Shown here in pieces: positions 1 to 64,000 of a stretch of DNA of 64,000 nt. Within the stretch, counting starts at the first letter, position 1, and the number at the start of each line of letters is the position of its first letter. Both the position numbers and the translations under genes were made by a program. The stretch is from Bacteroidetes bacterium MedPE-SWsnd-G2 (GTDB lineage: Bacteria; Bacteroidota; Bacteroidia; Flavobacteriales; Flavobacteriaceae), in contig MPDE01000004.1 in the NCBI GenBank assembly GCA_001874335.1, positions 124,001-188,000 on the forward strand. The letters run 5' to 3'. The notes below the pieces were generated by a model. It was not told where the DNA came from. It saw only the letters and a list, made by a program, of their open reading frames with translations, and ran no database searches.

Positions 1-1706
1 GGTAATTGTCTGGCTGCTTTGTTTTCCTTTTCGTCATCGTCGGGGTTTTGGTCAGCTTTATCAATTCTACTTCTTAAGTCTTCATCGAAAAACTCTTTTT
101 GAGGCACGTAATCTTCCAAACCTTTTATAACTGAAAGTTTTAAGGGCGGATCATCTTTAAATAAATCTTCAACACTTTTAGGGCGTTCTTCTTCACGCCA
201 ATCAAAGCCTCTTAAAATACGAGCGTTTTCTGGTAACATTTCTTCTGGAAAAAGTTTACCATCGATTTGATTTATAAGTCTAATTTCATCAATTGTATTG
301 TCTAACATGAAAATTTCAATACGACCAGATTTAGATTTGTTAATACCTACTAATTCACTTTTATCATTGCGCGTGTAATAATGAACTTCGGCATTTTTGA
401 TGATATTTATTTTGTTTATTTCATTGTTTTCAAAAAGAGCATATAATTTTTGCCCTTTAATCTGATTGTAACCTTCACCAATGGTATCCTTATTAATTAT
501 AAACGCATTGTCAAAAACTTTTAGAGAGTCGATTTGCTCTGTTTCAGGATTAGAAATTAAATGAATAGAATCGCCTGTCATTTGATTTCCTAAATTCCAG
601 AGTACTGGTTTTCTCACTGTAGCAAAGGCATCAGTAGATGAAAATTTTGCAAGATTAATAAGTTGTGTTAAACCTGTTTTATGATTCATGTGGATTGAAT
701 CAGATTTTCCACTTAAATCGCTTTTAAAGATTTTTACATTATAGTAAGCTCGAGTAATTCTATTTTCAGGTTTACCAGTTACTAAAAGGCGGTCACCATG
801 TATATAAATTGAATCGTTTTCTTGAACCGTAATCGCAACAGCTCTGTCTTTAATAAACACCGAATCTTTTGCCTTGTAAACTTCGGCATAATGACCTTTT
901 ACAACACTATGGTTTAAGGTATCGGTAACTTTAATGTTGTTTGTGGCAGAAGCAAAATTTCTTGCACGATCAAAATACATACTATCACCTTCTACAACGC
1001 GATTATCGTATTCAATTTTCGATTTTTTAAGGAAATAACCAACATCATTGTTGGTGTCATAATAACCTTTTTCACAATATATGTTAGAGGTTTCTCCTGT
1101 TATAGTAGATGGCCCGTATAGGTAGGCATGACCTGAGGTTGAATAAAAATCTAAATGATTTGTTTTTAGGGTATATTCTGGATTAACGAGAACGACATTG
1201 TTTACAAATTGATATTTTTTAGAATTCATGTAATATCTTCCAATTCTACTTGTAATGGTCCCAGATGTGTCTCTTACAACTTTCCCTCCAGTATCGTAAT
1301 ATGCCTCTTGTTTTTTACGGTCAAAATGAAGGGTGTCTGTCGTTAATGTTGATTGAGGTTCTTTTAAAACTACATTCCCACTGGCAAACGCTAATTCGGT
1401 AATTCCGCTATACTCAAGGTAATCTGATTTCATTGAAATGGTGTCGCCTTGTTTCATTCTTACATTACTAAAGGCTTCTAAAAAATCTTCGCTTTCATGG
1501 TAAAGCGCTTTGTCACACCACATGTCAATTCCGTTGTGAATGACATGAATTTGCTGTTGGTTACTTCTAACAAAAACGGTAACATCTGTACTGTCAGACT
1601 TTACAAATCCAGAATTGGCGATTCTTATTTTTTTGGTTTCCTGGCTATGAGCAAGCAAACTGAAAAACGTACAAAATAGAATGACTAATATCGATTTATA
1701 TTTCAA
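1..1706 (-). CDS. OstA/LptA-like LPS-assembly protein, 3' end cut by window
   Basis: 568 codons are visible and the reading frame runs off the window start. The frame opens only four codons upstream of a TTG at 1704-1706 after an in-frame TAA, and there is no ATG, so TTG is the likely start. It gives a clean signal peptide of about 22 residues ending LLAHSQ. The mature part is a series of short beta-strand repeats with recurring aromatic-Asp and Thr-Asp patterns, for example 'DTLHFDRK', 'YYDTGGKVVRDT', 'ANSGFVKS'. This is the OstA-like fold used in Bacteroidota to bridge LPS across the periplasm (LptA/LptD-N relatives). The visible end is acidic and basic, consistent with a long C-terminal tail. 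It lies downstream of purA, but a hairpin terminator separates the two, so co-transcription is uncertain. Family assignment is from pattern recognition. Confidence 0.72.
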   Translation of the reverse strand, partial: MKYKSILVILFCTFFSLLAHSQETKKIRIANSGFVKSDSTDVTVFVRSNQQQIHVIHNGIDMWCDKALYHESEDFLEAFSNVRMKQGDTISMKSDYLEYSGITELAFASGNVVLKEPQSTLTTDTLHFDRKKQEAYYDTGGKVVRDTSGTITSRIGRYYMNSKKYQFVNNVVLVNPEYTLKTNHLDFYSTSGHAYLYGPSTITGETSNIYCEKGYYDTNNDVGYFLKKSKIEYDNRVVEGDSMYFDRARNFASATNNIKVTDTLNHSVVKGHYAEVYKAKDSVFIKDRAVAITVQENDSIYIHGDRLLVTGKPENRITRAYYNVKIFKSDLSGKSDSIHMNHKTGLTQLINLAKFSSTDAFATVRKPVLWNLGNQMTGDSIHLISNPETEQIDSLKVFDNAFIINKDTIGEGYNQIKGQKLYALFENNEINKINIIKNAEVHYYTRNDKSELVGINKSKSGRIEIFMLDNTIDEIRLINQIDGKLFPEEMLPENARILRGFDWREEERPKSVEDLFKDDPPLKLSVIKGLEDYVPQKEFFDEDLRSRIDKADQNPDDDEKENKAARQL

Positions 1707-1771
1707 TGTGTAAATTGTTTATTTAAAAATAACTATATAATTGATGTTATAGTATGTTTGGGGTGTATTTA

Positions 1772-1806
1772 ACAAAAAGGCCTGTTAATGTAATAGTAAC
1801 AGGCCT
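1772..1806 (-). terminator. rho-independent terminator after purA
   Basis: A perfect 10-bp stem, AGGCCTGTTA (1778-1787) with TAACAGGCCT (1797-1806), has a 9-nt loop. On the minus strand it is followed by TTTTTG. It sits 20 nt after the purA stop and about 65 nt before the OstA-like start. Confidence 0.8.
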
Positions 1807-1825
1807 CTAATTTATGTGAATAAAA

Positions 1826-3100
1826 CTAGTTTCTATGAATAGTTTGTTTTCTATCTGGTCCTACTGATACAACTGTAATAGGAATTTCTAATTCTTTTTC
1901 TAAAAACTCAATGTATGCATTAAGCTCTTTTGGGAATTGAGAAGCTTCAGTCATTTCTGTTAAATCTTCTTTCCATCCTTTAAATTCAGAATAAATAGGC
2001 GTTACATTTTCAGATTCTATATTATACGGAAGGTGATTTATAACTTCTCCTTTGTAGTTGTACTGCGTACATACTTTAAGGCTTTCAAATCCAGAAAGTA
2101 CATCGCCTTTCATCATAATTAATTGTGTTACTCCATTAACATGACAAGCATATTTAAGTGCAACTAAGTCTAACCATCCACAACGTCTTGAACGTCCAGT
2201 TGTAGCTCCAAATTCGTGACCTACACGTCCCATTGTTTCTCCAACTTCATCAAACAACTCAGTTGGGAATGGGCCTGAACCAACACGAGTAGTGTAAGCT
2301 TTAAAAATACCGTAAACCTCTCCAATTTTATTTGGTGCAATACCTAAACCTGTGCAAGCTCCAGCAGCAGTTGTGTTTGAAGATGTTACAAACGGATAAG
2401 TTCCAAAATCAATATCTAATAAAGATCCTTGAGCACCTTCAGCTAAAATAGATTGACCATCTTTTTGGGCTTGATGCATATATTCTTCAGAATCAATAAA
2501 AGTTAAAGATTTTAAAGTATCAATAGCCGTAAAGAATTGTGTCTCTAATTCGTCTAAATCATATTCAATATCTACATCATGAAAAGCGATTAATTCTTGG
2601 TGCTTTTCAGCCAATGCGCGATATTTTAATTTCCAATCTGCTAATTCAATATCACCAACTCTAATCCCATTTCTACCAGTTTTGTCCATGTAAGTTGGGC
2701 CAATACCTTTTAATGTAGAACCGATTTTTGCTTTTCCTTTTGCCGTTTCACTTGCAGCATCTAAAAGACGGTGAGTAGGTAAAATGATATGTGCTTTTCT
2801 TGAAATTAAAAGCGAACTTCTATAATCTACACCTTGCTCTTCAAGCTTGTCCAATTCGTTTTTGAAAATTACAGGATCTATTACGACACCATTTCCAACT
2901 ACGTTTTTAGTGTCTTCATGAAAAATACCAGAAGGTATAGTGTGTAAAACATGTTTTTTTCCATTAAAAACAAGAGTGTGTCCTGCATTTGGACCCCCTT
3001 GAAAACGTGCGATAATGTTGTATTTAGAAGTTAATACGTCGACAATTTTTCCTTTGCCTTCATCTCCCCATTGTAATCCAAGTAGTAAATCTACTGCCAT
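1826..3100 (-). CDS. purA: adenylosuccinate synthetase
   Basis: Converts IMP, aspartate and GTP to adenylosuccinate, the first committed step to AMP, in the cytoplasm. The N-terminal GDEGKGK P-loop-like motif is at residues 12-18, with NAGHT near 38-42, the IMP-binding stretch GSTLKGIGPTY near 127, and TTGRSRRCGWLD near 300. The 424-residue length matches the family (about 430). The start is ATG, 5 nt after the stop of the upstream Fur-family gene, so the two are almost certainly co-transcribed with relA. PurA is a known direct target of (p)ppGpp inhibition in E. coli, which makes the shared operon with the (p)ppGpp synthetase notable. No missing motif is seen. Confidence 0.97.
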   Translation of the reverse strand: MAVDLLLGLQWGDEGKGKIVDVLTSKYNIIARFQGGPNAGHTLVFNGKKHVLHTIPSGIFHEDTKNVVGNGVVIDPVIFKNELDKLEEQGVDYRSSLLISRKAHIILPTHRLLDAASETAKGKAKIGSTLKGIGPTYMDKTGRNGIRVGDIELADWKLKYRALAEKHQELIAFHDVDIEYDLDELETQFFTAIDTLKSLTFIDSEEYMHQAQKDGQSILAEGAQGSLLDIDFGTYPFVTSSNTTAAGACTGLGIAPNKIGEVYGIFKAYTTRVGSGPFPTELFDEVGETMGRVGHEFGATTGRSRRCGWLDLVALKYACHVNGVTQLIMMKGDVLSGFESLKVCTQYNYKGEVINHLPYNIESENVTPIYSEFKGWKEDLTEMTEASQFPKELNAYIEFLEKELEIPITVVSVGPDRKQTIHRN

Positions 3101-3105
3101 TGTAA

Positions 3106-3561
3106 TTATTTAGTTTGTTGTTTTTTGTTGCCGTAAAAGTATAATGAGTGGTTTGTTATTGTAATGTCAAACACTTCTTCAATCGTTTTTTTAATGGATT
3201 GAATACGTGGGTCGCAAAACTCAATAACTTCACCAGTATCTGTTAAGATAACGTGATCATGTTGCTTATCAAAGTATGATTTTTCATAATGCGCTTGATT
3301 TTGACCAAATTGGTGTTTTCTAACTAAGGCACAATCTAATAAAAGTTCGATGGTGTTGTAAAGAGTCGCTCTACTAACACGATAGTTTTTGTTTTTCATT
3401 TTGATGTAAAGAGATTCTATATCAAAATGTTCTTCACTTTCGTAAATTTCTTGAAGAATAGCATAACGCTCAGGCGTTTTTCTATGCCCTTTTTCTTCTA
3501 GGAATTTTGTAAATACATTTTTTACAATTTCCTGATTGTTGTCTTTAGATTTTACACTCAT
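3106..3561 (-). CDS. Fur-family transcriptional repressor
   Basis: 151 residues with the Fur layout: an N-terminal winged helix (helix-turn-helix near 55-75, '[16 protein letters not shown]') and a dimerisation/metal domain beginning [15 protein letters not shown] near 105-120. The regulatory HDH and a later NHSLYFYG are present. The first structural-zinc CxxC usual in this stretch is replaced by 'TDTG', and only isolated Cys residues remain. It could be an iron (Fur) or peroxide (PerR) sensor, and sequence alone does not decide. It lies 26 nt after relA and 5 nt before purA in one operon. Confidence 0.85.
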
Positions 3562-3587
3562 AATTAAGTTGCAAATTTACACTTTTT

Positions 3588-5792
3588 TTAAACTCTATTA
3601 ACCTTCTCTATACCATTAATTTTTTTGAGTTTATCCATGAGTTTTTTAAGTATGGTATTGTTGCTTACAACAACCGTTATTTTTCCTGAGAATATGCCGT
3701 CATCGGTTTCAAAACTTATGTTTTTTATGTTTACTTCCATGTTTGAAGATATAACCCGAGTCACTTCATTTACTAAGCCTAAATGATCAATTCCTGACAA
3801 ATTAATAATGGCCTTGAAATCTTGTTGACTTGAATCAATCCATTTGGCCGTCATTATACGATACGCATAATTAGATTGAAGACTGAGGGCATTTGGGCAG
3901 GTTTTTTTATGCACTTTAATGCCTTCGTTTATAGTTAAGAACCCAAACACAGGGTCTCCAGGTATTGGATTGCAACACGTAGATAGTTTGTAGTCTAGTT
4001 TTTCTTCTTCTTTACCAAAAACAAGTAAATCGTATGTAGCTGTGATAACCTCTTTGTGAATGTCTTTAGCTACATCTGGCTTTCTAATTCTATTTTTTAT
4101 AAAGCTAACCAACACATTGCTTCGGGATGCTGCAAATTCTTTTAGCATCTTATTGTCAATGGTACCAATACCTACGCGATAAAATAAATCTAAACTCGTT
4201 TTAAGCTTAAAGTAAACTACAAGATCATTTACTGATTTTTCATTCAGACTAATTTTAAGTTGTTTTAATTTTCGTCTTAAAATTTCTTTTCCATCTTCAG
4301 CAATAATTTTACGTTCTTCTCTTAAAGAAGATTTTATTTTACTTCTTGCTCTTGCTGTTGTTGCATAGTCTAACCAGTTTGCATTTGGTTTGGCGTTTTC
4401 AGAGGTTAAGATTTCAACTTGGTCACCACTTTTTAGTTCGTTACTGAGCGGGACAAGTTTTCCGTTCACTCGTGCTCCTCTAGTATTCATGCCTACTTGG
4501 GTGTGAATACTAAATGCAAAATCTAATGGCGTTGCCCCTTTTGGCAATGATTTTAAATCACCCTGAGGCGTAAAGACAAATATTTCTTTTGAGTAGAGGT
4601 TAAGTTTAAATTGCTCAACAAAATCTACAGCGTTATTTTCATTGCTTTCTAATGCTTCCTGAAGTTTGTTAATCCAAACATCAAGTGCATCTTCTTCATT
4701 ACCTTGTTTGTATTTATAGTGCGCAGCATAACCTTTTTCGGCTATTTCATTCATGCGTTCACTCCTGATTTGAACTTCTACCCAGCGTCCTTTAGGCCCC
4801 ATCACTGTTATGTGTAAGGCTTCATACCCCGTTGATTTTGGAGATGAAATCCAATCACGTAGTCGGGTAGGGTTTGGTCTAAAATGATCTGTAACTATAG
4901 AGTATATTTTCCAAGCTAAAAACTTTTCATTAGAAATTTCTGAATTGTAAATAATCCTTACAGCAAACTTGTCGTATACTTCTTCAAAAGAAACCCCTTG
5001 TTTCATCATTTTCTTCCTGATGGAGTAAATAGACTTTGGTCTTCCTTTAATCTCGTAAGACAGTTTTTCGGCATCTAAAGAATTGGTAATAACACTTGAG
5101 AAAGACTTGATATATTCATCTTGCTCTTCTTTGCTTTCTTGTATTTTGTCTAAAATATCATGATACACAGTAGGTTCTGTGTATTTTAAACCTAAATCTT
5201 CAAGCTCAGTTTTAATGTTATAGAGTCCGATTCTATGTGCTAAAGGCGCATAAATATATAAGGTTTCAGAAGCAATTTTTTCTTGCTTATCAGGTCTCAT
5301 TGCGTCCATAGTTTGCATATTATGCAAACGGTCAGCAATTTTTATAATAATTACACGAACATCATCGTGCAATGTCAATAGCATTTTTCTAAAATTCTCA
5401 GCTTGCTGAGATACATCCATGTCTTTGTTTAAAGACGAAATTTTGGTAAGACCATCAACTATGCGAGCAATGGTTTTTCCAAATAAATCTTCAATATCTT
5501 GAATGCTATAATTAGGGTTGTCTTCAACGACATCATGCAAAAGTGCACCGGCAATAGATGTGGCATCCATACCTATTTCACTGGCTACAATTTTTGCAAC
5601 TGCAATAGGGTGAAAAATGTAAGCTTCGCCTGATTTGCGTCTTTGATCTTTATGGGCTTCAACGGCAACATCAAAAGCCTTTCTAATTAAAATTTTATCG
5701 TCTTTAGAAAGCGTCTGGTAGCTTAACTGTAGTAGTTCTTTGTAGCCTTTTGCAATCGCAGCATTTTCTTTTTCAATTTCAACATCTGTCAT
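3588..5792 (-). CDS. bifunctional (p)ppGpp synthetase/hydrolase, RelA/SpoT (Rsh) type
   Basis: 734 residues in the full Rsh order. An HD hydrolase domain has H61 and H86-D87 (HDVVEDNP), and DRLHNM near 153. The synthetase domain has GRPKSIYS near 250-257, an R-L-R-D motif at 310-313, PKSTGYEALH at 318-327 and EVQIRS at 339-344. A TGS domain follows near 403-465 (VFTPQGDLKSLPKGATPLDF), then a conserved-cysteine region (CCNPIPGD) and a C-terminal ACT domain. The intact HD motif and the R-x-R/K-D synthetase motif fit a bifunctional enzyme. It is the first gene of relA-fur-purA, with 26 nt to the next ORF. Confidence 0.96.
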   Translation of the reverse strand: MTDVEIEKENAAIAKGYKELLQLSYQTLSKDDKILIRKAFDVAVEAHKDQRRKSGEAYIFHPIAVAKIVASEIGMDATSIAGALLHDVVEDNPNYSIQDIEDLFGKTIARIVDGLTKISSLNKDMDVSQQAENFRKMLLTLHDDVRVIIIKIADRLHNMQTMDAMRPDKQEKIASETLYIYAPLAHRIGLYNIKTELEDLGLKYTEPTVYHDILDKIQESKEEQDEYIKSFSSVITNSLDAEKLSYEIKGRPKSIYSIRKKMMKQGVSFEEVYDKFAVRIIYNSEISNEKFLAWKIYSIVTDHFRPNPTRLRDWISSPKSTGYEALHITVMGPKGRWVEVQIRSERMNEIAEKGYAAHYKYKQGNEEDALDVWINKLQEALESNENNAVDFVEQFKLNLYSKEIFVFTPQGDLKSLPKGATPLDFAFSIHTQVGMNTRGARVNGKLVPLSNELKSGDQVEILTSENAKPNANWLDYATTARARSKIKSSLREERKIIAEDGKEILRRKLKQLKISLNEKSVNDLVVYFKLKTSLDLFYRVGIGTIDNKMLKEFAASRSNVLVSFIKNRIRKPDVAKDIHKEVITATYDLLVFGKEEEKLDYKLSTCCNPIPGDPVFGFLTINEGIKVHKKTCPNALSLQSNYAYRIMTAKWIDSSQQDFKAIINLSGIDHLGLVNEVTRVISSNMEVNIKNISFETDDGIFSGKITVVVSNNTILKKLMDKLKKINGIEKVNRV

Positions 5793-5885
5793 AAATTAAA
5801 AATACTATAAAGTTCACGTAACGTCAACAAAATTGTTCTTTTTTTGATGATGAATCTTTTAGAACTATCGAAGAAATAAATCGCC

Positions 5886-7118
5886 TTAAGAATTTATGTT
5901 TTTTACACGTTGAAGTAGTGTAGGGTGTGAATAATGCATGAAAACATAGGCTTTATGAGGTGTTAAATTGCTTAAGCTATTTTTAGAAAGTTTCTTTAGT
6001 CCGGAAACTAAAGCTTCACCAGAATGGGTGTTTTTTGCGTAATCATCTGCTTGATATTCAAAAGCTCTTGAAAATAGATTCATTATTAAACCGGTAATTT
6101 CACTTATTGGCGAATATAGTAACCCGAATGCAATAAGACCAGCATGAAAGCTGTGGTTGCCGACTCCAATTGCAAAAGATAATTTTGGATCACCAATAAA
6201 TATGGATAAAAGGAACAGCGTAAAACCAGTTAATATTAAAGACATAATTAGATTAAAAATAATATGCTTCTTTTTATAATGACCAACTTCATGCGCTAAT
6301 ACTGCAACAATTTCATCTTCTTCCAAATCTGAAATTAGAGTATCATATAGGGTTACTCTTTTTTCTTTTCCGAACCCTGAAAAATAAGCATTGGCTTTTG
6401 TGCTTCGTTTAGAACCATCAATAACAAATATGTTGTCTAACTGAAAACCAACTGTACTTGCATATTCCGAAATTTTATCTCTTAGACTACCTTCTTCTAA
6501 AGGTGTTTGCTTATTGAATAATGGCACAATTAATTTTGAATAAAACATATTCATAAAAAAACTAAAAGCACCAAAAATTAACCAAGTGTACCACCAAAAA
6601 TTTGTTTCTGTTTTTTGATAGAACCAGATAATGGCAGAAAGCAAAAGTCCTCCAATTACAATTGACATTAACCATCCTTTTAATTTGTCTATAAAAAACA
6701 TTTTTTTACTTGTTTTATTAAATCCAAATTTTTCTTCAATGACAAAGGTTTGGTAGTAGCTAAATGGGGTTGTGATTACATCAGAACCAAACATGATTAG
6801 CCCGAAAAAAAGGAGTCCGTTTATTATTGGATTACTGCTGAATGATCTCGCAAGCTCATCTGCAATTTCAAATCCGCCACATAACAGGAAAACCAAGGTT
6901 AAAACGAATGAAAAACTTGAAGATAAAAGTCCGAAATTATAGTTGGTACGTTTGTAGTTTTGAGATTTCTTGTATTCTTCTAAATCATAAACATCATTGA
7001 GTTCTTCAGGGATTTCATCCTTAAAATGCTTAGCATTTAGGTAGTCTAATAGTTTGTCGGATAAAAACTTTACAGAAATAATTACTACAATTATATAGGT
7101 AAGTAGAGTAGGCGTCAT
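5886..7118 (-). CDS. M48-family membrane metallopeptidase (Ste24/CaaX-protease type)
   Basis: 410 residues and several hydrophobic segments (about 5-20, 65-82, 100-118, 150-166, 177-195, 288-310, 325-345). The zinc motif HEVGH is at 276-280 and a third-ligand glutamate lies in 'FEYQADDYA' near 353. The N-terminal region 'YYQTFVIEEKFGFNKT' is characteristic of the Ste24 branch. It is an inner-membrane zinc protease, probably for membrane-protein quality control, because bacteria generally lack CaaX-prenylated proteins. It starts 8 nt after the stop of the methyltransferase gene and is probably co-transcribed with it. Confidence 0.9.
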   Translation of the reverse strand: MTPTLLTYIIVVIISVKFLSDKLLDYLNAKHFKDEIPEELNDVYDLEEYKKSQNYKRTNYNFGLLSSSFSFVLTLVFLLCGGFEIADELARSFSSNPIINGLLFFGLIMFGSDVITTPFSYYQTFVIEEKFGFNKTSKKMFFIDKLKGWLMSIVIGGLLLSAIIWFYQKTETNFWWYTWLIFGAFSFFMNMFYSKLIVPLFNKQTPLEEGSLRDKISEYASTVGFQLDNIFVIDGSKRSTKANAYFSGFGKEKRVTLYDTLISDLEEDEIVAVLAHEVGHYKKKHIIFNLIMSLILTGFTLFLLSIFIGDPKLSFAIGVGNHSFHAGLIAFGLLYSPISEITGLIMNLFSRAFEYQADDYAKNTHSGEALVSGLKKLSKNSLSNLTPHKAYVFMHYSHPTLLQRVKNINS

Positions 7119-7126
7119 AAGTTTGA

Positions 7127-7924
7127 TTATTGAAATTGACGTTGTCTTTTAGCTTCATACATTAAAATTCCTGCTGCAACAGATACATTCATAGAGTCTA
7201 TTACTCCTAACATAGGTATGATAATATTTTGAGTGCTGTGATCACGCCATTCTTGGCTTAAACCTGTAGCTTCGGTGCCTACAACTATTGCAGATGGACC
7301 GGTGTAATCTTGCAGGTCGTACCTGCTTGAGGCTTGTAAAGCGGCACAGAATATGTTTATGGAATTTGATTTCAGAAAATTGATAATTTCTGTTGTCGTT
7401 CCCATGGCAATATTATTTGTAAACACGCAACCTACACTCGACCTTATTATATTAGGATTATATAAGTCGGTTTTAGGGTTTGCGATAATAACCATATCAA
7501 AATTGGCAGCATCTGCTGTTCTTAATAATGCGCCTATATTACCTGGTTTTTCTGGTGCTTCAGCAACTAATATTAAAGGAGTTGAAACGTTTAAGCTTGC
7601 ATTAGAAATATGGTGTTCCTTACAATTAGCCACTGCGATAATGCCTTCGGTTGATTCACGGTATGCTAACTTTTGAAAGACATCTTTAGAAATTTCAATT
7701 AATTGAGTGTGTTCAGGATGAATTTTAGCAATTTGATCTTGACTACAAATTTCTGGGTGAAATAAAATGGATTCAATTTGATAATTACCTTTAATTGCTA
7801 TTGATAATTCTCTTAATCCTTCAATTAAAAACTGACCAGATTTTTTCCGGTTTCTTGATTTTTCCTTGAGGGTAACCAATCGTTTAACCTCCTGGTTTTG
7901 TACACTAAAAATTTGTTTCATCAT
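7127..7924 (-). CDS. SpoU/TrmH-family RNA 2'-O-methyltransferase
   Basis: 265 residues. The N-terminal substrate-binding part ('VKRLVTLKEKSRNRKKSGQF') precedes the SPOUT knot domain. SpoU motif 1 is 'KPGNIGALLRTADA', motif 2 is 'IVVGTEATGLSQEW', and motif 3 is 'IPMLGVIDSMNVSVAAG'. It probably methylates a ribose in rRNA or tRNA (RlmB-like), and the exact site cannot be read from sequence. The start is one of two tandem ATGs (7924 or 7921). A -7 promoter element only a few nucleotides upstream implies a very short leader. Confidence 0.9.
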   Translation of the reverse strand: MMKQIFSVQNQEVKRLVTLKEKSRNRKKSGQFLIEGLRELSIAIKGNYQIESILFHPEICSQDQIAKIHPEHTQLIEISKDVFQKLAYRESTEGIIAVANCKEHHISNASLNVSTPLILVAEAPEKPGNIGALLRTADAANFDMVIIANPKTDLYNPNIIRSSVGCVFTNNIAMGTTTEIINFLKSNSINIFCAALQASSRYDLQDYTGPSAIVVGTEATGLSQEWRDHSTQNIIIPMLGVIDSMNVSVAAGILMYEAKRQRQFQ

Positions 7925-7931
7925 TGCAGGA

Positions 7932-7939
7932 CAAAAGTA
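7932..7939 (-). promoter_or_regulatory. -7 promoter element TACTTTTG upstream of the RNA methyltransferase gene
   Basis: On the minus strand TACTTTTG fits the Bacteroidota TAnnTTTG. It ends 7 nt before the ATG at 7924, so the transcript would have almost no leader. No well-spaced TTG -33 box is visible. Confidence 0.5.
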
Positions 7940-7965
7940 ATGGATTTAAGGCAAATTAGAAGTAT

Positions 7966-7997
7966 AAAAAAAGTGACCTCATTGAGGTCACTTTTTA
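7966..7997 (-). terminator. terminator after the amidohydrolase genes
   Basis: Inverted repeat AGTGACCTCA/TGAGGTCACT flanked by A-run and T-run. On minus it follows the stop at 8001 directly and ends in TTTTTTT. Confidence 0.85.
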
Positions 7998-8000
7998 ATA

Positions 8001-9308
8001 TTAATTGGATTCGTATTTTTTAGAATATCGTTTCCATAATTTGGTTTGGTGGGTTTCCAAACTAATTTGTCGGCCATCAATAAATGCGTGAGATAATATA
8101 TTTGTTCTCATATCTAAAGCATCACCTTCGCTAATAAAGAGTGTTGCACTTTTACCAACTTCTAAACTACCATAGTTGTTTTCTATGCCTAAAATAGTTG
8201 CAGTATTTAAGGTAATAAGTTGTAAGGCTTGTTCTTTTGTTAGGCCGTAAGCGGCAGCTGTACCAGCGTAAAACGGTAGGTTTCTTGAATTCATTCGCTC
8301 CATTTGACCACTTGTTTCCAGTCCAACAGTTATACCTTGATCAACAAGTAATTTTGCCATTTTAAATGGTAAATCATAATCGTCATCATCGCTTGAAGGT
8401 GTTCTGTGAACTCGATTTAAAAGCACCGAAATATTATTAGATTTTAAGAAAGGCCCAATATGTTGAGCGCCATCTCCACCAACAATAACAGTTTTAGAAA
8501 CACCATGTTGTTTAGAGAAATTTACAGCATCTGTAATGGCTTTTTCACCATTAGCATGAATGAAAAGGGTTTTGTTTTTATTGAAAAGCCCTTCCATTGC
8601 TTCTAATTTTAAATTTGGAGCGTTGGTATTGCTTGAGTTGTAAGCTTTACTCTCTTTAATGAAATTACTTAAATCATTAAGTTGTTTTTCGTAATTATCA
8701 TTTGGTTTTAAATTTGGGTCTTCTCCTAACCACCATCTCCCACGTGTGAACAAACTTGGCCAGTTTAAATGGATCCCATCATCAGTTTTGATTGCAGCAT
8801 CTTCCCAGTTCCAAGCATCCAATTGTACAATAGATGACGTACCAGAAATACGGCCGCCTCTTGGTGTTACTTGTGCTAATAAAACGCCATTGGGTCTCAT
8901 AGATTCAACAACTTTAGACTCGGTGTTGTAGGCTATAATACTTCTAATGTTAGGATTTAATGGTCCAATTTCATCTTCATCATCGGTAGCTCTTACCGCG
9001 TCAATTTCTACTAAACCTAATGTTGAGTTAGGAACAATAAACCCCGGGTAAACATGTTTACCTGAAGCAGGAATCACAGTCATTCCGTTTAAATCCATTT
9101 TTACAAGACTTCCGTCTACGATGGTTTCAATTTTACCATCTTTAAAAATAATAAGGCTGTTTTCGATTACTGATCCGTTACCTATATGAGCAGTTGCTCC
9201 TACAATAGCAATAGCTGAAGATTGCTTTGGAGCAGGTGTTTGTTGTCCTTGCATTCCAATTACAAATAGACCAAACAATATCGTAAATATGTGTGTTTTA
9301 AATTTCAT
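8001..9308 (-). CDS. amidohydrolase-family exported protein, degenerate metal site
   Basis: 435 residues. A signal peptide of about 21 residues ends GMQGQ. The composite amidohydrolase layout is an N-terminal beta-sandwich ('SLIIFKDGKIETIVDG'), a TIM-barrel-like middle, and a C-terminal 'LEVGKSATLFISEGDAL' return strand. The first metal motif, normally PGFIDxHxH, reads PGFIVPNS at 88-95, so both histidines are absent. A later His (IHANGEKAI) and 'GGDGAQHIGPF' remain. Either it is non-catalytic or it binds metal differently. It follows the 995-residue relative by 20 nt, so the two probably form a functional pair in the periplasm. The substrate is unknown. Confidence 0.82.
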   Translation of the reverse strand: MKFKTHIFTILFGLFVIGMQGQQTPAPKQSSAIAIVGATAHIGNGSVIENSLIIFKDGKIETIVDGSLVKMDLNGMTVIPASGKHVYPGFIVPNSTLGLVEIDAVRATDDEDEIGPLNPNIRSIIAYNTESKVVESMRPNGVLLAQVTPRGGRISGTSSIVQLDAWNWEDAAIKTDDGIHLNWPSLFTRGRWWLGEDPNLKPNDNYEKQLNDLSNFIKESKAYNSSNTNAPNLKLEAMEGLFNKNKTLFIHANGEKAITDAVNFSKQHGVSKTVIVGGDGAQHIGPFLKSNNISVLLNRVHRTPSSDDDDYDLPFKMAKLLVDQGITVGLETSGQMERMNSRNLPFYAGTAAAYGLTKEQALQLITLNTATILGIENNYGSLEVGKSATLFISEGDALDMRTNILSHAFIDGRQISLETHQTKLWKRYSKKYESN

Positions 9309-9328
9309 GTTTATATATTTTAATTGGA

Positions 9329-12316
9329 CTATTTTTCAATAAAATGTACATCAGACCCTGTGTCACAATGCATATGTTCTTTTTCCTTTTTCTTGATAGG
9401 TTGTGTGCTCATTCCTGAGTTTTTAGCTTCCATCATCTCATTTATTAAAGCACTTTTGTCCTTTTTTATTTGAGCTCTTAGTTGCTTGTCTCTTTCAATG
9501 TCAAAGTAAGTCACACCTTCAATAATTGTTTTTTCAGCTTTGGCGTAAATGCTCATCGGATGATCTGACCATAAAACTAAATCGGCATCTTTTCCTACCT
9601 TAATACTTCCTACTTTGTGATCAATATGTAAAAGTTTTGCAGGATTTAAGGTTACAAATTTCCAAGCGTCTTCTTCGCTAACACCACCATACTTTATAGA
9701 CTTAGCAGCTTCCTGATTTAATCGTCTTGACATTTCGGCGTCATCACTATTAATTGCAGTTACAACACCTTGGTTGTGCATGATTGCTGCATTGTAAGGA
9801 ATAGCATCGTTAACCTCGTATTTGTATGCCCACCAGTCACTAAATGTAGAACCACCTACACCATGTGCTTTCATTTTATCGGCTACTTTATAACCTTCTA
9901 AAATATGTGTAAAGGTGTTGATATTGAAATTAAACGACTCAGCTACTTTCATCAGCATATTAATTTCACTTTGAACATAGGAGTGACAAGAAATAAAACG
10001 CTCTTTATTAAGAATCTCTAAAAGGGTTTCTAATTCAATGTCTTTTCTATAAGGCTTTCCGCTTGCTTTTAGCTCTTGATACGCTTTTGCTCTTGAAAAG
10101 TAATCTACATATACTTGTTCGGTACCCATTCTTGTTTGCGGAAATCTAACCGTTTGGCGATCACCCCAATTAGATTGTTTTACATTTTCACCTAATGCGA
10201 ATTTTATAAACTTTGGTGTGTCCGGAAAAATTAAATCCTCAGCAGATTCACCCCATTTTAATTTTATAATTGCAGAACGCCCACCAATAGGGTTTGCAGA
10301 ACCATGAAGAATTTGAATAGATGTAACACCACCAGCAAGGTTTTGATAAATACTTATATCCTCATCGTTAATCACATCTTCGATGCTTACCTCGGCAGAT
10401 GAGTTTTGACCAGCTTCATTTATAGCGTCGGCAGCAATATGAGAATGTTCATCAATAATACCAGCTGTAAGGTGTTTGTTTGTAGCATCAATTACAATAG
10501 CGTTTTTAGAAGATAAATCTCTTCCTATTTTTGCAATCTTACCATCCTTTACCAATACATCAGTCTGTTTTAAAACCCCTTCAGATTCATTTGTCCATAC
10601 CGTTGCGTTTTTAAAAAGTAAGGTCTGTGATTTTGGTTTTTCGTTAAATCCGTACGCCACATTAGGGAATGAAATTGGCATAACCGATTTCATTTTCTCA
10701 GCTTCTTTTGGCTTTAATTCTTTTTTAGAATCTTCGCTTGTATTTAATACCGCATTAAAAGATTGTTTGTTACCGTTTGGTAAAATTGCTGTACCCACCA
10801 GTTTGTTGTTTTTGAGAGTATTTGCAGAAATACGAATAAACTTTTTACTCACTGTATCAGGTGTTGTTATAGATAAGTTTAACCAATCTCCCTTATATTT
10901 GGCAGAAGAGCCAAGCTTTAGGTTGTTTGCAGTAACTTCAGTTTTTAATTTTTTTGATGGCCCTGATACCTTTAATGTGTAAGCATCTCCATTTAAATTG
11001 AACTTATATGTTCCTGTTAAATCTTTAGAATTGATATCATCAAAAATGTTTTGTTGACCTTGAACCCAGTGTTCAAAAGTTTTTGTTGATTTTTCAAAAA
11101 CATCACCAGAAGTGATAAAGAAATTAGCATACTTCCCATTTTCTAAAGTTCCAATATTACTTTCTTGATTTAAAATTGAAGCAGGAATAGTGGTTAGGGA
11201 TTTTAAAGCCATTTCTTTACTGAAACCATAAGAGATTGCAGTTAATAAATTTTGCTTAAAGTCTTTTATAGATTTTAAACTGTGTGAGGTTAAAGCAAAG
11301 GTTACGCCGTTACTTTCTAACGCTGTTAAGTTGCTACCTTGTTGATTCCAAGCTTTTAAATCGCCTAATGAAATTGATTTTGAAAGTTCGGTATCTTCAA
11401 CATTGTAAGGCTTTTTGAAATTAATAGGAATGATCATTTTGGCGTTTGTTGCCTTGATTTCAGAAATTCGTTCATATTCATTTCCACCACCTAAAATCAC
11501 ATATTGAATATTAAATTCATCACCTACTTTATCAGCGCGCAATGCATTTGTTTTACTTCCGGCTGTAAATATTTGGGTTAGGCTTTTATTGTTATTTAAG
11601 GCTTCCAGAGATCTGTCTTTTGTTAAAGAATGACCATTGGCATACCACTCAGCATCCAAGTACATTTGCCTTAACAATGCCATGCTTCCCATAAGTGAAG
11701 TAGGGTAGGATTGTCTTGAAGTAACACTTTTACTAAACGCTAAATACTGGGCAGATTTGTCGGCGATAATCCTGTTAGCATTAGAACCACTATTGTTTAA
11801 AGCAACCAATAGTCCTGTTCCTCTAACAATTCCATCTTGATTGTGTGTGTTTACAACTCCAAAACCATTTTTCAATAATTCGGTGGCAGCTTTTTTGTCA
11901 TAATTAAATTTATCTATCGCATTCTGTTCTGGCTTGATATGATCATTCCAGTAGTATCCAGTTCTGGATGCATCATATTGCGGGTTTTGACCCGTTGCTC
12001 GTTTAGCCTTCGCTACTCCAAAATTAGAGTAAATGTCTATAAAGGAAGGGTAGACAGAATTGCCTTTAATATCGTAAACTACGGTGTTATCGGGTAATTT
12101 TAAATTTTCACCGCTATCCATCACCTTGCCATCCTTAATTAAAAGTGTACCATTTTCGATGACTTTTTCAGGACTGAGGTGAATTTTAGCATTGGTAATG
12201 GCAATAAAATGATGATTACTATTCATGACGCCATCATTTTTAGGAAAATAATCTTGTCCACAAATAGACATGCTACTTATTAAAAACATAAATAGCATTG
12301 CAAATGCTTTATTCAT
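9329..12316 (-). CDS. double-domain amidohydrolase-family exported protein
   Basis: 995 residues with a signal peptide of about 20 residues (ends SICGQ). Residues about 30-430 form a first amidohydrolase-like unit whose metal motif reads PSFIDIYSN (90-98), without HxH. Residues about 430-565 are a beta-rich linker ('LTGTYKFNLNGDAYTLKV'). Residues about 565-960 are a second amidohydrolase unit with intact IIDEHSH (near 619-625), 'ISCHSYVQSEI', 'THILEGYK' and the catalytic-type Asp in 'AINSDDAEMSRR'. The C-terminus is Lys/Glu-rich. Only the second unit looks able to bind the metal pair. It is likely a periplasmic peptidase- or imidazolonepropionase-like hydrolase, and the substrate is unknown. 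The next gene begins 20 nt after its stop. Confidence 0.85.
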   Translation of the reverse strand: MNKAFAMLFMFLISSMSICGQDYFPKNDGVMNSNHHFIAITNAKIHLSPEKVIENGTLLIKDGKVMDSGENLKLPDNTVVYDIKGNSVYPSFIDIYSNFGVAKAKRATGQNPQYDASRTGYYWNDHIKPEQNAIDKFNYDKKAATELLKNGFGVVNTHNQDGIVRGTGLLVALNNSGSNANRIIADKSAQYLAFSKSVTSRQSYPTSLMGSMALLRQMYLDAEWYANGHSLTKDRSLEALNNNKSLTQIFTAGSKTNALRADKVGDEFNIQYVILGGGNEYERISEIKATNAKMIIPINFKKPYNVEDTELSKSISLGDLKAWNQQGSNLTALESNGVTFALTSHSLKSIKDFKQNLLTAISYGFSKEMALKSLTTIPASILNQESNIGTLENGKYANFFITSGDVFEKSTKTFEHWVQGQQNIFDDINSKDLTGTYKFNLNGDAYTLKVSGPSKKLKTEVTANNLKLGSSAKYKGDWLNLSITTPDTVSKKFIRISANTLKNNKLVGTAILPNGNKQSFNAVLNTSEDSKKELKPKEAEKMKSVMPISFPNVAYGFNEKPKSQTLLFKNATVWTNESEGVLKQTDVLVKDGKIAKIGRDLSSKNAIVIDATNKHLTAGIIDEHSHIAADAINEAGQNSSAEVSIEDVINDEDISIYQNLAGGVTSIQILHGSANPIGGRSAIIKLKWGESAEDLIFPDTPKFIKFALGENVKQSNWGDRQTVRFPQTRMGTEQVYVDYFSRAKAYQELKASGKPYRKDIELETLLEILNKERFISCHSYVQSEINMLMKVAESFNFNINTFTHILEGYKVADKMKAHGVGGSTFSDWWAYKYEVNDAIPYNAAIMHNQGVVTAINSDDAEMSRRLNQEAAKSIKYGGVSEEDAWKFVTLNPAKLLHIDHKVGSIKVGKDADLVLWSDHPMSIYAKAEKTIIEGVTYFDIERDKQLRAQIKKDKSALINEMMEAKNSGMSTQPIKKKEKEHMHCDTGSDVHFIEK

Positions 12317-12377
12317 AATTATGGTTGGTATTAAATTAGGTTGAAAAGATAAAAAAATTAAAATGGATTGGGATTTA

Positions 12378-13454
12378 TTATATTAAATGAGATGGCCTCT
12401 TCTCAAAATAATTTACAAGTAAAGCTACAACATAGCTATAACTTTCAATCCCACCGGCTTGATTATTGGCTTCCAAGTAGCTGTTGTAAGTGGTTTTAAA
12501 TAAAGGTTCGATAGGGTTTTGATAACTGTCCCAAAAGTTTCTTACTTCTGCGTAGTTTTTAAATACGCCTTTATTTAAAGTAGTTTTGATTTCCTTAAAA
12601 TAATCTGGATCTCTAAGGTAAATTTCTGCTAAACAATGTTTCAAGGCAAATGCATAGCCCGAATATTTAAAATAGATGTTGTCGTTATGGGTAGCAGCCA
12701 TAAATCCTATAAAATTAGCTTCGTTTTCAGCAGCATAGCCTAATTGATGGGCAACTTCATGACTTCCTGTTGTTGGGTATTTGTATTTAGGAATCATATC
12801 ATCAATCTGGGCTTCATTGGTGAACGGATTTAGATATCCGCTAAATCCCATATAGGTTAATTGCAGACTGTATAAGGATGGTTTAATACTCGCATGAGAA
12901 TAACTTAAATGCGGGTATTGTTTTGATAAATTGGAATATCCGTTTGGAATTTGAGCTAATAACTCCGACTTAGAGTATGGAAACTCAACTTTTAAAGTGT
13001 CCGAAACTGATAGGCTATCATGTAGTGAATTTACCTTTTCAATGAGTTGCCTAGTGGTATCTTTAAGTTCTTCTGTAGTGTACGAGTTATCAACCTCTAA
13101 AGTATGATGTAATGGCAATCGGTTATAGTTTAAGGCCCAAAGCATATGAAATGCAAAAAAGGCAATAGAGATTGTGGCTAATACATCAATGCAGTAAGTT
13201 TTGAAATCTTTGATAAAGTGTTTTCTGTTTTTATAGAGCCATCTAATGACATAAATACTTGCTAAGGTGTAAAGCAAATCTCCTATTGAAACCGGAATCC
13301 ATCCAAAAGAAAAGTGCATCGCTTTTGAAATCCACGGGTAAATACCATTACTGTAAAAAGTCTCTATCCATTCTGGTTTAAGAGAAAGTAGTTTTATAAT
13401 AATGACCTGAGGAATAATTGAAAAGGCAACAATTTTTTTAGTGGTTCTCTGCAT
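12378..13454 (-). CDS. DUF3810-family membrane protein with HExxH motif
   Basis: 358 residues. Hydrophobic segments lie near 8-25, 45-70 and 90-110, followed by a soluble domain. 'SHEVAHQLGYAAENEANF' near 230-247 supplies HExxH plus a downstream glutamate, as in gluzincin-type zinc proteases. The family is a Bacteroidota-specific DUF, and protease activity is inferred only from the motif. It stands first in the minus-strand set leading into the amidohydrolase genes (61 nt gap) and diverges from pepD. Confidence 0.85.
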   Translation of the reverse strand: MQRTTKKIVAFSIIPQVIIIKLLSLKPEWIETFYSNGIYPWISKAMHFSFGWIPVSIGDLLYTLASIYVIRWLYKNRKHFIKDFKTYCIDVLATISIAFFAFHMLWALNYNRLPLHHTLEVDNSYTTEELKDTTRQLIEKVNSLHDSLSVSDTLKVEFPYSKSELLAQIPNGYSNLSKQYPHLSYSHASIKPSLYSLQLTYMGFSGYLNPFTNEAQIDDMIPKYKYPTTGSHEVAHQLGYAAENEANFIGFMAATHNDNIYFKYSGYAFALKHCLAEIYLRDPDYFKEIKTTLNKGVFKNYAEVRNFWDSYQNPIEPLFKTTYNSYLEANNQAGGIESYSYVVALLVNYFEKRPSHLI

Positions 13455-13568
13455 CTTTCAAAAATAGAAAAAGTTTACTCTTGATGCTGATTCTCACTCT
13501 TAATTTGAGTTCGGTTTTAAGAATTTCTTTTTTTTGAGAGAGTTAACAAAAAGGTTTGTTTGAATATG

Positions 13569-13576
13569 TACCTTTG
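13569..13576 (+). promoter_or_regulatory. -7 element TACCTTTG upstream of pepD
   Basis: Matches TAnnTTTG and ends 19 nt before the ATG at 13596. It lies inside the longer TTG-started reading frame (13560), which is therefore not the likely start. The -33 region (GTTAAC) is poor. Confidence 0.5.
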
Positions 13577-13595
13577 TGCAACTAAAAAAAACAAC

Positions 13596-15056
13596 ATGAA
13601 TTCAGAAATAAGATCTTTAGAGCCAAAGGCACTTTGGAACAAATTTGCAGATTTAAACGCTGTACCCCGACCATCGAAAAAAGAAGACCGTGTTATTGCC
13701 TTTATGAAGGATTTTGGAGCTTCATTAGGGTTAGAGACAATAGAAGATGAGGTAGGAAATGTTATAATAAAAAAGCCTGCTACTGCAGGAATGGAAAATA
13801 GAAAAACCATTGTAATGCAATCGCATTTAGATATGGTACATCAAAAAAACTCTGATACCGAATTCGATTTTGATACTCAAGGAATAGAGATGTATGTTGA
13901 TGGGGACTGGGTTAGAGCAAAAGGCACAACTTTAGGAGCTGATAATGGATTAGGAGTTGCTACTATAATGGCAATTTTAGAAAGTGATTCTATCGCTCAT
14001 CCCGCAATTGAAGCTTTGTTTACTATAGATGAGGAAACAGGAATGACAGGTGCAATGGGTTTAAAAGGTGGTTTATTGGATGGAGAAATTCTTTTAAATT
14101 TAGATACAGAAGAAGACGATGAAATTGGTGTAGGTTGCGCTGGTGGAGTAGATGTTACAGCAACGCGAAGCTATGAGTTAGAAGAAACTCCAGAGTTTAA
14201 GGTAGGTTATACTATAGAAGTTAAAGGACTTCAAGGTGGACATTCAGGAATGGATATCCACAGAGGTTTAGGAAATGCCAATAAAATTTTAAATAGAATT
14301 TTATTTGATGGTTTTGAAAATTTCGGAATGCGTATTTCTGAAATTAACGGTGGAAGCTTACGTAATGCTATTCCAAGAGAAAGTATGGCAATAATTACTG
14401 TTGATGCAATTCATGAAGAAGCTTTTGTTTTAGAAAGCAACTTATTGGTGAATAGTGTTAAAACCGAATTGAAAACCATGGAGCCAGAATTAGAAGTTAT
14501 TATTTCTAAATGTGAAAGCCCAAAATTCATTATGGATTTAGGAGTGCAAGAAGGGTTGACTCGTGCTTTATATGCTGCATTAAATGGAGTGTACAGAATG
14601 AGTGCTGATATCGAAGGCCTTGTTGAAACATCTAACAATATTGCTCGCGTAATAGTAAAAGATGGTGCAATTAAAATAGCGTGTTTAACGCGTTCTTCTG
14701 TTGAAAGTTCTAAATGGGATTTGGCTAATACGCTAAGATCAACGTTTGAACTTACAGGCTGTGAGGTTGAGTTGTCTGGAGAATACCCAGGATGGAGCCC
14801 AAACATGGATTCTGATATTCTAAAGGTAATGTCTAAACTATATGAAGATTTAAACGGGGAGAAGGCAAATGTAGCTGCTTGTCATGCTGGATTGGAATGT
14901 GGAATATTAGGTCAAAATTACCCAGAAATGGATATGATAAGTTTTGGTCCAACCATTTTAGGTGCACATTCACCAGATGAGCGAGCGAGTATTTCTTCGG
15001 CTAAAAAATATTGGAACTTTGTTTTAGAAACTTTAAAACAAATTCCGTTGAAATAA
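13596..15056 (+). CDS. pepD: aminoacyl-histidine dipeptidase (M20 family, PepD)
   Basis: 486 residues from the ATG at 13596, matching E. coli PepD (485). It hydrolyses Xaa-His and other dipeptides in the cytoplasm with two metals. Metal and catalytic motifs are QSHLDMVH (H77, D79), TLGADNGLG (D116), TIDEETGMTG (E145/E146), 'NLDTEEDDEIGVGCAGG', and a late 'GAHSPDERASI' supplying the final His. The dimerisation insert begins near residue 190 with 'GLQGGHSGMDI'. An upstream in-frame TTG at 13560 is rejected because the promoter -7 element lies within that extension. The gene is monocistronic and ends in a hairpin terminator shared with the opposing PPIase gene. Confidence 0.95.
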   Translation: MNSEIRSLEPKALWNKFADLNAVPRPSKKEDRVIAFMKDFGASLGLETIEDEVGNVIIKKPATAGMENRKTIVMQSHLDMVHQKNSDTEFDFDTQGIEMYVDGDWVRAKGTTLGADNGLGVATIMAILESDSIAHPAIEALFTIDEETGMTGAMGLKGGLLDGEILLNLDTEEDDEIGVGCAGGVDVTATRSYELEETPEFKVGYTIEVKGLQGGHSGMDIHRGLGNANKILNRILFDGFENFGMRISEINGGSLRNAIPRESMAIITVDAIHEEAFVLESNLLVNSVKTELKTMEPELEVIISKCESPKFIMDLGVQEGLTRALYAALNGVYRMSADIEGLVETSNNIARVIVKDGAIKIACLTRSSVESSKWDLANTLRSTFELTGCEVELSGEYPGWSPNMDSDILKVMSKLYEDLNGEKANVAACHAGLECGILGQNYPEMDMISFGPTILGAHSPDERASISSAKKYWNFVLETLKQIPLK

Positions 15057-15072
15057 TCAATTGATGAAAAAT

Positions 15073-15105
15073 AAAAAAGCCGTTCTTTTTAGAACGGCTT
15101 TTTTT
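15073..15105. terminator. bidirectional terminator between pepD and the PPIase operon
   Basis: AAGCCGTTCT/AGAACGGCTT stem with a short loop, A-run on the left and T-run on the right, between convergent stops at 15056 and 15125. Confidence 0.93.
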
Positions 15106-15124
15106 ATAAGTTGAAATTAGAAAT

Positions 15125-16300
15125 CTATTTTACAATTTCTACCATTTCCATAACAAAAATCAAATCTGTATTAGGCTTGATTGGGCCTCTTCCTCTTTCG
15201 CCATAGCATAAGTGAGAAGGCATATAAAAATAGCCTTTATCACCAACATTTAATAATGTTGCAGCTTCTTTAAACCCAGCAATCATCCCTTCGTCAGGGC
15301 TAATTTTCATTTCCATTGGCTTGTACATGTCACGTTGTACTTTCATTTCATTAAACGTACCATGTCTTTTTTCAACACTTTCAACGTTACTGTCAAATAA
15401 TGAACCATCAACAAAGTAGCCTTCATAGTTTACTTTTACTTTAGAGCCCTCTTTTGGCTTTTCACCATTACCTTCGTTTATTAAAAACATTTTTAGGCCA
15501 GAACCTAAGGTTTTTGCCTTAGCATCGTACTCGTCTAAGGTGACTTTTACCACTTTTCCGGCTTCAACATTTTTAAGTTTTCGAGCCTCTTGCTCTTCTT
15601 TAGCCTTACGCTGCACTTCTTCACGTAATTCTTGTTGTCTTTGTTGAACTTTAGGCATTTCTTCAGTAAATACTTTAGGTGCATCAAAAGCTTTAGCTTC
15701 AGATCCTTTTCTAATAATATTTAAAGATTCAATTACTACATTTTCTGCAGGTTTGTTAGCCGCAACAACTTTTACATTTGAGATAGAATCTTGAACATCA
15801 AGTCCAATCACTAATTCTCCAAATACTGTATGCCTATTGTTTAAGCTTGGATAAGGTACTTCTGTGATGAAAAATTGAGAACCATTAGTTGCCGGTCCTG
15901 AGTTAGCCATTGAAAGTACACCTGGTTTATCGTGTAATAAATCTGGGTGGAATTCGTCAGCAAACTTGTATCCAGGGTTTCCTTGTCCTGTACCTGTTGG
16001 GTCACCACCTTGAATCATAAATTGATCGATAACGCGGTGAAAAATTGTACGGTCGTAATACCTTTTTCCTTGGTAATCTTTAGCTAAAGGGTGGTTTCCC
16101 TCTGCCAAAGCAATAAAATTGGCAACCGTTACAGGTGTTTTGTCATAGGTAAGCTTAGCTACCATTATCCCTTTATTAGTTACAAATTCTGCATAAATAC
16201 CATCTTCTAATTCAGGGTATTCCTCTTTACAGGCTGTTGCTGTAAGTAAAAGCAATAAAATGCATAATTGTGTAAGCTTCAATAAATTTTTCTTAATCAT
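15125..16300 (-). CDS. peptidyl-prolyl isomerase lipoprotein, cyclophilin-FKBP fusion
   Basis: 391 residues. A lipoprotein signal has its lipobox near residues 21-24 (TATAC). Residues about 30-195 are a cyclophilin domain (FHRVIDQFMIQGGDPTGTGQ; SMANSGPATNGSQFFIT). Residues about 200-260 are a Glu/Lys/Gln-rich helical linker. Residues about 278-391 are an FKBP domain (KVNYEGYFVDGSLFDSN; 'YFYMPSHLCYGERGRG'). Two unrelated prolyl isomerase folds are thus joined in one membrane-anchored chaperone. Its ATG overlaps the gldI stop by 8 bp (ATGATTAA), so it is translationally coupled to gldI and may serve folding of exported gliding or secretion proteins. Confidence 0.92.
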   Translation of the reverse strand: MIKKNLLKLTQLCILLLLLTATACKEEYPELEDGIYAEFVTNKGIMVAKLTYDKTPVTVANFIALAEGNHPLAKDYQGKRYYDRTIFHRVIDQFMIQGGDPTGTGQGNPGYKFADEFHPDLLHDKPGVLSMANSGPATNGSQFFITEVPYPSLNNRHTVFGELVIGLDVQDSISNVKVVAANKPAENVVIESLNIIRKGSEAKAFDAPKVFTEEMPKVQQRQQELREEVQRKAKEEQEARKLKNVEAGKVVKVTLDEYDAKAKTLGSGLKMFLINEGNGEKPKEGSKVKVNYEGYFVDGSLFDSNVESVEKRHGTFNEMKVQRDMYKPMEMKISPDEGMIAGFKEAATLLNVGDKGYFYMPSHLCYGERGRGPIKPNTDLIFVMEMVEIVK

Positions 16301-16838
16301 TTTGAGTTTGGGTTATTGTGTTTACAGTTACTTTACAAATTAAAGGAACATTGGTTCCTATTTTATTTTCATCACCATAATAGCCATATGCTTTCTGTGA
16401 CGGAAATAGGAAGGTTACAGTTTCAGTAGGTTTCATAAGCTTTAAACCTTCTCTTAATCCTGTAAACAATTCTTCCTTGTCCATTATATAGTTTTGGGTG
16501 CCTAATTCAGAAGTCGAATAAATTTCGTTTCCACTGAAATCAGAGACATTGTAATTAAAGTTTACAACATCCCCAAAGCTTGGCATTATAGTATCTTTTT
16601 CAATTTTTGAATTATAGTAGTACCAAAATCCGCTTTTTGAAGCGATATACTCCACGTCAGTTTGTGCCGCATTCATTTCTTCAATACGCAATTTTTGAGC
16701 ATTGAACATCGCTTTATTGCGTTCAACAGATTCAGATATAAATGAACCAGATGATTTTGAAATAGGTTTGCGTGCTTCTGGAGATTTGCAAGCGCAAAGC
16801 GCCAGGCACATACCAAAGGTTAATAAAAGCGTTTTCAT
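16293..16838 (-). CDS. gldI: gliding-motility-associated peptidyl-prolyl isomerase lipoprotein GldI
   Basis: 181 residues with a lipoprotein signal ending LCAC (Cys17). The C-terminal FKBP-like domain includes 'GDVVNFNYNVSDFSGNEIY', 'GLREGLKLMKPTETVTFLF' and 'YGYYGDENKIG'. Both the domain and the gene order (DHH phosphoesterase then gldI) match GldI of Flavobacterium johnsoniae, where it is needed for gliding. The start overlaps the upstream stop by 4 bp (ATGA) and the end overlaps the next ORF by 8 bp. Confidence 0.85.
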   Translation of the reverse strand: MKTLLLTFGMCLALCACKSPEARKPISKSSGSFISESVERNKAMFNAQKLRIEEMNAAQTDVEYIASKSGFWYYYNSKIEKDTIMPSFGDVVNFNYNVSDFSGNEIYSTSELGTQNYIMDKEELFTGLREGLKLMKPTETVTFLFPSQKAYGYYGDENKIGTNVPLICKVTVNTITQTQND

Positions 16839-17851
16839 GAGTTTAGAGCATTTTTATAGCTTGGTAATATACTAATAAAATATTCAATTGTAGATTTCAT
16901 GTTTTCAGTACTTCTACCTCCTGCAGCATTCGTGTGACCGCCACCATTAAAGTGCATTCTTGAAAATTCATTTACAGAAAAATCACCTTTGCTTCTTAAA
17001 GAAACCTTTATAATGCCTTCTTTTTGGCTTTCAATAAAAATGACAGCAAAACAAATGCCTTTTAAAGATAACCCATAGTTTACAAAACCTTCGGTGTCTC
17101 CTTTTTTAAAGTTATTATTGTTTAGTTCTTCTTGAGACAATGTAATGTACGCCGTTTTATACTCGGGTAAAACTACCATATTGCGTAAAGCGCAACCTAA
17201 CAATTGAAATCGGCTTTCTGAGTTGTTATCGTATACTGCGTTGTGTATGTCTGATCCATTGGCACCTTTGTCCAATAGATTGGCAGTAATTCGCATTGTA
17301 GTGCTCGATGTACTTGGAAATCTAAATGATCCCGTATCAGTCATTATCCCCGTATATAAGCAGCTTGCAATATTCTTGTCAATTAATTCTGTTTGATCAA
17401 GCATATCAATAAAGTGATACACCATCTCGCAGGTTGACGACATGGTCACATCTGAATACATGTATTTAGCATAGGGGTCAGGTTGCTGATGATGATCAAT
17501 CATAATTTTTACAGCTGAACTGGATTCCAAAATAGCCTCCATTTGCCCTGCTCTATGAAACGCATTAAAGTCTAAAGTAAATACGATATCAGCTTCAGAA
17601 ATAATTTTATCACAGCTTTCAGTATGACCTTCGTATTTCAGGATGTCAGTTTCATTAGGCATCCATTTTAAAAACTCGGGATAATCATTAGGAGCAATTA
17701 TAAGTGGCTGATGATTAAGCTTTGTCAAAAAATGATAGAGGCCTAAACAAGAGCCTATGGCATCACCATCCGGATTTTTGTGTGGAACAATTACTATCTT
17801 TTTAGGTTCTGATAGTAAGTCTTTAATCTCAATTATATCTTGCTCTTTCAT
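16835..17851 (-). CDS. DHH/DHHA1-family phosphoesterase (NrnA-like)
   Basis: 338 residues from the ATG at 17851. An in-frame TTG two codons upstream is a less likely start. DHH motifs are HKNPDGDAIGS near the N-terminus, 'TLDFNAFHRAGQ', MIDHHQQPD, 'GIMTDTGSFRFPSTSS', and the DHHA1 motif FNGGGHTNAAGG near the end. NrnA proteins degrade nano-RNA and dephosphorylate pAp, and some relatives cleave cyclic dinucleotides. Which substrate applies here is not visible. It is the first gene of the coupled set with gldI and the fusion PPIase. Confidence 0.92.
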   Translation of the reverse strand: MKEQDIIEIKDLLSEPKKIVIVPHKNPDGDAIGSCLGLYHFLTKLNHQPLIIAPNDYPEFLKWMPNETDILKYEGHTESCDKIISEADIVFTLDFNAFHRAGQMEAILESSSAVKIMIDHHQQPDPYAKYMYSDVTMSSTCEMVYHFIDMLDQTELIDKNIASCLYTGIMTDTGSFRFPSTSSTTMRITANLLDKGANGSDIHNAVYDNNSESRFQLLGCALRNMVVLPEYKTAYITLSQEELNNNNFKKGDTEGFVNYGLSLKGICFAVIFIESQKEGIIKVSLRSKGDFSVNEFSRMHFNGGGHTNAAGGRSTENMKSTIEYFISILPSYKNALNS

Positions 17852-17910
17852 AGGCAACGAATATACAATTTTTTAATATTGGTTTATGATGGAATTTTGA
17901 AGAAATACAT

Positions 17911-17918
17911 TACTTTTG
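17911..17918 (+). promoter_or_regulatory. -7 element TACTTTTG upstream of ndk
   Basis: Fits TAnnTTTG and ends 21 nt before the ndk ATG. There is no convincing TTG at the -33 spacing. Confidence 0.5.
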
Positions 17919-17939
17919 CACGAAATTAAAAACAAATAA

Positions 17940-18359
17940 ATGGCAACGAATAGAACATTTACAATGCTAAAGCCAGATGCTGTTGAAAAAGGACACATAG
18001 GCGCTATATTAGAAAAAATTAATGCTTCAGGATTTAGAATCGTAGCAATGAAATTAACTCAAATGACAAAAGCTGATGCTGAAGCGTTTTACGCTATTCA
18101 CAGTGAGCGTCCTTTCTTTGGTGAGTTAGTGGAGTATATGACACGTGGTCCTATTGTAGCTGCTATTTTAGAAAAAGAAAACGCAGTAGAGGATTTTAGA
18201 ACTTTAATTGGTGCTACTAATCCAGCAGATGCTGCTGAAGGTACTATCCGTAAAATGTATGCTGCTTCTATTGGGGAAAACGCAGTACACGGAAGTGATA
18301 GTGATGAAAATGCAGCTATTGAAGGTGCATTCCATTTCTCAGGTAGAGAGCAATTTTAA
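17940..18359 (+). CDS. ndk: nucleoside diphosphate kinase
   Basis: 139 residues, the usual length. It transfers the gamma phosphate of ATP to NDPs via a phosphohistidine. Seen: [13 protein letters not shown] near 9-21, '[18 protein letters not shown]', [14 protein letters not shown], and the active-site His in [12 protein letters not shown] near 115-120. It diverges from the DHH gene and is terminated by a strong hairpin, so it is monocistronic. Confidence 0.97.
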
Positions 18360-18401
18360 GCTTAGTAGGTTAAGATATACTAATAAAAGCTTGAATTAAA
18401 T

Positions 18402-18439
18402 AAAACGACCTAACGCATAGTAGTGTTAGGTCGTTTTTT
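18402..18439 (+). terminator. ndk terminator
   Basis: AACGACCTAAC/GTTAGGTCGTT stem with a 10-nt loop and a T6 tail, 43 nt after the ndk stop. Confidence 0.9.
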
Positions 18440-18495
18440 ATTATAAACTATTTCGCTGGGATAGTCCCTAAAATATCTCAGCCAAACGATGAACT

Positions 18496-18514
18496 TGATA
18501 ACATAATGTTATCA
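18496..18514. repeat. perfect 9-bp inverted repeat in the ndk/DUF721 convergent gap
   Basis: TGATAACAT-A-ATGTTATCA has no T-run on either side, so it looks more like a protein-binding palindrome than a terminator. Function unknown. Confidence 0.5.
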
Positions 18515-18621
18515 GATTTGTATAATGTAAATATAGTGCTTAACTGCTTGTTAGACAATACGTAGGAGTACGTAATTTAGAAATTTGTAAACGCTCTTTT
18601 GTTTAATAAAGCTGGTGATTG

Positions 18622-18918
18622 CTATCTTAAAACGACTTTGGTTATTAAATCTTTCCCTATAGATTCATTAAGCATTTTAATGATTTTTTCTTTCCCATAA
18701 CTTAGTTCTTCTCGCAAAACACTAGAACTCAATTGCACATACAATGTATCTCTTTCCAACTTTACAGCGGTTGTATAATTGTTTACACCAGGCCCCATTA
18801 AATTAGCCCATGCTTCGGCCACATTAACGCCATCTAAACCTTTTTGCAAATTATTAGTGTCCACAAATTCTTTGAGAACATCACTTATTTTAAGAAAATC
18901 GTTATTGCGTTTTGCCAT
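18622..18918 (-). CDS. DUF721 (DciA-like) protein
   Basis: 98 residues and no signal peptide. A central 'VAEAWANLMGPGVNNYTTAV' and 'LYVQLSSSVLREELSYGKEKI' fit the DUF721 family. Relatives named DciA load the replicative helicase in many bacteria, and that role here is an inference. It is the last gene of recF-lipoprotein-DUF721. Its ATG overlaps the preceding stop by one base (TAATG). The recF neighbourhood supports a link to replication or repair. Confidence 0.78.
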   Translation of the reverse strand: MAKRNNDFLKISDVLKEFVDTNNLQKGLDGVNVAEAWANLMGPGVNNYTTAVKLERDTLYVQLSSSVLREELSYGKEKIIKMLNESIGKDLITKVVLR

Positions 18919-19334
18919 TAGTCTATTTCTATTGGGGTGTATCTTTTGTAAAGGTAAGTTACTTTATCCGGATTTTTTGTGACAAGTTTAGTTTTGTCTA
19001 ATTGTAAAACCACTTCTGTCCACGAGTCAAATTTTGTAGTGTAGTCTAAATACAAACTATCATTACTAATTCTTAGGTTTAGTATTTCTTGGTCTTTTGA
19101 TGTGATAAAAGTACCATCAAATTTTGGGCTTAATTTTTTTCGAAAACCAAACAAACTATCATTAATTTCTATATAGTCGATCGTGGGGTTATAAGTGTAT
19201 GCTCTTTTGGTGCCATCTTCTAAAATTACTTCTTCAATTTCCCAATAACCAGAAATGTGTTCAATTTGATCGCTTGGTGATGGTGTGCAGCCAAACAGTA
19301 ATACTCCAATTAATATTCCGTATATGAATTTCAT
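18918..19334 (-). CDS. small lipoprotein between recF and DUF721
   Basis: 138 residues. The signal peptide has lipobox LLFGC (Cys16). The mature part is beta-rich ('[20 protein letters not shown]', '[16 protein letters not shown]'), resembling small lipocalin-like lipoproteins of Flavobacteriaceae. Function unknown. Its ATG overlaps the recF stop by 4 bp and its stop overlaps the DUF721 ATG by 1 bp, so an envelope lipoprotein is coupled to replication/repair genes. Confidence 0.75.
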
Positions 19335-20410
19335 AATTTAAATATTTTATAGGATTGGTGAATTTCTTTCACAACATTTTCAGTTCTATCAGCATGAGTG
19401 TCACTTATAAATAACTGTCCAAATTGATCATCATTTACCAAGCTTATTATTTGACTAACTCTATTTTCATCTAATTTGTCAAAAATGTCATCTAATAATA
19501 GAATAGGAGCAACGCCACTTTGTGCTTTAATAAAATCAAATTGAGCCAATTTTAATGCAATGAGATAAGATTTTTGCTGACCTTGACTACCAAATTTCTT
19601 TATGGGGTGAGACTCTATTTCAAAAGATAAGTCGTCTTTATGAATACCCTTACTGGTATATTGTAGCGCTCTATCTTTATTAAGGGATTGTTCTAAAACC
19701 GATTTAAATTCAGAATCAAACAAGTCACTTTTATAAGATAATTGGACGTTTTCATTTCCATTGCTTATCGCCTTATAGCGGGCTTCGAAAATTGGAGTGA
19801 ACTCATTTAAAAAGGCATTTCGTTTTTCAAATATAGTATGGCCTAAATCGTGTAATTGGTCATTATATATAGAAAGAGTCTCTGCATTGTAGGTTTGATT
19901 AAGTGCAAAATATTTAAGTAAGGCGTTGCGTTGAGACAGAACCTTATTGTAATTAATAAGAGTTGCTAAATAATCATGGTCACCTTGAGAAATGACCCCA
20001 TCTATAAATTTTCTTCGGGTTTCGCTACCTTCAATAATTAAATCCCTATCGGCAGGTGATATGATAACCAGAGGTATAAAGCCAATATGGTCGCTAAATT
20101 TATCATAAGCTTTGGCATTACGTTTAATAATTTTTTTTTGCCCGCGTTTAAGCGATACGATTATTTTTTCGGCCCTTTCGTTTTTATCAAACACACCTTC
20201 AACCACAAAAAAATCTTCACCATGTTTAATATTTTGGGAGGCAATAGGGTTAAAATAGCTTTTTCCTAAGGCCAAATGATAAATGGCATCTAAAGCGTTT
20301 GTTTTTCCAATACCATTGGCACCTACAAAACAGTTAATTTTCGCATCGAAATTGAAAGAATGTGACTCGAAGTTCTTGTAATTCAGCAGAGAAAGCGAAT
20401 TTAATACCAT
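19331..20410 (-). CDS. recF: DNA replication/repair protein RecF
   Basis: 359 residues, typical length. An SMC-like ATPase that promotes RecA loading at gaps. Walker [17 protein letters not shown] near 32-47, signature '[19 protein letters not shown]' near 275, and Walker B with D-loop '[17 protein letters not shown]' near 298-314. The N-terminal strand '[16 protein letters not shown]' is standard RecF. It starts a three-gene coupled operon and diverges from the TPR gene. Confidence 0.96.
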
Positions 20411-20517
20411 AGAATTTATAAATGTGAAAGCAAATTAGGCGACTTAATTTTACCTAAAAAGGTGCAAATTATTGAAAATTATCAAATAAAATATCTTTTA
20501 TATCTGAATAAAAATTT

Positions 20518-20525
20518 TATTTTTG
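20518..20525 (+). promoter_or_regulatory. -7 element TATTTTTG upstream of the TPR gene
   Basis: Fits TAnnTTTG, 21 nt before the ATG at 20547. It overlaps an in-frame TTG (20523), which argues against that longer start. Confidence 0.5.
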
Positions 20526-20546
20526 CCGGGCACAAATAGTGAATTT

Positions 20547-21311
20547 ATGGCAACTTATAAGAAAAGAGGATACAAACCAAAAACAAAGGTTGAGAAGGTT
20601 GAAGAGGTTGAAGAGCACTCAACTACAGCAGAAGTATTTAATACCCTGGACGAGTCTGCGTCTAAGACAGAAGAATGGGTAATTGCTAATCAAAAGAACA
20701 TTTTTATTTTGGTAGCACTTGTAGCTGTTGTTGTTTTGGGGTATTTAGGTTATAATAAATTTGTAGCTGAACCTCAAAATGAATTGGCTATGAACGACAT
20801 GTATAAAGCTCAAAGTTATTTTGAACAAGCTTTGGCTGGTGTTGATTCAGATTCTTTATATAACCTATCTCTAAACGGAGGTGAAGGTAAATACGGGATG
20901 TTAGATATTATTGAAAATTACAGTGGTACTGATGCGGCTAACTTAGCAAGCTATTACGCAGGTATGGCTTACCTTAATACAAAAGATTACAAAAATGCAA
21001 TCGAATATTTAAGTGACTTTTCAAGTGACGATAAAATGTTAGCGCCTATTGCTCAAGGTTCTATTGGAGATGCCTTTGTTCAATTAGACCAGGCAAGTGA
21101 TGCTTTAGGGTATTATGAAAAAGCGATTGGATTAAACACAAATAATTACACAACACCATTATATCTTTTTAAAGCTGGTCAATTGGCTTTAAATTCTGGT
21201 GATGCTGCGAAAGCATTAAAGTACTTCAATAGAATTAAAACTGAGTTTTCTGCCTCTACTGAAGCTACTAACATAGATACATTTATTGGTAAGGCAGAAG
21301 CAAGCATGTAA
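20547..21311 (+). CDS. single-pass membrane protein with TPR repeats (YfgM-like)
   Basis: 254 residues from the ATG at 20547. The N-terminal 45 residues are charged and Glu/Lys-rich (KVEKVEEVEEH). One membrane segment lies near 49-72 ('NIFILVALVAVVVLGYLGY'), then an extracytoplasmic TPR region ('ASYYAGMAYLNTKDYKNAIE', 'GSIGDAFVQLDQASDALGYY', 'LFKAGQLALNSGDAAKALKY'). The layout resembles YfgM, a periplasmic-facing translocon partner, but this is inference. It ends 2 nt before the ribH ATG. Confidence 0.82.
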   Translation: MATYKKRGYKPKTKVEKVEEVEEHSTTAEVFNTLDESASKTEEWVIANQKNIFILVALVAVVVLGYLGYNKFVAEPQNELAMNDMYKAQSYFEQALAGVDSDSLYNLSLNGGEGKYGMLDIIENYSGTDAANLASYYAGMAYLNTKDYKNAIEYLSDFSSDDKMLAPIAQGSIGDAFVQLDQASDALGYYEKAIGLNTNNYTTPLYLFKAGQLALNSGDAAKALKYFNRIKTEFSASTEATNIDTFIGKAEASM

Positions 21312-21313
21312 TT

Positions 21314-21799
21314 ATGGCAACTGCAAATACTAATTTATCTGTATATGATAAGTCTACAATCCCAAACGCGAAAAATTTTCGGTTTGGGATTGTTGTTTCA
21401 GAATGGAATTTTGAAATTACAAATGGCCTTTACCAAGGTGCTTTAGATGCTTTGGTTGATAACGGTGTAGCCGAGAGTAATATTATTAAATGGGATGTGC
21501 CAGGAAGTTTTGAACTTATTTATGGCGCCAAAAAAATGATATCTCAAGAGGTTGATGCTGTAATTGCCATAGGTAGTGTAATCCAAGGCGAAACGAAACA
21601 TTTTGATTTTGTTTGTGAAGGTGTCACTCAAGGCATTAAAGATTTAAACATCCAAACAGATACACCAGTTATTTTTTGCGTGTTAACAGATAACAACATG
21701 CAACAAGCCATAGACCGCTCTGGTGGTATTCATGGAAATAAAGGTGTTGAAGCTGCCATTGCGGCTATAAAAATGGCAGATATTCGTCGTAAAGCTTAA
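21314..21799 (+). CDS. ribH: 6,7-dimethyl-8-ribityllumazine synthase
   Basis: 161 residues. It condenses the ribityl-pyrimidine with dihydroxybutanone phosphate in riboflavin synthesis. Visible motifs are 'VSEWNFEITNGLYQGA' for ribityl binding, 'DVPGSFELIYGAK' near 55-67, 'IAIGSVIQGETKHFDFV' with the catalytic His near 95, and 'GIHGNKGVEAAIAAI'. It is co-transcribed with the TPR gene. No other rib gene is nearby. Confidence 0.97.
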   Translation: MATANTNLSVYDKSTIPNAKNFRFGIVVSEWNFEITNGLYQGALDALVDNGVAESNIIKWDVPGSFELIYGAKKMISQEVDAVIAIGSVIQGETKHFDFVCEGVTQGIKDLNIQTDTPVIFCVLTDNNMQQAIDRSGGIHGNKGVEAAIAAIKMADIRRKA

Positions 21800-21886
21800 A
21801 TTTTTGTAATATATGTCTGTTTTTTCATCAAAGATTGTGTTAACAATTTTTAGGATGAAAGCGGCATGATTTGTGTGTAAATTAAG

Positions 21887-21894
21887 TAACTTTG
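21887..21894 (+). promoter_or_regulatory. -7 element TAACTTTG upstream of the small membrane protein gene
   Basis: Fits TAnnTTTG, 14 nt before the ATG at 21909. It argues against an in-frame TTG start at 21873. Confidence 0.5.
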
Positions 21895-21908
21895 ATTTAG
21901 TACAAGTT

Positions 21909-22190
21909 ATGGGGATATTTAAAACACGCCGAAATAAAAAATTCAATTATACACCACAGCATTACAAACGTAATGGTGATGGTAGTCCATTTGAAATTAA
22001 AGGCCGGTTTGACGAGTATAGAAAAACAATAGGACCATCAAAAGGGATAAAGGGTAAAGTTACTCAAGCTTGGGATGAGTTTAAATACGAGAAAGATCAA
22101 TCTGCCAACAAACGCATATTAATTGTTATTGCAATTTTGGTTTTAATTTTCCTTTTTATCATTGATTTTGATTTATCAATATTCTTTTAA
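21909..22190 (+). CDS. small membrane protein between ribH and mutL
   Basis: 93 residues from the ATG at 21909. A basic N-terminal part ('FKTRRNKKFNYTPQHYKRN') and a charged middle ('GKVTQAWDEFKYEKDQ') precede a C-terminal hydrophobic segment of about 20 residues. The protein is therefore tail-anchored. I recognise no named domain. The gene ends 9 nt before mutL and is probably co-transcribed with it. Confidence 0.7.
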   Translation: MGIFKTRRNKKFNYTPQHYKRNGDGSPFEIKGRFDEYRKTIGPSKGIKGKVTQAWDEFKYEKDQSANKRILIVIAILVLIFLFIIDFDLSIFF

Positions 22191-22199
22191 TCCTATTTA

Positions 22200-24077
22200 A
22201 TGGCCGATATTATTCAGTTATTACCAGATCATGTGGCTAACCAAATTGCTGCAGGAGAAGTGGTTCAACGACCAGCTTCTGTTGTGAAAGAGTTGTTAGA
22301 AAATGCTATTGATGCTGGTGCCGCACATATTTCTCTAATTGCTAAAGATGCCGGAAAAACACTTATTCAAGTGGTAGATAATGGAAAAGGCATGAGTGCT
22401 ACCGATGCTCGACTTAGTTTTGAACGACATGCAACCTCTAAAATTAAATCGGCTGACGATTTATTTAGTTTAAACACTAAGGGGTTTAGGGGAGAGGCCT
22501 TAGCTAGTATCGCAGCTATTGCTCATGTAGATTTAAAAACTAAACAGGATCAAGATGATTTAGGGACTCATATTGTGATTGAAGGTAGTACCATTAAAGA
22601 TCAAGATTTAGTAGTTACACCTCAAGGTACATCTCTTTCTGTAAAGCATTTGTTTTTTAATATTCCTGCAAGACGAAACTTTCTAAAATCGGATGCAGTA
22701 GAAATTAGACATATCATTGATGAATTTCAGCGTGTAGCATTGGCACATCCAAGTATTGCCTTTGTAATGATGCATAATGGTAGTGAATCTTTTAACTTGC
22801 CTGTTAGCAATTATAGGCAACGCGTTGTAAATATCTTTGGATCTAAAACCAATGAAAAATTAGTACCTGTAGAGGAAGATACCGAGGTTCTTAAAATATC
22901 TGGTTTTGTGGGGAAACCAGAATTTGCTAAACGTTCAAAATCTGAACAATTCTTTTTTGTAAATAACAGATTTATTAAGAGTCCGTATTTAAATCATGCA
23001 GTGAATGCTGCTTACGAAGGTTTAATAAAAGATGGAAGTCACCCCAGTTACTATTTAAATTTAAAAGTGGATCCAAAGTCTATTGATATCAATATTCATC
23101 CCACTAAAACCGAAATAAAATTTGATGATGAGCATACGCTTTATGCCATTTTAAGATCGGCAATTAAGCATAGTTTAGGACAGTTTAATATAGCACCTGT
23201 TTTAGATTTTGATCATGATCCTAATTTAGATACGCCTTATAATTTTGAGGGAAAATCAAGTGTTACGCCACAAGTTGAGGTGAACAGAGATTTTAACCCT
23301 TTTAAAGATGAGGTCATGTCTACTTCAACACCAAGACCAGCAGGACAGCACATAAATTTTAAAAAAGAGGTACCCTCAAATTGGGAAAGCCTTTATGTAG
23401 GTGTTGAATCTAAGGGAACCCGTCAAGAATCTGATTTTAGTGAGGTTCAATTTGAAAGCGAACCAGAATCTCAGGAGTTGTTTGAATCGGGTTCTTCAGC
23501 GTTTGATGTAGGTCAAAGCACCTATCAACTTCATAATAAATATGTGGTAAGTAGTATTAAATCTGGCGTCTTATTTATAGATCAAAATAGAGCTCACCGA
23601 AGAGTGTTGTATGAGAAAATGTTGAGCCATATTACTGTGCAACAAGCGGTAAGTCAGCAATTGCTTTTTCCTTTACAATTACATTTTTCAGCTTCTGAGA
23701 TTGAAATATTACAAACTTTAAAACAGGATTTAGAGCATACTGGTTTTGTGTTTTCAAAATTTGAAGACGAAAGTATTGAAATTACGGGTACTCCCATAAA
23801 TGTTTCAGAAAGTGAGGTATCTATAGTGTTAGAGCAATTAATTAGCGACATGCAACAGGATATACCAGATGTAAACTTTAGTGCTACAGATATGTTAGCA
23901 AAGTCAATGGCTAAAAGTATGGCGATAAAAGGAGGGCAATCACTTTCATCAGTAGAACAAGAACATTTGGTAAATAGTTTGTTTGCTTGTAAGGAACCCA
24001 ATGTGTCTCCTGAACAAAAAACAACCTTTATTACAATGACTTTAGATGAGTTAGATAGAAAATTTATTACCTTTTAA
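22200..24077 (+). CDS. mutL: DNA mismatch repair protein MutL
   Basis: 625 residues. The N-terminal GHKL ATPase has ENAIDAGA (34-41), DNGKGM near 61, TKGFRGEALASIAAI near 95, and 'FFNIPARRNFLKSD'. The transducer domain carries 'QFFFVNNRFIKSPYLNHAV'. A Glu/Ser-rich linker (about 345-435) precedes a C-terminal dimerisation domain. The endonuclease motif, DQHA(x)2E(x)4E in nicking MutLs, reads DQNRAHRRVLYE at 461-472: the metal His is Asn and the first Glu is Arg. The late CPHGRP-type motif is replaced by 'FACKEPNVS'. Nicking activity is therefore doubtful. It is followed 16 nt later by rhomboid genes. Confidence 0.95.
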   Translation: MADIIQLLPDHVANQIAAGEVVQRPASVVKELLENAIDAGAAHISLIAKDAGKTLIQVVDNGKGMSATDARLSFERHATSKIKSADDLFSLNTKGFRGEALASIAAIAHVDLKTKQDQDDLGTHIVIEGSTIKDQDLVVTPQGTSLSVKHLFFNIPARRNFLKSDAVEIRHIIDEFQRVALAHPSIAFVMMHNGSESFNLPVSNYRQRVVNIFGSKTNEKLVPVEEDTEVLKISGFVGKPEFAKRSKSEQFFFVNNRFIKSPYLNHAVNAAYEGLIKDGSHPSYYLNLKVDPKSIDINIHPTKTEIKFDDEHTLYAILRSAIKHSLGQFNIAPVLDFDHDPNLDTPYNFEGKSSVTPQVEVNRDFNPFKDEVMSTSTPRPAGQHINFKKEVPSNWESLYVGVESKGTRQESDFSEVQFESEPESQELFESGSSAFDVGQSTYQLHNKYVVSSIKSGVLFIDQNRAHRRVLYEKMLSHITVQQAVSQQLLFPLQLHFSASEIEILQTLKQDLEHTGFVFSKFEDESIEITGTPINVSESEVSIVLEQLISDMQQDIPDVNFSATDMLAKSMAKSMAIKGGQSLSSVEQEHLVNSLFACKEPNVSPEQKTTFITMTLDELDRKFITF

Positions 24078-24093
24078 TTAAGTTTTTAAAATT

Positions 24094-24843
24094 ATGATGC
24101 AAATTTCTGAAACCGTAAAACACCTTATTATCATTAATGTAATAATGTTTATCGGTACACTTACTATAGGTAATGGCCAATTGTTTTATGATTGGTTTGC
24201 TTTATACTTCCCATATAATGAAGCGTTTCAACCTTGGCAAATTTTTACTCATATGTTTATGCATGGAGGTCCAAGTCACATATTGTTTAACATGTTTGCG
24301 TTATGGATGTTTGGAACGGCTGTAGAGCAAAGGTTTGGTTCTAAAAAGTTTTTGTTTTTCTATATTTCATCAGGCTTAGGGGCTGCGTTAATAATGCTAG
24401 GTTATTATTTCTTTCAATATATTCCTGTTGAAAATATGCTGGTAGAATCGGGATTGACAAGGGCCGAAATTCACCAAATGCTTACAACTAATAAGTTGAT
24501 AAATGGTATTTCTGATGTTCAGATGGCTAATCTTCAAAGTATTTTTCCAATTTTCAATTCTACTATGGTAGGAGCATCTGGAGCTATTATGGGAGTGTTG
24601 GTTGCTTTTGGTATGATGAATCCAAATGCAAAGCTGATGCTTATATTTTTGCCCATTCCTATTAAAGCTAAATACTTTATTCCAGGAATAATTTTAATGG
24701 ATTTAATTTCAGCTTTAACCGGACAATCCTTTTTTAGTCCGAGTAACACGGCCTATATAGCACATATTGGGGGAGCGCTAACAGGCTTTTTAATTATGTG
24801 GTACTGGAAAAAAACACAGTTCAACCAAAACAGATGGAACTAA
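24094..24843 (+). CDS. rhomboid-family intramembrane serine protease, first copy
   Basis: 249 residues and six or more hydrophobic segments. The N-terminal 'HMFMHGGPSHILFNMFALW' (HxxxN motif) is near 53-71, catalytic Ser162 lies in VGASGAIMG, and catalytic His near 226 lies in 'YIAHIGGALTGF'. A loop of about 45 residues is inserted before the catalytic Ser segment. It cleaves within transmembrane helices, and the substrate is unknown. Its TAA is immediately followed by the ATG of a second rhomboid. Confidence 0.93.
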   Translation: MMQISETVKHLIIINVIMFIGTLTIGNGQLFYDWFALYFPYNEAFQPWQIFTHMFMHGGPSHILFNMFALWMFGTAVEQRFGSKKFLFFYISSGLGAALIMLGYYFFQYIPVENMLVESGLTRAEIHQMLTTNKLINGISDVQMANLQSIFPIFNSTMVGASGAIMGVLVAFGMMNPNAKLMLIFLPIPIKAKYFIPGIILMDLISALTGQSFFSPSNTAYIAHIGGALTGFLIMWYWKKTQFNQNRWN

Positions 24844-25713
24844 ATGGCTGGACAATTAGATAATTTAAGCTATAAATTTAAAGCCTTAAACGCTTTAGAG
24901 AAAATAATTGCAATAGATGTATTGTTGTTTGTAGTTGCCTTTTTATTGGATAAATTATTTAGAATCCATAAGGCATTATTTTGGTTAGAATTACCAAGTC
25001 AATTATCATCTTTTATAGTCAAACCTTGGAGTATTTTAACCTATGGGTTTGTGCATTATGATATTTTTCATCTGCTTTTTAATATGCTCTTTTTGTATTA
25101 TTTGTCGCGCATGTTGCTTAATCTGTTTAGTACTAAATTGGTGTTGAATATTTACTTTTTGGGGATTCTATTTGGCGGACTTTGCTTTATGGCGGCGTAT
25201 AATATTTTACCGCAATCTATGGTGGGGATAGGTGCTCATTTGGTTGGAGCTTCAGCTGGGGTTAGAGCTTTATTGCTATTTCTTTGTGCTTATATGCCCA
25301 ACAATGAAGTAAGAGTTATAAAGTTTAATGTCAAACTAAAATGGGTAGGTATATTTATTGTTGTTATTGATGTTTTGGGCCTATTTGGCGGTAATATGGG
25401 GGGGCATGTGGCACATTTAGGTGGTGGTCTTTTGGGATATCTTTACGCTACGCAATTATTAAAAGGGAATGATATAGGTAAAGGATTTGAGCGCTTTATG
25501 GATAGTGTTATGAGTCTTTTTCAAAAGAAATCTAATCTTAAAACGGTTCATAAACGTAAGAAGAAAGATTTTGCAGGTCATACTAAAGAAGATTTTAGCG
25601 AGTTTAATAAGCAGAAAAAAATTGATTTAATTCTTGATAAAATCAGTAAAAGCGGATACGAGAGTCTTACTAAAGATGAAAAGGCGTATTTGTTTAAAGC
25701 AGGAAAGGAATAA
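24844..25713 (+). CDS. rhomboid-family intramembrane serine protease, second copy
   Basis: 289 residues. HxxxxN-type 'HYDIFHLLFNMLFLYY' near 71-86, Ser137 in VGASAGVRALL, and His in 'GGHVAHLGGGLLGY' near 190. A cytoplasmic C-terminal tail of about 75 charged residues ('KTVHKRKKKDFAGHTKEDF') is absent from the first copy. Catalytic residues look intact. It abuts the first copy with no gap, and the endonuclease-like gene follows 6 nt later. Confidence 0.93.
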   Translation: MAGQLDNLSYKFKALNALEKIIAIDVLLFVVAFLLDKLFRIHKALFWLELPSQLSSFIVKPWSILTYGFVHYDIFHLLFNMLFLYYLSRMLLNLFSTKLVLNIYFLGILFGGLCFMAAYNILPQSMVGIGAHLVGASAGVRALLLFLCAYMPNNEVRVIKFNVKLKWVGIFIVVIDVLGLFGGNMGGHVAHLGGGLLGYLYATQLLKGNDIGKGFERFMDSVMSLFQKKSNLKTVHKRKKKDFAGHTKEDFSEFNKQKKIDLILDKISKSGYESLTKDEKAYLFKAGKE

Positions 25714-25719
25714 GAAATT

Positions 25720-26739
25720 ATGAAAGGCCTTAAATTCTTTGATAAACTTGTATTTGTCTTAAATACTATTGCAGCAATTACTCTGCTTTTGTCATATGTT
25801 TTGGCTTATCTGCCACCAAAGCAATTTGCATCTTTATCGGTATTGAGTTTAGCTGTCCCTTTTTTAATTGTCTTAAACTTATTATTCTTTTTGTATTGGT
25901 TGTTTAAAATGAAAAGACAATTAATGTTATCCCTTTTTGTGCTCTTATTAGGGTATAGTTATTTGTTTTCATTTTTTAAAATTTCTAAATCTGAAATAGT
26001 CACAGAAGAGCCCAATTTTAAAATCATGAATTATAATGTTAGACTTTTCAATTTGTACAATTGGATTGAAGGTGATAATGTTACCGCACAAATAAATGAT
26101 TTTATCCTTCAGAAAGAGCCAGATGTAATATGTTTTCAGGAATATATTAGGCATGATGATATTCATTTAAAGGCTTATAATAATACAGACAAGTTATTCC
26201 CTAAAACTTCAAAATGCGGATTGGCAGTGTATTCAAAGTATCCAATTATCAATGCGAATCTCATTGAGTTTGATAACTCTTATAACAATGCGATGTATGC
26301 CGATATTGTAAAGGGAGGTGATACGCTTAGAGTTTTTAATGTACACTTACAATCTTCAGGGATTAATACAGACGTAGATAAGCTCTCTGAAAGCTCTTCT
26401 ATGGTTTTGAGGGATAGGCTTTCAGAAATCTTTAAAATCCAGCAAGATCAAGCAGAATTGGTTTTAAAGCATAAAGAGCAGTCCCCTTATCCTGTTTTGA
26501 TCACCGGCGATTTTAATAATACAGCTTATTCTTATGTTTACCGAAAAATTAAGGGTGATTTTAATGATGCCTTTGTGCAAGCTGGCCAAGGGTTTGGCCG
26601 TACTTTTAATTTCAAATTTTTTCCTGTAAGAATTGATTTTGTACTGGTAGAGCCGGAGGTAAATGTTTTGAATTTTGAAACTTTTGATCAGAAGCTTTCA
26701 GACCATTTTCCAATAATGGCAACTTTAAACTTACATTAA
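25720..26739 (+). CDS. membrane-anchored endonuclease/exonuclease/phosphatase-family protein
   Basis: 339 residues. Three hydrophobic N-terminal segments (about 10-30, 38-62, 67-87) are followed by an EEP domain: MNYNVRLFN near 103, PDVICFQEY near 131, 'FNVHLQSSGI', ITGDFNNTAYSY near 260 and SDHFPIMATL at the end. The metal-binding Glu, Asp-Asn and final Asp-His are all present. The phosphodiester substrate could be nucleic acid, lipid or sugar phosphate. Its last 9 bp overlap the convergent DUF6122 gene. Confidence 0.9.
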   Translation: MKGLKFFDKLVFVLNTIAAITLLLSYVLAYLPPKQFASLSVLSLAVPFLIVLNLLFFLYWLFKMKRQLMLSLFVLLLGYSYLFSFFKISKSEIVTEEPNFKIMNYNVRLFNLYNWIEGDNVTAQINDFILQKEPDVICFQEYIRHDDIHLKAYNNTDKLFPKTSKCGLAVYSKYPIINANLIEFDNSYNNAMYADIVKGGDTLRVFNVHLQSSGINTDVDKLSESSSMVLRDRLSEIFKIQQDQAELVLKHKEQSPYPVLITGDFNNTAYSYVYRKIKGDFNDAFVQAGQGFGRTFNFKFFPVRIDFVLVEPEVNVLNFETFDQKLSDHFPIMATLNLH

Positions 26740-27036
26740 TAAGCAATCTGCGGTATCAGCAATAATATGAATTACCAACCCTAAACCAAGCATTCGTAAA
26801 GGTTTTACAAATAAGAAACCAAAGTATACAGCAATAGCATAATAGGAGTGAAGTGGATGAAATCCAACACTACATCTGTTGCGATCAAAAATGGGGTTTG
26901 CTAGGAGATGATCTAAGTCTATTACAAAGGTTAATAGCATTACCAAATAAGCCTTTTTCCAATTATTTTTAAAGAAAATTAAAGCTACAGCTAAAGGCAA
27001 TCCAAAGTGAATTCCATAATGTACAGCGGTTTGCAT
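26731..27036 (-). CDS. DUF6122-family small membrane protein
   Basis: 101 residues from the ATG at 27036. A TTG at 27042 overlapping the WbqC stop as TTGA is an alternative start. Several hydrophobic segments and conserved-looking His/Asp residues occur ('TAVHYGIHFGLP', 'FVIDLDHLLANPIFD', 'CSVGFHPLHSYYAI', 'VIHIIADTADC'). The His/Asp pattern resembles membrane metal-dependent hydrolases (YdjM-like), but this is only an impression. It is the last gene of the WbqC unit. Confidence 0.75.
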   Translation of the reverse strand: MQTAVHYGIHFGLPLAVALIFFKNNWKKAYLVMLLTFVIDLDHLLANPIFDRNRCSVGFHPLHSYYAIAVYFGFLFVKPLRMLGLGLVIHIIADTADCLLM

Positions 27037-27038
27037 GC

Positions 27039-27659
27039 TCAATAAATTATGGTTTGTTCTTCGAGATATGAAAAGGCATTTGGCCCTTCATTACAAATTA
27101 AATCTAAAACACTTAAGTTGGGTATAAAGCCGTGTTTGTTTGAGAAAACTTGTGTGTAGGGTGTCAAATTTTGGGCTATTTCTTTTTTGCTTTTTATTAG
27201 TGTTCTCGCATCTAAGTTTGAGGGAAGTACTTTTTCAAAATTAGAAGTTTCAGTGTAATTAAAATCTAACTGTAGGCAGTCAAAAATGGTTTCTAAACAT
27301 TTAAGATTAAAATCTAATAAATACTTCACCTTTAATTCGAATAACGGACGTAAATCATCTTCATAAAATTCAAAATAAGGTGATGTTTTATAAGCCGATT
27401 CTAAAGATTTCCAATGAATACTTTGCCAGTTACTATCCTTGGATGCCAAAACATCTTTATAAAGTTTCCTGTCTTTTTGAGTATGAACAACTGGGATGTT
27501 TAGCAACAGTTTTCCGTTTGCTCCGTAAATAAAACATCTGTTTCTATAGGTTTGCTTTTGAAAATTATCACAGACTTCAAATTCAAAACTATCTGCTTTC
27601 ACCATGGTAGCCAATGCAGCAATGTTTGGGAAATACGACGGATGTAGCGTGACATTCAT
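27039..27659 (-). CDS. WbqC-family protein
   Basis: 206 residues and no signal peptide. It begins 'TLHPSYFPNIAALATM' and carries 'QKQTYRNRCFIYGANGK', 'SIHWKSLESAYKTSPYFEFY' and the C-terminal 'FIPNLSVLDLICNEGPNA', all hallmarks of the WbqC family. The family is sometimes linked to O-antigen or polysaccharide loci, but its reaction is unknown. It lies 31 nt after lepB in the same direction. Confidence 0.88.
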   Translation of the reverse strand: MNVTLHPSYFPNIAALATMVKADSFEFEVCDNFQKQTYRNRCFIYGANGKLLLNIPVVHTQKDRKLYKDVLASKDSNWQSIHWKSLESAYKTSPYFEFYEDDLRPLFELKVKYLLDFNLKCLETIFDCLQLDFNYTETSNFEKVLPSNLDARTLIKSKKEIAQNLTPYTQVFSNKHGFIPNLSVLDLICNEGPNAFSYLEEQTIIY

Positions 27660-27690
27660 AATCTTATAACTCTAATAAAAATAGGTTTGA

Positions 27691-29256
27691 TTAAGCAGCT
27701 TCAGCTTTTCTTTTTTTGTAATATTTATTAGCAGCAATCCCCAATATTAAAAGAACAAAAAAGTGAATTAAATATGATTTTGGAGTGTCATCACCAGAAA
27801 CAGTAGTGAAAAATCTATCAAATCTAAATTTCTTAATTCCTTTTTGGTTTTGATCAATACTCATCCAAATGAATACAGGCTTACCAACAACGTGGTCAAA
27901 TGGTACAAATCCCCATACTCTTGAATCTTGAGAGTTGTGTCTGTTATCTCCCATCATCCAATAATAATCTTTGGTAAATGTAAATGAGTTCGCTACCTCA
28001 CCATCAATTGTTATTTGATTCCCTTTTACTTTTACCTCATGTCCTTCATAAGATCTGATGGCATATTTGTATAAGGGTAGGTTTTCAACTGTAAGATTTA
28101 CAGTACTTCCTTTTTTCGGAATGTAAAGTGGACCAAAATTATCGTTGTTCCAATTATATAGTGCATCACTTGGGAAAATGCCAGCATCTCGAACACCTGC
28201 ATCTTGCTTTCTTATGGTTATGCTTTCAATATTTGGATGATTTTTGGCACGAGCTACATTTTCTTCGGTTGCAGCAGGAATAATATAAGTTCCATTTTTT
28301 TCGTCATAACCTAAGCCATCAGTCATATCATATCTGTTTAGGATACGGTAAACCTCTTGAGTTGATGATAATTGTCCTTTAAACTGAATATCGTACGAAA
28401 ATTGAATTTTTGCTCTTCCGGGTAATTGATTTTTTTGACCATTGATATAAACATACCCATTTCTAATTTCTAACGTATCTCCAGCAATAGCCGTGCAACG
28501 TTTTACATAATTGGTTTTTTTATCAATAGGTTTATAATAATATTTATCGGTATGCCTCATGTCTAACATGGTATCTACCGGCCAGTTAAAAACAACAATA
28601 TCATTACGCTTAATTTTTTGAAATCCTGGTAATCTCATATATGGTAATTCAAGATCAGCCAAATATGATTTTTTCTTTAATCCTGGAATTGTATCATGTA
28701 CCATTGGTGCTGCTACAGTTGTCATTGGGACTCTAGCACCATAATGAAACTTACTTACAAAAAGAAAATCTCCTACTAAAAGAGTTTTTTCTAATGAAGA
28801 AGTTGGTATGGTAAAAGGTTGCATAAAATATGTATGCACTAATGTAGCTGCTACTATGGCAAATAAAATTGAACTCACCCATTCACCAGCAGAAGATTTT
28901 GGTTTTAATGATCTGTTTTTAACATAGTTGACGTTAGTATCGAAATAGCTTAAATAGAAATTGTAAAACCCAAGTGTAAATGCTGCTAATAGCGTGTCTT
29001 GAGTGCTGTTTTTGCCAAAGCTTCTCGCAGTTTCCACCCATACTACTGGTAACATTACCAAATTTACGATAGGAACAAATAATAAAATTGTCCACCACCA
29101 AGGACGAGAAATTATTTTCATTAAAATGACGGCATTGTATACAGGAACAAAGGCTTCCCATGCCTGTCTATTTGCCTTGATGTATAGTTTCCATGTTGCT
29201 AAACCATGTAAACATTGAACTATTATAAATGTAATGAACCACTCTGTTAGTGTCAT
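27691..29256 (-). CDS. lepB: signal peptidase I (long Bacteroidota form)
   Basis: 521 residues, well above the roughly 320 of E. coli LepB. The first 115 residues hold about three extra membrane helices ('WWWTILLFVPIVNLVMLP'), then a helix near 128-145 leads into the catalytic domain. Box B has the nucleophile in 'FTIPTSSLEKTLLVGD' (Ser153/154), box D has the Lys base in NYVKRCTAIAGDTLEI, and box E is GDNRHNSQDSRVWGFVP. An insert of about 130 residues separates D from E, and a further helix ends the protein (LIHFFVLLILGIA). It cleaves Sec/Tat signal peptides. It follows dapB by 63 nt. Confidence 0.95.
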   Translation of the reverse strand: MTLTEWFITFIIVQCLHGLATWKLYIKANRQAWEAFVPVYNAVILMKIISRPWWWTILLFVPIVNLVMLPVVWVETARSFGKNSTQDTLLAAFTLGFYNFYLSYFDTNVNYVKNRSLKPKSSAGEWVSSILFAIVAATLVHTYFMQPFTIPTSSLEKTLLVGDFLFVSKFHYGARVPMTTVAAPMVHDTIPGLKKKSYLADLELPYMRLPGFQKIKRNDIVVFNWPVDTMLDMRHTDKYYYKPIDKKTNYVKRCTAIAGDTLEIRNGYVYINGQKNQLPGRAKIQFSYDIQFKGQLSSTQEVYRILNRYDMTDGLGYDEKNGTYIIPAATEENVARAKNHPNIESITIRKQDAGVRDAGIFPSDALYNWNNDNFGPLYIPKKGSTVNLTVENLPLYKYAIRSYEGHEVKVKGNQITIDGEVANSFTFTKDYYWMMGDNRHNSQDSRVWGFVPFDHVVGKPVFIWMSIDQNQKGIKKFRFDRFFTTVSGDDTPKSYLIHFFVLLILGIAANKYYKKRKAEAA

Positions 29257-29319
29257 AAGTAATTGATTTTCTTTTAGTGAGTAATTTTAATCGGTGTCAT
29301 GTTACAAGTTATGACGTAA

Positions 29320-30018
29320 TTAACCAATGTTTAACACATCTTGCATCGAAAATACACCTTTTTTTCCAACCAGCCATTCTGCTGCTACAACAGCTCCCAA
29401 GGCAAACCCTTCTCTATTATGGGCTGTATGATTAATGCTAATGCTATCTACTGTAGAATTGTAAGTCACGGTATGTGTTCCGGGCACTTTCTCTATACGT
29501 TTTGCAGTAATTGGTAATTTATTGTTTTGGCCGTCTATAGCCCAGTCTTGATAAGAATCATGAGTATTAATTATACCTTCGGCTAAAGTAATGGCTGTAC
29601 CACTTGGTGCGTCTAATTTTTGTGTATGATGAATTTCTTCTATGTCTACCTTATAGGATTCAAGTTGATTCATCATTTTGGCCAACGTTTTGTTGAGTTC
29701 AAAAAATAAATTAACCCCGAGGCTGAAATTTGATGCGTAAATAAAGCTTCCTTCTTTTTGGTTGCAAAGTGCAATGACTTCTTTGTATTTGTCTAACCAT
29801 CCAGTGGTACCTGAAATAACAGGTACTCCAAGTTCAAAACAGGAAGTAATATTGCTATAAGCTGCTTCTGGGATGCTAAAATCAATGGCAACATCTGCAT
29901 CGGCCAAATTAAAATCGGTACTATCTTTAACAATTGATACAATTTGGTGTTGTCTGGAAATAGCAATGTTTTCAATGGCTTTTCCCATTTTACCGTAGCC
30001 TAATAATGCAATTTTCAT
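29320..30018 (-). CDS. dapB: 4-hydroxy-tetrahydrodipicolinate reductase
   Basis: 232 residues, short for the family but normal for Bacteroidota. It makes tetrahydrodipicolinate for lysine and peptidoglycan. The nucleotide-binding GYGKMGKAIE is at 7-16, 'VISGTTGW' near 89-96, 'YASNFSLGVNLFF', the catalytic 'EEIHHTQKLDAPSGTA' near 136-151, and 'NREGFALGAVVAA'. It sits between the DUF5683 gene (3 nt away) and lepB, linking cell-wall precursor supply with protein export. Confidence 0.95.
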   Translation of the reverse strand: MKIALLGYGKMGKAIENIAISRQHQIVSIVKDSTDFNLADADVAIDFSIPEAAYSNITSCFELGVPVISGTTGWLDKYKEVIALCNQKEGSFIYASNFSLGVNLFFELNKTLAKMMNQLESYKVDIEEIHHTQKLDAPSGTAITLAEGIINTHDSYQDWAIDGQNNKLPITAKRIEKVPGTHTVTYNSTVDSISINHTAHNREGFALGAVVAAEWLVGKKGVFSMQDVLNIG

Positions 30019-30021
30019 GGC

Positions 30022-30624
30022 TTAAAATTTGAAATTCAATGTTACCCCTAAATCTGTAGTGGCATCCATTTGATTGTATTTAAAATGTGGTTTCAACGCG
30101 AGGTTGTTATCAACATTAAACTGAAGTAGATGAGCATCAACATTGGCGTCAATTATGTTTAATACATAGAGGCCAACCGTGATTAATAAGGAGAGTTCTT
30201 TATTTCTTTTAAACGTTTCTTGAGCTCTAATTAAACCGTCATCAGATATTATTGGAGAGCCCTGGTTTGGGCCATAAAACTCGTCATCGGTATATCCGGC
30301 TAAACGTCGTTTATAGGCATCTCTATAGCGATCGTATTCTTTATCATTGTCAAAATAAAAATACATCCCGGTTCCTAAAGCAGCGTATACAATAGGGATT
30401 TTCCAATATTTTTTATTGTAGGCTTGGCCTAATCCCGGTAACACAGCAGAATAGAATGCAGCCTTTGCCGGAGCTAACGGATTAATAACTTTTTTTTGGA
30501 TGCTATCATTAGATGTTAATACACCTGTCTCATTAAGCTCTTTGAGTTCTGGGTCGGTTTGAGCCAAACTACAAAGCGTAATAAAAAAGAATAGAATGCA
30601 GCTATGAAAGCGATTATTTTGCAC
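30022..30624 (-). CDS. DUF5683-family exported/membrane protein
   Basis: 200 residues from a GTG at 30624, which gives a proper signal peptide (MQNNRFHSCILFFFITLCS) and overlaps the parB stop by 11 bp. A longer ATG frame (30705) would lie deep inside parB. The core 'AAFYSAVLPGLGQAYNKKYW' and 'IPIVYAALGTGMYFYF' is typical of this Bacteroidota family. A second hydrophobic stretch (LSLLITVGLYVLNIIDA) follows. The role is unknown. Its place between parB and dapB hints at cell-envelope or division work. Confidence 0.8.
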   Translation of the reverse strand: MQNNRFHSCILFFFITLCSLAQTDPELKELNETGVLTSNDSIQKKVINPLAPAKAAFYSAVLPGLGQAYNKKYWKIPIVYAALGTGMYFYFDNDKEYDRYRDAYKRRLAGYTDDEFYGPNQGSPIISDDGLIRAQETFKRNKELSLLITVGLYVLNIIDANVDAHLLQFNVDNNLALKPHFKYNQMDATTDLGVTLNFKF

Positions 30625-31513
30625 TTTGTACCAGTTTTTTAATCCTGTTAAAATCTTCTTCAGAATGAAACGGAATGGTAATATTTCCTTTTCCGTTTTT
30701 ACCAACTTTAACGTTTATTTTATGTCCAAAATATTCTGAAAAGTCTTTAATCCCCTTTTTAATATATTTTGGTAATTCTTCTTTTTCAGGAACTTCTGTA
30801 GAATCTGTTTTTTGATAATTTCTTACCAAGGCCTCGGTATCTCTAACCGATAGTTTTTTTGTAATAATTTTTTCGTAGATATCTAATTGAATAGATTGAT
30901 CTTCAATATTTATAATGGCTCTACCGTGCCCCATAGAAATAAACCCGTCGCGCATTCCTGTTTGAATTATCGGATCTAATTTTAATAACCTCAGGTAATT
31001 TGCAATCGTCGATCTTTTTTTACCAACGCGGTCACTCATTTGTTCTTGAGTCAAATTAATTTCATCAATTAATCTTTGGTATGATAAAGCAATCTCAATT
31101 GGGTCTAAATCTTGTCGCTGTATATTTTCAACCAAGGCCATCTCAAGAGATTCTTGGTCGTTAGCAATCCTAATGTAAGCAGGAACACTTTTTAATCCTA
31201 CTAATTTAGAAGCTCTAAAACGACGTTCTCCAGATACCAATTGGTATTTGTTAAAATCTAATTTTCTAACCGTTATAGGCTGTATAACACCCAATTCTTT
31301 GATAGAAATTGCCAGCTCTTTCAGTGTATCTTCATTAAAATTGGTTCTTGGTTGAAACGGATTAATTTCAATCGCTTCCAAATCTAATTCTACGATATTA
31401 CCAATAACTTTATCTGCATTTTTATCCTGGCTTGATGAAATATCATTTGCCGGATCTTTTAATAAGGCAGACAACCCTCTTCCTAAAGCTTGTTTTTTAG
31501 TAGCCTTTGCCAT
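30614..31513 (-). CDS. parB: chromosome-partitioning protein ParB
   Basis: 299 residues. The N-terminal ParA-interaction stretch (KQALGRGLSALLKD) is at 5-18, the ParB/CTPase domain follows with 'INPFQPRTNFNEDTLKELA' and 'VSGERRFRASKLVG', box II is 'ALVENIQRQDLDPIEIA', a helix-turn-helix lies near 150-170 (TQEQMSDRVGKKRSTIANYL), and a C-terminal dimerisation domain ends the protein. It binds parS near the origin. Its ATG overlaps the parA stop by 1 bp. I found no obvious full parS in the window by eye. Confidence 0.96.
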   Translation of the reverse strand: MAKATKKQALGRGLSALLKDPANDISSSQDKNADKVIGNIVELDLEAIEINPFQPRTNFNEDTLKELAISIKELGVIQPITVRKLDFNKYQLVSGERRFRASKLVGLKSVPAYIRIANDQESLEMALVENIQRQDLDPIEIALSYQRLIDEINLTQEQMSDRVGKKRSTIANYLRLLKLDPIIQTGMRDGFISMGHGRAIINIEDQSIQLDIYEKIITKKLSVRDTEALVRNYQKTDSTEVPEKEELPKYIKKGIKDFSEYFGHKINVKVGKNGKGNITIPFHSEEDFNRIKKLVQSAK

Positions 31514-32280
31514 TATAATTCGTTTTTATTGATAATCTCCTTAGCCAAATTAATATAATTTACAGCACCTTTACTGCTCACATCATAATTAATAATGCTT
31601 TCACCAAAACTTGGAGCTTCTCCCAATCTTACATTTCGTTGGATAATGGTACTAAAAACCATATCACTAAAGTGCTTTTGTACTTCTTCTACCACTTGAT
31701 TAGATAATCTTAATCTTGAATCATACATGGTTAGTAACATCCCTTCAATATCTAAATTGGTGTTATGGATTTTCTGAACACTTTTAATTGTATTCAATAA
31801 TTTACCAAGCCCTTCTAATGCAAAATATTCACATTGAATAGGAATAATTACAGAATCCGAAGCCGTTAAAGCATTTAAAGTTAATAGTCCGAGAGATGGC
31901 GCGCAATCAATAAGAATATAATCATAAGTCTCCTTTAAGTGGCTTATTGCTTTCTTGAGCATATATTCTCTTTGATCTTTATCGACAAGCTCAATTTCAA
32001 TAGCAACTAAATCTATGTGTGCAGGAATGATATCGACATTCGGGGAGCTGGTTTCCATTATACAAGCTTCGGCAGTCTGCGTATGCTCTAATAATTGGTA
32101 AGAACCAACTTCTACAGAATCAACATCTATTCCTAAACCAGAAGTAGCATTGGCTTGAGGATCAGCATCTATAAGTAGGACTTTTTTTTCTAGGACACCT
32201 AAGGAAGCGGCTAAATTTACCGAAGTAGTAGTTTTACCGACACCTCCTTTTTGGTTTGCAATTGCAATGATTTTTCCCAT
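31513..32280 (-). CDS. parA: chromosome-partitioning ATPase ParA (Soj)
   Basis: 255 residues. The deviant Walker A QKGGVGKTTTSVNLA is at 9-23, 'VLLIDADPQANATSGLG' near 34-50, Walker B 'YDYILIDCAPSLGLLTLNAL' near 119. The short chromosomal type lacks an N-terminal DNA-binding domain. It leads the parA-parB-DUF5683-dapB(-lepB) run. A TATTTTTA sequence about 30 nt upstream of the ATG is a near match to the -7 element. Confidence 0.96.
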   Translation of the reverse strand: MGKIIAIANQKGGVGKTTTSVNLAASLGVLEKKVLLIDADPQANATSGLGIDVDSVEVGSYQLLEHTQTAEACIMETSSPNVDIIPAHIDLVAIEIELVDKDQREYMLKKAISHLKETYDYILIDCAPSLGLLTLNALTASDSVIIPIQCEYFALEGLGKLLNTIKSVQKIHNTNLDIEGMLLTMYDSRLRLSNQVVEEVQKHFSDMVFSTIIQRNVRLGEAPSFGESIINYDVSSKGAVNYINLAKEIINKNEL

Positions 32281-32386
32281 TAAATGTTTCGGTTTTTAGG
32301 AATGGTAAAAATACAATTATTTGTGAGGATAAAAAATGTAAATTGTTAACAATGGTTAAACTTTAGAGCCTCCAATCATCCATATT

Positions 32387-33265
32387 TTAACGTCTTTTTT
32401 TAGCTCTTATTTGAGCTTCTAAACTATCCCAAAGTTCTTCAGGAATGTTTTCTAGTAAATTAAATTCACCCGCGCCTTTTAGCCATTCACCTCCATCTAT
32501 GGTAATAACTTCACCATTAATATATGCAGAGTAATCAGAAATGAGATAAGCCGCAAGATTTGCTAGCTCTTGATGATGGCCTACACGCTTTAATGGTACC
32601 TTTTTAGCCATATCAAATTGATCTTTTAGGTTGCCAGGTAGTAATCTATCCCATGCGCCTTTGGTGGGGAATGGCCCTGGAGCTATGGCATTAAAACGCA
32701 TACCGTATTTGGCCCATTCTACCGCTAAACTTCTAGTCATTGCTAATACCCCAGCCTTGGCAGTAGCTGAAGGTACTACATAGCCTGAACCCGTCCAGGC
32801 GTAGGTGGTTACAATGTTTAAAACTACAGATTTAGATTGTTTGGTGTTAATCCAGTGTTTGCCTAAAGCTAAAGTGCAATTTTTTGTCCCTTTTAAAACA
32901 ATATCAATTATGGTGTCAAAAGCATTTGCTGATAAGCGTTCTGTAGGTGATATAAAATTGCCCGCCGCATTATTAAGTAGAGCATTAATTTGTCCAAACT
33001 CGGCAATTGAGATTTCTAACATTTTTTCGACCTCTTCATAATGCCTAACATCACATTGAACAGGTAAACATTTACCATTAGTTTCTTCCTCTAATTCTTG
33101 TGCTGTGGCTTTTAATTTTTCAAAATTCCGAGATGTAATAATGACATTGGCTCCCAGTTCTAAAAAATATTTGCTCATAGATTTTCCTAATCCGCTGCCA
33201 CCTCCGGTAACAATAATGTTGGTTCCTTTTAAAGCATCGGTATTTAGCATTTTTGAAGTGTACAT
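32387..33265 (-). CDS. SDR oxidoreductase, 2,4-dienoyl-CoA reductase-like
   Basis: 292 residues from the ATG at 33265. A TTG at 33313 opens the frame earlier and an ATG at 33250 is also possible. Rossmann motif TGGGSGLGKSMS, NNAAGNFISPTERLS, and 'ATAKAGVLAMTRSLAVEWAK'. The catalytic Tyr of YxxxK is Ser here (PSATAK), as in dienoyl-CoA reductases, which do not use that Tyr. 'FNAIAPGPFPTKGAWDRL' also fits that branch. It probably takes part in beta-oxidation of unsaturated fatty acids. It diverges from pckA. Confidence 0.85.
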   Translation of the reverse strand: MYTSKMLNTDALKGTNIIVTGGGSGLGKSMSKYFLELGANVIITSRNFEKLKATAQELEEETNGKCLPVQCDVRHYEEVEKMLEISIAEFGQINALLNNAAGNFISPTERLSANAFDTIIDIVLKGTKNCTLALGKHWINTKQSKSVVLNIVTTYAWTGSGYVVPSATAKAGVLAMTRSLAVEWAKYGMRFNAIAPGPFPTKGAWDRLLPGNLKDQFDMAKKVPLKRVGHHQELANLAAYLISDYSAYINGEVITIDGGEWLKGAGEFNLLENIPEELWDSLEAQIRAKKRR

Positions 33266-33410
33266 TGTGTAGAAATAGTGTTTTTTTAATAAAAAGTTGA
33301 ATTTAATATTCAAAAAAAATACAACATTTTAGTGGTAATTCTTTATCAGAATTTAATAAATATTGAAGAATTGTGGTGGTAAAACGATTTCGTGTTGAAA
33401 ATAGTGAATT

Positions 33411-33424
33411 TTAAGAAATCTTAA
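33411..33424. repeat. inverted repeat TTAAGA-AA-TCTTAA upstream of pckA
   Basis: Perfect 6-bp arms with a 2-bp centre, about 45 bp upstream of the pckA -7 element in the SDR/pckA divergent region. It could be an operator. Short enough to be chance in AT-rich DNA. Confidence 0.3.
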
Positions 33425-33469
33425 CATTAGCTGCTGATGTTTATCATGTTTTGAGTGTGATTCTGTAGG

Positions 33470-33477
33470 TAAATTTG
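33470..33477 (+). promoter_or_regulatory. -7 element TAAATTTG upstream of pckA
   Basis: Fits TAnnTTTG. A TTTTG (33449-33453) lies 16 nt upstream, closer than the usual spacing of about 20 nt. The predicted leader is about 75 nt. Confidence 0.5.
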
Positions 33478-33559
33478 TGTAGAACTAAGAAATAACAGGT
33501 GGGATTTTGCAAAGAAAACACACCTAATTACTATAGAATAAACTTTTAAAATAATTATT

Positions 33560-35191
33560 ATGCAAGAGTTAACGAGTACAAAAAAAGATGCAAAATTAGA
33601 AGCGTATGGATTGAAAGATGTAGACGCGCATTGGAACTTATCTCCTGAGGAATTACAGAAAATTACTGTAGAGAAAGGAATGGGAAAAGAGACTGGAAAC
33701 GGTACCCTTGCCATTAATACTGGTAAATTTACAGGTAGATCACCTCAAGATCGTTTTTTAGTTAAAGATGAATACACAGAGGACAAAGTTTGGTGGGGAA
33801 AAGTTAATAAGCCTATCTCTCCTGAAAAATTTGATGTATTACAAAATGAAATTTTAGAGTATTTATCAGGTCGAGAAATTTATGTGCGTGACGGATATGT
33901 TTGTGCAGACCAAGATTACAGATTAAATGTAAGAACTGTAACTCAGTTTCCTTGGTCAAACCTATTTGTATACAATATGTTTTTGCGTCCTGAAGAAAGT
34001 GAGTTAGAAAACTTTGAAGAGGATTGGTTAATTTTATGTGCACCAGGATACGAAGCCGATCCTGAGAAACATGGTGTACGTCAAGGTAACTTTTCAATTT
34101 TAAACTTTACAAAAAAAATAGCATTAGTCGGTGGTTCTGCTTATACCGGTGAAATGAAAAAAGGTGTTTTTTCTGCTTTAAACTTAATTTTACCTACTGA
34201 GAAAAATGTATTACCAATGCACTGTTCTGCAAATGTAGGTGAAGAAGGAGATACAGCAATTTTCTTTGGACTATCAGGAACAGGTAAAACTACATTATCA
34301 GCAGATCCGACACGTAAGTTAATTGGTGATGATGAGCATGGTTGGACAGCAGAAAACAACATCTTTAACTTTGAAGGTGGATGTTACGCTAAAGTTATTG
34401 ATTTAACTGAAGAAAAAGAACCAGACATTTTTAGAGCGATTAAGCCAGGAGCTTTACTCGAAAATGTGGTTTTCAAAGAAGACGGTGAAGTTGATTTTAT
34501 GGATTCTACTATAACAGCTAATACGCGTGTAAGTTATCCTATACATCATATTGATAATATTCAAGAGCCATCATTTGCAGGGAATCCTAAGAATATTTTC
34601 TTCTTAACCTGTGATGCCTTTGGGGTATTACCTCCGGTATCAAAATTAACACCTGGTCAAGCGGCCTACCATTTTATTTCTGGGTATACAGCTAAGGTAG
34701 CCGGTACTGAAGCAGGAATTACTGAGCCGGTACCATCATTTTCAGCTTGCTTTGGAGCGCCATTTATGCCATTACATCCTACCGTTTATGCAGAAATGTT
34801 AAGTAAAAAAATGCAAGAAGCTGGTGTGAATGTTTGGTTGATTAACACAGGTTGGAGTGGAGGGCCTTACGGGGTTGGTTCACGAATTAAACTTAAATAT
34901 ACACGTGCTATGATTACTTCAATTTTAGAGGGAGAATTAGACCAAGTAGATTATAACGTACACCCGATATTCGGATTAGAAATGCCTAAATATTGTCCAA
35001 ATGTTCCAACAGAGATCTTAGATCCAATGAACACTTGGTTACAAAAAGGAGCTTATGTAAGTAAAGCGATTGCTTTAGCGCATTCATTCCATTTAAACTT
35101 TGAGAAATTTGCAAGTCAAGCCTCTAAGGAAATTATGGAAGGTGGTCCATTAATTGATGAACACCACCATTTAGATTACACTGTAAATTAA
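33560..35191 (+). CDS. pckA: phosphoenolpyruvate carboxykinase (ATP)
   Basis: 543 residues, matching the ATP-dependent family (about 540). It converts oxaloacetate and ATP to PEP, CO2 and ADP for gluconeogenesis. Seen: 'TGRSPQDRFLVKD' near 56-68, 'LPMHCSANVGEEGDTAIFFG', kinase-1a GLSGTGKTTLSADP near 238-251, kinase-2 LIGDDEHGW, and 'YPIHHIDNI'. Long AT-rich divergent upstream DNA with a palindrome and a good -7 element suggests regulated transcription, with a dienoyl-CoA-reductase-like gene diverging from it (fat-to-sugar logic). Confidence 0.97.
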   Translation: MQELTSTKKDAKLEAYGLKDVDAHWNLSPEELQKITVEKGMGKETGNGTLAINTGKFTGRSPQDRFLVKDEYTEDKVWWGKVNKPISPEKFDVLQNEILEYLSGREIYVRDGYVCADQDYRLNVRTVTQFPWSNLFVYNMFLRPEESELENFEEDWLILCAPGYEADPEKHGVRQGNFSILNFTKKIALVGGSAYTGEMKKGVFSALNLILPTEKNVLPMHCSANVGEEGDTAIFFGLSGTGKTTLSADPTRKLIGDDEHGWTAENNIFNFEGGCYAKVIDLTEEKEPDIFRAIKPGALLENVVFKEDGEVDFMDSTITANTRVSYPIHHIDNIQEPSFAGNPKNIFFLTCDAFGVLPPVSKLTPGQAAYHFISGYTAKVAGTEAGITEPVPSFSACFGAPFMPLHPTVYAEMLSKKMQEAGVNVWLINTGWSGGPYGVGSRIKLKYTRAMITSILEGELDQVDYNVHPIFGLEMPKYCPNVPTEILDPMNTWLQKGAYVSKAIALAHSFHLNFEKFASQASKEIMEGGPLIDEHHHLDYTVN

Positions 35192-35210
35192 CGACATGTG
35201 TTGAAAAAGG

Positions 35211-35242
35211 AAAAGGTTGCCAATTTGGCAACCTTTTTTATT
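35211..35242. terminator. bidirectional terminator between pckA and mcm large subunit
   Basis: AAAGGTTGCC...GGCAACCTTT stem with an A-run and a T6 tail between convergent stops at 35191 and 35257. Confidence 0.93.
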
Positions 35243-35256
35243 TAATCTATTATTTT

Positions 35257-37377
35257 TTAGTCAATTAAAATGTCTAATATCTTAATTGCAGCATCACTGA
35301 TTTTAGTTCCAGGTCCAAAAACAGCAACCGCTCCTGCGTCAAATAAATATTGATAATCTTGTTTAGGGATTACGCCACCAACAATTACCATAATGTCTTC
35401 TCTACCATAGCTTTTTAATTCCTTGATAACTTCAGGAACTAAAGTTTTATGACCAGCGGCTAAGGATGATACACCTAGAATATGAACGTCGTTTTCAACC
35501 GCTTGTTTAGCGGCTTCTTTTGGCGTTTGAAATAAGGGACCAATATCCACGTCAAATCCAACATCAGCATAGCCAGTTGCAACAACTTTTGCACCTCTAT
35601 CATGACCATCTTGTCCCATTTTGGCAATCATTATTCGAGGGCGTCTACCATCTTGTTCTGTAAACTGGTCTGCCATTTCTCTCGCTTTTTTAAACGAGGC
35701 ATCATTTTTTATTTCTTTACTATACACGCCTGAAACCGATTTTATTTGAGCTTTAAATCTTCCAAACTCCTTCTCTAAAGCATCACTAATTTCTCCTAAG
35801 GTTGCACGCTTTCTCGCTGCAACTACTGCTAAAGCTAACAAATTTTCAGAACCTGTTTTTGCAGCCTCAGTTAAATTTTGCAATGTCTTATCTACTTCGG
35901 CTTGATTTCTGTTTTCTTTTAAGGCTTTTAATCGCTCAATTTGTTCTTGTCTAACAATTTTATTGTCTACTTCTAAAATATGAAGCGGATCTTCTTCCTT
36001 TAGTTGGTATTTGTTAACACCAACAATAATGTCTTGACCAGAATCAATACGGGCTTGTTTTCTTGCAGCAGCTTCTTCAATTCTTAGTTTAGGAATGCCT
36101 GCCTCAATCGCCTTTGTCATTCCTCCTAAATCTTCAACTTCATTTATTAAAGCCCATGCTTTATTGGTAATATCTTCAGTTAATTTTTCAACATAATAAC
36201 TACCACCCCAAGGGTCAACGGTTTTTGTGATTTTAGTTTCTTCTTGCAGATAAATTTGAGTATTACGAGCAATTCTTGCAGAGAAATCGGTTGGTAATGC
36301 TATGGCTTCGTCTAAGGCATTAGTATGCAAACTTTGAGTACCTCCAAATGCCGCAGCCGATGCTTCGATGCAAGTTCTGGCTACGTTGTTAAAAGGATCT
36401 TGCTCAGTTAAACTCCATCCACTCGTTTGACAATGGGTTCTAAGCGCTAAAGACTTTTGATTTTTAGGATTAAATTGATTTACGAGTTTAGCCCATAATA
36501 TTCTTGCGGCTCTCATTTTTGCAATTTCCATGAAATGATTCATTCCAATGGCCCAGAAGAACGAAAGTCTTGGTGCAAAAGTGTCGATATCCATGCCTGC
36601 TTCCAGTCCTTTACGTATGTATTCTAATCCGTCAGCTAAGGTGTAAGCTAACTCGATATCACAGGTTGCTCCAGCTTCTTGCATGTGATAACCTGATATA
36701 CTTATACTATTAAATTTAGACATCTTTTCACTCGTGTATTCAAAGATGTCTGAAATGATCTTCATTGAGGGTGTGGGAGGGTAGATGTAGGTGTTACGCA
36801 CCATGAATTCTTTCAAAATATCATTTTGAATTGTCCCTGCTAAAAGTTCTGGAGCTACGCCTTGTTCTTCAGCGGCTACTATGTAAAATGCCATAATTGG
36901 AAGTACGGCTCCATTCATGGTCATTGAAACACTCATCTTGTCTAACGGAATTTGATCAAAGAGTACTTTCATGTCTTCAACAGAATCTATAGCTACTCCT
37001 GCTTTTCCTACATCTCCGATGACTCTTTCATGATCTGAATCGTAACCCCTATGTGTGGCTAAATCAAAAGCAACTGAAAGCCCTTTTTGACCAGCTGCCA
37101 AATTACGTCTGTAAAAGGCGTTACTTTCTGTAGCTGTTGAGAATCCAGCATATTGTCTAATAGTCCATGGTCGTCTAACATACATGGTGCTATACGGGCC
37201 TCTAAGGTTTGGTGCCAATCCAGCTGTAAAGCCAACTTGCGGACTTTTTTTTATGTCTTGAGCAGAGTATTGGGATTGTACCGATATATCTTCGGCAGTC
37301 ATAAAAGTTTCCGAATTATTTTGTTTAGAAGGACTACTCGTTTTTAATGTGATATGTGAACTTGGTTTTCTACTCAT
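35257..37377 (-). CDS. scpA: methylmalonyl-CoA mutase, large (B12-binding) subunit
   Basis: 706 residues. It interconverts (R)-methylmalonyl-CoA and succinyl-CoA with adenosylcobalamin. The TIM-barrel domain begins '[20 protein letters not shown]' near 62-81, with '[20 protein letters not shown]' and '[20 protein letters not shown]'. The C-terminal B12 domain (about 575-706) carries the DxHxxG motif in '[20 protein letters not shown]' and '[12 protein letters not shown]'. Its ATG overlaps the stop of the small subunit by 8 bp (ATGAGTAG), assuring coupled translation of the heterodimer. Propionate or odd-chain fat degradation is the likely pathway. Confidence 0.95.
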
Positions 37378-38743
37378 CGTTTAAGCGGTTTTGTTCCATG
37401 CGTTCTGCTAAACGTTTTTCAAGGATAGGTTGTAGTAAAGTTTTTCTTGGGTTCATTTTTAAGAAAGGATACAATTGTATATCATCCTTCATTTTATCTT
37501 CAGGATTTGGATGTATATTTGTTCCTAATAAAATTTCTTTCCCATCTTCAAATTGCTGTAATTCTTGATCAGCGCTTTCTTTTATTTTTTTCTGAATTAT
37601 TCCCTCTTTAAGGAGTTTTAAATACCCGCCTTGTGTTTCGATATCTTTGAATAAACCAAGAGCTTTTTCCGCCAATTGATGAGTTAGAGATTCAATATAA
37701 TAACTACCATCTGTAGGGTTGCTTACTTTGTCAAAATAACTTTCGTGTTTTAAAATCAACAATTGATTACGGGTAATTCGCTCTGCAAAGTCATTGGTTT
37801 TATGATATACAAAATCGTATGGAAGGTTGCTTACGGTATTTGCGCCACCCAAAATAGCACTCATACACTCAGTGGTTGTACGAAGCATATTTGTGTTATA
37901 ATCGTAAAGTGTTTTATTTCGTTTGCTTGGTGTTGCGAGAATATGACAATTGGTGTTTGCTAGTTTAGCATCTGAAGCGATGGAATGCCAAAGTAAACGT
38001 AACGCTTTTAATTTAGCGATTTCAAAAAAGTAGTTAGACCCAACACTTACATTAAATGTAATCGTAGTTTTAATTTCTTCTCCAAAGGCATTAATATATT
38101 CAAATCCTTGAGCAATGCTATATGCTAATTGTTGAACCATATTGGCACCAGCATTCTGAAACAACTCTAAGTTTATACTTAGATTACTTTTTAAGTTATG
38201 GCAAGATTTTAAAATCTCTACTGTATTTTTTAGATCGTCTTTGAAATTATGAAACCAATTACCAGATTTTGACAGATGTCCTATGCAATCACTATGTAAA
38301 TATATTTGCCCATTACTTTCTTTGGCAAACTTGTCTAAGCTTAAAGCAAATTCTAAACTTAGAAACAAAGGTTGAATATGAATTTCAACCTCAGATAAAT
38401 TCAGATTTAAAAATAATTTGTTTAAGTCTGTATCATTATTTGGGATAGTAAACTTTATGCTTGTCGCTCCCTTTTCGAGATACTCTAAAGCTTTTTTGTT
38501 AGATATTTCAAGATCAGAAACGTAAATGGATTGACAAATACGCCATTGATTGGCCTTAGGTATGTCAAGCTGGTGTTCTGGATTGAGATCTTCGACATCA
38601 TAAAAAGGCTTAACGTCTATGCCTTCGTTAGAATGCCATATTAAGGTGTTATTATAATCTGCACCTTTTAAATCTACTTGAATTTTTTGTTTCCACTCTT
38701 TTGCAGAAACTTTAGAAAATTCTTCGAATTTAGGGTTATTCAT
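37370..38743 (-). CDS. methylmalonyl-CoA mutase, small subunit
   Basis: 457 residues, shorter than classical small subunits (about 620). It covers only a barrel-like region: '[20 protein letters not shown]' near the N-terminus, '[16 protein letters not shown]', '[20 protein letters not shown]' and '[18 protein letters not shown]'. No B12-binding DxHxxG motif is present, as expected for the non-catalytic partner. It is coupled at both ends: ATGAATAA overlap with divIC upstream and ATGAGTAG with the large subunit downstream. Confidence 0.9.
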
Positions 38744-39062
38744 TAGTGTTAGATTTTGCTATACTGTCTTCGTATTCAATGAGGTAAATTTCTTCATTGT
38801 CCTTCTTCATGTAGTAGGTTTCACGAGCATGTTTTTCTATACCGGCTTCTGTACTTAGTTCTTTTAAAGCTTTATTATCCTTTTCAATTTCTTTTAGATA
38901 GTAGGCTTTTTCAGTTTCTAAGTTTTCCATTTCGGTATTAAGCTCGTTATGGATACTCCAAGAATTAGCGTCCCAAAAAATCATCCAAACAGCAAATAGG
39001 GTAATTGCCAAAAAGTAGATGTTTTTGAATGGTTTTAAAAAAGGACTTTTTTTCCAAGACAT
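38736..39062 (-). CDS. septum-formation initiator (DivIC/FtsB-like)
   Basis: 108 residues: a short cytoplasmic N-terminus, one membrane helix near 13-29 ('NIYFLAITLFAVWMIFW'), then a coiled coil of about 45 residues ('ELNTEMENLETEKAYYLKE') and the characteristic 'EKHARETYYMKKDNEEIYLI'. It probably works with FtsL/FtsQ equivalents at the division site. It overlaps udk by 1 bp and the mutase small subunit by 8 bp, an unusual partner set for a division gene. Confidence 0.88.
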   Translation of the reverse strand: MSWKKSPFLKPFKNIYFLAITLFAVWMIFWDANSWSIHNELNTEMENLETEKAYYLKEIEKDNKALKELSTEAGIEKHARETYYMKKDNEEIYLIEYEDSIAKSNTNE

Positions 39063-39667
39063 TATAGACTCTGATTAATTATGGTTTTTACAATATTAAC
39101 AGCAACAGTATTGTACTTATTGTTGGGTATGATAATATCTGCATACTCCTTCATCGGTTCAATAAATTGTTGATGCATTGGTTTTAATGTTGTTTGATAT
39201 CTGTTTAAGACTTCATCTATATCTCTTCCACGCTCCTGAATGTCTCTTTTTAGACGTCTGATTAGGCGCTCATCACTATCTGCATGAACAAATATTTTGA
39301 TGTCAAACATATCTCTTAATTCTCTGTTGGTAAGAATTAATATACCTTCAACTATCATCACCTTTCTGGGATGAGTTAGTACGGTATCATCGGTACGATT
39401 ATGTTTTATAAAAGAGTAAACAGGCTGATTTATTGAGTTTCCAGCTTTAAGCTCTTTTAAGTGAGATTCAAGCAATTCAAAATCGATTGATCTGGGATGA
39501 TCAAAGTTAATTTTGATACGCTCATCATAACTAAGATGAGAGGTGTCTTTATAATAAGAATCCTGAGATATTACACCAACTTCACTATCAGGTAATTCGT
39601 TTAAAATTTGATTAACAACGGTTGTTTTTCCACATCCTGTTCCTCCAGCAATACCGATTATTAGCAT
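39062..39667 (-). CDS. udk: uridine kinase
   Basis: 201 residues. It phosphorylates uridine/cytidine in pyrimidine salvage. Walker A 'GIAGGTGCGKTTVVNQIL' at 5-22, 'ISQDSYYKD' near 34, 'INFDHPRSIDFELLESHL' near 53-70, 'MIVEGILILTNRELRDMFD' near 104, and 'RRLKRDIQERGRD' in the lid. It is the first gene of udk-divIC-mcmS-mcmL, with the stop/start of the next gene overlapping as TAATG. Confidence 0.95.
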   Translation of the reverse strand: MLIIGIAGGTGCGKTTVVNQILNELPDSEVGVISQDSYYKDTSHLSYDERIKINFDHPRSIDFELLESHLKELKAGNSINQPVYSFIKHNRTDDTVLTHPRKVMIVEGILILTNRELRDMFDIKIFVHADSDERLIRRLKRDIQERGRDIDEVLNRYQTTLKPMHQQFIEPMKEYADIIIPNNKYNTVAVNIVKTIINQSL

Positions 39668-39714
39668 GATATAAGTTTAAATTTTGCTACAAATTTAGCG
39701 AATTATGTATTAGT

Positions 39715-40137
39715 TTATTTCTGAACTTTAGAAACTTCTTCGGCAGTTATCAACGAATTGTTTGTGTTGCCCCAATTATTAGTAATAAAATTCATTATAT
39801 CAGCAATTTCATTGTCACTCAGGCCTAAAGGCGCCATTACACCATTGTATTCTTCGTCGTTCACGGTTATTTTACCAGACATGCCATATTTTATAGCTTT
39901 TATACTGGCTTCTCTATTCGCTTTTAAATAATCTGAATTTGCTAAAGGCGGGAAAACCTTAGCAACGCCTTGACCATTTGGAAGATGGCAAGAGGTACAA
40001 AATTTATTGTAAAGTCTTTTACCTTTTTGAATGCTTCTTTCAGCTTCCGAATTCTCATTAGACGCTGTCGACTTCTTTTCATCATTACAGCTAAAACATG
40101 TAAAAGTGACTAAAAGTAAAATAAATAGATGTCTCAT
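39715..40137 (-). CDS. c-type cytochrome lipoprotein
   Basis: 140 residues. A lipoprotein-type signal has its cysteine near 14-17 (TFTCFSC). One haem-binding CTSCH motif is at 47-51, followed by 'LPNGQGVAKVFPPLANSDYL', and a distal axial Met lies in 'NGVMAPLGLSDNEI'. It is a class-I monohaem cytochrome in the periplasm. It starts 3 nt after the sugar dehydrogenase stop, so it is likely the electron acceptor of that enzyme. Confidence 0.9.
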   Translation of the reverse strand: MRHLFILLLVTFTCFSCNDEKKSTASNENSEAERSIQKGKRLYNKFCTSCHLPNGQGVAKVFPPLANSDYLKANREASIKAIKYGMSGKITVNDEEYNGVMAPLGLSDNEIADIMNFITNNWGNTNNSLITAEEVSKVQK

Positions 40138-40140
40138 TTT

Positions 40141-41238
40141 TTAATTAAGAATTAGTTTTACAATACCAAAATTTTCAATTCCAACGTAAATAAAACCATC
40201 TGGCCCTTGATTTACAGATCTTACTCTTCCTAAATCGGCTAATAATTTTTCTTGATAAACTACTTGATTATCATCCATTACGCAGCGAGCAAGGTATTGA
40301 AATTTTAAAGAACCTACTAACAAATTGCCTTTCCATGCACCATATTTATCACTATTTATAAATGCCATTCCAGAAGGCGCAATTGATGGTGTCCATTGGT
40401 AAAGCGGTTCTTCCATATTTGGTAAGGTTGTGTGTTCTGTTATGGTTGTTCCAGAATAGTTTTTACCATAAGTTACCTTTGGCCAACCGTAATTTTTTCC
40501 TTCCTTAATGATGTTAATTTCATCACCTCCCTTTGGGCCATGTTCGTGAATCCAAAGTTGTTTTGTTTCTGGATGTAGGCTCATACCTTGAGGATTGCGA
40601 TGACCATAACTAAAAATTGCTGTTTTGGCGTTTTTTGAATTAATAAATGGGTTTGAATTTGGAATGCTTCCATCAGGATTAATTCGGTAAATTTTGCCAC
40701 CATCTCTAGTGATGTCTTGCGGATTGATATCCCGCTCTCCTCGCTCTCCAATGCTAAAAAATAAATATCCATTTTCATCAAAGCATAAGCGTGACCCAAA
40801 GTGTTGACCTTTTGTGGTATTGGGAGTTGCCTTATACAGTAATTGTTGTTGTGTAAGGGCGTTTCCTCTTAGTTTGGCTCGCATTACAGCTGTATTGCCG
40901 CCAGAGCCAGAACCTTTTGCGGAGGCATAAGAAAAATAGAGCCACCCGTTAGATTTGTAATTGGGATCAATAATGATATCCATCAATCCTCCTTGACCTC
41001 TAACATAAATTTCTGGTAACCCACTAACTTCTGTTTTTTTACCATTCTTAAAGTGAATCATTTTGCCTTCCTTTTCATTTATAAGCATACTGCCATCAGG
41101 TAAGAAAACAAAGCCCCAAGGATTGTCTAAATCTTCCACGATCAATTGGTAAGAATGAGCATCATTTACTGGCGTGTTATTTTGAGCGCAAGCAAATAAA
41201 CTTATATAAATGAGAATTAGAAAATAAGTGGATTTCAT
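40141..41238 (-). CDS. PQQ-dependent aldose/sugar dehydrogenase-like beta-propeller lipoprotein
   Basis: 365 residues. The lipobox is near SLFAC (Cys17). The soluble-GDH/YliI-type six-blade propeller shows 'NPWGFVFLPDGSMLINEKEG', 'RGQGGLMDIIIDPNY', 'GQHFGSRLCFDENGYLFFS', 'SYGHRNPQGMSLHPETKQL', 'HEHGPKGGDEINIIKEGKNY' and 'PSIAPSGMAF'. The catalytic-type His (QHFGS) and Ca/PQQ-region residues appear present. It is co-transcribed with the cytochrome c gene 3 nt downstream, suggesting sugar oxidation feeding a periplasmic electron chain. No PQQ-synthesis genes are in the window. Confidence 0.9.
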   Translation of the reverse strand: MKSTYFLILIYISLFACAQNNTPVNDAHSYQLIVEDLDNPWGFVFLPDGSMLINEKEGKMIHFKNGKKTEVSGLPEIYVRGQGGLMDIIIDPNYKSNGWLYFSYASAKGSGSGGNTAVMRAKLRGNALTQQQLLYKATPNTTKGQHFGSRLCFDENGYLFFSIGERGERDINPQDITRDGGKIYRINPDGSIPNSNPFINSKNAKTAIFSYGHRNPQGMSLHPETKQLWIHEHGPKGGDEINIIKEGKNYGWPKVTYGKNYSGTTITEHTTLPNMEEPLYQWTPSIAPSGMAFINSDKYGAWKGNLLVGSLKFQYLARCVMDDNQVVYQEKLLADLGRVRSVNQGPDGFIYVGIENFGIVKLILN

Positions 41239-41273
41239 AGGTGAATATTTAATTCTAAAATATAAATTATTTC

Positions 41274-41305
41274 TTGTTTAATATTAAAGAAAAGCATTAT
41301 ATTTG
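41274..41305 (+). promoter_or_regulatory. housekeeping promoter for tRNA-Pro
   Basis: TTG at 41274-41276, 21-nt spacer, TATATTTG at 41298-41305. This is the best -33/-7 consensus match on the plus strand, 12 nt before the tRNA. Confidence 0.75.
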
Positions 41306-41317
41306 CACCTCTGTTTT

Positions 41318-41392
41318 CGGGGTGTAGCGTAGCCCGGTTATCGCGCCGCGTTTGGGACGCGGAGGTCGCAGGTTCGAATCCTGCCACCCCGA
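41318..41392 (+). tRNA. tRNA-Pro (anticodon UGG)
   Basis: 75 nt. The acceptor stem CGGGGTG (41318-41324) pairs with CACCCCG (41385-41391), the anticodon stem CCGCG/CGCGG encloses loop TTTGGGA with anticodon TGG, and the T-arm is GCAGG-TTCGAAT-CCTGC. CCA is not encoded (ACA follows). It lies alone between its own promoter and terminator. Confidence 0.97.
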
Positions 41393-41393
41393 C

Positions 41394-41430
41394 AAAAAGC
41401 TGAGTAGTTTTACTCAGCTTTTTTATTTTT
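41394..41430. terminator. terminator shared by tRNA-Pro and the convergent lipoprotein gene
   Basis: AAAAGCTGAGTA/TACTCAGCTTTT stem right after the tRNA, with T-runs in both directions. It overlaps the stop (41423) of the minus-strand lipoprotein gene. Confidence 0.92.
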
Positions 41431-41908
41431 CTATACGAATGTAATTCTCTGCATAAATTCTATTTCCGTCTTCATCTACTTCAATTTGACTGAATTTATT
41501 TTCTTCAAGATCAAGTTCATAAATAAATGATTCACGAGATTTTATGACTTCATCCATCATTTGCGAACCGTATTCTAAACTTTCAATGAGCATCCCATCT
41601 TCATGTTTGTAGGTGCCATAACCAAACCATTCTGCCGAATCTGATGGCACGTGTTTGGTCCACATTACTTTGTGTTTTGAATACATTTTAACTTGTCGAT
41701 AGCCTGACTCTGCATTAAAGGAATCTGTAACAGTATTATTATCGTAGTTATAAAAATTGACCAATTCCCATGTGCCTTCCAAGGTCGATGGAATGGAAAT
41801 CACCTCCTCTTTAGTTGGCTCTTGTGCTTCAGGTTTAGCTTCTGTTTTATTATTGTTGCAATTGTAAAAGATTAGAGCGGCAATTAAAATGAAGTATATG
41901 GATTTCAT
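41423..41908 (-). CDS. hypothetical lipoprotein
   Basis: 161 residues. Lipobox near residues 13-16 (FYNC), then an Asn/Lys/Glu-rich spacer. The mature domain is beta-rich ('TLEGTWELVNFYNYDN', 'WFGYGTYKHEDGMLIESLEY', 'NRIYAENYIRIEK') and reads like a small lipocalin-type fold, as in many Bacteroidota lipoproteins. No specific function is visible. It diverges from trxB. Confidence 0.72.
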   Translation of the reverse strand: MKSIYFILIAALIFYNCNNNKTEAKPEAQEPTKEEVISIPSTLEGTWELVNFYNYDNNTVTDSFNAESGYRQVKMYSKHKVMWTKHVPSDSAEWFGYGTYKHEDGMLIESLEYGSQMMDEVIKSRESFIYELDLEENKFSQIEVDEDGNRIYAENYIRIEK

Positions 41909-42143
41909 AACGATTGTAATTTACGGTGTAAAATATTGATTATCTACAATTTACGAAATATGTGGGTAACAACCATCAAATTAAGTTCAATTTATCATCT
42001 GATATTATAGGATTTATGAACTGAAATACTAAAAATAAAGAGTATTGCTGAAAGCTATTTTAATATATAAAAACTTAATAATTTTTTCACAATCCTTAGG
42101 GTTAAAGTTGTTATTTTTACTGCACTTAAAAAACGTAACTAAA

Positions 42144-43094
42144 ATGTCTGAAACAATAGAAAAAGTAAAGTGCCTAATTATAGGTTCGGGACCTGCAGGG
42201 TATACTGCCGCAATTTACGCTTCAAGAGCAAATATGTATCCAGTATTATATCAAGGAACTCAGCCTGGAGGTCAATTAACGACCACAAATGATGTTGAGA
42301 ATTTCCCTGGTTACCCAGAAGGAATTACTGGACCAGAAATGATGATGCAATTACAGGAGCAAGCTAAACGCTTTGGTAGCGATATTAGAGATGGTTGGGT
42401 TACTAAGGTCGATTTTTCAGGCGATATACATAAGGTATGGGTAAACGAAACTACTGAGATTCATTGTGAAACTGTAATTATATCGACAGGAGCATCAGCA
42501 AAGTATTTGGGCTTACCTTCTGAACAAAAATATTTGCAATTAGGTGGAGGTGTTTCTGCTTGTGCTGTTTGTGATGGGTTTTTCTATAGAAATCAGGAAG
42601 TTGTAATTGTAGGTGCAGGAGATTCGGCATGTGAGGAAGCGCATTATTTATCAAAACTTTGTAAAAAAGTAACTATGTTGGTGAGACGTGATGCCTTTAG
42701 AGCATCTCGTATAATGGAAGCTCGTGTTAGAAATACCGAAAACATAGAAATTCTTTTAAACACAAATACAGTTGAAGTGTTAGGAGATGGACAAGTTGTT
42801 ACAGGTGTAAAAGCTAAAAATAACACTTCAGGAGAAGAGATTGAGATTCCAGCAACTGGATTTTTTGTAGCTATCGGTCATAAGCCAAATACTGATATTT
42901 TTAAAGATTATTTAAATTTAGATGAAACAGGATATATTATTAATACTCCAGGTTCTTCTAAAACAAATATTGATGGTGTGTTTGTATCGGGAGATGCTGC
43001 AGATCACGTATATAGACAAGCTGTTACAGCAGCAGGTACAGGTTGTATGGCTGCATTAGATGCTGAGCGTTATTTAGCCGCCAAAGAAGGTTAA
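42144..43094 (+). CDS. trxB: thioredoxin reductase (NADPH)
   Basis: 316 residues from the ATG at 42144. A TTG 99 bp upstream is in frame but gives an uncharacteristic hydrophobic extension. FAD motif IIGSGPAGYTAAIYASRAN at 12-30, redox-active CAVC at 140-143, NADPH motif VGAGDSACEEA near 155, and the C-terminal FAD motif 'VFVSGDAADHVYRQAVTAAG'. It reduces thioredoxin in the cytoplasm. A TATTTTTA sequence about 35 nt upstream is a near match to the -7 element. Confidence 0.97.
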   Translation: MSETIEKVKCLIIGSGPAGYTAAIYASRANMYPVLYQGTQPGGQLTTTNDVENFPGYPEGITGPEMMMQLQEQAKRFGSDIRDGWVTKVDFSGDIHKVWVNETTEIHCETVIISTGASAKYLGLPSEQKYLQLGGGVSACAVCDGFFYRNQEVVIVGAGDSACEEAHYLSKLCKKVTMLVRRDAFRASRIMEARVRNTENIEILLNTNTVEVLGDGQVVTGVKAKNNTSGEEIEIPATGFFVAIGHKPNTDIFKDYLNLDETGYIINTPGSSKTNIDGVFVSGDAADHVYRQAVTAAGTGCMAALDAERYLAAKEG

Positions 43095-43113
43095 TATTAC
43101 GGGGATAAAGCAT

Positions 43114-43146
43114 AAAAAAAGGCAGAATTTACATTCTGCCTTTTTT
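43114..43146. terminator. bidirectional terminator between trxB and a DUF2807 gene
   Basis: AAGGCAGAAT-TTAC-ATTCTGCCTT with flanking A7 and T6 between convergent stops at 43094 and 43161. Confidence 0.93.
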
Positions 43147-43160
43147 ATTCCGGTTTTATT

Positions 43161-43997
43161 TTATTGCAATTCTTTCTTTTGAAGTTTTGCTTCTCCAGAA
43201 AAGGATTGTACAGTTATTTTTGGCGTATTATATAAGTATATTTCGCTATCTCCCGATGCCGTAATATCTATATCTTCTAAGCTATTTACAAATATTTTAC
43301 TTGAGCTTTCAGCCACCAATTGAGAATGTGTAGTCATAAACGATTTACCATCTAACACAGCCTGATTGTCTAATCTAAATGTGGCGTTTTCACTTGAACC
43401 TTCTATTACGACATTAGCTCTTTGATACAAGTCTATTTGAGATGTTTTGGTGTTAACTACGGCATCTAACTTACTGGTTTCACTAACCACCATATTTATA
43501 TCCTCGCAAGTTAGATTTAATTTTAATCTCGATTTATCAGAACTGGTAAGTCTGAAACTTCCAGTATTAATATTTAGATAGGCTTTTGCCGATCCAGTGG
43601 TTTTAACCGTAGCTTTATTTAAATCTAAAGAGGTTAATGATCTAATTTCACCTTGTTCACTGATTTCAAAATTTTCTAAAGTAGAGGTGTAGTTTACTAT
43701 GATGTTGAGCTTTTTACGATAGGTTATTTTTTTAGTTGTAGAAAAACTAAGCACACCATCAACAACTTCAAACTTAATTATATCATGTAAATTATTGTCC
43801 GTTTCAATTTCAACCGAAGGTTTTTCGTTAAAAATTAATTCAATTGTAAAATCCTCTCCAACTTTAATAGTAGAAAAGGCATCAATGTAGGTTTGCTTTA
43901 GGGTAACGTTTTTGTCTCCTTTTATTTTTTCTACTTGAGCATAAGTAGAAGTTAAGGCTCCTAAAGCAATGAGAATTGTAAATAAATACGTCTTCAA
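43161..43997 (-). CDS. DUF2807/GIN-domain exported protein
   Basis: 278 residues. No ATG is present in the N-terminal region. A TTG at 43997 gives a good signal peptide (ends TSTYAQ), and the longer TTG frame (44048) is ruled out by a -7 element at 44024-44031. The mature protein begins like GIN-domain proteins ('AFSTIKVGEDFTIELIF', 'IETDNNLHDIIKFEV') and continues as short beta-strand rungs ('KTTGSAKAYLNINTGSFRLT'), consistent with a right-handed beta-helix at the cell envelope. It is a paralogue of the upstream DUF2807 lipoprotein but separately transcribed. Confidence 0.82.
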   Translation of the reverse strand: MKTYLFTILIALGALTSTYAQVEKIKGDKNVTLKQTYIDAFSTIKVGEDFTIELIFNEKPSVEIETDNNLHDIIKFEVVDGVLSFSTTKKITYRKKLNIIVNYTSTLENFEISEQGEIRSLTSLDLNKATVKTTGSAKAYLNINTGSFRLTSSDKSRLKLNLTCEDINMVVSETSKLDAVVNTKTSQIDLYQRANVVIEGSSENATFRLDNQAVLDGKSFMTTHSQLVAESSSKIFVNSLEDIDITASGDSEIYLYNTPKITVQSFSGEAKLQKKELQ

Positions 43998-44009
43998 GAT
44001 TAAGGATTT

Positions 44010-44031
44010 TATATTTGTTTTAACAAATATA
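44010..44031. promoter_or_regulatory. -7 element TATATTTG embedded in an inverted repeat
   Basis: Arms TATATTTGTT and AACAAATATA, 10 bp each with a 2-bp centre. The minus-strand -7 box TATATTTG (44024-44031) forms one arm. A bound dimer here would block the promoter of the DUF2807 gene starting at 43997. Confidence 0.55.
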
Positions 44032-44034
44032 TAC

Positions 44035-44074
44035 AAAAACCATCCCAAACTACATTTTGAGTTTGAAATGGTTT
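44035..44074 (-). terminator. terminator of the padR-pspC-DUF2807 operon
   Basis: On minus, AAACCATTTCAAACT pairs with AGTTTGGGATGGTTT (two U-G pairs) around an 8-nt loop and runs into TTTTT. It directly precedes the next promoter. Confidence 0.75.
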
Positions 44075-44101
44075 AAAACAGATTGAATAGTTATGGTTGG
44101 G

Positions 44102-44830
44102 TTAGTGTTTTTTTATACTACCAGAAGCCGAATCTTTAGCGCTTACTTCTTTTGGGTTTCCGTAATATTTAATATCTCCACCGCTGCTTGCAGAGGCATG
44201 TAATCGTTCTGAAGTGTTAACAGTTATGTCTGCACCGCTTGTTGCTTGAACATTGCATACTTGTGAGCTTAAATTATGAGCTTTTATGTCACTACCACTC
44301 GTTGCTTTTGCAATAAGGGTATGTGTCGTGCCTGTTAATTTTAAGTCACTACCGCTGGTAGATTCACAATCAACAGTTTTGGTGTCAATATCTAATTCCA
44401 TATCACTACCACTGGTTGTAGATAAATACAATTTTTCGCAGGTAATGGTATTTGTTGAGTAGACATCTGTTCCGCTGGTGGCCTTGATTTTGCTTACCTG
44501 ATCAAAATTTAATAATATCTTTTTTGAGCTTGCTTGTCCAATGTTTTCGTCGGCATAAATTTCTAATACGTTATCCTTAACCTTAGTCATTATAATGTCG
44601 TGCAAGTTTTCATCTGCTTGAACCGTCAAACTTTCGTTTTCAGATTGTGTGAGATAAACATCTACACCTCGACTAATTACTATTTCGTCAAAATTGGGGT
44701 CAAGGTCTCTTTCTACGGTAACGACATTACCATTACCTTTTATTCCAGGTCCCATGTTAATATCGAAATTGCAAGAAAACAATATTGAGCCTAAAATTAC
44801 AGCGGTTAAATATTTAATTATAGTTGTCAT
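44102..44830 (-). CDS. DUF2807/GIN-domain lipoprotein
   Basis: 242 residues. Lipobox near residue 20 (ILFSC). The mature domain is a regular beta-helix with six successive 'TSG(S/T/A)D'-type turns spaced 18-21 residues apart (between about 115 and 225), for example TSGSDMEL, TSGSDLKL, TSGSDIKA, TSGADITV. The family often accompanies PadR/PspC genes in Bacteroidota, and its function is unknown. It is 97 nt downstream of the pspC gene in the same direction. A TATATTTA in that gap could be a weak internal promoter. Confidence 0.85.
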   Translation of the reverse strand: MTTIIKYLTAVILGSILFSCNFDINMGPGIKGNGNVVTVERDLDPNFDEIVISRGVDVYLTQSENESLTVQADENLHDIIMTKVKDNVLEIYADENIGQASSKKILLNFDQVSKIKATSGTDVYSTNTITCEKLYLSTTSGSDMELDIDTKTVDCESTSGSDLKLTGTTHTLIAKATSGSDIKAHNLSSQVCNVQATSGADITVNTSERLHASASSGGDIKYYGNPKEVSAKDSASGSIKKH

Positions 44831-44927
44831 GATTTTTAAGTGTTTGATTGATGATGTAAATATATTACAGTTTTATGTGTTAAATAATTGTTTTAGAATG
44901 AGTTGTTGATTTTTCATGATGAATTGT

Positions 44928-46691
44928 TTAATTGTCTTCTGTTTTAATTTTAACACCGTCATCATCTATTTTGTATCTAACATTTTCCTTTTTTCCTTCT
45001 ACACCATCGTCGTTAATGTTAATTTCCATAGTTTCTGTTTTAATTCGAACAGAGTCATCGTTAATGTTAATTCCTGTTTGTCTATTATCTTCCTCTTCTC
45101 GGTATTCCTCTTCTTGGTCATCACAATCCTTACAATTTACTTTGTTATAGCGTACTTCTAAAATATGCTCTTCCATACCATTTCTTAAAATATCGCCTTT
45201 GTATTCTGCATTTCTGTGCCTGTAAAAGGTGTTTTGATTTGCAATAAAATGAGTGCCTTCAGGAAGATAGATGTATAATTCTACCTCTTGTTGTCTATAA
45301 CCATCACTATAAGGTACAATGAGATAATTATCTAAAATTAACTCGTTGTTTTTATAAGTTAAGTCATATCTAATGTTATCAGCTTTTTCTCTTGCAGCAC
45401 TATAACTTCTACCATTTGAATATTTATAAATCTCGACATATGCCAAGCTGTCTTTTGTAGATTTTACAACAAAATTCACATCAGTAATTAATATAGATTT
45501 TCTGTCGTTTTCATCATATATTACCGAGAATTCATCCGATCTATTTCTTCCTCTATTGCGAGTTTGATACTTCGATTTTCGGTTCATTTTAATAGCAACG
45601 GTATCAGTAGATTTTATGGTATATGTTTTGGTGGTTTCCATTGAAGCATCATAGGCATACTCATTAGAAAACTTTGCACCTATAATTAACATTCCAATTA
45701 CAGATAATGCCCAAACTCCAATTAAAGAGAAGAGTGCTGAATTTCTCATCGGTTTTAAATTGGACACTAAAACTTTGAGTCCGAAATAGAAAAGGAATAA
45801 AAATGGAATTCCAACGGCAAAAAATAATAGTATTGAAATAAACCATATTGGTACGCCAGTGGCGTTAGCGGCATCAACAATGTCAAATCCTCCAACGTTG
45901 TTATAGTCAAAAATGCCCACTGCAAATATGCTAATAAACAAAGCTATAAATACTACCGCTCCTATTACTACCATTAATAATCCGATAAATTTCCCAAGGA
46001 TTTTAACGATGAAGGAGAACATATCTCCTAAGGCATCGAAAAATGATTTAGAACCTGTGCGGACTTTGCTACTATACTTCTCATAGTCCACGCTCTTAAG
46101 GTTATCAGAAACATTGTCAAAACCCTTTTTAATGTTTTGCTCAATATTGCTGATATTTACAGGCTTTCCCCGCATCATCAGTTTATCAGAGGTTGTTAAG
46201 GCTTCAGGTACGATAACCCAAAATAATATATAGATAAGTATAAATGCGCCTCCAGAGAAGAAGGTAAGTAGCACCCATAATAGTCTTACCCAAACAGGAT
46301 CAATACCGAGATAATGACCTAATCCAGAAGATACACCGGCTATATATGAGTTTTCGGTATCTCTAAAAAGTTTTTTAGGATAACCAGAGCCTGTTACTTC
46401 ATAGGGATTGTCTTCAAATATTTCGTCGTCAACTAAGTAATCTTCAGGTTGCCCCATTATTGTGATTACTTCTTCAACTTCTTTATTTCCTATTACTTGA
46501 TTGTTGTTTTGCATGCGCTCATTGAAGAGTTCTGAAATACGATGCTCAATATCTGCAATGATTTCTGATCGTCCTTGAGAATCTGTAAATGAACGTTTTA
46601 TAGCCTCAAGATAGCGCTGTAATTTTAAGTATGCATCTTCATCGATATGAAAAAATATACCTGCTAAATTAATATTGACTGTCTTATTCAT
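44928..46691 (-). CDS. PspC-domain multi-pass membrane protein
   Basis: 587 residues. An N-terminal cytoplasmic part (1-105) carries 'EIIADIEHRISELFNERMQ'. The PspC domain near 107-165 has 'KLFRDTENSYIAGVSSGLGH' and 'VWVRLLWVLLTFFSGGAF'. Three further membrane segments lie near 235-260, 280-305 and 320-345. A C-terminal exported region of about 230 residues ends in acidic repeats (DDSVRIKTE, DDGVEGKKE, DDGVKIKTE). PspC proteins sense envelope stress in other bacteria. Its ATG overlaps the padR stop as ATGAATAA, so regulator and membrane protein are made together. Confidence 0.88.
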   Translation of the reverse strand: MNKTVNINLAGIFFHIDEDAYLKLQRYLEAIKRSFTDSQGRSEIIADIEHRISELFNERMQNNNQVIGNKEVEEVITIMGQPEDYLVDDEIFEDNPYEVTGSGYPKKLFRDTENSYIAGVSSGLGHYLGIDPVWVRLLWVLLTFFSGGAFILIYILFWVIVPEALTTSDKLMMRGKPVNISNIEQNIKKGFDNVSDNLKSVDYEKYSSKVRTGSKSFFDALGDMFSFIVKILGKFIGLLMVVIGAVVFIALFISIFAVGIFDYNNVGGFDIVDAANATGVPIWFISILLFFAVGIPFLFLFYFGLKVLVSNLKPMRNSALFSLIGVWALSVIGMLIIGAKFSNEYAYDASMETTKTYTIKSTDTVAIKMNRKSKYQTRNRGRNRSDEFSVIYDENDRKSILITDVNFVVKSTKDSLAYVEIYKYSNGRSYSAAREKADNIRYDLTYKNNELILDNYLIVPYSDGYRQQEVELYIYLPEGTHFIANQNTFYRHRNAEYKGDILRNGMEEHILEVRYNKVNCKDCDDQEEEYREEEDNRQTGININDDSVRIKTETMEININDDGVEGKKENVRYKIDDDGVKIKTEDN

Positions 46692-47028
46692 TTTTAGTTG
46701 TTTTTTGGCTTGTTACTAAGTTTACCGCGTTTTGTAATTCACTCCAGGTGGTGTTCAGTTCGCTTAAAAAAAGCTTTCCTGTTTCTGTTAACCCATAATA
46801 TTTTCTGGGAGGTCCTGATGTCGACTCTTCCCAACGGTAATTGAGAAGGCCAGCATTTTTTAATCTTGTAAGTAAAGGGTAGATTGTCCCCTCAACCACA
46901 AGCATTTTTGCGTCTTTTAAGGTCCCGAGGATTTCCGCAACGTAAGCATCATGATCCTTAAGAATGGAAAGGATACAATACTCAAGAACACCTTTACGCA
47001 TTTGTGCTTTAGTGTTTTCTATTTTCAT
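46684..47028 (-). CDS. PadR-family transcriptional regulator
   Basis: 114 residues. The winged-helix PadR domain includes 'RKGVLEYCILSILKDHDAYV', 'LVVEGTIYPLLTRLKNAGLL' and 'YRWEESTSGPPRKYYGLTETG'. It is a short PadR with a minimal C-terminal helix. It probably represses its own operon (padR-pspC-DUF2807). Its ATG is overlapped (ATGA) by the TGA of a 12-codon leader ORF, and a TTGA tetranucleotide tract lies 38 nt upstream. Confidence 0.92.
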   Translation of the reverse strand: MKIENTKAQMRKGVLEYCILSILKDHDAYVAEILGTLKDAKMLVVEGTIYPLLTRLKNAGLLNYRWEESTSGPPRKYYGLTETGKLFLSELNTTWSELQNAVNLVTSQKTTKNE

Positions 47029-47063
47029 GTTTTAAATAGATTTAGTGTTTTGAAACTGTTCAT
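47025..47063 (-). CDS. 12-codon leader ORF between the TTGA tract and padR
   Basis: ATG at 47063 encodes M-N-S-F-K-T-L-N-L-F-K-T and ends in TGA overlapping the padR ATG by 4 bp. It begins 3 nt after the tetranucleotide tract. It would couple ribosome traffic past the tract to padR translation. Expression is untested, and it may be chance. Confidence 0.4.
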   Translation of the reverse strand: MNSFKTLNLFKT

Positions 47064-47064
47064 T

Positions 47065-47135
<71 letters not shown>

Positions 47136-47139
47136 GATG

Positions 47140-47577
47140 TTATTTAATAAAATTGATGGTGACAGGATAGTGATAAGTTACCCCTTGTTTTGCCATTTTA
47201 CTGGCTTTAATTATGTAATAGAATTCGATTACACATGCAATAAGAGCAAAGAATCCCATTATTCCTGTGATATAAACAAAAGGAGAAAAGTGTTGCCATG
47301 ATATGTGAAATCCTTTAAAACTAAAAGCATCTCCCATATTAAAAATGTTGAATAAGAAAAAAGGAGCCGTAAATGCACCAATTATAATGCTATATAAAAG
47401 GATACTTAATTGAAAATTCAACGCTTCCTTGCCATTTGAATCTAAAAAGCTCGATTTATCTTTATTGGTAATCCATAATACTAATGGACCTATAATGTTA
47501 CCAAAAGGAATTAAGAACCTTGAAAAGGTTGATAAATGGATGAAAAAAGCGATATTTTTTTGATGATGCGTTGGCAT
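47140..47577 (-). CDS. DUF4870-family membrane protein
   Basis: 145 residues and four hydrophobic segments. The N-terminal 'FFIHLSTFSRFLIPFGNIIG' and 'FLDSNGKEALNFQLSILLY' motifs are typical of DUF4870. The C-terminus is 'YIIKASKMAKQGVTYHYP'. Function unknown. It has a full -33/-7 promoter upstream and appears to be the first gene of the transcript that runs through the TTGA tract into padR and pspC. Confidence 0.85.
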   Translation of the reverse strand: MPTHHQKNIAFFIHLSTFSRFLIPFGNIIGPLVLWITNKDKSSFLDSNGKEALNFQLSILLYSIIIGAFTAPFFLFNIFNMGDAFSFKGFHISWQHFSPFVYITGIMGFFALIACVIEFYYIIKASKMAKQGVTYHYPVTINFIK

Positions 47578-47605
47578 TTTTAAAAGTATATAATAGTTTC
47601 TTATA

Positions 47606-47638
47606 CAAATATATGGTTAAAAAAAGGTATTATGCAAA
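47606..47638 (-). promoter_or_regulatory. full consensus promoter for the DUF4870-padR operon
   Basis: On minus: TTTG (47638-47635), 21-nt spacer, TATATTTG (47613-47606), about 28 nt before the DUF4870 ATG. The spacing equals that of the tRNA-Pro promoter. Confidence 0.7.
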
Positions 47639-47720
47639 ACATAGTAGTGTAATTTAACATGAAATTAACAATTGCATTGTTTGTAGAATGTTCTATTTTA
47701 GAGTTTTAAATTCTTTGATC

Positions 47721-48179
47721 ATGACAATTACTGCTAAAAAAATAAATTACTTTCTAATGTTTAAGTTACCAGCAGCTTACATATGCGGAGTTAGGGCTAT
47801 TCAATTAGATCATAAGCGTTGTACTGTATCAGTAAAGCACAGATGGATTAATCAAAACCCTTTTAAATCTATGTTTTGGGCGGTTCAAGGTATGGCTGCC
47901 GAGTTAACTACTGGGGCTTTGGTAATGAAATGTATCAAAGAAAGTAATGAACCCATTTCTATGTTAGTGGCTCAAAACAAAGCCATCTTTACCAAAAAAG
48001 CTACAGGTAGAATTTATTTTGAATGTACCGAAGGCGCTTTAATTAAAGAAACAATTAAGCGTGCAATTGAAACTAAAGAAGGTCAAACCATTTGGATGAA
48101 TGCCATAGGTAAAACTAAAGACGGAATTGAAGTTTCAAATTTTAGTTTTGAATGGACCTTAAAACTAAGAGCTAAGTAA
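47721..48179 (+). CDS. DUF4442 (hotdog-fold) protein
   Basis: 152 residues from the ATG at 47721; an ATG at 47688 adds 11 residues. 'FLMFKLPAAYICGVRAIQLD' at the N-terminus, 'NPFKSMFWAVQGMAAELTTG' and 'ISMLVAQNKAIFTKKATGRI' fit the DUF4442 family, a thioesterase-like hotdog fold. Enzymatic activity is inferred from the fold only. It diverges from the DUF4870 operon and is followed by a long non-coding stretch. Confidence 0.82.
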   Translation: MTITAKKINYFLMFKLPAAYICGVRAIQLDHKRCTVSVKHRWINQNPFKSMFWAVQGMAAELTTGALVMKCIKESNEPISMLVAQNKAIFTKKATGRIYFECTEGALIKETIKRAIETKEGQTIWMNAIGKTKDGIEVSNFSFEWTLKLRAK

Positions 48180-48752
48180 AAGTAATTTTCCTAAAATCTA
48201 TACCATAATATATAAAGGTAGATTTTACCCCCTTTTAAATATTATAAACCATAATCCCCAATTACTTGGTTTTTGACAAACCAAGTTGACAGTATAATGG
48301 GGTATTTCTTTGCTAACTGCTTGATTTTTAGTAATTTTCACACATAGGCAAAATACCTAAATATGAGTTTTAGGATTTTCACCCATTTCTACAAGGAATT
48401 TACACCTTAATTTTGTCATAAGAAATCAAAGTAAATATTCAGTTTGATGCTAAAAAGGAGATAATTTATGGTCAATTGATCAATTTTTTTCAGATCAAAG
48501 TCTATGAATGACATGTTTTATCGGATAAAAACGATTAATACAACTTTAAAAGCTGCTGAGTACTTACAAGTATTGAAGTGTTTTTGTTAAATTATAGCGA
48601 ATTCCTAATGAAATTATTAAAGTTTTATAGGTTTTGTTGTCAAATTCGTTAAAGTGTCTTAAGAAAAATATTAATACTTTAACTAACATTTATCATGTTT
48701 TTCACTCTTTGATTTCTTGAAATTTGAATTATTAATTAATCAAAACAAGAAG
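48180..48752. other. 570-bp AT-rich non-coding region with hairpins
   Basis: The only gene-free stretch above 300 bp. It holds an extended hairpin at 48256-48302 (inner stem ACTTGGTTT/AAACCAAGT, outer stem CCCC(A)ATTA/TAATGGGG with one bulge), alternating TAGG/CCTA blocks at 48345-48374 (TAGGcaaaataCCTA; CCTAAA...TTTAGG), and an AAGGAG followed by a three-codon ATG-GTC-AAT-TGA (48468-48479). No convincing ORF is present. Confidence 0.6.
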
Positions 48753-49325
48753 ATGTTTAAATTAAAATTATCAGTATTACTTTTATTAGGAGTGTTTTTC
48801 TTTACTACTAATGGAGTAGCCCAACAGTTAAAATTAAGTACAACCAATTCTTCGGTTACTGTGTCTGGAACTTCAAGTCTGCACGATTGGGATGTTGTTT
48901 CGGAGTCATTTTCAGGAACTATTAAAATAAACGATTTTACACAAGCAGAAATAGAAAGCTTATTTGTAAATGTTCCTGCCGAAAGTTTGAAGAGTGGTAA
49001 AGGGGCAATGGACAATAAGATATATGATGCTTTAAAAACTAAAAAGAACAAGTCAATTACTTTTAAAATGACAGAGGTTGTTTCTTCAAGTAAAGTATCA
49101 GATTCTGAAATTGAAGTAAAGGTGAAAGGTGATCTTCAAATTGCTGGAACTACGAAAAATGTACCTCTTACAATAAAATTTACTCAAAGCGGAAGCACTG
49201 TGAAAGCAGAAGGAAGCTATACTATGAAAATGACTGGCTTTAATGTAGAACCACCTACAGCAATGTTCGGAACCATTACTACAGGGGACGAAATAACAAT
49301 AAAATTTAACGTAAGCTTTATATAA
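48753..49325 (+). CDS. YceI-family periplasmic protein
   Basis: 190 residues from the ATG at 48753, which gives a signal peptide of about 23 residues ending GVAQQ. An upstream TTG (48717) is in frame but would bury it. The lipocalin-like YceI fold shows 'SVTVSGTSSLHDWDVVSESF', 'FVNVPAESLKSGKGAMDNKI', 'KVKGDLQIAGTTKNVPLTIK' and 'MKMTGFNVEPPTAMFGTITT'. YceI proteins bind isoprenoid-like lipids. It is followed 36 nt later by a porin-like gene. Confidence 0.92.
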   Translation: MFKLKLSVLLLLGVFFFTTNGVAQQLKLSTTNSSVTVSGTSSLHDWDVVSESFSGTIKINDFTQAEIESLFVNVPAESLKSGKGAMDNKIYDALKTKKNKSITFKMTEVVSSSKVSDSEIEVKVKGDLQIAGTTKNVPLTIKFTQSGSTVKAEGSYTMKMTGFNVEPPTAMFGTITTGDEITIKFNVSFI

Positions 49326-49361
49326 TTAAAATCAAAAATTAAATTAATTAAAATTATTAAT

Positions 49362-50624
49362 ATGAGAACAAGTATTAAATACCTAATGACATTTGCGGCC
49401 TTAGCCTTTATGATGAATGTTCAAGCTCAAAAAAGAAATTTAGACAATTACAGACAACCAGACCAACGCGGTGTTAACGTGTTCGAGGCTCCAAAAGATA
49501 CCGTATCTACATTTGACGGTTTAAAAGTTAGAATTGGTGGAGCATTTGCAGTACAATTACAAGGTTTAGATCACGAAAACTCTGGAGCTGTTCCATTAAA
49601 AGATATAACAACAAACTTCAACTTGCCAACAGCAAATTTAGATATTGATGTTGAATTATACGATGGTGTTAGAATGGCTTTACGTACATATTTATCATCT
49701 CGTCACCACCCAGAACCATATGTAAAAGGTGGATATATTCAAATTGACAAGTTAGAGTTCATCAAAGAAGGATTCTTAGAGAATGTAATGAACTATACGA
49801 CTCTTAAAATTGGTCATATGGAAAACAACTATGGTGATGCTCACTTTAGAAGATCTGACAATGGTCAAGCATTATACAACCCATTTGTAGGTAACTTAAT
49901 CATGGATTCATTTACTACAGAAGTAGGTGCAGAATTATACTATAGAAGAAACGGATGGATTGGTATGGTAGGTTTCACTAATGGTAAATTAAACCAAGGT
50001 GTTGATAACCCTGGAACTGGTGGAGCTTCTTTCTTAGCTAAATTAGGATATGACAAGCAAATTAATGATGATTTCAGATTTAGATTAACAGGTTCATTAT
50101 ACAACACTGGTGCTGTAAACTATTCTTACTTATATAGTGCAGATAGAGCAGGTTCAAGATACTACTTTGTGTTAGAAGGTGAAGATGCTACTGCTAAGAG
50201 TAACTTTAGATCAGGTCGTTACAACCCTAACTTTGGTAATAAAGTAACAGCATTTATGATTAACCCATTTGTTAAGTATAAAGGATTAGAATTTTTCGGA
50301 ACTTATGAAAACTCAAATGGTGCATTTACCTTTGAAAGCGAAGACAGAACTACCAAGCAATATGCAGGTGAGTTAATCTACAGATTTGGTGAAAACGAAA
50401 AGTTCTACGTAGGTGGTCGTTACAACTATGTTGATGCAGAAGATATGAACGAAGGAGATATCAATATCTCAAGAACACAGTTAAGTGCTGGTTGGTTTAT
50501 GACTAAAAATATTTTAGCTAAATTAGAATATGTAAACCAAGAACACGGAGATTACACTGATACAAGTATTTATCACGATGGTCAATTTGACGGTGTAATG
50601 TTAGAAGCGATAATTAGTTTCTAA
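49362..50624 (+). CDS. outer-membrane porin-like beta-barrel protein
   Basis: 420 residues. Signal peptide MRTSIKYLMTFAALAF... ends VQAQ (23). The rest alternates hydrophobic and polar residues with aromatic girdles ('DGVRMALRTYLSSRHHPEPY', 'AELYYRRNGWIGMVGFTNGK', 'FYVGGRYNYVDAEDMNEGDI') and ends in a strand with terminal Phe (GVMLEAIISF), the usual beta-barrel targeting signal. Substrate unknown. Codon use in this gene looks unusually uniform (many TTA/GGT/AAC), consistent with high expression. It is flanked by two YceI-type genes. Confidence 0.85.
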   Translation: MRTSIKYLMTFAALAFMMNVQAQKRNLDNYRQPDQRGVNVFEAPKDTVSTFDGLKVRIGGAFAVQLQGLDHENSGAVPLKDITTNFNLPTANLDIDVELYDGVRMALRTYLSSRHHPEPYVKGGYIQIDKLEFIKEGFLENVMNYTTLKIGHMENNYGDAHFRRSDNGQALYNPFVGNLIMDSFTTEVGAELYYRRNGWIGMVGFTNGKLNQGVDNPGTGGASFLAKLGYDKQINDDFRFRLTGSLYNTGAVNYSYLYSADRAGSRYYFVLEGEDATAKSNFRSGRYNPNFGNKVTAFMINPFVKYKGLEFFGTYENSNGAFTFESEDRTTKQYAGELIYRFGENEKFYVGGRYNYVDAEDMNEGDINISRTQLSAGWFMTKNILAKLEYVNQEHGDYTDTSIYHDGQFDGVMLEAIISF

Positions 50625-50646
50625 GTTTAATTTAATCACATAATAA

Positions 50647-50700
50647 GCGGGTTTTAAATTAAGTCTTAGTGTAAGATGAAATTTAAAACCCGTTTTGCTT
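50647..50700 (+). terminator. terminator after the porin gene
   Basis: CGGGTTTTAAATT pairs with AATTTAAAACCCG around an 18-nt loop, then TTTTGCTTT. Confidence 0.8.
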
Positions 50701-50731
50701 TAAAATAAAAGGATGTAAAAAATTTGAAATC

Positions 50732-51322
50732 ATGAAAAAGTTAGTAGCTATAATATGTTGTTTTTTGTTAATGGGTTTCACTATTCCCAATACAGAATAT
50801 AAAACGGCAAAATTTATAATTGAAGATTCCAGTAAAATTGAAATCTTTGCTTCTACTAACGTTAATACTATTGATTGTTTTCTTCAATTTGAGAGTGTGT
50901 CACCCAAATTAGATATTGTGTATACTGAAAATGGTAATACCATTAAATTTAAAAAAGCCCAATTAAAAATGGCAAATTCTTGCTTTGATTGTGGTAATAA
51001 AATGATAAATAAGGATTTACTTAAAATGTTAGATACCGATAATAACCCTCACATTTATCTCAACTTAAAAGAGGTAAGTCTTAATTCTTATACACAGAAT
51101 TCTGCAACTGCATTGATATCTATTACAATGGCAGGAGTCACAAGAGAAGCACCTTTAGATTTAGAAATTGATAAGGATAGGCAATTAAGAACAAAAGGTT
51201 GTTTGAGTTTAAATTTGAAAGATTTTGAAATAGACCCGCCCAAAAAAGCAATGGGCCTGGTAGCCGTCCAAAATGAAATAACTATTAATTTAGATTTAAT
51301 AATGAAACCTGTTAGTGAATAA
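50732..51322 (+). CDS. YceI-like exported protein, divergent
   Basis: 196 residues with a signal peptide (about 19 residues, LLMGFTIPN). It shares the YceI plan: 'FKKAQLKMANSCFDCGNKMI', 'HIYLNLKEVSLN', 'VTREAPLDLEIDKDRQLRTK', 'LSLNLKDFEIDPPKKAMGLV'. The lipid-cavity SxHDW motif is absent, and two close cysteines (CFDC) are present instead. It may be a specialised paralogue of the upstream YceI protein, with the porin gene between them. Confidence 0.78.
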   Translation: MKKLVAIICCFLLMGFTIPNTEYKTAKFIIEDSSKIEIFASTNVNTIDCFLQFESVSPKLDIVYTENGNTIKFKKAQLKMANSCFDCGNKMINKDLLKMLDTDNNPHIYLNLKEVSLNSYTQNSATALISITMAGVTREAPLDLEIDKDRQLRTKGCLSLNLKDFEIDPPKKAMGLVAVQNEITINLDLIMKPVSE

Positions 51323-51334
51323 CAGGTTTTTTTT
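51305..51334 (+). terminator. terminator overlapping the end of the YceI-like gene
   Basis: AAACCTGTT-agtgaat-AACAGGTTT then a long T-run. The stem starts inside the last codons. Confidence 0.85.
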
Positions 51335-51451
51335 TGATTTATAACCTATGGGTTTTGGTTATTAGATAATTAGCAATTAGTTTTAAAAAAAATCAATTGT
51401 AACAAATGTTATAATTCTGCAACCTATAATAGTAATCAAAAAAAATAATCG

Positions 51452-52249
51452 ATGTTATCACATGAAATAGACTATCGCATTTACGGCGAAGAAATGCAAT
51501 ACGTAGAAATAGAATTAGATCCTCAAGAAGGCGTTGTGGCCGAATCCGGTAGCTTTATGATGATGGATGATGGAATTGAAATGCAAACTATTTTTGGAGA
51601 TGGATCAGAACGTGATACAGGTTTTTTAGGATCAATATTAGGAGCTGGAAAACGTATTTTAACTGGAGAGAGTCTTTTTATGACAGCATTTTATAATACT
51701 GGAGTAGGCAAACGAAATGTCTCTTTTGCGTCGCCGTATCCAGGTAAAATTTTACCTATTGATTTGGCGGAGAATAGAGGGAAGTTTATTTGCCAAAAAG
51801 ATGCTTTTTTATGTGCTGCAAAGGGCGTGAGTGTGGGAATAGAGTTTTCTAAAAAATTAGGTAGAGGCTTGTTTGGAGGAGAAGGCTTTATCATGCAGAA
51901 ATTAGAAGGTGATGGTATGGCGTTTGTTCATGCTGGTGGGACCATGGCAAGAAAGGATTTAAAACCAGGCGAATCAATTAAAGTTGATACCGGTTGTATT
52001 ATTGGTTTTACCCAAGATGTTCATTATGATGTAGAGTTTGTTGGCGGTATTAAAAATACCATATTTGGAGGTGAAGGATTGTTTTTTGCGAAATTAGAAG
52101 GCCCTGGTACAGTATATATTCAATCTTTACCATTTAGTAGGTTAGCGAGTAGAGTTTTGTCCGCAATACCAAGAAACGGAAAAGGTAAAGGAGAAGGTAG
52201 TATACTTGGCGGACTTGGAGATTTATTAGACGGAGATAACAGGTTTTAA
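51452..52249 (+). CDS. AIM24/TIGR00266-family protein
   Basis: 265 residues and no signal peptide. The N-terminal 'QYVEIELDPQEGVVAESGSF' and 'MMDDGIEMQTIFGDGSERD', then glycine-rich beta strands ('KLGRGLFGGEGFIMQKLEGD', 'TIFGGEGLFFAKLEGPGTVY') and a glycine-rich tail match the AIM24 family, trimeric beta-prism proteins of unknown function. Monocistronic. Confidence 0.88.
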   Translation: MLSHEIDYRIYGEEMQYVEIELDPQEGVVAESGSFMMMDDGIEMQTIFGDGSERDTGFLGSILGAGKRILTGESLFMTAFYNTGVGKRNVSFASPYPGKILPIDLAENRGKFICQKDAFLCAAKGVSVGIEFSKKLGRGLFGGEGFIMQKLEGDGMAFVHAGGTMARKDLKPGESIKVDTGCIIGFTQDVHYDVEFVGGIKNTIFGGEGLFFAKLEGPGTVYIQSLPFSRLASRVLSAIPRNGKGKGEGSILGGLGDLLDGDNRF

Positions 52250-52322
52250 AACAATATTTAGGTGTAATCTAACGCTTTGTTAATATTCAAATAATCCATA
52301 AGAAATTTTATCATCTAACTAC

Positions 52323-52346
52323 TTTATTAACAGATTAGTTAATAAA
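52323..52346. repeat. 9-bp inverted repeat upstream of the 65-residue ORF
   Basis: TTTATTAAC-agatta-GTTAATAAA, about 130 bp upstream of the ATG at 52475. It could be an operator or an AT-rich hairpin. The same gap holds a direct repeat TTTAGGTGT (52258 and 52365). Confidence 0.4.
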
Positions 52347-52474
52347 ATGTGTGTTAATTTTTTGTTTAGGTGTGAAAATTTCAACAAAAATTTTATTATT
52401 TTAGTACAGAACTTATAATTAGTTGCTTATAAAACAATTCTACTTTTAACTATTTATCTAACTTAATTATCATT

Positions 52475-52672
52475 ATGGCAAGAGCAATGTATGAGTATAC
52501 TAAAACTATACTCAGTAAGGTAAGTTTTGACCCCGCCTTATTTTGTAAAGAAGTTCAGAAAGCTATTCATAGGTTATTACCATATGAAATTGACGAACTT
52601 AAAATTTATATAGAATCATTAGTGAGACAAAACCCAGAATTAGACCAGTGTTTAATTTATCTAAAACCTTAA
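52475..52672 (+). CDS. small hypothetical protein
   Basis: 65 residues, no signal peptide, predicted helical ('YEYTKTILSKVSFDPALFCK', 'LPYEIDELKIYIESLVRQNP'), with two cysteines. I do not recognise the family. It is supported as a real gene by sensible composition, a long 5' region with an inverted repeat, and a dedicated strong terminator immediately after its stop. Confidence 0.7.
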   Translation: MARAMYEYTKTILSKVSFDPALFCKEVQKAIHRLLPYEIDELKIYIESLVRQNPELDQCLIYLKP

Positions 52673-52675
52673 AAT

Positions 52676-52707
52676 AAAAAGGCGACTTAATTAAGTCGCC
52701 TTTTTTT
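52676..52707. terminator. bidirectional terminator between the small ORF and oxyR
   Basis: GGCGACTTAA/TTAAGTCGCC perfect 20-bp palindrome with A5 and T7 flanks between convergent stops at 52672 and 52706. Confidence 0.93.
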
Positions 52708-53644
52708 ATTTAGCTAATGGGCTTATGATGTTTACATTGTGAAAAGCAATTGCTCCACGAATAACTCCAGTAATAACCTGTTGAAGTGCATCAATTATTT
52801 GAAGTTTCAATTCACTTTTATGGTAAATGATACTTACTTCACGGGCAGGAGACGGTTCTTCAAAATAATGAAGATTATCTTTTAATTTTTCCTTCATATC
52901 TAAAGTGTGAAGATAGGGGAGAAGCGTCATTCCCAGTTCTTCGTTAGATAGTTTAATTAGAGTTTCAATACTACCGCTTTCCAATTGAAAATTATCATCA
53001 ATATGGTCTTTAAATGTTTTGCATAAATTTATGACCCCATCTCTAAAGCAGTGTCCATCTTCTAATAAAAGCATATCTCCAATTTCTAAATCGGAAACTG
53101 AAATTTTGTTCTTTTCATGCAATCTGTGGTTTTGAGGCACATATGCTACAAAAGGCTCGTAATAAAGTGGGCGTTCTTTTATATGTTCATTTTCAAGAGG
53201 TGTTGCAGCAATTGCAGCATCAAGATGCCCGTCTTTTATTCTTGTAATAATTTCTTCGGTGGTTAGCTCTTCAATTTTTAGTTTAACCTTTGGAAAACGT
53301 TTTATAAAAAGTTTTAAAAACATTGGTAAAAGCGTCGGCATTATAGTAGGGATTATTCCTAATTTAAATTCGCCACCAACAAATCCTTTTTGCTGATCAA
53401 CAATATCTTGAATCCTATTTGCTTCGTTGACAATATTTTGAGCCTGTAATACTATTTTACTACCTACATCTGTAAGTTCAATAGGTTTTTTACCTCTGTC
53501 AAAAATAATGATATCTAATTCCTCCTCTAATTTTTGAATTTGTGTACTTAAGGTAGGTTGAGTAACAAAACATTTCTCGGCTGCCTTGGTAAAATTTTTA
53601 TGTTCGGCTATGGCTAATACATAGTTTAATTGCGTTATAGTCAT
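52706..53644 (-). CDS. oxyR: hydrogen-peroxide-sensing LysR-type regulator OxyR
   Basis: 312 residues. The N-terminal HTH 'FTKAAEKCFVTQPTLSTQIQ' is near 18-37, then 'LEEELDIIIFDRGKKPIELT'. The effector domain has the redox cysteine pair in 'EDGHCFRDGVINLC', which falls at residues 199 and 208, the same numbering as E. coli OxyR. It is divergent from dps, a classical OxyR target, with 105 bp between starts. Confidence 0.95.
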   Translation of the reverse strand: MTITQLNYVLAIAEHKNFTKAAEKCFVTQPTLSTQIQKLEEELDIIIFDRGKKPIELTDVGSKIVLQAQNIVNEANRIQDIVDQQKGFVGGEFKLGIIPTIMPTLLPMFLKLFIKRFPKVKLKIEELTTEEIITRIKDGHLDAAIAATPLENEHIKERPLYYEPFVAYVPQNHRLHEKNKISVSDLEIGDMLLLEDGHCFRDGVINLCKTFKDHIDDNFQLESGSIETLIKLSNEELGMTLLPYLHTLDMKEKLKDNLHYFEEPSPAREVSIIYHKSELKLQIIDALQQVITGVIRGAIAFHNVNIISPLAK

Positions 53645-53659
53645 GGGTATAAATTTAAA

Positions 53660-53695
53660 CTATAAAAATATAAAATCTATCAATAAAAACTATAG
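53660..53695. promoter_or_regulatory. putative OxyR operator in the oxyR-dps gap
   Basis: CTAT tetrads at 53660, 53677 and 53690 (the last within CTATAG), on the same face pattern as ATAG/CTAT half-sites of OxyR. They sit where the dps -33 box should be. Spacings (17, 13) differ from the E. coli 10-11 bp rule. Confidence 0.4.
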
Positions 53696-53717
53696 TTAAT
53701 GTGATTTATTATCCGAT

Positions 53718-53725
53718 TATCTTTG
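53718..53725 (+). promoter_or_regulatory. -7 element TATCTTTG of dps
   Basis: Fits TAnnTTTG, 24 nt before the dps ATG. No TTG exists at the -33 spacing, which is expected for an activator-dependent promoter. Confidence 0.55.
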
Positions 53726-53749
53726 TGTAAATCAAAATAAAGTAAGATT

Positions 53750-54229
53750 ATGAGTTTAAATAGTATTGGATTAGAGCAAGAATATTCTAAAGAAGTAGCT
53801 TCAGATTTAAATGTGTTACTATCTAATTTTCAGATTTTTTATCAGAATTTAAGAGGCATACACTGGAACATTAAGGGAAAACGATTTTTTGATTTGCATG
53901 TTAAATTTGAGGAATTATACGATGATGCAAATATAAAGGTTGATGAAATTGCAGAACGAATTTTAACCTTGGGAGGAACGCCATTACATACGTTTAATGA
54001 CTATATGAAAAATGCTAATGTTCCTGTTGGTAAAAATGTATCTGTAGATGAGCAAGCCGTAAGGTTAATTGTTGATTCTATATCAGAATTGCTTAAAATA
54101 GAACGAATGATTCTGGATAAATCTGGAGAGGCAATTGATGAAGGTACTAACTCAATGATGGGTGATTTTATTTCTGAACAAGAAAAAACAGTTTGGATGA
54201 TGAAAGCATGGTTAAATGAAACCATATAA
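53750..54229 (+). CDS. dps: Dps-family DNA-binding ferritin-like protein
   Basis: 159 residues. Ferroxidase residues of the dimer interface are visible: H38 in 'LRGIHWNIKGKRFFDLHVKF', H50, and the Asp/Glu of 'KVDEIAERIL' near 64-71. The N-terminus is short and not Lys-rich, so DNA binding is uncertain. It oxidises Fe(II) with H2O2 and stores iron. Divergent from oxyR, with a shared terminator toward the DUF2141 gene. Confidence 0.94.
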   Translation: MSLNSIGLEQEYSKEVASDLNVLLSNFQIFYQNLRGIHWNIKGKRFFDLHVKFEELYDDANIKVDEIAERILTLGGTPLHTFNDYMKNANVPVGKNVSVDEQAVRLIVDSISELLKIERMILDKSGEAIDEGTNSMMGDFISEQEKTVWMMKAWLNETI

Positions 54230-54250
54230 AAAATACATGATTAATAGCAT

Positions 54251-54280
54251 AAAAAAAGGACGGTATTACCGTCCTTTTTT
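54251..54280. terminator. bidirectional terminator between dps and DUF2141
   Basis: AAGGACGGTA/TACCGTCCTT with A7 and T6 flanks between convergent stops at 54229 and 54285. Confidence 0.93.
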
Positions 54281-54284
54281 ATGT

Positions 54285-54704
54285 TTAAAATCTAATGGCT
54301 AACTCTATATCTTCTTTGCCCAGTGCAAATTTAGAGTCATTGTATTGTGGAGGTCCGTAACTCATGGGGTTGTTGGACATCCCATAACTTTCTTGTGGCA
54401 TACCATTAGTATCAAAATCCATTTGATTGTTGTTATTGGCGTCATGAAATACAAGAATAGCGTATTCGCCAGGAGTTACTTCTGTAAATGTAACCTCCAC
54501 CTTTCCAGAATTAATTTTACTCTGTTTAACTTGTAGTGGAGCTAATTTCATAAATGTGTTTTCATTATGAAGTGCAAAATTCACCTTTCCTTCATCTGAA
54601 GACACGTTGTTAATAGTAACCGTTATACTTTGTCCTGCTTTTGGCTGTGCTTGACCAATAAAAGAAGTAAGGAATACAGCAATAAATAGAGCGATAGTTT
54701 TCAT
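54285..54704 (-). CDS. DUF2141-family exported protein
   Basis: 139 residues with a signal peptide (about 19 residues, SFIGQA). 'ISVTINNVSSDEGKV'-like strand start, 'GEYAILVFHDANNNNQMDFD' and 'NGMPQESYGMSNNP' are signature stretches of DUF2141. The 'DANNNNQMDFD' loop looks like a calcium-binding Asp/Asn motif. Function unknown. Monocistronic. Confidence 0.88.
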   Translation of the reverse strand: MKTIALFIAVFLTSFIGQAQPKAGQSITVTINNVSSDEGKVNFALHNENTFMKLAPLQVKQSKINSGKVEVTFTEVTPGEYAILVFHDANNNNQMDFDTNGMPQESYGMSNNPMSYGPPQYNDSKFALGKEDIELAIRF

Positions 54705-54809
54705 AAGTGTTCGTTTTTTGATTTCTGATGGTCAAATATCAAAACTTTTTAGGACTTAAAAGATTGTAAGTCACTCAATTGTTAAATAGTAAGGATGAAT
54801 TGTAAATAT

Positions 54810-56144
54810 CTATAATAAACCTCTTGCCTTTATCTCTAAGTATTTATTGATGGTATCAATAGTTAGGTCTTCAGGTTTGGTTAAAATAGATTGTATACCA
54901 TATTTTTGAAGTTCATTTACAATAAGTCGTTTTTCAAAAGCGAATTTCTCAGCTATCACTTTATCATAGGCGTCTCTAACTGTTTCAGATTTACTATCTA
55001 TTAAATGATCTAACTCTGTGTTTTTAAAGAATATTATGACCAATAAATGGTCACTTGCTAAAGCCTTTAAATAAGGTAATTGGCGATGAAGACCATCTAA
55101 GGTTTCAAAATTGGTATAGAGTAAAAGTAAACTACGTTGAGAAATATTTCGTTTGACATCAGAATATAATCGACCAAAGTCACTTTCAAAGAAATCGGTA
55201 TTGACGTTGTAAAGTGACTCTAAAATTAAATTCATTTGAGACGTTCTTCGCTCAGCTACTACAATATTTTCCACCTTTTTTGAAAATGAAAAAACACCAG
55301 CTTTGTCTTGTTTTTTTAAAGCAACATTAGATATAACAAGGGCAGCATTAATGGCGTAATCTAGCAGTGCTAATTCTTTAAAAGGCATTTGCATAACCCT
55401 CCCTTTATCTATAATAGAATATACCGGTTGAGATTTTTCATCTTGAAATTGGTTGACCATTAGCTGGTTTTTCTTAGCTGTAGCCTTCCAATTTATAGTT
55501 CTTATATCATCTCCGTTTACATATTCCTTAATTTGTTCAAACTCCATGGTGTGACCAATGCGTCTCACCTTTTTAATCCCATATTGATTAAGAGAATTGC
55601 TAATTGCAATCAGGTCAAATTTTCTTAATTGCATAAAACTTGGGTAACAGGGTACCATCTGTTCTGCATCAAAACTATAGCGTTTAGCAATTAATCCAAA
55701 AATGGAAGTAACATAAATGTTTAACGCGCCAAATACATACTCACCACGCTCAGTAGGTCTTAAATTGTATTTGAATTTTTTACTGTCAAATTGATCAATT
55801 TTCTTAGAAATTTTAAAATCTCTAATTTGAAATTGAACAGGAATCTCATCTATTGTTTTTGAAAATACTGGAAATGAATATTTGTTTTCTATGGTAATTG
55901 TGACTTCATTTTCATCTCCATTTGACAGTTTTTCTGGCAATTGACGTTTGGCTTTTATCCCTGTTTTGGTTAAAAAAAGAATAGCACCATCTAAAACAGA
56001 AATAGAAATGAAAACCAAAAGTAAAAACTTCATCACTTCAAACCATCTTGGGAATACAAAGCTGAATATAAACCCAACAATTAGGGCCATACAGACATAG
56101 AAAAATCTGTTTTGAATATATAATGGTTTAAAGCGCTTTAGCAT
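54810..56144 (-). CDS. DUF58-domain membrane protein
   Basis: 444 residues. Two N-terminal membrane segments (about 12-30 and 36-58), then a beta domain ('LSNGDENEVTITIENKYSFP') and the DUF58/VWA-like core 'YVNGDDIRTINWKATAKKNQ' near 211-230, 'QPVYSIIDKGRVMQMPFKEL', 'LLLLYTNFETLDGLHRQLPY'. These proteins are regularly paired with MoxR ATPases. Its ATG overlaps the moxR stop by 1 bp. It is the last gene of the operon. Confidence 0.9.
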   Translation of the reverse strand: MLKRFKPLYIQNRFFYVCMALIVGFIFSFVFPRWFEVMKFLLLVFISISVLDGAILFLTKTGIKAKRQLPEKLSNGDENEVTITIENKYSFPVFSKTIDEIPVQFQIRDFKISKKIDQFDSKKFKYNLRPTERGEYVFGALNIYVTSIFGLIAKRYSFDAEQMVPCYPSFMQLRKFDLIAISNSLNQYGIKKVRRIGHTMEFEQIKEYVNGDDIRTINWKATAKKNQLMVNQFQDEKSQPVYSIIDKGRVMQMPFKELALLDYAINAALVISNVALKKQDKAGVFSFSKKVENIVVAERRTSQMNLILESLYNVNTDFFESDFGRLYSDVKRNISQRSLLLLYTNFETLDGLHRQLPYLKALASDHLLVIIFFKNTELDHLIDSKSETVRDAYDKVIAEKFAFEKRLIVNELQKYGIQSILTKPEDLTIDTINKYLEIKARGLL

Positions 56145-57163
56145 TATCTAGGGATTTCGACTGCTTCAATAATTTGTTTAATGATTTGTTTTGAGCTTAC
56201 ACCTTCCATTTCTCTCTCAGGTGTAACAATTACACGATGTTGTAATACAGGAACAGCTGAACGCTTAATGTCTTCTGGCGTTACAAAATCTCTATTGGCC
56301 ATTGCCGCAAAGGCTTTACTTGCTTTTAATATCGCAATTGATGCACGTGGAGAGGCGCCTAAATATAAAAACGGGTTTGAACGTGTGTTTAGAATTATGT
56401 TTGCGATGTATTGGATAAGGTCATCTTCAATTCTAATTTCAGTTACCAGTTTTTGGAACGAATTGATTTGCTCTTTATTTAAATGAACACTTATTTGATC
56501 TGTTTTGTTCTCTCCTTTAAGGCTCTGTTCTCTGTTTAGAATTTCAATTTCTTCAGACAGGTTTGGATAACCAATTTCTATTTTAAACAAAAATCGATCT
56601 AATTGTGCTTCAGGTAATCTATAGGTTCCTTCTTGCTCAACAGGGTTTTGTGTAGCCAAAACTATAAATGGTAAATCGAGCTTAAAATTATGACCATCAA
56701 TTGTAATTTGACGCTCTTCCATAACTTCAAAAAGGGCTGCTTGAGTTTTGGCTGGGGCTCTATTAATTTCATCAATTAATATCATATTATGGAAAATAGG
56801 TCCTTTTTTAAACTCAAACTCAGAGGTTTTAATATTAAAAATTGAAGTTCCTAAAATATCACTTGGCATTAAATCTGGAGTAAACTGAATTCTACTAAAA
56901 TCAATGTCTAAAGATTTAGCAAGTAATTTTGCGGAAATTGTTTTAGCTACACCAGGCACACCTTCTATAAGGGCATGACCGTTGGCCAAAATAGAAGCTA
57001 TCAATAAATCAATCATTTCTGATTGACCTACGATCACTTTTCCAATTTCAGAACGAATAAGAGATATTCCTTTTGATAACTCAGATAGATCTATTCTGCT
57101 TTCAAAATTAATCGCATCTCCAGATGTATTTTGGTCAGGTTGAGGTGTATGTTCGTTTTCCAT
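56144..57163 (-). CDS. MoxR-family AAA+ ATPase
   Basis: 339 residues. Walker A 'LIEGVPGVAKTISAKLLA', Walker B 'HNMILIDEINRAPAKTQAAL', sensor 1 'PFIVLATQNPVEQEGTYRLP', sensor 2 'GASPRASIAILKASKAFA'. A probable chaperone-like ATPase that acts on the adjacent DUF58 protein or on envelope proteins. It lies 5 nt after the DUF4350 gene. No BatA/BatB VWA genes are visible. Confidence 0.94.
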   Translation of the reverse strand: MENEHTPQPDQNTSGDAINFESRIDLSELSKGISLIRSEIGKVIVGQSEMIDLLIASILANGHALIEGVPGVAKTISAKLLAKSLDIDFSRIQFTPDLMPSDILGTSIFNIKTSEFEFKKGPIFHNMILIDEINRAPAKTQAALFEVMEERQITIDGHNFKLDLPFIVLATQNPVEQEGTYRLPEAQLDRFLFKIEIGYPNLSEEIEILNREQSLKGENKTDQISVHLNKEQINSFQKLVTEIRIEDDLIQYIANIILNTRSNPFLYLGASPRASIAILKASKAFAAMANRDFVTPEDIKRSAVPVLQHRVIVTPEREMEGVSSKQIIKQIIEAVEIPR

Positions 57164-57168
57164 AGTAT

Positions 57169-58368
57169 TTAATTGTAAAATTCTTCTATCAATTTATTTA
57201 ATCGCAATAAATCATCTTCATTGCAATTTTGTTTGGCCTTTAAATGGGCTATTAGGTCAACCAATTTTTTAATTAACGTAATTGGTTTGCCACTCTTTTG
57301 GGATAATTGTTTTATAAAATGTTCATCAAGAACCTCCGTATTAATAAAATAGGTGCGTCTAAGGTACTCTAAAAAATAGGTGGTTTTTTTCTCTATTAAA
57401 TTGTTATGATCTTGAGTATCAAAGTATAGGTTTGCTATTGTTTTTGCAAAATCTATAGTCGTGTTTTTTAAGGGCTTTATAACTTGAACAATGCGTTGTT
57501 TTCTTTTCGCATTAAATATCATAAAGCAAAAAAGTGAAAGTAAAGCCAATGACCAGGCCCATTTTAAGGCAGGGTTACTAAATATAAAGCGAAGCGGGGA
57601 GTTTAAATTATTGTTCCTTACTATGCTTTTTCTAATGGCGTCGAAATAAATACTATCGTTTGGTAAATAGGAGAGTACTGCCGCTGCATATTTTTTATTG
57701 TCTGCCTTTAAAAGCTGGTAATTGGTAAAGGCCATAGGTTGTGTATGTAAATACACATGCCCATCACCATGAGCCACTTTTATGAAATTAACCCTATTAA
57801 TACTATCAAATTTTTGATAGCCCAAAACAGTAGAGTTTAAGGTGTCTATTTTTTGAAAATAAACATTGCTAATACCTTTTTCTATTGTAATAGAATCGGA
57901 TTTAAAAGCGGGATTTGCAAGCGAAAATTCTGCAGTTCCCTCTAATTCGTAGTCAATTTTAGTTCTAATTCCCAACGAATCAATAAAGGCTTGCGGCATA
58001 TTATTAGAAGACAAAAATACGGCGTTACCGTAATAGGCAAAGTCTAACAATTCTTGCGCAGAAATCTCATCTATAGTGTGATTTTGCCTTATATTAATAT
58101 AGTTTCCTGTTGTTAAATAAGTGCTGTCTTCAAAACTGTAATAATCAATAAAATATTCATAGGGAGTGACTTCTACATCCCTAATCTTACTTTCAGGGAA
58201 AAGATTAGGTAGCTCATTATATAGTACAAAGGTTCCGAAAGGAATTTTATCCTTTTCGCTATAAGTTTGGGTCCAATCTATGGGTTCGGGTACACTTTGT
58301 TCAATGGCAATAATCCCTACGAAAATAAGCACCAATACAACCGAATAAAATTTGAGTGTTTTATTCAT
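57169..58368 (-). CDS. DUF4350-domain membrane protein
   Basis: 399 residues. N-terminal anchor helix (about 5-22), an extracytoplasmic DUF4350 domain with 'EKDKIPFGTFVLYNELPNLF' and 'ELLDFAYYGNAVFLSSNNMP', a second helix near 268-286 ('ALKWAWSLALLSLFCFMIFN'), then a basic cytoplasmic tail. A GATase-like fold is described for the family; function unknown. Its ATG overlaps the DUF4129 stop as ATGAATAA. Confidence 0.85.
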   Translation of the reverse strand: MNKTLKFYSVVLVLIFVGIIAIEQSVPEPIDWTQTYSEKDKIPFGTFVLYNELPNLFPESKIRDVEVTPYEYFIDYYSFEDSTYLTTGNYINIRQNHTIDEISAQELLDFAYYGNAVFLSSNNMPQAFIDSLGIRTKIDYELEGTAEFSLANPAFKSDSITIEKGISNVYFQKIDTLNSTVLGYQKFDSINRVNFIKVAHGDGHVYLHTQPMAFTNYQLLKADNKKYAAAVLSYLPNDSIYFDAIRKSIVRNNNLNSPLRFIFSNPALKWAWSLALLSLFCFMIFNAKRKQRIVQVIKPLKNTTIDFAKTIANLYFDTQDHNNLIEKKTTYFLEYLRRTYFINTEVLDEHFIKQLSQKSGKPITLIKKLVDLIAHLKAKQNCNEDDLLRLNKLIEEFYN

Positions 58369-59128
58369 TATCTATGGTGTTTATGAATTTAGAAAAGGCA
58401 TCTTTTGCTTTGCCAAATTGAATTTGATCTACATTAAACTCACCATACCAAATGTAATTATACAAGTATGAGGCGTATGAGAATTGGTTTTTAATTGATT
58501 CCGATTTTATTTCATAATAGTAATCAGAATTGGTCTTTTCAATGTCATAAACTATTAATTCATGGGCATTCATTGTCTTTAATAACCACAAATAATAATA
58601 ACGTATAGCAAGTCGATAATTATCTTGATTTATCGCATGATCTACTAAATCTGAAAAGTTTTGATTTTCTATATCTTCTTCAATAGCATTGATTTTAGGA
58701 AGAGGTTTTTTTCCAGATTTACTGAAAACCCAAGTGCCTTCCTTATTAATGATTGCTTTAAAAATGAAATAGACTACCAGAACAATTAAGAGCGTAGCAG
58801 CAATTTTTAAAATGACTTCTGTAAAATTACTGGCTTGGCCCGCATCGGTAAAATTGAATAATTCTTTGAAAAAATTAGACAGCCATTGTTTAAAACGTGT
58901 CCACCATCCAGTTTCCGAAAGCGGACGGTCATATTCAAATTTCTTAGACTTGTACTTTGACGATAGATCATTAAATTCTCTTTTTATGATGGGAGCTTGA
59001 TCTATTTTTAGAGAGTCTGTTTGCGTTATTTGAATTTCAGGTACAATGGTGTTTCCCTTTGCTTCTACTTTTAACGTTGAAAGACAAAAAGAAAAAAATA
59101 TAAATAAAAGAATCAGAAATTTATTCAC
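58361..59128 (-). CDS. DUF4129-family membrane protein
   Basis: 255 residues from a GTG at 59128, chosen because it gives a clean signal peptide ('NKFLILLFIFFSFCLSTL') and overlaps the upstream stop as GTGAATAA, like its neighbours; a GTG at 59152 is an alternative. 'WWTRFKQWLSNFFKELFNFT' precedes one membrane helix near 110-130, then a cytoplasmic DUF4129 domain ('RLAIRYYYLWLLKTMNAHEL', 'YASYLYNYIWYGEFNVDQIQ'). Part of the MoxR-DUF58 set. Confidence 0.83.
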   Translation of the reverse strand: MNKFLILLFIFFSFCLSTLKVEAKGNTIVPEIQITQTDSLKIDQAPIIKREFNDLSSKYKSKKFEYDRPLSETGWWTRFKQWLSNFFKELFNFTDAGQASNFTEVILKIAATLLIVLVVYFIFKAIINKEGTWVFSKSGKKPLPKINAIEEDIENQNFSDLVDHAINQDNYRLAIRYYYLWLLKTMNAHELIVYDIEKTNSDYYYEIKSESIKNQFSYASYLYNYIWYGEFNVDQIQFGKAKDAFSKFINTIDNE

Positions 59129-60041
59129 CTGATCCAATTTGGTCAATAACACTTTTTGAATTGATGTTTTCTTTAGTTTCTTTTAAACTGTAAAAAATAA
59201 TACCTTGATTAAGTTGAACAACTAATTGCATACATGCGTTAACAATAAAGCTAAACACCATAAATACAACTGCAACTACGAGGGCTATAATACCATAATT
59301 TTCGGTAGAAGTGTCTCCATAAATATTAGCCATATCAACAAGGTTAGGGATCATGTTTATTGCAAATTGCAGAATATAGAACATCACATAAAAAAGCCCA
59401 ATAGAACCAATAGATGGCCAGAATTTTGAGAAAAGTAAACTCCAAGAATAGCCGAAACTATCCCAGATTCCTTGCTTGCCTTCTAAATACTCCATAAGTG
59501 TCATTTGATAGAATAATGCTACCATCCCAGCTAAAAAAGGCAAACCTAGTATACCAATTAAAGTGATTGTTAAAATAACGCCAGTTATACCGGATGCCAC
59601 AACCACAGGGAATCCTACAAGAATCGAGCAAAATAGGAATATAAATAGTTTTCCGATAACAGATTTGTACATATCGACCAACTCCTTTGAGGTGAAGTTA
59701 GTGTCCATTTTTTTAGAGTATAGGTTTAAATATATAGGGATATAAGAGTAAATAACCAAAGCAGAAACAATACCGAAAGTTGCAAATCCTAAAATAATTG
59801 CTGGTATAATAGAATCGTAATCGTTTGCTTGGGTTAACTCCATTTCCATAGTATTTAAAAAGCTTGGAAATAAATCGGGCAACACAAATTTTGTAAGTAA
59901 ATAACCGAATGCAGCGAGAATTAAAATAAACACCCCAGTTAGTATAAAAAAGTGTTTAAAAAGATGTCGTCCATTAAGTTTAATAAACTCAAAGGTGTCT
60001 TGAAATAATTCGCTAAAATTTCTTGATTTATATAGTTCCAT
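59121..60041 (-). CDS. multi-pass membrane protein of the MoxR/DUF58 operon
   Basis: 306 residues and about six hydrophobic segments (near 30-55, 78-103, 130-155, 160-185, 200-225, 250-275). 'KSRNFSELFQDTFEFIKLNG' starts the protein, a pattern common to DUF975/glycerophosphodiesterase-type membrane domains. I do not recognise a specific family. Its start overlaps the SpoIIM-like gene by 14 bp and its stop overlaps the DUF4129 gene by 8 bp. Confidence 0.72.
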   Translation of the reverse strand: MELYKSRNFSELFQDTFEFIKLNGRHLFKHFFILTGVFILILAAFGYLLTKFVLPDLFPSFLNTMEMELTQANDYDSIIPAIILGFATFGIVSALVIYSYIPIYLNLYSKKMDTNFTSKELVDMYKSVIGKLFIFLFCSILVGFPVVVASGITGVILTITLIGILGLPFLAGMVALFYQMTLMEYLEGKQGIWDSFGYSWSLLFSKFWPSIGSIGLFYVMFYILQFAINMIPNLVDMANIYGDTSTENYGIIALVVAVVFMVFSFIVNACMQLVVQLNQGIIFYSLKETKENINSKSVIDQIGSGE

Positions 60042-61005
60042 AATTTTTTAATGCTTTTTTATGTACGTACCTTGGGTAAATTATATAATAAAAGGAAATA
60101 ATCCCCAATGTAATTAAAATGATTCCGACAGATAAAATATTAGGCATGGTATTGGAATATCGCGTAACAAAACCTTCTAAAAATCCTGCCGCTATAGTAA
60201 ACGGAAAAGTGCTTATTAAAATTTTCATACCATCCTTAAGACCTAATTTAAAAGAGGTTTTACGGGAGTAGGTTTTAGGAAACAAAATGCTAGCACCTAA
60301 AATCAGTCCTGCGGCAGCCTCAATAATTATAGCAAAAATTTCCATTGAACCATGAATCCAAATACCTCTAACGCTTTCCCAAAAGACCCCTTGTTCGTAA
60401 AAGAAATATTGAAAAGCGCCTAACATAATGCCATTATGTAGCATATATATACCAGTGCCAATACCACCGAATAAACCATAAATAAACGATTTGATGCCAA
60501 CAAATAAGTTATTCATTGTAATGCCAACAAAACTTCCCCAATTACTACCGCTTTTATAAATGGCAACAGGGTCACCGTCTTTAATATTTTCTAAAGTTAA
60601 ATTGACATAATGGTCGCCTAAAATTAACCTTACAAAAGTATCATCAAAGGCTGCGGATAAAGCACCGATGGCAACAAAGGTGCCAAATATTAAAAAAGCA
60701 TAAAGCACGTATCTTCGATAATGATGCATCAATAAAGGAACTTCAGTTTTCCAAAAGTGAAGAAACTTATTGGTGTCGTCTCTTTTAGTTTTATAAATTT
60801 TTTGAAATGCCCGAGCCGCTAAGTTGTTTAAATAAAGAATTGTTTTACTTTTGGGATAATACGTTTGGGCATACGACAAGTCGTTAACCAAATGTATATA
60901 CAGAGAAGCTAATTCATCAGGATTTTTTAGGGAAGGGCCAAAAATTGCTTTTTCAAAATTTAACCACTTTTCCTTATTTTGTTTAATAAAAGCAACTTCT
61001 CTCAT
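60028..61005 (-). CDS. stage II sporulation protein M-like membrane protein (DUF95)
   Basis: 325 residues. A soluble N-terminal part ('LASLYIHLVNDLSYAQTYYP') precedes five hydrophobic segments. 'GIGTGIYMLHNGIMLGAFQY' and 'WIHGSMEIFAIIIEAAAGLI' are SpoIIM/DUF95 hallmarks. The organism is not a sporeformer. In Bacteroidota the family accompanies RDD and MoxR/DUF58 genes. It diverges from the RDD gene with only 23 bp between the start codons. Confidence 0.87.
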   Translation of the reverse strand: MREVAFIKQNKEKWLNFEKAIFGPSLKNPDELASLYIHLVNDLSYAQTYYPKSKTILYLNNLAARAFQKIYKTKRDDTNKFLHFWKTEVPLLMHHYRRYVLYAFLIFGTFVAIGALSAAFDDTFVRLILGDHYVNLTLENIKDGDPVAIYKSGSNWGSFVGITMNNLFVGIKSFIYGLFGGIGTGIYMLHNGIMLGAFQYFFYEQGVFWESVRGIWIHGSMEIFAIIIEAAAGLILGASILFPKTYSRKTSFKLGLKDGMKILISTFPFTIAAGFLEGFVTRYSNTMPNILSVGIILITLGIISFYYIIYPRYVHKKALKNYGTI

Positions 61006-61028
61006 AGCGATTCAAATTAAAGCAATAA

Positions 61029-61772
61029 ATGGTAGAGTTACAAATAAACACAACCCAAAATGTTAAGATTATTTTTACAGCAGCAAGTGTTGGAGAGCGC
61101 ATACTGGCATATGGTATAGATTGGTTAATTAAGATAGCATATGCTATTGTAACTTATCTTGTGATTTTTAAGGTTTTTGGTATTGATTCTGTTTTAAACG
61201 GCATGGACGATTGGTCGAGAATAGCTGTGATGTTACTATTTTATTTACCAGCTATTTTTTACACCCTTATTTTTGAGGCTATTTTGGATGGACAAACTCC
61301 TGGTAAACGGGTATTAAAAATTAAAGTGGTTAAAATTGATGGCTACCAAGCTTCACTTGCCGATTTTGTTATGCGTTGGTTTTTTAGAATTATTGATGTG
61401 AATACTAATATGGGAATTGTGGCTTTGGTGAGTATTATATCGAGTTCTAAAAGTCAGCGATTAGGAGATATGGGAGCTGGTACTTCTGTTATTACTTTGC
61501 GAAACAAGATTAATATGAGTCATACGATTTTGGAAGATTTAGAATCGACCTATGTGCCAACTTACCCAAGCGTTATAAACTTGTCTGATAACGATATGCG
61601 TATCATTAAGGATACCTTTATAGTTGCTAAAAAATCTAAGGATTATGAAACACTAATAAAATTAAGAACTAAAATTATGAGTGTTATGGATATTAAAGAA
61701 AAACAAGGCTCAGACATGGAGTTTATTGATACTGTTTTAAAGGATTATAATTATTATACTCAAAACATGTAA
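61029..61772 (+). CDS. RDD-family membrane protein
   Basis: 247 residues. 'SVGERILAYGIDWLIKIAYA' carries the first Arg/Asp pair near 20-33, a second helix lies near 60-80, and 'RVLKIKVVKIDGYQASLADF' and 'QRLGDMGAGTSVIT' follow. A C-terminal cytoplasmic helical region of about 80 residues. Possibly a small transporter or accessory to the neighbouring membrane operon. Its stop overlaps the next start as TAATG. Confidence 0.88.
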   Translation: MVELQINTTQNVKIIFTAASVGERILAYGIDWLIKIAYAIVTYLVIFKVFGIDSVLNGMDDWSRIAVMLLFYLPAIFYTLIFEAILDGQTPGKRVLKIKVVKIDGYQASLADFVMRWFFRIIDVNTNMGIVALVSIISSSKSQRLGDMGAGTSVITLRNKINMSHTILEDLESTYVPTYPSVINLSDNDMRIIKDTFIVAKKSKDYETLIKLRTKIMSVMDIKEKQGSDMEFIDTVLKDYNYYTQNM

Positions 61773-62371
61773 TGTTTTATACTGTAATTGACATACTAGG
61801 GACAATAGCCTTTGCCATATCGGGAGTGTTAGTTGCAATGGATAAAAAAATGGATCCCTTTGGATTATTTATTATTGCTTTTGTTACTGCTGTAGGTGGC
61901 GGAACACTAAGAGATTTGTTAATAGGGCAGACTCCGGTTTTCTGGTTAACAGAGATGTTTTATAGTTATTTAATAATTGGCTCCAGTGTTTTTGCAATCA
62001 TTTTTCGTTCTAAATTATCTGTGCTGCGTAAATCGTTGTTTTTATTTGACACGGTAGGAATAGGACTTTACACTATTATTGGTATTGAGAAAGGGTTGAG
62101 TGTTGGTTTACATCCATTTATTTGTATTGGTTTAGGAACCATGTCAGCTTGTTTTGGAGGTGTAATTCGAGATACCTTATGTAACGAAATTCCAGTGATT
62201 TTTAGACAAGAAGTATATGCTACCGCCTGTATTTTGGGTGGAGTCGTGTTCTTTGTCTTAAGTGGTTTTAACGTGCCCCAGGATGTTGCTTTATTAATTG
62301 GTGGATTAGTAGTGATTACCGCGAGATTATTAGCTGTTAAATTTAAAATTAGCTTACCTAAAGTCTATTAA
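61772..62371 (+). CDS. UPF0126/TRIC-like trimeric cation-channel family protein
   Basis: 199 residues and about seven membrane segments in two similar halves, each with a glycine-rich kink: 'FVTAVGGGTLRDLLIG' near 38-53 and 'MSACFGGVIRDTLCNEIPVI' near 123-142. Prokaryotic TRIC channels share this inverted repeat. It is coupled to the RDD gene by a 1-bp overlap and ends 3 bp from the convergent PPIase gene. Confidence 0.9.
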   Translation: MFYTVIDILGTIAFAISGVLVAMDKKMDPFGLFIIAFVTAVGGGTLRDLLIGQTPVFWLTEMFYSYLIIGSSVFAIIFRSKLSVLRKSLFLFDTVGIGLYTIIGIEKGLSVGLHPFICIGLGTMSACFGGVIRDTLCNEIPVIFRQEVYATACILGGVVFFVLSGFNVPQDVALLIGGLVVITARLLAVKFKISLPKVY

Positions 62372-62374
62372 GAA

Positions 62375-63088
62375 TTACTCGATAATTTCTACTTTTCTAA
62401 TGTAAACATTATGAAGAGGCCACTCGGCTTTATCGGTTTTTTGCTTAGCAATTTCATCAACAACATTCATTCCTTTAGTTACTTTTCCAAATATGGTAAA
62501 ATCTCCATCTAAATGTGGCGCACCATTTTTAGCCTGCACAATGAAAAACTCATAAGGTGATGCTAATTTATGCGGATTTTCAATTTCACTACTCGGCATT
62601 GAAATTACGCCCCGCACATGCTTAAAGCCTCTTTTTGTGTCTGTAGGAAGTAAATATTTCCCAATTTTTTTTCTTTTATTTAATACCTTCCTATTATCAC
62701 TATTACCGCCTTGTATTATAAAATTATTTACAATTCTGTAAAACTGGGTATTGTCAAAGTAATTCTGTTTGGTAAGGAAAATAAAATTGGATCTATGAAA
62801 CTTTGTTTCTTTGAAAAGTAGAATTTCAATATCTCCAAAATCTGTTTTAATTCTAACCTTATTTTCTTTATGTTCTTTGTTGTATTCCAAAAAGAAATCC
62901 ATAGCATTCTTATCCGTTAAGAGGGGGTAGGTTCTTTTAGGTGTTACTACAGTGTCTTTAAGTGTTTTTTCTATCGGTTTTTTTAATTTCACCGAATCTT
63001 TCACGGGAACAGTTTTCTGTTTTGAAGATTTACTATCTTCACAGTTCGTTAAAAAAACAGAAATTAAAACAAGTATAATTAGTCGCAT
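62375..63088 (-). CDS. cyclophilin-type peptidyl-prolyl isomerase lipoprotein
   Basis: 237 residues from the ATG at 63088, which gives the lipobox LTNC (Cys16); a longer TTG frame (63124) is ruled out by a -7 element at 63122-63129. A Lys/Ser/Thr-rich spacer of about 45 residues leads to the cyclophilin domain ('FDNTQFYRIVNNFIIQGGNS', 'GVISMPSSEIENPHKLASPY', 'HLDGDFTIFGKVTKGMNVVD'). Two active-site positions differ from canonical cyclophilins (FHR is FYR; NGSQFF is PYEFF), so activity may be reduced. The start codon lies in a palindrome shared with the divergent Nudix gene. Confidence 0.9.
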   Translation of the reverse strand: MRLIILVLISVFLTNCEDSKSSKQKTVPVKDSVKLKKPIEKTLKDTVVTPKRTYPLLTDKNAMDFFLEYNKEHKENKVRIKTDFGDIEILLFKETKFHRSNFIFLTKQNYFDNTQFYRIVNNFIIQGGNSDNRKVLNKRKKIGKYLLPTDTKRGFKHVRGVISMPSSEIENPHKLASPYEFFIVQAKNGAPHLDGDFTIFGKVTKGMNVVDEIAKQKTDKAEWPLHNVYIRKVEIIE

Positions 63089-63090
63089 CG

Positions 63091-63732
63091 ATGGAGTTTG
63101 ATAAATTTTTAGAAGCCGTTTCAAAAGTAAAAAATATCTCGTTACCGGGAGAAGCGTCTCAGTTTAAAATGTCTCCACCATTTAGGTTAGAACTTGTCGA
63201 GAAGCAAAGAGAGGCTATGAAACATGCGAGAAAAGCATCTGTCTTAGCTTTGTTTTATCCCGATAGCATGCAAATAACAAATCTGGCGTTAATTTTAAGA
63301 AAAACATACAAAGGTGTGCATTCTGCACAGGTTGGATTTCCGGGTGGGAAAGTTGAAACCACCGATGAGTCTCTAAAACACACTGCCTTAAGAGAAACTC
63401 GGGAAGAGATTGGAGTACCCGAAGAAGATGTAATGGTTTTAAAAACCCTGTCAGAAATGTATATTCCACCAAGTAATTTTCATGTATATCCTTTTTTAGG
63501 TACAACATCAAAAACACCAAATTTTATTAAGCAAGACGAAGAAGTGGAGGCAATAATTGAAGTGAAATTATCTGATTTGGTTGATGACCAGTTTGTTGTG
63601 CAGAAAATTGTTATGGTTTCCAGTCAAAAAGAAGTAGAAGTTCCTGCCTACAATTTTGAAGGAAATGTTATTTGGGGGGCTACAGCAATGATGCTCAGTG
63701 AGATAAAAGACTTGTTAAAACAAGTGATTTAG
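63091..63732 (+). CDS. Nudix hydrolase, CoA-pyrophosphatase-like
   Basis: 213 residues. The Nudix box spans about 90-112: 'FPGGKVETTDESLKHTALRE' continuing 'TREEIGV'. Preceded by 'YKGVHSAQVGFPGGK', which is typical of CoA pyrophosphatases (NudL/Nudt7 type). 'EMYIPPSNFHVYPFLG' follows the box. It probably hydrolyses CoA or acyl-CoA to phosphopantetheine and ADP. The ATG lies 2 bp from the divergent cyclophilin start, so its promoter must lie within that gene. Confidence 0.9.
   Translation: MEFDKFLEAVSKVKNISLPGEASQFKMSPPFRLELVEKQREAMKHARKASVLALFYPDSMQITNLALILRKTYKGVHSAQVGFPGGKVETTDESLKHTALRETREEIGVPEEDVMVLKTLSEMYIPPSNFHVYPFLGTTSKTPNFIKQDEEVEAIIEVKLSDLVDDQFVVQKIVMVSSQKEVEVPAYNFEGNVIWGATAMMLSEIKDLLKQVI
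63122..63129 (-). promoter_or_regulatory. -7 element TACTTTTG for the cyclophilin lipoprotein, inside the Nudix gene
   Basis: TAnnTTTG on the minus strand, 33 nt before the ATG at 63088 and within codons 11-13 of the Nudix gene. Confidence 0.5.
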
Positions 63733-63745
63733 TACAGTTTTTGTT

Positions 63746-63753
63746 TATTTTTG
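63746..63753 (+). promoter_or_regulatory. -7 element TATTTTTG upstream of the acyltransferase gene
   Basis: Fits TAnnTTTG, 26 nt before the TTG start at 63780. Confidence 0.45.
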
Positions 63754-63779
63754 TAGTCTGAATTCAAAAATGAAATAAT

Positions 63780-64000
63780 TTGTTTAAACGTAATCCCTTT
63801 GGTCATATACTCTGGATTAAAAAACTTTTAATACGAGTTTTAGGAGCACTAACTCATAGACGTTATCGTGGATTTAACGATTTAAATATTGAAGGTTCAG
63901 AAATTATCAGGCAGTTGCCTGAAACAAATGTGTTGTTTATTTCCAATCACCAAACGTATTTTGCTGATGTAGTAGCCATGTTTCATGTGTTTAATGCAAG
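63780..64000 (+). CDS. 1-acyl-glycerol-3-phosphate acyltransferase-like protein, 3' end cut
   Basis: 73 codons are visible. The frame opens only two codons upstream of a TTG at 63780 (in-frame TGA at 63771), so TTG is the likely start. 'LFKRNPFGHILWIKKLLIRV' is an amphipathic/membrane N-terminus, followed by 'NIEGSEIIRQLPETNVLFIS' and NHQTYFAD. The acyltransferase HX4D motif has one extra residue here (H-x5-D). It probably acylates lysophosphatidate in the inner membrane. Confidence 0.75.
   Translation, partial: MFKRNPFGHILWIKKLLIRVLGALTHRRYRGFNDLNIEGSEIIRQLPETNVLFISNHQTYFADVVAMFHVFNA

Follow-up and report, generated by a model that had tools for sequence, protein, structure and literature searches.

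Two adjacent genes in the window, by which we mean the whole 64,000-nucleotide stretch of Bacteroidetes bacterium MedPE-SWsnd-G2 DNA that was analyzed, likely encode a metallohydrolase that is exported and heteromeric, combining one catalytic domain (C) with two obligate pseudoenzyme subunits (A and N). C carries the complete set of binuclear-metal ligands, A and N have lost the HxH motif, and this combination of one live and two dead domains recurs in relatives.

Two adjacent genes encode three amidohydrolase domains

Both genes, as well as all features described below, lie on the minus strand, and in the ORF list of the window the two reading frames are 20 bp apart. Gene A (8001 to 9308) encodes a putatively exported 435-residue pseudo-amidohydrolase, and it lies downstream, in the transcribed direction, of gene B (9329 to 12316), which encodes a 995-residue protein in which N and C are fused. 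Judged by eye, the N-terminus of each protein resembles a signal peptide. The Pfam model PF01979 (cut-off 25 bits) was passed by A at 36.9 bits and by B at 81.7 bits, and amidohydrolase models match all three domains. The N barrel covers approximately residues 22-425 of B (11042 to 12253) and is homologous to stand-alone N genes of other lineages, and the C domain comprises residues 564-939 (9500 to 10627). The link between them, approximately residues 426-545 (10682 to 11041), matches no Pfam family above its cut-off; in the search of 10667-11044, Lsr2 reached only 15.1 bits against a cut-off of 29.6 and was not credited.

The best solved relative of both A (E 3.3e-23) and the C half (E 1.5e-55 across the domain) is PDB 3OOQ, which we take to be an amidohydrolase from Thermotoga maritima; no paper under this code was found in a search of an open-access library. 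3OOQ is homologous to C and A over its full length, and its six ligands are identical to those of C. Structures 2QS8, 3MTW, and 3BE7 of the Xaa-Pro dipeptidase/arginine carboxypeptidase group gave weak local matches, and the Xaa-Pro dipeptidase model NF051886 scored 33.4 bits with A and 75.3 bits with B, far under its equivalog cut-off of 500 bits, and was therefore rejected.

The ligand positions were read by alignment to 3OOQ, in which the six positions are H, H, K, H, H, and D. The initial annotation had held that the 435-residue protein and the first half of the 995-residue protein lack HxH, while the second half keeps it together with the downstream His/Asp set, and the alignment bore out both statements. 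A has N-T-H-H-G-S at the six positions and N has Y-N-Y-T-G-H; the sites of the lost motif are GFIVPNS at residues 89-95 of A (9024 to 9044) and PSFIDIYSN at residues 90-98 of N (12023 to 12049). C has H-H-K-H-H-D and thus all six ligands, namely H624-x-H626 (10439 to 10447), the beta-4 lysine K705 (10202 to 10204), H778 of beta-5 (9983 to 9985), H804 of beta-6 (9905 to 9907), and the catalytic aspartate D858 of beta-8 (9743 to 9745), each of which is unchanged across 49 fused proteins and across all 244 C domains compared. The beta-4 lysine of binuclear amidohydrolase-superfamily enzymes is carboxylated, and the same would be expected of K705.

Two details had been missed in the initial annotation. 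The beta-4 lysine of C is one of them, and the other is that A retains the beta-5 histidine (FIHANG, residues 249-254, 8547 to 8564) and has a histidine where the beta-4 lysine would be.

The loss of the metal site is conserved among relatives

We compared 244 loci in which C and A are linked, as well as 143 N domains, all selected by score against models built on the first 80 loci, so that very divergent members are missed in these counts; smaller ligand counts refer to loci L041-L120 and L172-L220 only. C keeps six of six ligands in all 244 relatives. HxH is present in one of 244 A domains, which lacks the lysine, the beta-5 histidine, and the aspartate (L322), and A has at most three of the six ligands, a number reached by three sequences. 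Among the N domains, HxH occurs in one of 143, which lacks the other four ligands (L093), and no N has more than two of six. Single-gene relatives, mostly from Thermotogota and Bacillota and including 3OOQ, retain the metal site. The sampled relatives share the ligand pattern, which is therefore more than chance. On these alignments, the loss of HxH, whose conservation in homologues the initial annotation had put forward as a check, is old and conserved, neither recent nor local.

A and N each have conserved residues of their own, namely D110 (100%), R138 (99%), P304 (98%), and R342 (92%) in 124 A sequences, and P205 (100%), R216 (97%), and R260 (96%) in 88 N sequences. Alternative metal ligands in the degenerate domains would, according to the initial annotation, have spoken against its reading. 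No histidine or cysteine reaches 85% conservation in either set, although in A an acidic loop at residues 99-113 (8970 to 9014) keeps E101 (98%), D110, and E113 (87%; n = 124). With these three residues conserved, A may hold a non-catalytic metal site.

A and C occur together, mostly linked or fused

That the dead domains are tied to the live one, as had been proposed, is supported by their near-perfect co-occurrence: 130 of 247 Bacteroidota genomes have both A and C, 116 have neither, one has only C, and none has only A, although these genomes are related, so that the P value of the co-occurrence overstates their independence. The single C-only genome is one whose sequence runs into Ns. Genomes with weak matches had been dropped before counting, 17 of them for A and 11 for C. 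C adjoins A in 66 of 80 fetched Bacteroidota A loci, and in the remaining 14 it is present elsewhere in the genome; these 14 fall in three families and may reflect only one or two events. Similarly, an N-C locus without adjacent A (L212) belongs to a genome that has A elsewhere. One genome with C (L197), a partial assembly in which C lies where a contig ends, yielded no A. In Myxococcota, all seven genomes of an extra A search gave a match, either adjoining C or at contig ends. No neighbor beyond A, N, and C was conserved, the widest family of ORFs of at least 120 aa occurring by blastp in 9 of 80 Bacteroidota loci, and the neighborhood thus gives no clue to function.

Outside the host lineage, the domains are found as separate genes, as N-C or C-A fusions, or once as N-C-A. 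Counted by locus, with two loci from a few genomes, N-C fusions make up 43 of 80 Bacteroidota loci, and the 70 Acidobacteriota loci include 13 C-A fusions, 14 N-C fusions, and the one N-C-A arrangement, a single ORF of 1377 aa. C-A fusions account for 34 of 49 Myxococcota loci, which is not a fair rate because these loci were selected as matches to a fusion. Three loci of the latter tally were scored as C only, one of which ends at a contig end (L265), and in the other two an A ORF adjoins C that failed the domain threshold (L269 and L275); in a fourth locus (L283), the partner of C scored best as A', a member of a second Bacteroidota pair, A'/C'. An apparent giant fusion of 2523 aa in one genome turned out to be a stretch of Ns.

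In a tree of 110 domains built with a quick method, C forms one clade and N another, which adjoins A. At least one protein labelled A' by its sequence pattern was placed as C' by the tree (L122), which leaves the A'/C' ligand counts unaffected. As far as such a tree can tell, A, N, and C diverged long ago into separate branches that several phyla have in common, through descent or transfer, and the N-C fusion is confined to some lineages. The proposed history, in which domains were duplicated, fused, and deprived of the metal site, is supported, the losses being old and shared by several phyla.

A glutamate just after the HxH position is kept in A and mostly missing from C

Five residues after HxH (position 70 of 3OOQ, in the acidic loop of A), a glutamate is found in 137 of 139 A domains, in 2 of 128 C domains, and in 24 of 29 single-gene enzymes (3OOQ and 28 loci, with the tandem loci L150, L164, and L167 excluded), the other five lacking it. 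In the 244 C-A pairs, A has Glu at this position in 229 cases; of the others, 7 have Asp, 6 a gap, and 2 Gly or Ala. An alignment-free search found the A-loop pattern in 125 of 139 A sequences. As the glutamate is kept in A, nearly gone from C, and usual in single-gene enzymes, the comparison suggests a composite active site; its presence in most single-gene enzymes indicates that it was inherited and is not new. A Bacillota pair (L167), in which the active chain lacks the glutamate and the dead chain has it, agrees with this division, whereas two pairs in which both chains lack it (L184 and L215) do not fit it, and neither does the A'/C' pair.

Coevolution between C and A was analyzed with 244 pairs (Neff 173, eight-group alphabet). 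The intra-chain control worked, and no symmetric inter-chain pairs appeared in the top 20, 40, or 80 (shuffled means 0.1, 0.3, and 1.1); the top 150 contained 4 against 4.1 in shuffled data, and the top 300 contained 16 against 14.8. The top-ranked inter-chain pair coupled one position with its counterpart in the other chain (370-370).

Discussion

As several phyla have the same set of live and dead domains, either linked or fused, A and N are probably essential partners of C. The two genes would encode one exported metallohydrolase made of three amidohydrolase barrels that are homologous to one another. Catalysis would fall to C, which has the binuclear metal site, and A and N would be pseudoenzyme subunits without a metal site that are retained because C needs them. 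The most likely reason would be that A and N stand in for what was a second protomer in an ancestral homo-oligomer, completing the active site of C or shaping it. We infer that the three domains form a physical complex, that C requires A and N, that both proteins are periplasmic, and that A and N could scaffold or regulate C. The substrate would be peptide-like or an N-acyl compound, as may be presumed from the kinship with peptidase-like amidohydrolases.

A more specific version, which we hold tentatively and consider somewhat less probable than its opposite, is that the active site is split, with the metals left with C, the glutamate with A, and N elsewhere in the assembly. A homo-oligomeric hydrolase would have been duplicated and its descendants would have shared out one active site: C would have retained the metals and dropped the glutamate, and A would have dropped the metals, retained the glutamate, and would insert it into the C site from the adjacent barrel. 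N would be a later copy of A that occupies another position, and the same division would have recurred in the Bacillota pair.

Other explanations have to be weighed against the heteromeric enzyme. A and N could have a regulatory or a binding role, for instance as barrels that bind substrate or peptidoglycan, and could work in the pathway of C without forming a complex with it. Their own conserved residues, which may reflect a pocket retained or acquired by each, and the failure of coevolution to reveal an interface would fit, but the C-A, N-C, and three-domain fusions and the adjacency in several phyla favor a physical unit, and we regard this explanation as unlikely. Even less probable is an unrecognized chemistry of A and N, based on a different metal site or on none, by which the set would have three activities and not one. 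The acidic residues retained in A after the lost HxH, the beta-5 histidine of the A in the window, and the three A sequences with three ligands could be read in this way; however, A and N have no conserved histidine or cysteine, and the glutamate, which most single-gene enzymes have as well, is inherited and not new. That two domains lack metal ligands would also be expected if they were functionless decaying duplicates retained by chance, but A is found in 130 of 131 C-bearing Bacteroidota genomes, is kept even when unlinked from C, and has residues conserved near 100%, and this reading is strongly disfavored and highly improbable.

The heteromeric enzyme can be compared with known systems. 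In mitochondrial processing peptidase, the alpha and beta chains comprise one catalytic subunit and one homologous inactive subunit, as do other pairs of this type; by analogy, A/N/C would be similar, albeit with a different fold and chemistry and, in many lineages, two inactive homologues. The single-gene relatives of 3OOQ have HxH and usually the glutamate, whereas C lacks that glutamate and comes together with A and, in this genome, also with N. Within the amidohydrolase superfamily, an aspartate transcarbamoylase of Pseudomonas aeruginosa is reported to need an inactive pseudo-dihydroorotase chain, to which it is unrelated, for activity (PMC7053772). There, as we propose for A and N with C, an inactive chain of this superfamily serves an active partner, whereas here the partners would be homologous barrels. 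A, N, and C further differ from the Pseudomonas system in their signal-like N-termini and in fusions in several orders. Among the ORFs overlapping 4000-17000, inspected by eye, there was no aspartate transcarbamoylase gene near the pseudo-amidohydrolases.

No description of the A/N/C set was found in searches of an open-access library. If our view is correct, many bacteria share a widespread exported enzyme, apparently not described so far, whose dead copies are working parts of an obligate heteromer. A or N assayed alone would be expected to fail despite their matches to amidohydrolase models, and the reason can now be stated. The occurrence as a single gene, two genes, three genes, and three kinds of fusion would provide a natural series for how pseudoenzymes become indispensable.

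Results

On the minus strand, the fused 995-residue ORF (12316-9329), whose halves we term N and C, is followed after 20 bp by the 435-residue ORF A (9308-8001, minus strand); by eye, both start with signal-peptide-like sequences. Both proteins exceed the PF01979 cut-off, and 3OOQ is the closest solved structure for A and for the C half. At the six metal-ligand positions of the 3OOQ alignment (H, H, K, H, H, D, the first two forming HxH), C reads H-H-K-H-H-D, A reads N-T-H-H-G-S, and N reads Y-N-Y-T-G-H, which bears out the initial annotation in its view that just one of the three domains has HxH. Membership of these proteins among the Xaa-Pro dipeptidases was considered and rejected, as the kinship is too weak. 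A 358-residue ORF (12378-13454, minus strand) lies directly upstream of the fused gene, and a family resembling it occurs near the set in 5/80 loci, all of them closest relatives. Further along, one ORF (15125-16300, minus strand) resembles, by eye from its translation, a cyclophilin domain with an FKBP domain after it, and the adjoining ORF (16293-16838, minus strand) looks FKBP-like.

We counted ligands in 244 linked C-A pairs from Bacteroidota, Myxococcota, Pseudomonadota, Acidobacteriota, and others, as well as in 143 N domains. All six were complete in every C domain (244/244). Among the A domains, 168 retained no ligand, 62 a single one, 11 two, and 3 three; none of the 143 N domains had more than two. 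With HxH present in 1/244 A and 1/143 N domains, the loss seen in the window is conserved among homologues. The least decayed A domains were those of the Acidobacteriota loci L322, L314, and L320, each with 3/6 ligands; L322 has HxH.

We searched 247 Bacteroidota genomes for A and an equal number, drawn in the same way and carrying the same handles, for C; A matched in 147/247 (E up to 1e-5) and C in 142/247 genomes (E up to 1e-25). With co-occurrence thresholds of E up to 1e-45 for A and 1e-88 for C, which left out 17 weaker A and 11 weaker C matches, 130 of the 247 genomes had both, one had C alone, none had A alone, and 116 had neither; as these genomes are mutually related, the Fisher P value is an unfair measure. 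In the sole C-only genome, the sequence runs into Ns. Around A, 80 Bacteroidota loci were fetched: fused N-C adjoined A in 43, N, C, and A were three separate genes in 23, and A lacked a neighbouring C in 14 (three families), with C at another place in all 14 genomes.

Outside this phylum, genome contigs were scanned using a 3OOQ-centred alignment. Among the best 80 of 541 relatives, a selection rather than a census, a single active gene was the usual state in Thermotogota, Bacillota, and a few other groups, whereas Alphaproteobacteria and one gammaproteobacterium had C + A, Acidobacteriota had C + A or N + C + A, and Bacteroidota, Balneolota, Latescibacterota, and Krumholzibacteriia had N + C + A or N-C + A. 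Locus L212 has N-C with no adjoining A, which was found elsewhere in the same genome; in L197, whose assembly is partial and has C at the end of a contig, a search for A found none. In Myxococcota, 57/193 genomes matched at E up to 1e-60, and C-A fusions made up 34/49 loci taken, the query itself being a fusion; a further A search in seven genomes matched in all seven, beside C or at contig ends. In Pseudomonadota, C was found in 20/249 genomes (E up to 1e-80), and A adjoined C in 21/22 loci, the partner in the remaining locus being scored best by the model of A', a second inactive family described below. In Acidobacteriota, C was found in 88/199 genomes (E up to 1e-80), and A was linked in 68/70 loci, the exceptions L319 and L330 being cut by contig ends. 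One of the 70 loci has a single 1377-residue N-C-A ORF, in which HSH and the other C motifs are confined to the middle domain.

In a quick-method tree of 110 domains, whose root is not known and whose deepest splits are weak, C and N each formed one clade with full support, N grouped with A, and branching within A, N, and C was, by eye, much alike. The dead partners of the Bacillota loci L167, L184, and L215 clustered with the active copies of the same loci and not with A, which makes repeated emergence of dead partners probable, these three being likely separate origins. A second adjacent Bacteroidota pair with signal-like N-termini, A' (about 400 residues) and C' (about 435 residues), was present at 15 loci (L121-L133, L139, L140) and shows the same division as A and C: full ligands in 15/15 C' and HxH in 0/15 A'. 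Tandem amidohydrolase genes in L150 (three) and L164 (two), unlike the live-plus-dead pairs, all have six ligands.

We also compared C and A at the columns conserved in 29 single-gene enzymes (3OOQ and 28 loci). C retained most of their catalytic columns; positions 70, 89, 119, and 236 (3OOQ numbering) were kept in A and mostly altered in C. Position 70, five residues past HxH (E101 in the window's A), was sharpest: it is Glu in 24/29 single-gene enzymes, Glu in 137/139 and Asp in 2/139 A domains, and Glu in 2/128 C domains. All 32 C sequences with an unshortened loop had Ala, Pro, or Ser there, and in the larger set Glu was found in 229/244 A domains.

Discussion

An ancestral homo-oligomer in which the position 70 glutamate served the active site of the neighbouring protomer would account for the retention of this residue in A and its loss from C. 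The same counts are compatible with a purely structural role of the glutamate in A. The L167 pair fits the pattern, which is absent from the L184, L215, and A'/C' pairs. Coevolution analysis of C and A favoured neither role. An active site split between C and A is a tentative proposal, which we consider possible but somewhat doubtful.

Amidohydrolase barrels and enzyme-pseudoenzyme complexes are both already known. A precedent inside the same superfamily is the ATCase of P. aeruginosa, which, according to PMC7053772, needs a pseudo-dihydroorotase. A search of open-access papers found no description of the A/N/C set. A single active amidohydrolase barrel accompanied by one or two inactive ones makes up a real, old, and widespread unit, which takes the form N-C plus A in the window, and the inactive barrels are likely obligate partners of the active one.
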